From Alphaproteobacteria bacterium (GTDB lineage Bacteria; Pseudomonadota; Alphaproteobacteria; Paracaedibacterales; CAITNM01), in NCBI GenBank assembly GCA_947487955.1, contig CANKYV010000016.1, forward strand, positions 1-37,512: a stretch of DNA of 37,512 nucleotides, given 5' to 3'. The stretch's first letter is position 1. Every line of letters begins with the position of its first letter. The translations under genes and the position numbers were made by a program. The notes below the pieces were generated by a model, which was not told the DNA's origin, did no database searches, and saw nothing but the letters and a program-made list of their open reading frames with translations. This document shows positions 1 to 37,512 of this stretch, one piece after another.

Positions 1-129
1 TTTAATGTTCAAAAAATTCGGGTGAAAGACGTGTGGCATTTAACTGCAAAACTATCTCGTAAAATTCTTGCTCACACTGCTGCTTTCTTTATCAAAAAGT
101 CTTTGCAGTTCGATCTAATCTTCTCTTAA
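1..129 (+). mobile_element. C-terminal remnant of a probable transposase (truncated by window edge)
   Basis: An open frame enters from the left edge and stops with TAA at 127-129. It encodes 42 residues, including a stretch reading VKDVWHLTAKLSRKILAHTA, a basic/hydrophobic helical end resembling the C-termini of DDE-type insertion-sequence transposases. The family cannot be fixed from so short a tail, and I see no clear terminal inverted repeat between the stop and the tRNA at 215. It lies just upstream of a tRNA gene, a common place for mobile DNA. It could instead be the end of an unrelated gene; whether the part outside the window is intact is unknown. Confidence 0.4.
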
Positions 130-214
130 AAACTCGCACACTGCGTTAAAAAATAATACAACTCAGTTGCCAAAGCATTCATCTTTCTGGTAACTTTACA
201 GGAAGTCAACGCGC

Positions 215-299
215 GCGGGCGTGGTGGAATTGGCAGACACACCAGACTTAGGATCTGGCGACGCAAGTCATGGGGGTTCAAGTCCCTCCGCCCGCACCA
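215..299 (+). tRNA. tRNA-Leu (anticodon UAG)
   Basis: An 85-nt class II tRNA with encoded CCA (297-299). The acceptor arm pairs GCGGGCG (215-221) with CGCCCGC (289-295), with A296 as discriminator. The anticodon stem CCAGA/TCTGG (242-246/254-258) closes the loop CTTAGGA, giving anticodon UAG at 249-251, which reads CUA and probably other CUN leucine codons. A variable arm and a T-arm with GTTCAAGTC are visible. It ends 21 nt before the trigger factor start, so the two may share a transcript. Confidence 0.97.
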
Positions 300-320
300 A
301 TAAAATACATGGAATACTAA

Positions 321-1772
321 ATGAGTCTTTCTGTTCAAAAAGTGCGCGAGCAAGGTGCAGTAATTGATTTCAAAGCAACGCTTGTTTCAGCTGATTATGC
401 GCAAGAATTAAATTCTTGGTTCAGTAAAAAATCACAAACAGTCCGTCTTGACGGATTTCGTCCTGGAAAAGCGCCTCTTTCAGTTGTGCAAACGCGATTT
501 GCTGATGAAGCAAACAGGTCTGTCCTTAATACTATAGTTGATAAAGTTTTACGAATAATTGACAAGGATCATAAAATTAAGGTTGCGGGTCAACCTAAAG
601 TAACTATTGAAAAAGCTGACTCTAAAGATGGTTTTGAATGCAGTGTAAGTGTTGAGTGTTTGCCAACTATTGAATTAAAAGATTTTTCGTCAATTTCTTG
701 TGAAGAATTGGTATTAGATATTTCTAAAAAGGAAGTTGATGATGCTGTCGATGCACTTTTCAAAAGATACAAAGGGCATGAAAAAGACCCCAAGAATGGA
801 AAAGCAGCTTGGGGTGATAAGGTTACAGCATTGATTAAAGAAAAAGGTGGGCACGGTTTAGGGCAAGAGCAAGACGTGATCTTGTCAGAAGATATCGATG
901 CAACGTGGATGCCTTTGCATAAAGGACTGCATGGAAAAGCAATAGGTGAAAAGACTGAAGTAGTGATTACTTATCCAGAGGATTTTCAAGAGAAGAATGT
1001 TGCCTCAAAGTCTTTTACTTACGAAATTGAAATGAAATCTATTTATGCATTCAAGATGTTTAAGTTAGACTCTGTTTTTGCGAAGGAATTTGATTGTGAA
1101 GATCTTGATGGTTTACACAATAAAATGCGTGAAACATTAATGAATGATCAGAAAAATCTTATCAACTTATATCATAAGCGTCAGATTTTAGATGCTTTAA
1201 ATAACCAATATAAAATGTCATTACCGAAGTCATCGGTAGATTTTGAGTTCCAGCAAATTTGGAAAAAATTGCAAGATGAAGTTGCAGCTGCTCGTGTGCG
1301 CGGTGAAAAGGAAGATATTGATCTTAAGGAAGTTGAAGCTGAATATCAAGAAATCGCTGAACGTAGAGTTAAGCTTGGATTTTTGATCTCAGAAATTGCT
1401 AAAGAGCATAAGATTACCTTGACCAATGAAGAAATTCAACGAGAAGTTGTTAGCGAAGCAATGAAATATCCAAATCAGTTTAAGGAAGTAGTAGATTTTT
1501 ATATTAAAAATCCGCGAGTGCTTGAAAAATTAATAGCGCCAGCAATAGAAGATAAAGTTGTTGGGTTTGTGTTTGATAAATCAAAAAAGAAACAGACAAA
1601 AATAACGATTAATGATTTACCATCAAAATTGAGGGGGGTTGTTCCTGGTTATGAGGATGACGATAAGCTAACTTCTAAAAAGTCAAAAAACGTAGATAAT
1701 GAGCCAAAAGAAGGTAAATCTGAAGGTCAAGAAGCACCAGCCAAGAAGGCCGTGACGAAGGAAGGCAAATAG
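321..1772 (+). CDS. tig: Trigger factor (ribosome-associated chaperone / peptidyl-prolyl isomerase)
   Basis: 483 residues. Trigger factor docks at the ribosomal exit tunnel and shields nascent chains. The N-terminal ribosome-binding domain carries the signature GFRPGKAP at residues 45-52. An FKBP-like PPIase domain spans roughly 150-245, followed by the helical chaperone domain (about 250-430). The last ~50 residues form a Lys/Glu/Ser-rich tail that is probably disordered and makes the protein longer than the E. coli form (432 aa). The ATG at 321 follows tRNA-Leu closely; the Shine-Dalgarno is weak (GGA about 10 nt upstream). clpP starts 2 nt after the stop, so the genes are co-transcribed. 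The usual clpX and lon partners do not follow. Confidence 0.96.
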
Positions 1773-1774
1773 GT

Positions 1775-2416
1775 ATGGGTTTTAAATCATCTAAAGAGGC
1801 GGATGCATTGGTTTCAACGCTAGTTCCGATGGTTGTTGAGCAAACTGGCAGAGGAGAGAGAGCTTACGATATTTTTTCAAGGCTTTTGAAAGAGCGTATT
1901 ATTTTTCTAACAGGGCAAGTGCATGATGACATGACAGCCCTTATTTGTGCTCAGCTTTTATTTTTAGAATCCGAAGATCCTGATAAAGATATTTATATGT
2001 ATATTAATTCTCCAGGAGGGGTAGTCACGTCTGGTTTTTCGGTACTTGACACAATGAATTATATACGCTGCGACGTGGCAACTGTGTGTTTAGGGCAAGC
2101 TTGCTCTATGGGGTCATTACTTCTAACAGCCGGCACTAAAGGCAAGCGTTACGCACTGCCTAACTCACGCATTATGATTCATCAACCTCACGGTGGTGCA
2201 CAAGGACAAGCGACAGATATTGAAATTCAAGCACGAGAAATTATAAGTTTGCGTTCTCGCTTACATCGTATTTATGCTGAGTGCACAGGTCAAAAGATTG
2301 AAAAAATTAGTGAAGCAATGGAGCGTGATTGCTTTATGTCAGCTGAGGAAGCGGTGGCTTATGGTCTTGTTGATCATGTGGTGACAAAACGCCCAACAAG
2401 CTTTTCAAAAGTTTGA
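1775..2416 (+). CDS. clpP: ATP-dependent Clp protease proteolytic subunit
   Basis: 213 residues, a full-length ClpP. It forms the tetradecameric serine-protease chamber that degrades substrates fed by ClpX or ClpA in the cytoplasm. The catalytic triad is intact: Ser111 in GQACSMG, His136 in IMIHQPHGG and Asp185 in MERDCFMS, matching the numbering of the E. coli precursor. GAAGG at 1761-1765, inside the end of tig, is a good ribosome-binding site for the ATG at 1775, which starts 2 nt after the tig stop. The next gene is an outer-membrane assembly factor rather than clpX, so the classic tig-clpP-clpX-lon block is split. Confidence 0.98.
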
Positions 2417-2486
2417 TACTAGCTGCGAAAGACTATTAAGAAGAGAAGTAGCTCTGAACACATATCTTTGCTAAAATTCAACCATC

Positions 2487-4364
2487 ATGTGTTCCTTGAT
2501 GGGTATGTTTTACTTTTTAGCGATAGTTTTTGTATTTATTCATGACAGCCAGTTGAACGGGCAAGTTTTGGAGTATCATGCTTTAACAACTGCTTCTCAA
2601 AAAGGTATAGACTATAAAGTTGAGTGGCCTCAACTTACACCTGAGATTATGAAGCGTATAGAAAGCGTTTCTATGTTGTTGGAGAATAAGGCACGTCTCC
2701 CAGGTTCATTTGGTGGGCTAATGAAACGTGCAGAAAAAGATAAAGTATTATTAGAAAAAACTCTGCACTCTTTCGGGTATTATGGATGCAATGTATCTAT
2801 TGAGCTTGATTTAAATCAAGCTCCAATTTTAATTCGATTTATATGTGAACTTGGTCCTCTTTATACAATCGAGAATATACAATTAGAAAATAGAGGTAAA
2901 TCTGAGCTGCCAAAACTATTGGTGAACTTAGATGATTTAGTAGGATTAATCAAAGGAGAAGTATTAATAGCTGAACAAGCTAAAAAGAGTCAAATAGTCC
3001 TTAAAAAATATTTTTCCCAAAATGGTTATCCTTTTGCTGAAATTGATGAGCCTGAAGGCATTGTTAATCATGATAAATATTCAGTTATCTTGATTTTTCC
3101 AGTAGATCTTGGTAGCTGTGCCGTTATCTATGATTCAGAAATTGAATCTACTACTCAAAAATTAAGCCCTGATTATATTAGAAATCGCTTATATTGGAAA
3201 AAAGGAGATATTTATGATAATCGAGTGGTTGAGCAAACCAGACGAAAGCTTAGCCAAACAGGATTATTTGATAATGTGATAGTAACACCTAAGCCACTAA
3301 AAAGTGATCTTTCCGAGAATAAAAAAGAACAACCTATTATTATGCATGTTAAAACCACAGAAGCTGCACCTCGTGCTGTGTCAGCCGGCGTTCACTATGC
3401 TACGTCACAAGGTGGTGAGGCTCGCTTTTCTTGGAACCATTATAATCTTTTAGGAGGAGGAGAAAATCTAGGAGCGAATCTTCGTATTTCTACAATTCGA
3501 AATAAAGCACGCCTTTATTACAATATTCCTGATTTTGGTGTTCCTAAGCAAACCCTTAAAAATGAAACATATATATTAAAGGAACACACAAGAGCTTACC
3601 GAAGTGAAACGTTTGCTTTATCAAGTAAGCTTGAGCGTCAATTTACAGAAATGTTGTCGGGATCAATTGGTTTAGGCACAGAAAGTGGTAGCATTCGTCC
3701 GAAAACAACAGATAAAAAAAGCCCAATACGTCTTGTTAGTATTCCAATTGAACTTGGAATCGATGCATCTAATGATTTGTTGAATCCAACCAGAGGTTTT
3801 CGTGTTGGCGGAAGTATTACTCCTTACACAGGATATTTGGGATCAAGTAAAGGAATGTTAATTGGGCAAGCTAACGCAAGTTTGTATGTTCCATTTCAAA
3901 CTAATAGTCTTGATGAAGATATGGGAGTCATAGCTTCATTTGTACGGTTTGGTACTATTAAAATTCGTAATTTTGATGATTTACCTCCAAATAAACGTTT
4001 CTATGGAGGTGGTAATGGTTCAGTACGTGGTTATGGCTACCAATTAATTAGTCCTGTTGATAATAATAGAGTTCCATTAGGTGGGGAATCCTTACTAGAA
4101 TTTGGTGGTGAAGTTCGCTATCGCTTTACAGAGACTGTAGGTGGGGTAGCATTTATTGAAGCTGGTTCGGTTACACAGCAGAAAATTCCTAACTTTAGTA
4201 AAAAGTTACTTTGGGGGGCGGGATTTGGTATTAGATATTACACAACCTATGCACCGGTGCGAGTGGATATAGCATTTCCTTTGCAGCGTCGTAAATTGTC
4301 AGGAGAGAAAAAGTCTTATGATCATCCCTACCAGTTTTACGTAAGCGTGGGGCAAGCGTTCTAA
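2487..4364 (+). CDS. tamA: TamA-like outer-membrane assembly factor (Omp85/BamA superfamily)
   Basis: 625 residues. A hydrophobic N-terminus (about residues 5-20) suggests a signal peptide. The first half looks like POTRA repeats; the last, near residues 210-275, contains YIRNRLYWKKGDIYD and the TGLFDNV motif. The second half is a 16-strand-type barrel with the lid-loop motif VRGYGY in GGGNGSVRGYGYQ, ending in a beta-signal with terminal Phe (YVSVGQAF). Role by family: with TamB, insertion of outer-membrane proteins or lipid transport across the periplasm. The stop shares one base with the tamB start, so the two are translationally coupled. In-frame ATGs at 2499 and 2505 are alternative starts. 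A TAAAAT hexamer at 2472-2477 could be a -10 but lies very close to the start. BamA itself is less likely because tamB follows. Confidence 0.88.
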   Translation: MCSLMGMFYFLAIVFVFIHDSQLNGQVLEYHALTTASQKGIDYKVEWPQLTPEIMKRIESVSMLLENKARLPGSFGGLMKRAEKDKVLLEKTLHSFGYYGCNVSIELDLNQAPILIRFICELGPLYTIENIQLENRGKSELPKLLVNLDDLVGLIKGEVLIAEQAKKSQIVLKKYFSQNGYPFAEIDEPEGIVNHDKYSVILIFPVDLGSCAVIYDSEIESTTQKLSPDYIRNRLYWKKGDIYDNRVVEQTRRKLSQTGLFDNVIVTPKPLKSDLSENKKEQPIIMHVKTTEAAPRAVSAGVHYATSQGGEARFSWNHYNLLGGGENLGANLRISTIRNKARLYYNIPDFGVPKQTLKNETYILKEHTRAYRSETFALSSKLERQFTEMLSGSIGLGTESGSIRPKTTDKKSPIRLVSIPIELGIDASNDLLNPTRGFRVGGSITPYTGYLGSSKGMLIGQANASLYVPFQTNSLDEDMGVIASFVRFGTIKIRNFDDLPPNKRFYGGGNGSVRGYGYQLISPVDNNRVPLGGESLLEFGGEVRYRFTETVGGVAFIEAGSVTQQKIPNFSKKLLWGAGFGIRYYTTYAPVRVDIAFPLQRRKLSGEKKSYDHPYQFYVSVGQAF

Positions 4365-7300
4365 TGAAGAGCATTTTTAGAAAATTTTTGATAAATATTG
4401 CAGCCTTGGTGTTGATATGGCAGGGGATACAATTTGAAGTTCCTCAAAAAGTTTGTATTGAGTTATTTGTTAAGATTTTTACTCCCTATAATGTTGCTGC
4501 ACTTGATATTAAAGTTGCTAAGAAATTCCCTTTCCAAGCTGATATTCAAGCTCTCACTCTTACGAAGAATCACGACTCTGTGGCAACTCTTAAAAATATT
4601 TTTTGGAAGGTTCCTGATTTATTTTTTAAAGATATTGTTCTTGGGATTGAAGAATTTTCTTTTGTTAAAAAAACCTCATCTTTAGAAATTGATTTTCCTA
4701 ATGTTTCACCTGCTTTAATTGGGCATTTTTTACAAAACCTATCCGAAAAGCTGAAGCGTTTTCTTTCTGTAGATATTAAGCATTTGTATGTTAATGAAAA
4801 AGATCTGTCTCTACATTTGGAAAGCCAAGGTTTAGAAAGAGTCATTACACTGTCGCATAAAGGTCAAAATCTGATATTGAAGGTAAACCAATCCAATGAT
4901 TATTCAATTTTGCGTTTAGATGGTTTTTGGGAAGGTCAGCAGTTATTGGCTAATGCAAAGATTGGAGGAAATATCATTGATTTATCTTTGAAAGCTAATA
5001 CTCGTTCTTTTGCAAATGAACATTTAGTTAATTTTTTAGGAGAAGAGGTAACGTTAGATGCTCATTTGGAAAAGTTAACTAGTTGGCAACTCAGACCTTT
5101 GAAAATTGTAACTTCAGCAGGTCATATTTTAGAAGGAGAATGTGTCCAAAAAAAGGATAAATTGGATGGGTATTTTATTTGGAATATGCCTTTGCCAGGT
5201 GCTGTAAAATTAACTAAATGTCACATTCTGATAGAGGGTTCTTCGAATCACCCTACAATAAAATGGGATTTTAAAGAAGGTATAGAGTCCTTAGAAGAAA
5301 TTTCGGGTGAGTGTACTTTTATCGATAGTAATAATGTAAAATTTTTTGGGCATCTTCAACATAATATAAAAAATACTGCTTTAGTAAAAATGGATGTATC
5401 ATTAAATCCTTTTCTCATAAATGGTAAGATTGCTGTTGCTTCTCCAGATTTGCAGAAGTTGCTTCATCTTTTTATGCCAAGTGCTCAAGGAAGTCTAAAT
5501 TTAGAAGCTTTCTTTGAAAATGTTAGTTCGCTTGATAGGGGGCATATCGCTATTAATGGCCAAGGTACAATTTCTGATACAAGTTTTCACTTACCTATTG
5601 ACGTAAAAGTTGCTATTCACAACGGTTTAGGTGCAGGTGAGTTACATTTAACAAAAGGTCATTATCAGCAATTGCCAGTAGATGCACATATTGCTTTTAA
5701 TAGCACATCTAAACAGATAGAGATTGAAAAATGTAAAGTGCAATGGCAAGGCTTGCAGCTAAACCTTTTAAAACCAGTTGTCTATCATTTTGAGCAAGGA
5801 TTATCAAGGGCGCAAATGCAGTTTTGTTCGGGCATGATTGAGATTGAACAGCTGAAATTTGGGCATACATTAGCTGGCATTATAAGTATTATTAAGCTTC
5901 ATAATATTCAGCTACACGGCTTGAAAGTTTTTTTTGAAGGGCACGATATTGTTGGAATATTAAATGGTAAAGTACAAAAACTTGAGGGTAAGCCACTAAC
6001 AATAAAATTAGATATTACAAAAGGATTTTGGCAACAGCATCAAGATAAACATACCTATAAAATCTTAAATAATTTAAGAGCTGTTTTTGATGCTCATTTT
6101 GAAGAAAATATTTGGAAGTGGGATTTAAAAATTAAAGATTTGGATAAAGTTAATTTTGAAACCTACGGAAAGACTGATTTAAAAAATTCTACAATTGATG
6201 CTTATGCTAAAGGTTTGATTAGGCTTAAGCTTCTTACGGATTGGTTAGCTACTGATGATCGCATTTTCGGTGATGTCTCTATTGATTTACGAGCTATTGG
6301 ACAAATTAGTAGCCCTACCTTAGATGGGAGCGTTAATGTAGACAACGGACTTTATGAGCATAGCGAAGTTGGTACTTTTTATCAGAACATTGTAATTCGT
6401 ACCAAAGCTCAAGGTAAGCGTTTAATTGTAACTCGTTTTGATGCTCAAGACGTAACTAAGAGTACTGAACCTGATCATGGTAATCTTCGAGGAGAAGGTT
6501 GGGTTGATTTTTCTCAGCCATTTTCACCTGTATTTAATGTGCCTATGCATCTTTTTCATCTGCGCATTGCACAAAATGATGGATTTATAAGTGATGCAAG
6601 TGGAACGCTGATGATTACTGGTAAAGGTGCTGAAGTTGGTTGTAAAGGCGAAGTTACGCTTGAAAATGTTCGTTATTTTATTGAATCATCTGTAGACTCA
6701 AAAATTCCAAAAATTATTGATAGATCATTGAAGAAAGATAAAATAAAACAAGAAAAAAGCTATGCTACTGCATTCCCTTTAGATATTTTAGTGCATAATC
6801 CCCCAGGTTCTTTCAAGGTCATTGGGTCTGGGGCTGATACAGTTTGGAAGGGTGACTTTTATGTGCGTAAATCAATTGTAAATCCTTTCTTGGTAGGTAC
6901 AGTGCATTTACATGAAGGTAGTTTAGATATTTTAGGAAAGGTTTTACATATTACTCATGGTGAAATTACCTTTATTGACAATGATCGTAATAATCCAAGG
7001 CTTAATATTCGTGCAATTAAAAAACTTGAAGATGGAGTGATTGTTGCGATTGAAATTAAGGGTACAGGTAATAATACAATTATTGATTTTACATCAATAC
7101 CATCTATGCCCAAAGAAGAAGTGTTGGCTTTGTTGTTATTTGGTAAGAAGCTAGGAGAAGTTTCTGTTTTACAAAGCGTACAATTAGCAGAGCTTGCTAA
7201 ATCGGATAACGACCAACGTGGTTTTTTTGAGCAAATGCGTAGCAATTTTGGCTTTGATCAATTTGAATTTAAAACTACTACTCATGGGGGAGCTTCGGCG

Positions 7301-7528
7301 ACTGATGAAGATGCTACCCCCCAAGAACGAGCGGAAGCAAAAACGAGTCAAGCAGTGCGTATTGGGAAAGAGTTTGGTAAAATTCAAGTGGCTATTGAAC
7401 AAGGTGCAGGTAGCGAAACCAGTAAACTGATCGTTTCTACACCTCTTGGAAAGAATCTTGCATTGCAAGGAGACGTTGGGGCTGCTCAAAACTCAGGCGT
7501 AGGTGTTAGCTGGGTGAAACGTTACTGA
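4364..7528 (+). CDS. tamB: TamB-like translocation and assembly module protein (DUF490)
   Basis: 1054 residues. A single N-terminal membrane segment (about residues 8-24) anchors a long beta-rich periplasmic body of the AsmA/TamB/VPS13-like type, probably a groove for lipid transfer to the outer membrane. The C-terminal DUF490 region shows the family hallmark near FTSIPSMPKEEVLALLLFG (about residues 908-926) followed by GKNLALQGDVG and a final strand GVGVSWVKRY. It overlaps tamA by one base. It is shorter than E. coli TamB (1259 aa) but shows no break. It ends 10 nt before the convergent asd stop, with no obvious intrinsic terminator between them. Confidence 0.9.
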   Translation: MKSIFRKFLINIAALVLIWQGIQFEVPQKVCIELFVKIFTPYNVAALDIKVAKKFPFQADIQALTLTKNHDSVATLKNIFWKVPDLFFKDIVLGIEEFSFVKKTSSLEIDFPNVSPALIGHFLQNLSEKLKRFLSVDIKHLYVNEKDLSLHLESQGLERVITLSHKGQNLILKVNQSNDYSILRLDGFWEGQQLLANAKIGGNIIDLSLKANTRSFANEHLVNFLGEEVTLDAHLEKLTSWQLRPLKIVTSAGHILEGECVQKKDKLDGYFIWNMPLPGAVKLTKCHILIEGSSNHPTIKWDFKEGIESLEEISGECTFIDSNNVKFFGHLQHNIKNTALVKMDVSLNPFLINGKIAVASPDLQKLLHLFMPSAQGSLNLEAFFENVSSLDRGHIAINGQGTISDTSFHLPIDVKVAIHNGLGAGELHLTKGHYQQLPVDAHIAFNSTSKQIEIEKCKVQWQGLQLNLLKPVVYHFEQGLSRAQMQFCSGMIEIEQLKFGHTLAGIISIIKLHNIQLHGLKVFFEGHDIVGILNGKVQKLEGKPLTIKLDITKGFWQQHQDKHTYKILNNLRAVFDAHFEENIWKWDLKIKDLDKVNFETYGKTDLKNSTIDAYAKGLIRLKLLTDWLATDDRIFGDVSIDLRAIGQISSPTLDGSVNVDNGLYEHSEVGTFYQNIVIRTKAQGKRLIVTRFDAQDVTKSTEPDHGNLRGEGWVDFSQPFSPVFNVPMHLFHLRIAQNDGFISDASGTLMITGKGAEVGCKGEVTLENVRYFIESSVDSKIPKIIDRSLKKDKIKQEKSYATAFPLDILVHNPPGSFKVIGSGADTVWKGDFYVRKSIVNPFLVGTVHLHEGSLDILGKVLHITHGEITFIDNDRNNPRLNIRAIKKLEDGVIVAIEIKGTGNNTIIDFTSIPSMPKEEVLALLLFGKKLGEVSVLQSVQLAELAKSDNDQRGFFEQMRSNFGFDQFEFKTTTHGGASATDEDATPQERAEAKTSQAVRIGKEFGKIQVAIEQGAGSETSKLIVSTPLGKNLALQGDVGAAQNSGVGVSWVKRY

Positions 7529-7538
7529 GTGGGATATT

Positions 7539-8576
7539 TTAGGCAGCTTTTTGTTTACTTTTGTAGTCAATTAACAGCTCTAAAATCTGGATAGCATTTA
7601 AAGCAGCTCCTTTGCGTAAGTTATCAGAAGCTATCCAGAAGACTAGTCCGTTTGGAATAGAAGTATCCTGACGTAAACGACTTATAAGCACATTATCCTG
7701 TCCTACTACATCTAGGGGAGTTGCATAATCCATGGGATCATCAGAATCTATAACTTGTATACCTGGAGCATTTTGTAACGCTTCTAGGGCTTCATTAATT
7801 AAAAAAGGTTTTTCAAATTCAACATGCACAGTAGAACAGTGCCCTACAAATACAGGAACACGCACACATGTTGCAGAAAGCTCAATGCGTGGATCTAAGA
7901 TTTTTTTAATTTCATCTCGCATCTTTGTTTCTTCGCCTGTATATCCAGATTCTGTGAATATACCTATGTGAGGTATTAGGTTATAAGCAATTGGCCTTGC
8001 TAATTTTTCTGCAGGTTTAGGTGTTCCTGTAAACAATGATCTTGTTTGCTGATCAAGCTCTTCCATGGCTGCTTTTCCAGCGCCTGAAACTGATTGATAT
8101 GTTGATACAATGACCCTTTTAATTACATTTTTGTTATATAATGGTTTGAGAGCAACAGCAATTGGTGCTAAAGCGCAATTTGGGTTTGCTATAATATTTT
8201 TGTTTTTATACTCAGATATGCTTTCTGCATTTACTTCTGGAATAATAAGAGGAATTTTAGGGTCATTTCTGAAGCACGATGTATTATCAATGACTATGCA
8301 ACCGGCTTTTGTCGCTTTTGGCGCATACTCAGCTGAAACTTTGCTGCCTGGTGAAAATAGTCCAATATCAACAGTGGAAAAGTCAAAATCTTTAAGTTCT
8401 TCAACTATTAAAATATCATCGTCACCAAAAGATATTTTCTTTCCAATGGATTTTGAAGAAGCAATAGCTTTAACTTGCGATGACTTAAAACCACGTTCTG
8501 CCAAAATATTCAGCATTACTCTTCCAACATTACCAGTGGCTCCTACAACAGCTATTTTTATTGCTGATTTATTCAT
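7539..8576 (-). CDS. asd: Aspartate-semialdehyde dehydrogenase
   Basis: 345 residues with the chosen start. The enzyme reduces aspartyl-4-phosphate to aspartate semialdehyde, feeding lysine, threonine, methionine and diaminopimelate; the last is needed for peptidoglycan. The Rossmann motif GATGNVG is at residues 12-18, the catalytic Cys134 in NPNCALAP and a His246 in PVFVGHCSTVH. I chose ATG 8576 because GGGGAGAATAAG lies immediately upstream and it begins 1 nt after the ftsW stop; a longer form from 8603 would run into ftsW. It is last in a cassette with murD and ftsW, tying it to the cell wall. The family usually sits near leuB or truA, so this placement is unusual. Confidence 0.95.
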   Translation of the reverse strand: MNKSAIKIAVVGATGNVGRVMLNILAERGFKSSQVKAIASSKSIGKKISFGDDDILIVEELKDFDFSTVDIGLFSPGSKVSAEYAPKATKAGCIVIDNTSCFRNDPKIPLIIPEVNAESISEYKNKNIIANPNCALAPIAVALKPLYNKNVIKRVIVSTYQSVSGAGKAAMEELDQQTRSLFTGTPKPAEKLARPIAYNLIPHIGIFTESGYTGEETKMRDEIKKILDPRIELSATCVRVPVFVGHCSTVHVEFEKPFLINEALEALQNAPGIQVIDSDDPMDYATPLDVVGQDNVLISRLRQDTSIPNGLVFWIASDNLRKGAALNAIQILELLIDYKSKQKAA

Positions 8577-8577
8577 C

Positions 8578-9726
8578 TTATTCTCCCCAATCATGTAAGC
8601 CATGGCGTTTACGAGTAAATGCTAATAGCATTCCTGTGCAAATAGCTAGTGCCACCATTGACGATCCACCATAGCTAATAAAAGGCATGGTCATTCCTTT
8701 TGTTGGAATAAGATGAAGTGCAGAAGCCATATTAATAAATGCTTGCAAGCCAAATTGTACTGTAAGTCCAGTTGCTCCAAGTAATATAAATAAACTCGAA
8801 CCTTGCGTTGAACGTATCATAAAACGAACAACAATGCATGTAAAAATACAAACGATTAAGATGCACATCCATAGCCCAAACTCTTCGCCAGCAACAGCAA
8901 ATACAAAATCTGCGTGTGCATCAGGGACATTCTTTTTAACTACTCCTTCACCAGGTCCTTTTCCAAAAAAACCTCCATTTGCAAAAGCAGCTAATGATTT
9001 GGTAATTTGATACAAATCATGGATTGGATTGCCTGCCGTTGGGTCTAAAAACTGATCAATACGTTTTGTTACATGAGGTAAAAAGTAGTATGCACTTACT
9101 AGTCCAGCAACACCAATGCTTGCAATACCTGCCATCCAGAAAATTGGCATTCCGGCAATAAATAGTTGCCCTATCCAGGTTGTAACAATAACAACTGTCA
9201 TTCCAAGATCGGGTTGAAGTAAAAGTAGCCCTACAATAATCCCTACTGCAATCATTGATAAGATAATACCAGGAAATTTTTCATCGTGCATTTTTTCAGC
9301 AATAAGCCAGGCAGTGATGACAGTCAGAGCAGGTTTTACAAACTCTGATGCCTGTATTGAGGTTCCGCAAATAAGAAGCCAGCGACGAGCTCCTTTAATC
9401 TCAAGTCCAGAGAAATAAGTAAGAATTAAAAAGATAATTCCGCTCAAGTAAATAAGTAAGCTAAGTCTACGTACACCCACAGGGGAGAGCAACGATACGC
9501 TTATCATGACTGCGAGAGCAGGGATAAGCATAATCATATGGCGTTTTACAAAATAGAATGTGTCTAAATTAAGCCGTTCTGCAACTGATGGACTAGCAGC
9601 AAAGCTTAAAAATACGCCAATTCCAATTAATACTAATAGTAGTGAGAGAGCTAAACGATCAATCGTCCACCACCACCGCCCTAAAACGCTGTTATCACGC
9701 CTAGAAAAAGTAGTAGGATTAATCAT
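8578..9726 (-). CDS. ftsW: SEDS-family septal peptidoglycan polymerase FtsW
   Basis: 382 residues, polytopic with about ten membrane segments. FtsW is the division-specific lipid II polymerase working with a class B PBP. Family features include GARRWL (about residue 113), a long extracytoplasmic loop, the conserved GPGEGVVKKNVPDAHADFVFA region (about 256-277) with the acidic Glu/Asp of SEDS enzymes, and the C-terminal GMTMPFISYGGSS signature. Its ATG overlaps the murD stop in an ATGA (9723-9726), indicating coupling. RodA is the alternative, but adjacency to murD and the PDAHADF(V/I)F motif favour FtsW. mraY, murG and murC, the usual neighbours, are absent here. Confidence 0.95.
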   Translation of the reverse strand: MINPTTFSRRDNSVLGRWWWTIDRLALSLLLVLIGIGVFLSFAASPSVAERLNLDTFYFVKRHMIMLIPALAVMISVSLLSPVGVRRLSLLIYLSGIIFLILTYFSGLEIKGARRWLLICGTSIQASEFVKPALTVITAWLIAEKMHDEKFPGIILSMIAVGIIVGLLLLQPDLGMTVVIVTTWIGQLFIAGMPIFWMAGIASIGVAGLVSAYYFLPHVTKRIDQFLDPTAGNPIHDLYQITKSLAAFANGGFFGKGPGEGVVKKNVPDAHADFVFAVAGEEFGLWMCILIVCIFTCIVVRFMIRSTQGSSLFILLGATGLTVQFGLQAFINMASALHLIPTKGMTMPFISYGGSSMVALAICTGMLLAFTRKRHGLHDWGE

Positions 9727-11000
9727 GGATTTACCTTATTAACAATCTGTATGAACATCTCACCGCGATGTTCAAAATCACGAAATTGATCAAAACTTGC
9801 ACATGCTGGTGAAAATAGAACAACTGAATGTTGCTCACATTTTGCATCAATGTATGCTTTAGAAACGGCTGTTTCAAGAGAAGAGCATTTTTCAAATAAT
9901 ACTGAGCCATTTAATGTGTGTGCAAAATGATCTTGCGCCTCTCCAATTAAATAGGCTTTTTTAATATAAGGGAAATAAGGATTTAAATGATCAATTCCAT
10001 CAGTTTTTGCTACTCCACCGAGTATCCAGAAAATACTTTGCCCCAAGTATGTTCTGAGGGCTTTTTCACAAGCATCAGCATTTGTTGCTTTGCTATCATT
10101 AATAAAGTCAACAGATCCAATGCTTGCGATTAATTGTTGTCGGTGCGCAAGTCCAGGGAATGTTTGAATATACTCCCATATTTTTTGAGGAGTAGTTAGA
10201 ATATGTCGTGCCGTGGCAAATGCTAAAGCAATATTTTGCCAATTATGTACACCTTTTAAAGTTTCTAACTCGTTGCAATCAAACGACATTCCATCACTGT
10301 GCATTATACCACTTGCATCAATCCAAATATCTGCAGGGCAATTCTTTAACTCACTAGCAATGGTTGTACAAGGAATTTGCAGCTGGTTGCTTACAAGTTT
10401 TGAGTGTTCATCATCTTTTGCAATGCATACCCGTTTTGCTTTATCAAATATACGTTTTTTGACCTTTACATAGTCTTCAATACAACCATGCCGCTCAAGA
10501 TGATCAGGCGAAATATTGGTCCAAATCGCAATATCTAACTCAAGAGTATTTGATAACTCTAATTGATAAGAGGAGAGTTCTAAGATGTACCAGCCATCTT
10601 CATTTACTTCTTCTAGGGCAAGGGCAGGGATGCCGATATTACCGCCAATAGCTACCTTTAAGCCTGCTTGCTTTAGAATATGGCCAATCAGCGCAGTTGT
10701 TGTCGATTTTCCATTTGTACCTGTAATGCCTATGTATTTTGCTTTGGGGCTACGTTTTTGTAATAAATCGATGTCTGTACAAATAGGGATACTATTTGCT
10801 TTTGCTGCCACATGAACAGGATGCGATGGGGAGATTCCAGGGCTTTGTACTAGCGCTATAGCATCATTCCAATCAATATCGGGTTTTTTATTTTGATTGT
10901 CATCATGAATAATTACTTTGTGACCGAGAGAAAGGAGGTGCTTCTCACCTTCCTTTCCACTACGTCCATAGCCTAAAATAACGTATGTATTCTTGATCAC
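9723..11000 (-). CDS. murD: UDP-N-acetylmuramoyl-L-alanine:D-glutamate ligase
   Basis: 425 residues. MurD adds D-Glu to UDP-MurNAc-L-Ala in the cytoplasm. A short N-terminal UMP-binding domain (YVILGYGRSG) precedes the ATP-binding P-loop GITGTNGKST at residues 91-100. Mur-ligase motifs follow, including NISPDHLERHG (about residues 163-173), HRQQLI and NDSKATN (about 309-315), and the C-terminal domain has SPACASFDQF. The start is GTG (11000-10998); no ATG lies nearby in frame. The ATGA overlap couples it to ftsW. It lies 63 nt after the substrate-binding-protein pair and may be read from the same promoter. Confidence 0.96.
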   Translation of the reverse strand: MIKNTYVILGYGRSGKEGEKHLLSLGHKVIIHDDNQNKKPDIDWNDAIALVQSPGISPSHPVHVAAKANSIPICTDIDLLQKRSPKAKYIGITGTNGKSTTTALIGHILKQAGLKVAIGGNIGIPALALEEVNEDGWYILELSSYQLELSNTLELDIAIWTNISPDHLERHGCIEDYVKVKKRIFDKAKRVCIAKDDEHSKLVSNQLQIPCTTIASELKNCPADIWIDASGIMHSDGMSFDCNELETLKGVHNWQNIALAFATARHILTTPQKIWEYIQTFPGLAHRQQLIASIGSVDFINDSKATNADACEKALRTYLGQSIFWILGGVAKTDGIDHLNPYFPYIKKAYLIGEAQDHFAHTLNGSVLFEKCSSLETAVSKAYIDAKCEQHSVVLFSPACASFDQFRDFEHRGEMFIQIVNKVNP

Positions 11001-11063
11001 AATATCAAATAACTTATTAATTTATAGGTACAATGCCGTTAAATATTCTCACAAGCAAGTATT

Positions 11064-12023
11064 TTATACATTACTTGGTAAAACAATTTTAAGTTCAGCT
11101 GCAACTTTTTCATTGCACTCACCACGTACAACAGATGGATATTCCATAGTTGTTGAAGATGCTGCTTCAGGATTTCTCAAAATATTTGCAATCATCTTTC
11201 CTGTTTGACGACCTAGCGCATATTGATCAGCGCCAAGTGCTGCTAATGCACCTTTTGACAGACAGTCCAAGTCACTTACGAACACAGGAATGTTTTGCAA
11301 TTTTGCAGCGGCAATCACGCTATCAAAACTAGCTAAAGCAGTATTGTCATTATTAATGAATATGGCATCAACCTTATCAAGGAGGGATTTGGTCGCTTCA
11401 CCTACATCAACGGTTCTGCTTGCTGGTGCAAAAATAATCTCTAGCCCCATGTTTTTTCCAGCTTTGCTCATTTCTTTGTTCAGAGTAATTGAATTCACTT
11501 CACCAGGATTATATACAACACCAATACGTTTCATGGTTGGCAGAATTTTTTTAAAATAATCAAACTGTTTTTGAACAGACACATAGTTTGAAACACCTGT
11601 TACAAATTTTTCTGGTTGTTTATCTGACTTAACAAGCTTTGCAGTAATAGGGTTAGTTACAGAAGCAAACACCAAAGGAGTATTGCTTCCTGATTGTTGA
11701 ATTGCTTGTAAAGCTGATTGGGAAACAGTTGTGGGGATTGCTACAATGATTGCTGCGTTTTCTCCAATGAATTTTTGGGCAATTTGTGCTGCTAGTGCTG
11801 GATTTCCTTGAGCAGATTGATAACGCCAATCAATTACTTGTGTATCTTTGAATCCTTGTGCTTGAAGCTCGTCAAAAATCCCCTTGCGAGTTTGATCTAA
11901 TGCTGGGTGTTCAATAACTTGAATTACTCCAATAATGGGTAATGCTGATTTATTTGATGTATTTTTCCACCAAAGTCCTATGCCTGTAAGCACTAAAGCT
12001 ATTATAAAAATATTTTTATTCAT
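11064..12023 (-). CDS. ABC transporter substrate-binding protein, ABC_sub_bind family (copy 1)
   Basis: 319 residues. The N-terminus has a hydrophobic segment (about residues 4-19), so it is exported or membrane-tethered. The body matches the ABC_sub_bind family (TrpX/YtrH-like periplasmic proteins), recognisable by IGVIQVIEHPALDQTRKGI, QSAQGNPALAAQIAQ, VFASVTNPITAKLV, GVVYNPGEVNS and the C-terminal GADQYALGRQTGKM. Known members bind aromatic amino acids; the substrate here cannot be told. It is a clear paralogue of the protein encoded 24 nt upstream. No permease or ATPase gene accompanies them. This copy has a longer N-terminus and an extra C-terminal segment after the AL.GADQY block. Confidence 0.88.
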   Translation of the reverse strand: MNKNIFIIALVLTGIGLWWKNTSNKSALPIIGVIQVIEHPALDQTRKGIFDELQAQGFKDTQVIDWRYQSAQGNPALAAQIAQKFIGENAAIIVAIPTTVSQSALQAIQQSGSNTPLVFASVTNPITAKLVKSDKQPEKFVTGVSNYVSVQKQFDYFKKILPTMKRIGVVYNPGEVNSITLNKEMSKAGKNMGLEIIFAPASRTVDVGEATKSLLDKVDAIFINNDNTALASFDSVIAAAKLQNIPVFVSDLDCLSKGALAALGADQYALGRQTGKMIANILRNPEAASSTTMEYPSVVRGECNEKVAAELKIVLPSNV

Positions 12024-12047
12024 GGTTCATATCCTAAATTAAAATGT

Positions 12048-12947
12048 TTACGAATTCGAGTTTAAAAAACGGTTTGAGGGTGCTTGAAGCACCGAAATAT
12101 GGTGCCCTTTTTCTCCTTTAAGAATTCGTACAACCATTTCACCGGCGCGACGACCCATTTCATATTGATCAGGAGCTATTGCTCCTTTGCATCCACGTTT
12201 GACAGACTCAGGGTCTGAACAAAATACAGAAATGCCTTTTTGCTTAGCCGTCTGTAGTACAGCATCCAAGGCCGAAATAACTGTGTTATCGTTAGTCAGC
12301 ATTAGGGCGTCAACATTTGGCACAGTGCTTTGAGCTGCTTGGAGAACATCTCCGGTTGAATAAGCAGGCGTTTTTATAATGCGAAATCCTGCAGATTGCA
12401 ATTTGATTTCTAAACGTTCTGTGTGTATATGTGCATTGGTTTCTCCAGGATTGTAGATAATACCGATTATAGATCCTTTTGGTAAGAATTCCTGAATAAG
12501 TTGTACCTGTTTTTCAATATTTGGCGCATCAGAAACACCCGTTACATTTTCTTTATTTTTTCCAGATTCTGTAACAAGTTTTGCCGTGATAGGATCGGTG
12601 ACACCGGCAAAAACCATAGGAATTTTCTGAGCATTTACAGAAAATATGGCTTGTGCAGACGGTGTTGTAATTGCAACAAGAACATCTGCTTTTTTTCCAA
12701 TGAAATTTTGAGCAATTTGTGTTGCTAGTGCAGGATTTCCTTGGGCAGATTGAAATTCAATTTTGACCTTATCACCAAAAACAGAAGTTACCTCATCCTC
12801 AATTCCTTTTCGAATTAAATCTAAGGACGGGTGTGGTGCAATTTGTGTAATTGCTATAATTTTTCCGTTAATTTCTACTTGGGACGAACTACTGTAAAAA
12901 ACAATAGCTAATATAACAGTAATAAATAAGGCGATTTTAGTATACAT
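12048..12947 (-). CDS. ABC transporter substrate-binding protein, ABC_sub_bind family (copy 2)
   Basis: 299 residues. An N-terminal hydrophobic segment (about residues 4-19) is followed by the same family blocks as its tandem partner: IAITQIAPHPSLDLIRKGI, QSAQGNPALATQIAQNFIG, VFAGVTDPITAKLV, GIIYNPGETNAH and APDQYEMGRRAGEM. It is first in transcription order and lies below a good promoter-like sequence (13052-13080). The pair probably arose by tandem duplication followed by divergence, and may bind different ligands or share an unlinked permease. Family assignment is firm; ligand is unknown. Confidence 0.88.
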   Translation of the reverse strand: MYTKIALFITVILAIVFYSSSSQVEINGKIIAITQIAPHPSLDLIRKGIEDEVTSVFGDKVKIEFQSAQGNPALATQIAQNFIGKKADVLVAITTPSAQAIFSVNAQKIPMVFAGVTDPITAKLVTESGKNKENVTGVSDAPNIEKQVQLIQEFLPKGSIIGIIYNPGETNAHIHTERLEIKLQSAGFRIIKTPAYSTGDVLQAAQSTVPNVDALMLTNDNTVISALDAVLQTAKQKGISVFCSDPESVKRGCKGAIAPDQYEMGRRAGEMVVRILKGEKGHHISVLQAPSNRFLNSNS

Positions 12948-13051
12948 AAGAGCTCCAACATTGAATGGCTAATAAACCAGGTCCAGAATAATCTAAAGAT
13001 TATCCGTGTCGCCATCGAGCAATATGTTGGTGCATCATAGTCATGTTGTTA

Positions 13052-13080
13052 ATAATGCCCAATTTTTGAGCAAAAGTCAA
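13052..13080 (-). promoter_or_regulatory. Candidate sigma-70-type promoter for the substrate-binding-protein operon
   Basis: On the minus strand TTGACT (13080-13075) is separated by 17 nt from CATTAT (13057-13052), with an AT-rich stretch around it. It lies about 105 nt upstream of the first gene of the pair, giving a long leader. It is judged by eye only. Confidence 0.45.
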
Positions 13081-13125
13081 CAATTTTTCATGTGAACTCT
13101 GGTTTTAAGAAAAACGAGCCAGATT

Positions 13126-13201
13126 TGGCGTCCCCAACGGGATTCGAACCCGTGTTGCCGCCTTGAGAGGGCGATGTCCTAGGCCTCTAGACGATGGGGA
13201 C
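13126..13201 (-). tRNA. tRNA-Glu (anticodon CUC)
   Basis: A 76-nt tRNA with encoded CCA. The acceptor GTCCCCA (13201-13195) pairs with TGGGGAC (13136-13130), discriminator G. The T-arm is ACGGG-TTCGAAT-CCCGT. The anticodon stem TCGCC/GGCGG closes the loop CTCTCAA, giving CUC, which reads GAG. The body closely resembles tRNA-Glu of other bacteria, where the usual anticodon is UUC. A TATAAT (13211-13206) lies only 4 nt before the first tRNA base, probably too close to be the -10 for an ordinary leader. Confidence 0.95.
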
Positions 13202-13256
13202 CATGATTATATCTAGCCACTCAACATCATTTTTGCAAGAGAAATGCGTAAAACTT

Positions 13257-14060
13257 TTAAGTTGCAGCTAATAGATTACCTTCCATGACGGTAATTGCTT
13301 GGGCGGTAAGTGTTACGCGATTGTTTTCTAGAGCTACTTTTAAAAAGCCTGTGCGATCAGAAATTTGCAATGCATTCATGGAATTTTTATTTAATATTTT
13401 TGCCCATAAAGGAGTAAGGCGACAGTGGGCTGAACCACAAACTGGGTCTTCTGGAATGCCGACTTTAGGTGCAAAGTACCTGGAAACAAAATCGATATTT
13501 GAATCAATTTCGCCTTCATTTAAAGCGGTTACTGTTACTGATCGACAAGGTAGTTCAGCGATTTTTGCAAAATTAGGCTTTAATTCACGTACAGCTTGTA
13601 CAGAAGGTAAAACGACCACATACATGATATCATCCTTATAAACGGATGTGACAGGTACAAATCCCAAAGCTTTATTGAGTAATTCTGGCATTGCTGCTGG
13701 CTCTACTGCTAAGCTTGGAAAATTTAGTGTGATCCAGTCCTTATTTCGTTGAGCTGTTAAAGGACCCCCTAGTGATTCAAAGGTAATAATATCTTCTTTA
13801 ACAAGTGCTTGTTCCCATAATAAATGAGCAGCAGCCAACGTTGCGTGGCCGCATAAGCCACATTCGTCTTTTGGAGAAAACCAGCGAATATGATAATGGT
13901 TGGTGGTAATTTTTTTTAAAAAAGTAGTTTCTGAATAATTTAGTTCAGCTGCAATTTTTTGAGCTAATTCATCGCTTGGAAATTCAGGGACAACACATAC
14001 TCCAGCAGGATTGCCTTTAAAAGGCTCATTTGTAAAAGCATTAACTTGCCAAATATGCAC
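13257..14060 (-). CDS. PhzF-family isomerase/epimerase-like protein
   Basis: 267 residues from the preferred start. The family has a diaminopimelate-epimerase-like two-lobed fold; PhzF isomerises an intermediate of phenazine synthesis, but most homologues have no known substrate. Features are the N-terminal VNAFTNEPFKGNPAGV, the catalytic Glu in LNYSETTFL (about residue 44), CGHATLA and the C-terminal EDPVCGSAHCRL. I prefer GTG at 14060 because GGAG sits 6 nt upstream; a TTG at 14072 would add four residues but overlaps that ribosome-binding site. It is divergent from gapR. No phenazine genes are nearby, so a general metabolic or stress role is more likely. Confidence 0.88.
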   Translation of the reverse strand: MHIWQVNAFTNEPFKGNPAGVCVVPEFPSDELAQKIAAELNYSETTFLKKITTNHYHIRWFSPKDECGLCGHATLAAAHLLWEQALVKEDIITFESLGGPLTAQRNKDWITLNFPSLAVEPAAMPELLNKALGFVPVTSVYKDDIMYVVVLPSVQAVRELKPNFAKIAELPCRSVTVTALNEGEIDSNIDFVSRYFAPKVGIPEDPVCGSAHCRLTPLWAKILNKNSMNALQISDRTGFLKVALENNRVTLTAQAITVMEGNLLAAT

Positions 14061-14164
14061 TTGTTTCTCCAATTGATGATTGCAGTTTGCGAGTATTCAA
14101 GATATTTTAAAAGCACATTTCTTTCAATATGTAACATTAGAAATTTGATAAGGATACTAAAAAT

Positions 14165-14428
14165 ATGTCTATTACTTCCTCTGTAAGCGGTGAACAATTA
14201 CGCCAATTTATTGAAAAAATTGAAAATTTAGAAATAGAGAAAGCTGAGATTCAAGATCACATTAAAGATGTGCTTTCAGAAGCAAAAGCTCAAGGGTTTG
14301 ACACAAAAATTATGCGTCAAGTCATTCGTATGCGTAAGATGAAACAAGAAGAGTTAATTGAACAACAGGAATTGCTTGATGTTTATACTCATGCTTTGGG
14401 CATGCAAGTTGAAGGTGAAGCTGCTTAA
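14165..14428 (+). CDS. gapR: GapR-like nucleoid-associated protein (DUF2312)
   Basis: 87 residues, almost entirely helical with a coiled-coil N-terminal half (VSGEQLRQFIEKIENLEIEKAEIQDHIKDVL) and the conserved block EAKAQGFDTKIMRQVIRMRKM. In Caulobacter, GapR clamps overtwisted AT-rich DNA ahead of replication forks and RNA polymerase and stimulates gyrase and topoisomerase IV. The family is largely alphaproteobacterial and so helps identify the host. AAGGA at 14150-14154 is the ribosome-binding site. Its stop shares one base with the cysS start, so it leads a gapR-cysS-trmJ operon. Confidence 0.92.
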   Translation: MSITSSVSGEQLRQFIEKIENLEIEKAEIQDHIKDVLSEAKAQGFDTKIMRQVIRMRKMKQEELIEQQELLDVYTHALGMQVEGEAA

Positions 14429-15771
14429 TGCTGCATCTTTTTAATACCATAACAAAAAAAGAAGAACCGTTTAATCCAATTGATGCTGAAAATATTGGCA
14501 TGTATGTATGTGGTCCTACAGTATATGACTTTGCACACTTAGGTAATGCTAGACCCGTTGTTGTTTTTGATGTGCTATTTAGACTTTTGCGTAGCCAATA
14601 TCCAAAAGTAACATATGTACGAAATATTACGGATGTTGACGATAAAATAAATGCCGCTGCATTAGCTAGTGGTGAAGATATTCGCGAGATCACTATACGT
14701 ACAACTAAGGCGTATCATGAAGATATGAGTGCATTAAATGCGTTGCCTCCAACGCATGAGCCAAGGGCTACTGATCATATTGCGGATATGATTCAAATGA
14801 TTGAATCATTGATTAACCAAGATTATGCATACGTTAAAGAAGGGCATGTTCTATTTCGGGTGCAGAAATATGAAAAATATGGACATCTTTCAAGAAGGCA
14901 GCAGGATGAACTATTAGCTGGTGCACGTATTGAAGTTGCTCCATATAAAGAATATGCAGGTGATTTTGTATTATGGAAGCCATCGACTTCTGAATTACCA
15001 GGTTGGGATAGCCCATGGGGTAGGGGAAGGCCTGGCTGGCATATTGAATGTTCGGCGATGAGCCAAGTATTTTTAGGAAAAACATTTGATATTCATGGTG
15101 GCGGAGTTGATCTGGTGTTTCCTCATCATGAGAATGAGATCGCACAAAGTTGCTGCGCGCATCAAACTGAGCGCATGGTAAATGTATGGATGCACAATGG
15201 CCATTTGCTGGTGAATGGCGAAAAAATGTCAAAATCGCTTGGAAATTTTTTCACCGTGCGTGATGTATTAAGGGATTATGATGGCGAAGTAATTCGGTTG
15301 GCGTTTTTAAGTACACATTATAGACAACCGCTTGATTGGACAGATGAAAGTCCAAAAAATGCAAAGGCAACGTTGGATAGATTTTATAGAGCTATTGAAT
15401 ACGCTACAAATGACGATGCAAAAACAGATCTTATTGTTAGCGCACTAGAAGATGATTTAAATACTCCTTTAGCAATTAGTCATTTGCATGAACTTGCAAA
15501 TGAAGTATTTGGAGGGATAGGTGGTTCTCAGATTCATGCTGCTAATACGCTAAAAGCTTGTGGACAATTTCTTGGGATTTTAACGCAAGACCCTCAAACA
15601 TGGTTTCAAGGATCAGTCGATAATAGAGCTATTGAACAATTAATAGCTGCACGAAATGAAGCAAAGAAAGCAAAAAATTTTGCTGAGGCGGATAGAATAC
15701 GTGCGCAGCTTACAGAGCAAGGTATTACACTTGAAGACGGGCCTAATGGGACAAGCTGGCGTCGCGCGTAG
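14428..15771 (+). CDS. cysS: Cysteinyl-tRNA synthetase
   Basis: 447 residues, class I synthetase charging tRNA-Cys in the cytoplasm. The HIGH-type motif is HLGN at 37-40, following YVCGPTVYDFA. KMSKS is at 266-270. The zinc ligands expected from the family are present: Cys28, Cys208 in HIECSAMS, His233 and Glu237 in FPHHENE. ATG at 14428 overlaps the gapR stop (TAATG), giving translational coupling. trmJ begins directly after its stop. Length is close to that of other bacterial CysRS, though slightly short at the C-terminus compared with E. coli (461 aa). Confidence 0.97.
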   Translation: MLHLFNTITKKEEPFNPIDAENIGMYVCGPTVYDFAHLGNARPVVVFDVLFRLLRSQYPKVTYVRNITDVDDKINAAALASGEDIREITIRTTKAYHEDMSALNALPPTHEPRATDHIADMIQMIESLINQDYAYVKEGHVLFRVQKYEKYGHLSRRQQDELLAGARIEVAPYKEYAGDFVLWKPSTSELPGWDSPWGRGRPGWHIECSAMSQVFLGKTFDIHGGGVDLVFPHHENEIAQSCCAHQTERMVNVWMHNGHLLVNGEKMSKSLGNFFTVRDVLRDYDGEVIRLAFLSTHYRQPLDWTDESPKNAKATLDRFYRAIEYATNDDAKTDLIVSALEDDLNTPLAISHLHELANEVFGGIGGSQIHAANTLKACGQFLGILTQDPQTWFQGSVDNRAIEQLIAARNEAKKAKNFAEADRIRAQLTEQGITLEDGPNGTSWRRA

Positions 15772-16470
15772 ATGAATCAACCAATTATTCTTTTGCATCA
15801 AGTGCAACTTGCTGAAAATCTAGGTGCGGTTGCTCGTGCGATGGGAAATTTTGGCTTAAAGCAATTGCGCTTAATTCAACCAAAATGTGATCCGGATGAT
15901 CCTAAAGCTATAGCGATGGCAGCTGGTAATGAGAGAGTGCTGGAGTCAGCAAGTTTATATCAAAGTTTAGATCATGCAGTAGGAGACTTAGAGTTGGTTT
16001 TTGCAACAACTGCAGCTGAGCGTGAACTTATTAAGGAATACTATACCCCAAGAGCAGCGATACCATTAATGAGTGGAAAAAAAGTTGGTTTGTTGTTTGG
16101 TCCAGAGCGAACAGGCTTAAGCAATGAAGATTTATCAGTAGCAAACCATATTATTACTATTCCTGTTAATCCTGATTTTTCTTCGTTGAATATTGGTCAG
16201 GCAGTTGTGATTATTTTATATGAATGGTATCAATCCCAAACAGATAAAGATACATGGCTACATCTAGGTGATACTAAGCCTGTAAGTCAAAAAGAACTTC
16301 AGAATTTTTTCAAACTATTAGAAGCTGAGCTTGATTTAGTAAACTTCTGGCGAGTTCCTCATAAAAAGGAAAAAATGTGGCAAAATATTAGGGCTGCATT
16401 TTTAAGAATGCAACCCACTGAGCAAGAGATCCGCACACTTTATGGTGCGATTCAAGCAATTAAAAAGTGA
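15772..16470 (+). CDS. trmJ: tRNA 2'-O-ribose methyltransferase TrmJ-like (SPOUT class)
   Basis: 232 residues. SpoU/SPOUT-fold methyltransferase; TrmJ methylates the ribose of position 32 in the tRNA anticodon loop using SAM. Motif 1 is in LAENLGAVARAMGNFGL (about residues 13-29), motif 2 in VGLLFGPERTGLSNEDL, and motif 3, forming the trefoil knot, in NPDFSSLNIGQAVVIILYEW. The C-terminal ~70 residues form a helical extension typical of TrmJ. The ATG follows the cysS stop without a gap. It abuts the stop of the convergent gene at 16471. Another SpoU-family target cannot be fully excluded. Confidence 0.88.
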   Translation: MNQPIILLHQVQLAENLGAVARAMGNFGLKQLRLIQPKCDPDDPKAIAMAAGNERVLESASLYQSLDHAVGDLELVFATTAAERELIKEYYTPRAAIPLMSGKKVGLLFGPERTGLSNEDLSVANHIITIPVNPDFSSLNIGQAVVIILYEWYQSQTDKDTWLHLGDTKPVSQKELQNFFKLLEAELDLVNFWRVPHKKEKMWQNIRAAFLRMQPTEQEIRTLYGAIQAIKK

Positions 16471-17067
16471 TTATTGTCCAGCTATGTCAGCTGCAACTGT
16501 ACAAAGGAATTTCTTCTCGGAGTTAAAGCCTTTAAATGCTTTTCTTCCAGCAACTGAGACAATACGCCCTTGTCCAATTGGTTTCCCATCAACCATAGAG
16601 GATCCTTCTGACTGGGTGTAAGTAAACGTTGCTTTGTCGTTTTGTCCATTTTTTCTAATTTCTGCGATTGCGCGATCACGCACAGATTCGCCTTCATTAG
16701 TTTTGAAGTCTGAAGCTGGTTTTCCAAGTAATGTTGGATCGGTAGATGCAACAACTGTATCGCTTCCTTCTTGGTAGCATGTGATGCGGTAGCCTTCTGC
16801 AACAGCTCTTGTGACAGTGCCTTGCAAAGGTAGTTCCCGATTAGTGGTCTGTATTTCACTGCTAATTATTTTAAAGAGTTCTTCAGGGCTATTCACACTT
16901 CCCTCAGTATTACTCGTGTCAGTAAGCTCATTTATGATATTTTGTAATTCTTTTACTTGCTTAGCGTTGACTGGCAGGGATTTACTAGGGGTAATATTTT
17001 TAGCACTACCTGCATAAACTGTTATAACTGATAATGCTAAACTTATTAACAATATTTTTGACTTCAT
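16471..17067 (-). CDS. Secreted protein, possibly Cache-like
   Basis: 198 residues. An N-terminal signal peptide (hydrophobic residues about 5-20, then AGS) predicts export to the periplasm. A polar linker leads to a region (about 85-198) with YRITCYQEGSDTVVASTDPTLLGKPASDF, which resembles the start of a single Cache sensor domain (strand, then 'ATS.DP.LLGK...'), and a late core GKPIGQGRIVSVAGRKAFKGF. Unlike chemoreceptors it lacks a signalling domain or second membrane segment, so it may be a free periplasmic ligand-binding protein. Two Cys residues (about 96 and 189) could form a disulfide. The ATG has GGAG 6 nt upstream. Family assignment is tentative; the protein is real on codon use, ribosome-binding site and signal peptide. 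Confidence 0.6.
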   Translation of the reverse strand: MKSKILLISLALSVITVYAGSAKNITPSKSLPVNAKQVKELQNIINELTDTSNTEGSVNSPEELFKIISSEIQTTNRELPLQGTVTRAVAEGYRITCYQEGSDTVVASTDPTLLGKPASDFKTNEGESVRDRAIAEIRKNGQNDKATFTYTQSEGSSMVDGKPIGQGRIVSVAGRKAFKGFNSEKKFLCTVAADIAGQ

Positions 17068-17087
17068 AATTTACTCCAATTTCCAAA

Positions 17088-17117
17088 CGTATAGCAATCT
17101 TAACAAATTTTTCTAAA
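17088..17117 (-). promoter_or_regulatory. Candidate promoter for the secreted Cache-like gene
   Basis: On the minus strand TTTAGA (17117-17112) is followed after 18 nt by TATACG (17093-17088), which is preceded by TGC, an extended -10 pattern. It lies about 20 nt upstream of the ATG at 17067. Judged by eye only. Confidence 0.35.
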
Positions 17118-17190
17118 ATTTCCTTATTATTTTTTGAAATTGTAAATCTAAAGATAGTTTGCTGTTGCAAAAAAGCACTTGAGGTGTTTC

Positions 17191-19143
17191 TTATCCTATA
17201 TCGTCTAAAAGTTCTTCAACGGCATCTTTTCTAGTGGTATGTTGAATACCAGGATTTTTTGCTTTTGATTCTGATTTTTTAGGAGCTTGATTTGGTCCAT
17301 TGTAAATTTCTGGACCGCGAAGAAAAGCTGCTGCAACTTTAGTTGGTAAGTTTGAGCCTGTAGAGTGCTTTGCCATGGGTTTATTATTATCATTGCCAGT
17401 CCAAACACCAAGGACCAAATTTTGAAATCCGACATCGTTTTCTATATGTTCACGTATACCCATAAACCAAGCATCTGTGTCACCGTTGCTTCCGGTTTTG
17501 CCCATCACAGAGGGGGATATGTTGGCTGTGCGTCCGCTACCTTCATTAATAACAGCACGTAGTAATACTCGCATTTTGCTGAGAGCATCGGCTTTAATAA
17601 TTACTTGTGTTGGTTGTTCTTCACGCCTATACAAGATGTTACCTTCTTTATCGCGAATTTCTAAAATTCCGTATGGCCAAACAGCACGCCCTTGGTTAGC
17701 ATAAGTAGCAAAAGCTGATGTTAAATCTAGAAGAGTGGTTTCAATAGCGCCGAGTGATAGGGACATATGTTCTTCCATAGGGCTTGTAATACCTAGTTTG
17801 CGTGCTACTTCTATAACTTTTCTGGGGGTGACTTTAAGCATTAAGCGAATGGATACACTATTAACGGAGCGGGCGAAGGCTTCGCGAATACTCACTTCTC
17901 CTCGAGTTTTCCAAGTGTAGTTGCTGGGTCTCCAATTTCCAATAATAACGGCGCCATCATCTATCATATCATCAGGATTCATGCCTTCTTCCATGGCAGC
18001 TAGATAGATAAACATCTTAAAAGCAGAGCCTGGTTGCCGAAGTGCTTGGGTAGCACGATTAAACTGACTCTTCTTATAATCTTGGCCGCCTATCATGGCT
18101 CGTACAGCACCATCTGGACTCATTGCAAGTAAACCAAGTTGAGATGTTTTTAGCTTTGCTCCCATATCTTTTATATAATCAACGCAAACATGGTCGGCAT
18201 GGCGTTGCATAGTAGGATCTAAAGTTGTAACCACGATTAAGTCACGATCAAGCCCATTAAGGAAATTAGGAATAAGTTCCATAATCCAATCGCAAAAATA
18301 CTTAAAGCTGTTTTCCTGTTTGTTGTTTTCAAGAACATGCATGCCTTCATTAAAATATTTTTGTGCATCTTCTATAAATCCAGCTTCTTGCATAAGCTGT
18401 AGAACTGTTTTTGCTCGTTCTCTGGCTTTATCGGGATTTGATGATGGAGAATAACGAGATGGGGCTTTAAGAAGACCGGCAATTACTGCAGCTTCAAATA
18501 CGGTTAATTCACGTGCTGATTTATTAAAATAGCGTTGTGCAGCTGCTTCAATACCAAAAGTGCCCCCTCCCAGATATACGCGATTAATATACATTGTTAA
18601 AATATCATCTTTGCTGAACTTCCATTCAAGCCAAACAGAGAGTAGTACTTCTAGGATTTTACGTTTGAATGAGCGATCTCTAACGTCAAAGGCTCCTTCA
18701 GTGAACAATAAGTTTTTTGCTAATTGTTGTGTTAAAGTTGATCCACCTTGTACAACACGTTTTGCACGATAATTTTCATAAGCAGCGCGCATTAAGCCAA
18801 TAAAATCGACTCCAAAATGATAATAAAAACGCCGATCTTCTACTGCCATAAGAGCTTGTGGGACATGTGCTGGTAGGTCTTGTACGCGTACCATTTCATC
18901 AAATACATCTCCATAAGTGCTAATAACAGTACCATCAAGTGTTTGTATAGTAATACTGGGAGTGCGTACGTTTGTTTGAAGGCGATTTAAATCGGGAAGA
19001 TCTTGAATAAACCACAAAAGGACCAATCCAATTAAGATTGATCCCCAAATACTGGCTAGTAAAAGAAAACGACCTGTAAATCCTAATAGTGATCGTTTTG
19101 CTTTTTTTGATCTATTTGTTTTTCTTCGCTTTTTTAAAGCCAC
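17191..19143 (-). CDS. mrcA: Class A penicillin-binding protein (PBP1A-type, bifunctional)
   Basis: 650 residues. A basic cytoplasmic tail and a membrane segment (about residues 24-46) precede a GT51 glycosyltransferase with VEDRRFYYHFGVD (Glu102) and QGGSTLTQQLAKN (132-144). The transpeptidase domain has all three motifs: SAFK at 373-376, SVN at 426-428 and KTG at 549-551. It polymerises lipid II and cross-links peptides in the periplasm. It lacks the large insert that brings E. coli PBP1A to 850 aa, a compact form. It starts 9 nt after the gyrB stop, and the C-terminus is a short Lys-rich tail. The specific name is by family; PBP1B and PBP1C are less likely on motifs. Confidence 0.92.
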   Translation of the reverse strand: MALKKRRKTNRSKKAKRSLLGFTGRFLLLASIWGSILIGLVLLWFIQDLPDLNRLQTNVRTPSITIQTLDGTVISTYGDVFDEMVRVQDLPAHVPQALMAVEDRRFYYHFGVDFIGLMRAAYENYRAKRVVQGGSTLTQQLAKNLLFTEGAFDVRDRSFKRKILEVLLSVWLEWKFSKDDILTMYINRVYLGGGTFGIEAAAQRYFNKSARELTVFEAAVIAGLLKAPSRYSPSSNPDKARERAKTVLQLMQEAGFIEDAQKYFNEGMHVLENNKQENSFKYFCDWIMELIPNFLNGLDRDLIVVTTLDPTMQRHADHVCVDYIKDMGAKLKTSQLGLLAMSPDGAVRAMIGGQDYKKSQFNRATQALRQPGSAFKMFIYLAAMEEGMNPDDMIDDGAVIIGNWRPSNYTWKTRGEVSIREAFARSVNSVSIRLMLKVTPRKVIEVARKLGITSPMEEHMSLSLGAIETTLLDLTSAFATYANQGRAVWPYGILEIRDKEGNILYRREEQPTQVIIKADALSKMRVLLRAVINEGSGRTANISPSVMGKTGSNGDTDAWFMGIREHIENDVGFQNLVLGVWTGNDNNKPMAKHSTGSNLPTKVAAAFLRGPEIYNGPNQAPKKSESKAKNPGIQHTTRKDAVEELLDDIG

Positions 19144-19152
19144 AAAATAAAC

Positions 19153-22652
<3,500 letters not shown>

Positions 22653-22729
22653 AAGACGAAATGGCTATCTAGCGTATGCTCATCCTATAGGTTGGTTAAA
22701 AACTGTGCAAGAGATAGCTTTAGTGCTGT

Positions 22730-23974
22730 TCAAGCAATATCTTTTAATTGAATAAGTTCATGGCGTTTTCTTATGTCCAAAAAGCCAGGCACTCTTTTTT
22801 CTATCGCTTCATCTAGTAGCTTTTTATAAAGTTCTTGATTTTTAATATGATAGAGCGTTGCAGATCCTTCATTGCATGCTTGTTTGAATTCATCAGAGTG
22901 GTAAATATTATAGTTTGCAAGTGTTGCCAATGATACTTGATCGCAAGGGCGATATTGTAAAGTTGAAATAAATCCAGCTACACTCCCATCATGCTTAAAG
23001 ACAGCACCCTTTTGGGTTTTTATTTTTTGTATTCCGTAACAATAATATGTTGATTGATCATCAGGGTCTATTTGCACATGTTCAGCTAGCATGAGGGCGG
23101 TAACTTCAGCTGGTAAAACTTGATTATTATGAAGATGTTGATTCCATAAGAGCAAGTCTGACACTGTTGAGACCATACCTCCTGCTCCACATAAAAGTGC
23201 ATTTCTTGCATAAATTTTTGTTTCAACAAGAGGTTGTTTGATGTAGGTATATCCTCTTGCGACATTGGGATAATTTCCTGATGCTTTCATTGTTCTGCAT
23301 GTTCCGTTTTCAGGCATAAAAGTGTTTTCCATACCCAAAGGTATAAAAAAGTGATCGCGCAGATAACAACTTAAGCTTTTACCAGCCAGGCGAGCAATAA
23401 TTTCGCTTAGTAAGAAATATCCTGAGTAGCAGTATTGATAGTTTGTTCCAGGTGTAAAAAGAAGAGGTTTGCTTTTAAATGCATTAACAACCTCAACTGG
23501 AGACAATGTGATTGTTTCATTTGGCTGAAAATTAGGCGCTGGAAGACCAGAGGTATGAGTTAGCATATGATGCAAAGTGACTTCATTTGCCCATTGTGGC
23601 ATTGAGCCTTCCCATAGAGGATCGGAGGCAGGTAGGTAATATGCTAACGATTTATGTAGGGCTTTTTTTAATGATTTAATAGACGGATTTTGGTGCCATA
23701 AGATATGTAAAAGAGCGGCAGCTGTGAATTGCTTAGTAATAGATGCTATAAAAAATTGAGTATCTTTTGTGCAGGGCTGATTATTGGTATGATCAGCGAT
23801 TCCAAAACCACTTGCATAGATATTACTATTGCCCTGCGCAACAGCAATTGCTCCATTTAACACATGCGATTGCTGAAATTGCTGAATTTTATCAGTTATG
23901 GTTTCTGTAGAAATTATTGAAATTTCTGTGGCTTTCAAAGATCCAATCATGAAGAACAATGCGCATAAAAACAT
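22730..23974 (-). CDS. Serine hydrolase, class C beta-lactamase / esterase fold
   Basis: 414 residues. A short hydrophobic N-terminus ending in LKA (about residues 1-14) suggests export. The nucleophile motif is SITK at 78-81. The second motif, normally YxN in class C beta-lactamases, reads Y181-C-Y183 in QYCYSGYFLL, so the Asn is replaced by Tyr. The third motif is HDG at 328-330. LTHTSGL and PLGMENTF are further family marks. The loss of Asn argues against an efficient beta-lactamase and for an esterase or peptidase-type member. It lies between mfd and recF, on the same strand, with short gaps. The substrate cannot be told. Confidence 0.85.
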   Translation of the reverse strand: MFLCALFFMIGSLKATEISIISTETITDKIQQFQQSHVLNGAIAVAQGNSNIYASGFGIADHTNNQPCTKDTQFFIASITKQFTAAALLHILWHQNPSIKSLKKALHKSLAYYLPASDPLWEGSMPQWANEVTLHHMLTHTSGLPAPNFQPNETITLSPVEVVNAFKSKPLLFTPGTNYQYCYSGYFLLSEIIARLAGKSLSCYLRDHFFIPLGMENTFMPENGTCRTMKASGNYPNVARGYTYIKQPLVETKIYARNALLCGAGGMVSTVSDLLLWNQHLHNNQVLPAEVTALMLAEHVQIDPDDQSTYYCYGIQKIKTQKGAVFKHDGSVAGFISTLQYRPCDQVSLATLANYNIYHSDEFKQACNEGSATLYHIKNQELYKKLLDEAIEKRVPGFLDIRKRHELIQLKDIA

Positions 23975-24026
23975 AAGATAGATACAACCTAATATAAACT
24001 TGTCGAGAGAGTAAATAAATCTAACC

Positions 24027-27000
24027 TTAATGTAAAATCTTTTGAAGTTGCTTCACAACAGCAAAACAGAATTTAATGCGTAAGTCTGAGTTTAGGTTAT
24101 CACGTAAGAAGCTAATTTTTTGATCTGGTCGCAACCTAACATCAGCTAGCTTACGTGCTTCGGAGGAGTTGATATATGCTAGCAATGATTCTGGTTTTGC
24201 GAATTGATTTTTGTAAAAACCTATTACCAGTCCTTTAGAGCCAGCATCAATTTTTTCAATATTTAGGTTTTTGCAGGCAATTTTAAGCTCAATGAGTTTT
24301 AGTAAGTTCTCGCATTCATTAGGAATTTTGCCAAATCGATCAACTAGTTCAGCTGCAAATACATGAATTTCATTAGATGATTCAAGAGTTGCTAGTCTTC
24401 GATATAGGCTAAGGCGTAGGCTTAAATCTGAAATGTATGTTTCTGGTATAAGTAAGGAAAGTCCTAAATTTAATTGAGGTGTCCATTCGTTCGTTGGAGT
24501 CTCTGTGTGATCATGTTCTGCACGAACTTGCAAAATAGCTTCATGTAATAGGGTTTGATAAAGTTCAACGCCAACTTCTTTTATGTGACCTGATTGTTCT
24601 TCACCAACAACGTTGCCGCAACCGCGAATATCCATATCATGACTTGCGAGCTTAAATCCTGCTCCTAATTGATCAAGACTTTGCATAACTTCCAGTCGTT
24701 TTTTTGCGGTTTCGTTTATAATTGCATCGGGAGGTAAGGTCAAATAAGCATAAGCCTGAATTTTTGTGCGTCCTACACGTCCACGCAATTGATACAACTG
24801 AGCTAAACCAAAGCGGTCAGCGCGATGTAGGATGATAGTATTAACCCATGGCATATCAATGCCAGATTCTACAATATTGGTTGCAAGTAATATGTCGTAT
24901 TTTCTATCGCAAAAATCGGAAATTACATTTTCTAGTTCAGTTGCTGGTAACTGGCCATGTGCAACAGCAATGCGAAAATCGGGTAATAGTGATTCCAGAA
25001 TTTCTTTTGATGGCTTGAGGTCTTCAATGCGAGGTACAACAAAGAAGCTTTGTCCACCGCGATGATATTCACGCATGAGTGCTTCTTTTATAACGACTGG
25101 ATCGAAGGGCATAGTAAAAGTACGTATGCTCAATCGATCAATTGGTGGCGTTGCAATTAAGCTTAGTTCTCTGACACCAGCTAATGCTAATTGTAAGGTG
25201 CGTGGAATTGGAGTCGCTGTAAGAGTTAGAATGTGAACATTCGGTTTTAACTTTTTTAGCTTTTCTTTTTGCTTAACTCCAAAATGTTGCTCTTCATCAA
25301 TGATGAGTAGTCCTAGATCATTGAATACTGTTTTTTCAGAAAGTATGGCATGGGTTGCAATGATAACTTTTGCGTCTCCATTTTTTATCTCATCACGAAT
25401 ACGTTTTGCATCCACGCTTTTGACTAAGCGTGAGAGCTGCACAACGCGAATCCCAAAGCCATGGAAACGATTGAAAAAATTTTGAAAATGTTGACGACAC
25501 AGTAGTGTGGTAGGAGTTACGATTGCAACTTGTTTGCCAGTAGCGGCAACTGCAAATGCAGCACGTAGAGCGACTTCTGTTTTTCCAAAACCTACATCAC
25601 CACATACTAACCTGTCCATTGGTTTTCCTGATGCTAAATCCCCAAGTACTTCTTCAATGGCACGAATTTGGTCATCTGTTTCAGGGTAGGGAAACCTTGA
25701 ACAAAACTCATCGTAAACTTTTGGTGTTAAGAACGTTTCTCCTTCTTGTAAGGATCGTTGAGCGGCGAGCTTGATTAAATAATCTGCAATGATTAATAAG
25801 CGTTTTTTTACTTTTGCTTTGCGATTTTGCCAATGAGCAGTTCCCAGTCGATCTAATTCAACAACCATATCGTCAGATCCATACCGACTTAGCAGTTCAA
25901 GGTTTTCGACAGGCAAAAAAAGCTTATTCTTATCAGCATATTCTAGAATCAGACAATCATGTGGTTGTTCATTGACATCAACTGTCTGTAACCCTTGATA
26001 CTTAGCTACGCCATGTTCACGATGTACAACATAATCGCCAACATTTAATTCGCTAAGATCTTTGAAAGCATTTGCATTTTTTCGTACTTTTTGGCTTTTA
26101 CGAGCGCCTAAAATATCTTGCTCAGTTAAAACGATTTGATCGGGAGTAACAAATCCCTCATCTAAGGGAAAAGTTAGAGAATAAATAGGTTTGCTTGAGG
26201 CATTAATAGGAGGCCAATCACTTATTGGCAAAACTTGAATATTACCATGTTCTCTTAACAGTGTCTCAAGACGTGTTCTGGATCCATCTGTTTGGGCTGT
26301 GATAATAAATTGTTTATCTGGATGTGTGTTTTTTAAAGAAAATAAATCTTCAAATAATTGACCTTGTTGCCTTGCTTGTTGGAAGTTGGGAGCAGATTGA
26401 ACTGCTAAGTTAGTGGCATCTTCGGTGTGAAGAGGAGAGATAACAATATGGTCTTTTTTTGAAAATTCATTCCATTTTTGTTCATTCCAGTAGAGTATTT
26501 GAGGAGATAGTGGCTGATAAGAACTATCTCCAAAAACAGGAGAGACTCTTGCTTGATAATATTCGTGACACAGAGTGTGTTGCTCTAAAAAGGTTTGTGT
26601 TGCGTCAAATTCTACAATAGTTTTTTCAGGCGTAATATAATCAAGTAGTGTTTCAGTATGATCAAAATATAAAGGTAGCCAGTGTTCGTAACCTGCGTAT
26701 AAATGGCCTTCCTTAATATGTTTATATAAGGAACTTTGAAGATAATTTTCCGGAAAGTGTTCTCGGTATTTTTCTTTGAAAGAATGAATAGTTTGTGTTG
26801 TTAATGTAATTTCTCGAACAGGGCGAATCAAAATTTCATTTAACTCATTTAAAGTAGATTGATTAACTGCATCAAATTGACGAATACGTTCAATATCATC
26901 ACCAAAAAAATCTACACGATAAGGATTTTCATAACCTATAGGAAAAAAATCAATGATATCTCCACGAACCGCATAATCACCTGGTTCATATACAACGCTA

Positions 27001-27410
27001 ACGCGGTTGAATCCTTTTTCGATTAAGTAGTTTTGAAGTTTTGAGAAGGAGAAATTTTGATTTTTTTGAAGAGTTAATGTTTCACCTAAAAAGTTTAAGC
27101 GAGGAGGTAAATATTGAGATAAAGCAGCAACGGATGTAACTACAATTTGTTTTGGATCTTCTGCAAGAGTTGTTAGTGTTTGAACACGTTGGCCGATGCA
27201 TTCAAGAGATGGGGATACTCGGTCGTACGGTAAACAATCCCAAGCAGTAAAACTTAAAATTTTCCTTTTTAATAGTAGCTCAAGTTGATATCGAAATTGA
27301 TGAATATCTTGATCACGACTCAGCACAACAAGAGCTGATTCAGTTTTTTCAAGTAACTTTGCTACTGCAAAGGGGCGATAGCTTTTAATGACTTGTGAAA
27401 AAATTTTCAT
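24027..27410 (-). CDS. mfd: Transcription-repair coupling factor Mfd
   Basis: 1127 residues, close to the usual length. Mfd removes stalled RNA polymerase and recruits UvrA to damage. A degenerate UvrB-like module occupies the N-terminus (AWDCLPYDRVSPS, GDYAVRGDIIDFFPIG). The RNA-polymerase-interaction domain is near NVGDYVVHREHGVAKYQGL. The RecG-like translocase has Walker A GDVGFGKTE (about residue 600), DEEQHFG (about residue 706), TATPIPRTL and QLRGRVGR. The C-terminal TRCF domain follows. The ATG at 27410 shares a base with the murJ stop, an unusual coupling of envelope and repair genes. Confidence 0.98.
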   Translation of the reverse strand: MKIFSQVIKSYRPFAVAKLLEKTESALVVLSRDQDIHQFRYQLELLLKRKILSFTAWDCLPYDRVSPSLECIGQRVQTLTTLAEDPKQIVVTSVAALSQYLPPRLNFLGETLTLQKNQNFSFSKLQNYLIEKGFNRVSVVYEPGDYAVRGDIIDFFPIGYENPYRVDFFGDDIERIRQFDAVNQSTLNELNEILIRPVREITLTTQTIHSFKEKYREHFPENYLQSSLYKHIKEGHLYAGYEHWLPLYFDHTETLLDYITPEKTIVEFDATQTFLEQHTLCHEYYQARVSPVFGDSSYQPLSPQILYWNEQKWNEFSKKDHIVISPLHTEDATNLAVQSAPNFQQARQQGQLFEDLFSLKNTHPDKQFIITAQTDGSRTRLETLLREHGNIQVLPISDWPPINASSKPIYSLTFPLDEGFVTPDQIVLTEQDILGARKSQKVRKNANAFKDLSELNVGDYVVHREHGVAKYQGLQTVDVNEQPHDCLILEYADKNKLFLPVENLELLSRYGSDDMVVELDRLGTAHWQNRKAKVKKRLLIIADYLIKLAAQRSLQEGETFLTPKVYDEFCSRFPYPETDDQIRAIEEVLGDLASGKPMDRLVCGDVGFGKTEVALRAAFAVAATGKQVAIVTPTTLLCRQHFQNFFNRFHGFGIRVVQLSRLVKSVDAKRIRDEIKNGDAKVIIATHAILSEKTVFNDLGLLIIDEEQHFGVKQKEKLKKLKPNVHILTLTATPIPRTLQLALAGVRELSLIATPPIDRLSIRTFTMPFDPVVIKEALMREYHRGGQSFFVVPRIEDLKPSKEILESLLPDFRIAVAHGQLPATELENVISDFCDRKYDILLATNIVESGIDMPWVNTIILHRADRFGLAQLYQLRGRVGRTKIQAYAYLTLPPDAIINETAKKRLEVMQSLDQLGAGFKLASHDMDIRGCGNVVGEEQSGHIKEVGVELYQTLLHEAILQVRAEHDHTETPTNEWTPQLNLGLSLLIPETYISDLSLRLSLYRRLATLESSNEIHVFAAELVDRFGKIPNECENLLKLIELKIACKNLNIEKIDAGSKGLVIGFYKNQFAKPESLLAYINSSEARKLADVRLRPDQKISFLRDNLNSDLRIKFCFAVVKQLQKILH

Positions 27411-28939
27411 TATGCCGATATATACTCTTTAAATCGCAATAGCCCTGCTGCCCAAGCTGCAAGAAAATATGCTAACAATCCTGAGCCAACAAGGATGGCT
27501 AAAGCAATTGATCTGATATGAATACCATCATTTGAGAGAAGATAAGGTATAACGAGAGGTTTTATGGTTATCAGTACTAAAAATATAAAAGCACAAGGAA
27601 TAAGAATTTTTGCAAGAAATTTCCAAAGTGCTTTGTCGAAGTTAATAAAATTTCGTTTTTTCAAAAGGTAGACTAGCACTGCCGCATTAAACCAAGAAGC
27701 ACTAGATGTTGCTATGGCAATACCTAAGTGTTTGTATTTATAAATTAGTGCGAAGTTTAAAATAACATTCACGATCATTCCAGAAAGAGCCACCTTTATG
27801 GGGGTCACTGTATCTTGGCGTGCAAAAAAACTAGTGTTAAATATTTTTATTAAAATATAGGCTGGCAATCCACTTGCAAAACCCGCAAGTGTTTCTGCTG
27901 TTGCTATGCTTGAAACTTGGTCGAAAGCACCGCGTTCAAAAATAACCATAACAAGAGGGTGAGATAAATAAATCAAACCAACCATGGCTGGTAATGTGAT
28001 AAGCATTGCAAACTCAATAGCGCGATTTTGGTTATGCATCGCGCCTTCCACATTGTTATCGCGCCATTGTTTTGAAAGCATTGGCAGTAAAACAGTTCCT
28101 AAAGCTGTTCCTGTTACACTGATGGGTAGATTATACAATCTATCAGCATAATAAAGGTAAGATATTGTACCCATAGGAAGCAAAGAGGCAATAATAGTGT
28201 CAATAAACAAATTGATTTGTAAGACAGCTGAGCCAATAGCAGCGGGAATCATCCGTTTTCCAAAATTTTGCATCACTTGATTTTTTCGAGGTCTTCTAAG
28301 GGAAGGTCTTATACCCATAAAATAACAAGGGATATATACCCAAAGTAGTTGAACAAAGCCTGATCCCATAATCGCTGTTGCAACAATGCCGCCATCACCA
28401 AGCATAGATGGATCAACAATTTTCATAATAAAAACGATAAAAAGATTTCCAGCAATTTGTGAAGAAGCGGCTGCTCCAAAACGATCATGGGTGTTTAGGA
28501 CGCCACTAAATAAGGCAGTTAGAGAAATAAGTAAAATAAATGGAAAAGTGATGCGTGAAAAAGATACCGCTAACGAGAAAACTTCTTCACTGGCGCCAGG
28601 AACTATTAAAGTAACAACAAAAGGCATTACTAGTTCAACAACTAAAATTAACAATATTAAAATGCCAGTCATTAATGAAAATATATCTTTGATAAACTCT
28701 TTAGCTTCGTTTTTTTGTGAAATATGCATTGCTGAATAAATGGGCACAAATGAAGAGTTAAGCGCACCTTCGGCAAAAATTCTTCTCAAGAAACTAGGGA
28801 TTTTTATGGCAATAACAAGTGCATCCATCACAACGCCAGTACCAATATATTGTGCCATTAAGACGTCACGAAAAAAGCCGGTTAAACGGCTAATAATAGT
28901 GAAAAAAGCAACGTTAAGTGCTGATGAAACTAATCGCAT
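27410..28939 (-). CDS. murJ: Lipid II flippase MurJ (MviN)
   Basis: 509 residues with 13-14 predicted membrane segments. MurJ flips lipid II across the inner membrane. The N-terminus SALNVAFFTIISRLTGFFRDVLMAQYIGTG carries the conserved SRxxGFxRD motif, followed by RRIFAEGALNSSFVPIY, typical of MviN. The ATG at 28939 is 30 nt from the cdsA stop, and the stop overlaps mfd by one base. It acts between the lipid II synthesis and polymerisation steps whose other enzymes (murD, ftsW, PBP) lie elsewhere in this window. Confidence 0.96.
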   Translation of the reverse strand: MRLVSSALNVAFFTIISRLTGFFRDVLMAQYIGTGVVMDALVIAIKIPSFLRRIFAEGALNSSFVPIYSAMHISQKNEAKEFIKDIFSLMTGILILLILVVELVMPFVVTLIVPGASEEVFSLAVSFSRITFPFILLISLTALFSGVLNTHDRFGAAASSQIAGNLFIVFIMKIVDPSMLGDGGIVATAIMGSGFVQLLWVYIPCYFMGIRPSLRRPRKNQVMQNFGKRMIPAAIGSAVLQINLFIDTIIASLLPMGTISYLYYADRLYNLPISVTGTALGTVLLPMLSKQWRDNNVEGAMHNQNRAIEFAMLITLPAMVGLIYLSHPLVMVIFERGAFDQVSSIATAETLAGFASGLPAYILIKIFNTSFFARQDTVTPIKVALSGMIVNVILNFALIYKYKHLGIAIATSSASWFNAAVLVYLLKKRNFINFDKALWKFLAKILIPCAFIFLVLITIKPLVIPYLLSNDGIHIRSIALAILVGSGLLAYFLAAWAAGLLRFKEYISA

Positions 28940-28969
28940 AGGCTTTGACAGTTAAAATAAATCATTAAA

Positions 28970-29761
28970 TTACCTACAGAAATACCAGAAAACAGCAGCA
29001 GCGAAACTAACTGCTAGAAGGCTATCTAGCCGGTCTAATAGCCCGCCGTGCCCTGGAAGAAAATTACCAGAATCTTTAACTTTAAAATACCTTTTGCACC
29101 ATGATTCTAAAAGATCACCACCTTGGGATAGAAAGACAGCAGCAACTGCAAAAAGCCAAAATGAACTATTGCTTTGAAGGTTCATAGCGTTAATTAAAAG
29201 CCAAGTTCCAAGTAATCCAAAAAAGATACCGCCTAGAAAACCTGACCAAGTTTTGCTGGGGCTAATGCCTGGTGCCAGCTTTGGACCGCCAATTACTTTG
29301 CCGACTAAGAAAGCACCGGTATCTACACACCAAATAAGTGTTAGCATTAACAAAATAAAATGAGGGATATTAATTTGCGATACTACATGAATAATAATTC
29401 CCATAGCAAAGCTGATATATATGTACCCTGCACTGACAATTGTAAATTTTTTAAAATCAAGAATATTTAGGTAATATAACCAGCTGCATCCAGCAAGAAT
29501 TACGGCAACAGACCCCAGATATAACATTGGTACAAAAGCCGCAAGGATAGATAATAGGCATACACTATTCATCCAATGGTAGTTCTCTTTAAAGCTTAAG
29601 CGTGACCACTCTCTAAGTAGTCCAAAAGTTATGAAAACTCCCAATATTTTAAAATAAATTGGATCCTGAAAAATTAAAAAAATAATTGCAGGTATCGCAA
29701 TTAACCCGGTCAGGATACGCGGAAGTAAATCACCTTTAGGCGGCGACACTATATAAGCCAT
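28970..29761 (-). CDS. cdsA: Phosphatidate cytidylyltransferase (CDP-diacylglycerol synthase)
   Basis: 263 residues from the preferred ATG at 29761. CdsA makes CDP-diacylglycerol from phosphatidate and CTP at the inner membrane, the branch point of phospholipid synthesis. About seven to eight membrane segments are visible, with SPSKTWSGFLGG and the C-terminal signature SWCKRYFKVKDSGNFLPGHG followed by GLLDRLDS. A TTG start at 29791 would add ten residues. With ATG, the gene overlaps the end of uppS by 26 nt, consistent with the conserved uppS-cdsA pair. The usual next genes, dxr and rseP, are missing and murJ follows. Confidence 0.95.
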   Translation of the reverse strand: MAYIVSPPKGDLLPRILTGLIAIPAIIFLIFQDPIYFKILGVFITFGLLREWSRLSFKENYHWMNSVCLLSILAAFVPMLYLGSVAVILAGCSWLYYLNILDFKKFTIVSAGYIYISFAMGIIIHVVSQINIPHFILLMLTLIWCVDTGAFLVGKVIGGPKLAPGISPSKTWSGFLGGIFFGLLGTWLLINAMNLQSNSSFWLFAVAAVFLSQGGDLLESWCKRYFKVKDSGNFLPGHGGLLDRLDSLLAVSFAAAVFWYFCR

Positions 29762-30473
29762 ATCGTCGATGTCTCTTTGAATATTGTTCAATTGCCCAGT
29801 CTAATTGCTTTGCTCCAAAATCGGGCCAAAAGCAATCAACAAATACATACTCTGTATAAGCCATCTGCCATAGCAAATAGTTACTAATACGCAGTTCTCC
29901 ACTGGTACGAATAAATAAATCTGGGTCAGGGAAAAATTTTGTATCAAGGTTTTGGCTAATTAAGTCTTCTGTAATTTCTTCTGGTTTTAAATTGCCGTTT
30001 TGCACATCTTGAGCAATTTTTTGAGTTGCCCTTCTAATGTCATCACGACCACCATAACTTAAAGCTAGAATAACAGTGATACCTTTGTTGTCTTGAGTGC
30101 GCTCTTCAAGATCGTTAATCATGTCTTGTAGGTCAGTTGCAAAAGCTGTGCGATCACCAATGACTTTTATACGCACATTATGCTGCATTAATTTATCAAT
30201 AGAGTGTTGCAAGTACCAACGAAGTAGGCCCATGAATTCAGAGACCCATTCTTGCTCTCGTTGCCAATTTTCTGAAGAAAATGCAAAAAGCGTAATATAC
30301 TCAATGCCAATTTCGTTTGCTCTACCTACAATCTCTTCAGCAGCTTTTGCTCCTGCACGATGCCCTGCAATAGCAGGAAGAGATCTAGCTTTGGCCCAAC
30401 GTCCATTGCCATCCATAATAATGGCAACATGTTTTGGAATATTTAAGTTCAACATCATAATTGGAATCACCAT
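29736..30473 (-). CDS. uppS: Undecaprenyl diphosphate synthase
   Basis: 245 residues. A cis-prenyltransferase that extends farnesyl diphosphate to C55, the lipid carrier for peptidoglycan. The catalytic Asp21 lies in IIMDGNGRWAK, followed by GHRAGAKAAEEIV. The substrate-binding region DLFIRTSGELRISNYLLWQMAYTEYVF carries the family's RTSGE..RISNFL-type motif. ATG at 30473 lacks a clear ribosome-binding site; an in-frame ATG at 30458 has GGTGA 8 nt upstream and may be the real start. frr, normally upstream, is replaced by accA. Confidence 0.96.
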   Translation of the reverse strand: MVIPIMMLNLNIPKHVAIIMDGNGRWAKARSLPAIAGHRAGAKAAEEIVGRANEIGIEYITLFAFSSENWQREQEWVSEFMGLLRWYLQHSIDKLMQHNVRIKVIGDRTAFATDLQDMINDLEERTQDNKGITVILALSYGGRDDIRRATQKIAQDVQNGNLKPEEITEDLISQNLDTKFFPDPDLFIRTSGELRISNYLLWQMAYTEYVFVDCFWPDFGAKQLDWAIEQYSKRHRRYGLYSVAA

Positions 30474-30500
30474 TTTGTTGTTAAGTATTAAATTATAGGG

Positions 30501-31457
30501 TTATCCCATGCCTTTTTGGCCCATGCGCAAAAATTTCTCTCGACGCATTTGTTTTAATTGCGGTCCACTGTGACGCATTAAATCTTGTAATGTTTCTTCC
30601 ACTTGACGTTTGACAGATTCAATAACTTGTGTGGGAAAGCGTTGTGCTCCACCAATTGGTTCCGGAATGATTCCATCAATTACGCCAAGAGTTAATAGGT
30701 CTTGGGCTGTTAGTTTTTGTGCCTCAGCAGCTTCAGCAGCTTTTGTTGCGCTGCGCCACAAAATTGAAGCACATCCTTCAGGAGAGATAACAGCATAAAT
30801 GGCATGTTCAAGCATTAAAACAGAATTTGCAGTTGCAATAGCAATGGCTCCGCCGGAACTGCCTTCACCAATGATAATTGTAATAAGGGGGACTTCAATC
30901 GATAGGCATTTCTCTATGCTTTTTGCGATGGCTTCTGCTTGGCCACGTTCTTCTGCATCGATTCCTGGATATGCGCCAGGTGTATCAACAAAGGTGATAA
31001 CGGGTAATTTAAAACGATTTGCAATATCCATTAGGCGTTGTGCTTTGCGATAGCCTTCTGGTTTTGGCATGCCAAAATTATGTTTCATGCGTGATTCTGT
31101 ATCGTTGCCCTTTTCTTGCCCGATAACCATAACAGATTTGCCATCTAGAGTGGCAAGCCCACCTACAATACTTTGATCGTCAGCAAATAGGCGATCACCG
31201 GCTAAAGGCATAAAATCAGCAAATATTGTGCGTACATATTCCAAAAACTTTGGTCTATCAGGATGACGCGCAATCTGAACCTTTTGCCAAGGTGACAGCT
31301 GAGTATATGTTTGACGCATCATCTTGTCTGCTTTTGATTGCAGTTTAGAAATCTCGTCAGCAATATTTAAATCTTTGTTGTTGGAAAGGTGCCTAAGCTC
31401 CTCAATCTTATCAACAAGCTCAGCGATAGGTTTCTCAAAATCTAAAAATTTATTCAT
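30501..31457 (-). CDS. accA: Acetyl-CoA carboxylase carboxyltransferase subunit alpha
   Basis: 318 residues. With AccD it transfers the carboxyl group from biotin to acetyl-CoA, the first step of fatty acid synthesis. The N-terminal helical region (FLDFEKPIAELVDKIEELR) is typical, followed by the crotonase-like core with RHPDRPKFLEYV, GDRLFADDQSIVGG, FGMPKPEGYRKA, DTPGAYPG and GEGSSGGAIAI. The C-terminus ends with the usual Arg/Lys-rich MRREKFLRMGQKG. The gene is full length and co-directional with uppS (27-nt gap). Its partner accD is not in the window. Confidence 0.98.
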   Translation of the reverse strand: MNKFLDFEKPIAELVDKIEELRHLSNNKDLNIADEISKLQSKADKMMRQTYTQLSPWQKVQIARHPDRPKFLEYVRTIFADFMPLAGDRLFADDQSIVGGLATLDGKSVMVIGQEKGNDTESRMKHNFGMPKPEGYRKAQRLMDIANRFKLPVITFVDTPGAYPGIDAEERGQAEAIAKSIEKCLSIEVPLITIIIGEGSSGGAIAIATANSVLMLEHAIYAVISPEGCASILWRSATKAAEAAEAQKLTAQDLLTLGVIDGIIPEPIGGAQRFPTQVIESVKRQVEETLQDLMRHSGPQLKQMRREKFLRMGQKGMG

Positions 31458-31509
31458 GGCCTTAGGTCATGGATCCATAGATAGGGTATAGGATGTTTTT
31501 TAAAAATAT

Positions 31510-32415
31510 TCAAGCTTTATAAAATTCATTAATCCATTCAAAAGCCCTGATTGCTTCAGGAAATAGGCTTGGAAATTGGGTAAATCCATGAATTACTCCG
31601 GGCACTTCTAGATAGCCTTTTAATTTATCTTTTTTTTCTAATATATCTTTAGCAATTCTTGAATCATCACGAAGAGGATCTGCGCTAGCGGCAATAATTA
31701 GGGTTGGGGGAAAATCTATATCTTTCAATACCCACAACGGAGAAACTTCTGGTAAATTAGCCAATGTTACGTTATTGCCCAGATATTTATTGATAAGATA
31801 CTGTATTGAATGTTGAGTTAGCATATATCCTTCACTAAATTCTTTTAGTGAATCTAACTGTTGCGTTAGATCAAAAGATGGATAGAAAAAAATACAATCT
31901 TTAGGAAGAGCAAATTGTTGGTGGTTTAAGCGTACTATAAGTCCTGCCATTAAATTTGCGCCAGCGCTATCTCCTGCTAGGCTTATGGGAAGGTGCTGTT
32001 CTGAAATAGCCCATTTATACACAGCTTCAATTTCATTTAAAGCGGTTGGGTATATGTTTTCAGGCGATAGGGAATAATCAATTGAAATGACTTGGCAGTG
32101 CGTTGCTTTTGCTAAATTTTGGCACATAACGTGATGCGTATTTAGACTGCCTCTGATCCATCCACCCCCATGAGCGTATAAAATAATAGCTTTGGGATTT
32201 TCCACTTGAAAGGTTCGGATTTTAATTGGTTTAGAGATGCTTTGTAGAGTTAATTCTTGGTCATGAGATAAGATGGATTCGTCTCTGTTTCCTCCGTATA
32301 AGATCATTGCGGTTTCAAATTGATCACGCAGCATTTCAATAGGAATTTTTTCAATTGAAGGCAGATTTAGGTTTTTTAGGCTTTCCAAGAAAAGCTGTGT
32401 TTGGGGAGTTAGCAT
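31510..32415 (-). CDS. Alpha/beta hydrolase, hormone-sensitive-lipase-like (abhydrolase_3)
   Basis: 301 residues. The oxyanion motif HGGGW is at 82-86 and the nucleophile Ser150 in GDSAG (148-152). The acid is Asp246 in ASADPLRDDS and the base His276 in GVIHGFTQF. This full triad marks an active carboxylesterase or lipase of the HSL/family IV type; the natural ester is unknown. There is no signal peptide, so it is cytoplasmic. It sits between atpD and accA, where atpC would be expected just after atpD. Confidence 0.88.
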   Translation of the reverse strand: MLTPQTQLFLESLKNLNLPSIEKIPIEMLRDQFETAMILYGGNRDESILSHDQELTLQSISKPIKIRTFQVENPKAIILYAHGGGWIRGSLNTHHVMCQNLAKATHCQVISIDYSLSPENIYPTALNEIEAVYKWAISEQHLPISLAGDSAGANLMAGLIVRLNHQQFALPKDCIFFYPSFDLTQQLDSLKEFSEGYMLTQHSIQYLINKYLGNNVTLANLPEVSPLWVLKDIDFPPTLIIAASADPLRDDSRIAKDILEKKDKLKGYLEVPGVIHGFTQFPSLFPEAIRAFEWINEFYKA

Positions 32416-32477
32416 GTTTAGAGCCTAGTGCGTATGGTATGATTTTATTAATTCAATATTAATACTATAGCACTAGA

Positions 32478-32511
32478 TTCTCGCGCCTTCTACGAAGGCT
32501 CAAGATGACGA
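32478..32511. repeat. Short dispersed palindromic repeat, copy A
   Basis: The stem GCCTTC-TAC-GAAGGC occupies 32485-32499, preceded by TCGC and followed by TCAAGATGACGA. It matches the start of the larger repeat at 36999-37157, where the stem is GCCTCC-TGC-GGAGGC; the two stems differ by a paired, structure-preserving change. It fills much of the 112-nt gap between atpD and the hydrolase gene and could slow or end transcription, though no T-run follows. Confidence 0.75.
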
Positions 32512-32527
32512 ATTTTCAAATGAATTC

Positions 32528-34777
<2,250 letters not shown>

Positions 34778-34788
<11 letters not shown>

Positions 34789-36328
34789 GGATAAAACGAC
34801 TTAAGAATTCATCAAGAAAGGTTTTTAGTTTTCCTTCATGTTCAGCACTTAAAATTCCGCTGTGGTTAATAGCGTAGAGCATTTCTGGCTCTTGGGTTTC
34901 AAGAATGTGTAGATATTCTTTCTCAAATTCTTGAATACGTTCAATTGATACTTTGTCAAGAAATCCGCGTACTGCCGCAAAAAGTATGACAACTTCTTGA
35001 GCTAGGGAGCGTGGTTTTCTTTGATCTTGTTTTAATATTTCGGTAAGTTTAGCGCCGCGCGCTAAAAGTGCTTGAGTGTTTGTATCAAGGTCACTGGCAA
35101 ATTGAGAAAATGCAAGCATTTCACGATATTGTGCAAGTTCAAGTTTGATTTTTCCAGCAACATTCTTCATGGCTTTTGTTTGAGCTGCTGATCCAACGCG
35201 ACTGACAGAAAGCCCTACATTAATTGCAGGGCGTATTCCTTGGTAGAACAATTCGGTTTCTAAGAATATTTGACCGTCAGTGATTGAGATCACATTTGTG
35301 GGAATATAAGCGGAAACGTCACCAGCTTGTGTTTCAATAATGGGTAAAGCCGTTAAAGAGCCACTGCCTAGTTCATCACTTAGTTTTGCTGCACGTTCCA
35401 AAAGTCTTGAATGTAAATAAAATACATCGCCAGGATAAGCTTCGCGTCCAGGAGGGCGGCGTAGTAATAAGGACATTTGACGATAGGCTACGGCGTGCTT
35501 AGAAAGATCATCATATATAATGAGTGCATGCATGCCATTGTCGCGAAAATATTCGCCCATAGCGCAGGCGGTGTATGGCGCAAGATACTGAAGCGGTGCA
35601 GGGTCAGAAGCGGTTGCTGCTACAACAATAGAGTAATCCATTGCTCCTTGATCTTGTAGAGTTTTTACCAGTTGAGCTACCGATGAGCGTTTTTGACCAA
35701 TTGCTACATAGATGCAGTACAAGTGCTTTTTAGGATCGGGCCCTTTATTAATTTCTCGTTGGTTTAAAATGGCATCAATAGCAATAGTTGTTTTTCCGGT
35801 CTGTCTATCACCAATAATTAATTCTCGTTGGCCACGTCCAATTGGTACTAAAGCATCAATGGCTGTAATGCCTGTGAGCATAGGTTCATGCACAGATTTT
35901 CTGGAAGTAATACCGGGAGCTTTGCGTTCAATAGGCGCAAGAGTTACGTCTTCTAGTGGTCCAAGGTCATCAATAGGATTGCCCAACGCATCGACCACAC
36001 GACCAAGTAATCCTTTACCGACATTTACGTTAACAATTTGGTGCGTTCTGCGTGCTTGATCGCCTTCTTTAACAAGCTGATCATTTCCGACGATTACTAC
36101 TCCTACATGGTCAACTTCCAGATTTTCAGCAATACCACGTACTGGAGTGCCATCATGTGTAATAATATCGATCCATTCTCCAGCTTGAACATTATCGAGA
36201 CCATAAACGCGAGCAATGCCATCACCAACAGAAAGGACAGTACCAACTTCATGGTTATCGAAAGCTTTATCTGCAAGATGTAAATTTTTTCTGATGATAT
36301 CGCTAATTTCGGTGGCGCGATGTTGCAT
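34778..36328 (-). CDS. atpA: F1 ATP synthase subunit alpha
   Basis: 516 residues. Non-catalytic nucleotide-binding subunit of F1. Walker A GDRQTGKT at 173-180, and the family signature region [17 protein letters not shown] with the intersubunit Arg. [43 protein letters not shown] is almost invariant. The ATG lies 5 nt after the atpH stop; its own stop lies within atpG. Nothing unusual. Confidence 0.98.
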
Positions 36329-36333
36329 AAAAA

Positions 36334-36894
36334 TTAGGCCTCTTTAAGTTGGTAAGATAGACGATTCAATCGACCCTTTAGACTATAGTCTAAACAACGT
36401 TCATAAATAAAGGCTCTAAATCCGCCTAACAGTTCAGGATTTTGGTAGTGTTCGAATCGATGCGGTTGATTTGGATGCATTTCTTTTAGGAGTTCTTCTA
36501 TTGAAGTAAGGTGCTTTTTATTGATTTTTACAACCTCTATGCGTGCTGATATCGTATTCGTTTGGGTATCAATAAGAGCTAAAAAGTCTGTAAAAATATT
36601 TCCTATTAATGCGCCGCGTCGATTGCTGATAAGAATCTTTAAAAAATTTACAAACAATAAGGAAAAATCCATTAATTTTCCAATTTCTTCAATAGTGGAG
36701 ATAACATTTTTAATGCGAAAAAGCTTGCTTTTTAAAGCTTGCTCAAGGTTGTCAGCGCTAACAAGAAGCTCTTTGAAAGCTTTTATATCTTGTAAAATGA
36801 CATCAATATTTTTTGAAGCTAAAGCTTCTTTATAAAGAGCTGTTGCGTAACGTCCCGTTAAGCTGACTCGAAGTTGAACGCTTTGAGCGCGCAT
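36334..36894 (-). CDS. atpH: F1 ATP synthase subunit delta
   Basis: 186 residues. Part of the peripheral stalk that holds F1 to Fo. N-terminal six-helix domain begins [17 protein letters not shown], and the C-terminal part has [15 protein letters not shown] and the family-conserved [27 protein letters not shown] near the end. First gene of the F1 cluster; the Fo genes (atpB, atpE, atpF) are not within the window, as in other alphaproteobacteria with split Fo and F1 operons. A strong -10 lies 35 nt upstream. Confidence 0.95.
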
Positions 36895-36928
36895 AATTCA
36901 TTACTAGTGTTATGTTTTGATAGTTTTC

Positions 36929-36937
36929 ATTATAGCA
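36929..36937 (-). promoter_or_regulatory. Candidate extended -10 promoter of the atpHAGD operon
   Basis: On the minus strand TGCTATAAT (36937-36929) gives a consensus -10 with the TG extension, 35 nt upstream of the atpH ATG. No good -35 lies 17 nt further upstream, which the extended -10 could compensate for. Judged by eye. Confidence 0.5.
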
Positions 36938-36998
36938 GCATGTTGATAGAGATGGCGAGATGAGATGTTTGGTGTAATACTTTATATAACTTGGAATG

Positions 36999-37157
36999 GA
37001 TCCTCGCGCCTCCTGCGGAGGCTCAGGCGAAATAGAGATTGCCACGTCCCTTCGGTCCTCGTAAAGACGACATTTTCGTCTTCACGAGACCACGTAGTGG
37101 TCGTGGTGATCTCGTGTAAGGAATTGCCGCGCTCCTTTGGTCCTCGCAAAGACGGTT
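36999..37157. repeat. Nested palindromic repeat element, copy B (long form)
   Basis: Four parts are visible. The stem GCCTCC-TGC-GGAGGC at 37008-37022 corresponds to copy A at 32478. A 13-bp inverted repeat with one mismatch, CTCGTAAAGACGA against TCGTCTTCACGAG, spans 37058-37088. A second stem pairs CACGAGA (37083-37089) with TCTCGTG (37110-37116), enclosing GACCAC-GTA-GTGGTC (37088-37102). Finally, two direct, diverged copies of an ATTGCCRCG..CC-TTYGGTCCTCG.AAAGACG unit occur at about 37038-37070 and 37123-37155. The last unit resembles the small dispersed repeats common in endosymbiont genomes. It appears to be built by nesting or duplication of such units. Confidence 0.8.
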
Positions 37158-37161
37158 GGGG

Positions 37162-37242
37162 CCTCTGCCTTTTCCTTACTTCTTTTTTCTTTAGCTTTCG
37201 TTTCCTTTTCTCTTCGTTTCCTTTTCTTTTTTTCTCTCGCCT
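37162..37242. other. Pyrimidine-rich tract (purine-rich on the minus strand)
   Basis: About 80 nt of almost pure C/T on the plus strand, with a 15-nt unit TTCGTTTCCTTTTCT repeated at 37197-37211 and 37213-37227. The minus strand reads as Lys/Arg/Glu-rich codons in one open frame, but that is expected from purine-rich DNA. It separates the palindromic repeat from the hairpin array. No known function; strand asymmetry of this kind can form triplexes or prime retroelement synthesis, which is speculation here. Confidence 0.6.
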
Positions 37243-37266
37243 TAGTAGTACCGTAGAAACCTCTTA

Positions 37267-37391
37267 CTCTGTTACGACCAGAGCTACGTCCATTACCACT
37301 GGACATCCGTCGGTTTGCTAGACCAGACATTCCTCCATTACTACTGGAGTTACGCTCGTTACTACCGAGCATCCGCCCATTACTACTGGGC
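37267..37391. repeat. Tandem array of six 7-nt-loop hairpins with covarying stems
   Basis: Read on the plus strand, hairpins lie at 37267-37283, 37288-37304, 37309-37328, 37333-37349, 37354-37370 and 37375-37391. Five are exactly 5 bp, 7 nt, 5 bp; the third has a longer stem with one bulge. Stems are CTCTG, GTCCA, GTCGGT, CTCCA, GCTCG and GCCCA, each followed by its complement. Loops are TTACGAC, TTACCAC, TTGCTAG and three TTACTAC (GTAGTAA on the minus strand). Linkers are always 4 nt (CTAC, ATCC, ATTC, TTAC, ATCC). Sequence-variable but self-complementary stems around a constant loop point to selection on RNA or single-strand structure. Which strand is transcribed is not evident. I know of no named family that matches. 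Confidence 0.85.
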
Positions 37392-37512
37392 ATCCGTCAC
37401 TCGCCTGTACTCAGGGATTATTCCTCTGACCAAGCTGTGCGTACCTTCTGTTGAGGGATTTATTGGCTGTCCGCTAAACAGTCCCCCACTGGGTCGCTGG
37501 GTTTCCAGATTC
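37392..37512. other. Structured non-coding flank of the hairpin array, cut by the window edge
   Basis: No credible gene. Several further small inverted repeats occur. CCTG-TACT-CAGG lies at 37404-37415. GGCTGT pairs with ACAGTC around another 7-nt loop, CCGCTAA, at 37465-37483, with one G-T pair that is stable only as plus-strand RNA. CTGG-GTTT-CCAG lies near 37497-37508. The base composition is richer in GC than that of the neighbouring genes. Together with the array this looks like part of a larger structured RNA or mobile element that continues beyond 37512. Confidence 0.5.

Follow-up and report, generated by a model that had tools for sequence, protein, structure and literature searches.

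A dispersed element in one genus of Holosporales whose hairpin array is probably the 3′ domain of a structured non-coding RNA

The hairpin array near the end of the window (the whole stretch of DNA analyzed, 37,512 nucleotides long, which is contig C16 of the 1.55-Mb, 48-contig assembly of genome G000) is probably the 3′ domain of a structured non-coding RNA of about 420 nt that is encoded on the minus strand, and we infer that the copies of the element are transcribed and act as RNA. The base pairing of the minus-strand RNA is under selection, and the element is restricted to one genus of Holosporales, in the Alphaproteobacteria. On the best reading of the evidence, the element is dispersed in the manner of a MITE and has as its interior a modular RNA under selection. 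It unites two things that are usually seen apart, dispersed elements with inverted repeats and elaborate RNAs held by compensated mutation.

The structured RNA element is apparently undescribed. Rfam covariance models gave no match up to an E value of 0.5 at five loci, and a second set gave one chance-level match elsewhere (E 0.36); in the window, Rfam matched tRNAs only, and no description of the element was found in the literature. The preliminary description of this DNA had seen in the array a candidate undescribed element, formally like a set of small structured RNAs or guide-like units. The constant loop, the compensated stems, and the lack of an Rfam family all bear out a structured RNA, but the suggestion that the units are guide-like is not supported.

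The hairpin array and the element that contains it

The array occupies positions 37267–37391 and consists of five perfect 5-7-5 hairpins and one bulged unit (hairpin 4), which has a one-base bulge and likewise a loop of 7 nt. We recovered the same six units, with the same start-to-start steps of 21, 21, 24, 21, and 21 nt, as had been reported before. The hairpins are real and lie far above chance expectation: five exact Watson–Crick 5-7-5 hairpins fall within 130 nt, as compared with a maximum of two in 20,000 dinucleotide shuffles. The array folded alone had z-scores of −3.5 (minus strand) and −3.4 (plus strand), with no shuffle folding as well. Its loops are near-invariant, whereas the stems change. 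The loop had been given as TTACNAC or, on the other strand, GTNGTAA; as the minus strand is the RNA strand (see below), it reads GUNGUAA in five of the six units and has the general form N-U-N-R-Y-A-A. The linkers between units, which had been called constant, are so in length (4 nt each) but not in sequence. The features of the element in the window are as follows, the hairpins being numbered in RNA order.

37392–37512, minus strand: part of the conserved core, including GACCCAGU, CCAAUAAAUCCC, and a CAGAGG-AAUAAU-CCCUG helix; goes on into contig C29
37375–37391, minus strand: hairpin 1, GCCCA-GUAGUAA-UGGGC (plus strand GCCCA-TTACTAC-TGGGC)
37354–37370, minus strand: hairpin 2, GCUCG-GUAGUAA-CGAGC (plus strand GCTCG-TTACTAC-CGAGC)
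37333–37349, minus strand: hairpin 3, CUCCA-GUAGUAA-UGGAG (plus strand CTCCA-TTACTAC-TGGAG)
37309–37328, minus strand: hairpin 4, bulged, GUC(U)GGU-CUAGCAA-ACCGAC (plus strand GTC GGT-TTGCTAG-ACC A GAC)
37288–37304, minus strand: hairpin 5, GUCCA-GUGGUAA-UGGAC (plus strand GTCCA-TTACCAC-TGGAC)
37267–37283, minus strand: hairpin 6, CUCUG-GUCGUAA-CAGAG (plus strand CTCTG-TTACGAC-CAGAG)
37235–37255, minus strand: 3′ arm of the terminal stem (UACGGUACUACUAAGGCGAGA), pairing with a 5′ arm found on contigs C29, C34, and C22
37168–37234, minus strand: purine-rich tract 3′ of the closing stem (plus strand pyrimidine-rich)

The array had been taken to stand free, with a partner protein perhaps encoded beyond position 37512. 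Instead, it makes up the 3′ portion of a larger, minus-strand element of about 420 nt, which is cut off by the end of the contig. A terminal stem of about 21 bp, formed by inverted repeats, closes the element, and inside it lie the hairpin array and a core with conserved loops and helices. Past the contig end the same RNA continues, with the core and the other arm of the closing stem; it is followed by a dispersed repeat block and then by host genes, which vary by copy, and there is no linked protein. Complete copies in G009 (L013/L023 and L010/L022) display, in minus-strand order, a long 5′ arm (CGCUUUAGUGGUACCGUA), a 5′ domain, the core, the array, and a complementary 3′ arm. The window is joined to C29 by an exact overlap of 77 nt, but C29 is possibly another copy, which makes the element as joined in G000 a composite; the full element of G005 was likewise built from different contigs. 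The purine-rich tract is present at most copies, including those of G005, G003, and G008, and is missing at the C6 site of G009. A scan of the 5′ block for the sigma-70 consensus found no promoter.

The 21-nt period equals seven codons, and a minus-strand frame (37082–37393) is open in the window copy, as would suit a protein-coding repeat. We consider this reading to be of negligible probability. Two G009 copies differ by a 1-nt indel within the array, and together with the indels between species this breaks every frame; minus-strand frames hold stops in G009 and G005, and the only Pfam match of the open reading frame is far under the cut-off. The frame is open because a purine tract without T cannot contain stop codons; as a conserved gene it is refuted by the indels and stops in relatives, and indeed no reading frame is conserved. 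It is no more credible that the array is guide-like, being cut in 21-nt steps and linked to a nuclease or reverse transcriptase. Its layout of repeats with differing arms is formally that of a guide array, but the arms are 5 nt long and self-complementary, the stems previously described as variable hardly differ among the copies within a genome, and the flanks of the copies hold different host genes each time, with no shared partner.

Covariation and the RNA strand

That base changes in the stems are compensated had been surmised from the window. Loss of pairing in relatives, or a conserved reading frame through the array, had been named as grounds for refutation; homologues in relatives do keep their pairing, and, as described above, no frame is conserved. 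In the array, 98.0% of cells were paired and 11 of 31 pairs were changed on both sides, a result equaled by none of 500 shuffles, although the lineages are few, the comparison resting on three species (G000, G009, and G005). Slid pairings, by way of control, gave 26–42% paired cells. In the core, 99.3% of cells were paired and four pairs were changed on both sides; 29 of 500 shuffles reached four such pairs, and none reached the number of paired cells. For the closing stem (five species), the corresponding values were 98.4% and three pairs, which is weaker, the shuffle control being convincing for cells (1 of 500) but not for the pair count (165 of 500). A compensated change is seen even among copies within G000, hairpin 6 being CUCUG/CAGAG on C16 versus CCCUG/CAGGG on C13 and C18. 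G009 has another structure in place of hairpin 2. We also observed a one-base difference between two G005 copies (L279:1–80 and L280:1–125) in the 3′ arm of the closing stem, GGCACCCC versus GGCACCAC, which is among the few apparent mismatches.

Both folding and wobble pairs identify the minus strand as the RNA strand. The complete G009 element folded with a z-score of −7.4 on the minus strand versus −3.5 on the plus strand. Wobble cells in the array stems of the three species were G·U on the minus strand in seven to nine cases (nine were counted, of which two sit where G009 aligns poorly), as against one clear A·C cell, and a G·U pair in the closing stem is kept in four species. A DNA cruciform, by comparison, would favor neither strand.

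Copies, distribution, and mobility

G000 contains at least five intergenic copies of the element. Further copies are cut off by the ends of contigs C13 (at both ends), C18, and C42, and the other half of the element stands at the ends of C29, C34, and C22. When 42 Holosporales genomes were searched with RNA models, homologues of the array turned up only in G000, G009, and G005, about 65–74% identical across species. Weak RNA-model matches led, by way of shared ends, to complete elements of 267 bp in G003 and G008 that have the same terminal stem and an unrelated interior (type B), two per genome and at matching sites:

L274:545–811, L275:1279–1545, L276:435–701, and L277:1257–1523: type-B elements of G003 and G008

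Relatives of the element are thus present in four other species of the genus, two with the array and two with the terminal stem only. The end motif was found in 2 of the 385 Alphaproteobacteria searched, both within the same genus. Plasmids and phages gave no match to the element, and viral contigs gave a single isolated match to the motif and none to the core. Genome contigs were also scanned for three TTACNAC loops spaced by 20–21 nt; none of the matches listed from outside the genus had three full 5-bp stems, and most of those that passed the stem check were simple repeats whose stems paired in part.

The copies are intergenic, in both orientations, and their neighboring genes vary by copy. 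We considered the possibility of a cis-acting leader of one gene and rejected it, the orientation to neighbors being mixed. One site, flanked by a gene that we take to be cpoB (TPR repeats were found) and by what is presumably an ABC-F-type ATPase gene, apparently carries the element in G000, G009, and G005, its two sides sitting on separate contigs. The copies within a genome are 97.5–99.3% identical on average, whereas at this site the element differs by 26–35% between species. Because likeness within a genome far exceeds likeness at the same site across species, we conclude that the copies are homogenized and evolve in concert, by gene conversion or by repeated spread. Upstream of atpH in G001, G003, G004, G008, and G009, the window copy beside atpH lacks a counterpart.

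Prokaryotic MITEs and small mobile repeats, such as QMITE of Coxiella, are typically AT-rich, and their transcripts are predicted to be stable stem-loops (PMC10969869). The element resembles them in being shorter than 500 bp (about 420 nt between the ends in G009 and 267 nt in G003 and G008), in having complementary terminal inverted repeats and no gene or conserved frame, in its intergenic dispersal, and in its predicted stable stem-loop transcript. It could accordingly be purely selfish, the inverted repeats being transposase ends and the interior merely insulating the element or a read-through transcript, with no function in trans. We regard this as possible but unlikely. It would suit the enclosure of two different interiors by conserved inverted repeats, the dispersed intergenic copies, the absence of the atpH-side copy from that site in five other species, and the stem-loops described for MITE transcripts; homogenization, too, is known in function-free elements and counts against a function as RNA. 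However, the stems of the modular interior, and not the ends alone, are maintained by compensated changes, and the element, unlike typical MITEs, is not AT-rich, the array having a G+C content of 51% versus 38% for the window and surroundings. Neither a target duplication nor a matching helper transposase was found: the edges of the copies revealed no clear duplication and no clean empty site (around atpH the genes are arranged differently), the end-motif matches listed for G000 and G009 all lie within copies of the element, and no transposase was seen between the ends. Moreover, the apparent sharing of one site by three species implies that movement is not rapid. In our favored reading, the terminal repeats may also serve, or may once have served, in spreading.

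Possible function of the array

Each 5-bp stem with its 7-nt, U-turn-type loop could be one docking site, and the array as a whole would then offer a single partner, protein or RNA, several sites at once, as a multivalent scaffold or sponge. Sponge RNAs of the CsrB/RsmZ type likewise have many equal hairpins in one RNA, with the loop GGA. The likeness would be in manner of working only, many equal hairpins potentially titrating one protein; the loop of the array is GUNGUAA, not GGA. A different comparison is with OLE, ROOL, and GOLLD, which are large, ornate orphan RNAs (PMC12286853). The element is similarly a long, multi-helix orphan RNA recognized by covariation, but, unlike those RNAs, it matches no Rfam sequence or model, is dispersed in multiple copies with inverted-repeat ends, and belongs to one Holosporales genus. 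With its several natural copies and repeated loop module, it lends itself well to a search for the partner of a new RNA.

The geometry of the array unit is that of a tRNA anticodon arm: a 5-bp stem and a 7-nt loop with U33, A37, and A38. In five of the six units G35-U36 is fixed and N34 is free, as in tRNA-Thr, the bulged unit departing from the pattern, and the array loops agree at five of seven positions with those of the host tRNA-Thr (UUUGUAA and UUGGUAA). There is a precedent in the thrS operator of Escherichia coli, in which two mimics of the Thr anticodon arm are bound by ThrRS (PMC9976931, PMC11088916). The array hairpins might similarly be tRNA-Thr anticodon-arm mimics, more than one per RNA, that act as a sponge or decoy by binding threonyl-tRNA synthetase, a tRNA-modifying enzyme, or an anticodon nuclease. 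We judge this doubtful. Unlike the operator, the array is not in a thrS leader and has up to six units; loop position 32 is G, in contrast to the host tRNAs; A34, the commonest base at its position in the array, does not occur in the tRNA-Thr genes identified in the host; the triplet of the bulged unit is AGC or GAC; and two fixed bases may match some amino acid by chance. Any such binding is putative. It is similarly a long shot that the element represents a new Holosporales RNA class, a dispersed, self-homogenizing RNA of about 420 nt with five or six mimics of the tRNA-Thr anticodon arm in a row, that would occupy a tRNA-handling enzyme as a multivalent sponge or decoy. Were the loops indeed to imitate anticodon arms, the element would be a natural multivalent tRNA decoy.

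Finally, we note other repeats in the neighborhood of the element. Upstream of the 5′ arm (L031:145–455, with matches in L179–L205) lies a conserved block, about 250 nt long, that contains a GTAGCCCA...TGGGCTA hairpin; the block recurs at some ten or more sites in G000 and in G009, the array being absent from some of them. In the window, the region between atpH and the element (36990–37160) contains several REP-like palindromic repeats (for example, GGAATTGCCGCGCTCCTTTGGTCCTCGCAAAGACG), which recur beside other copies.
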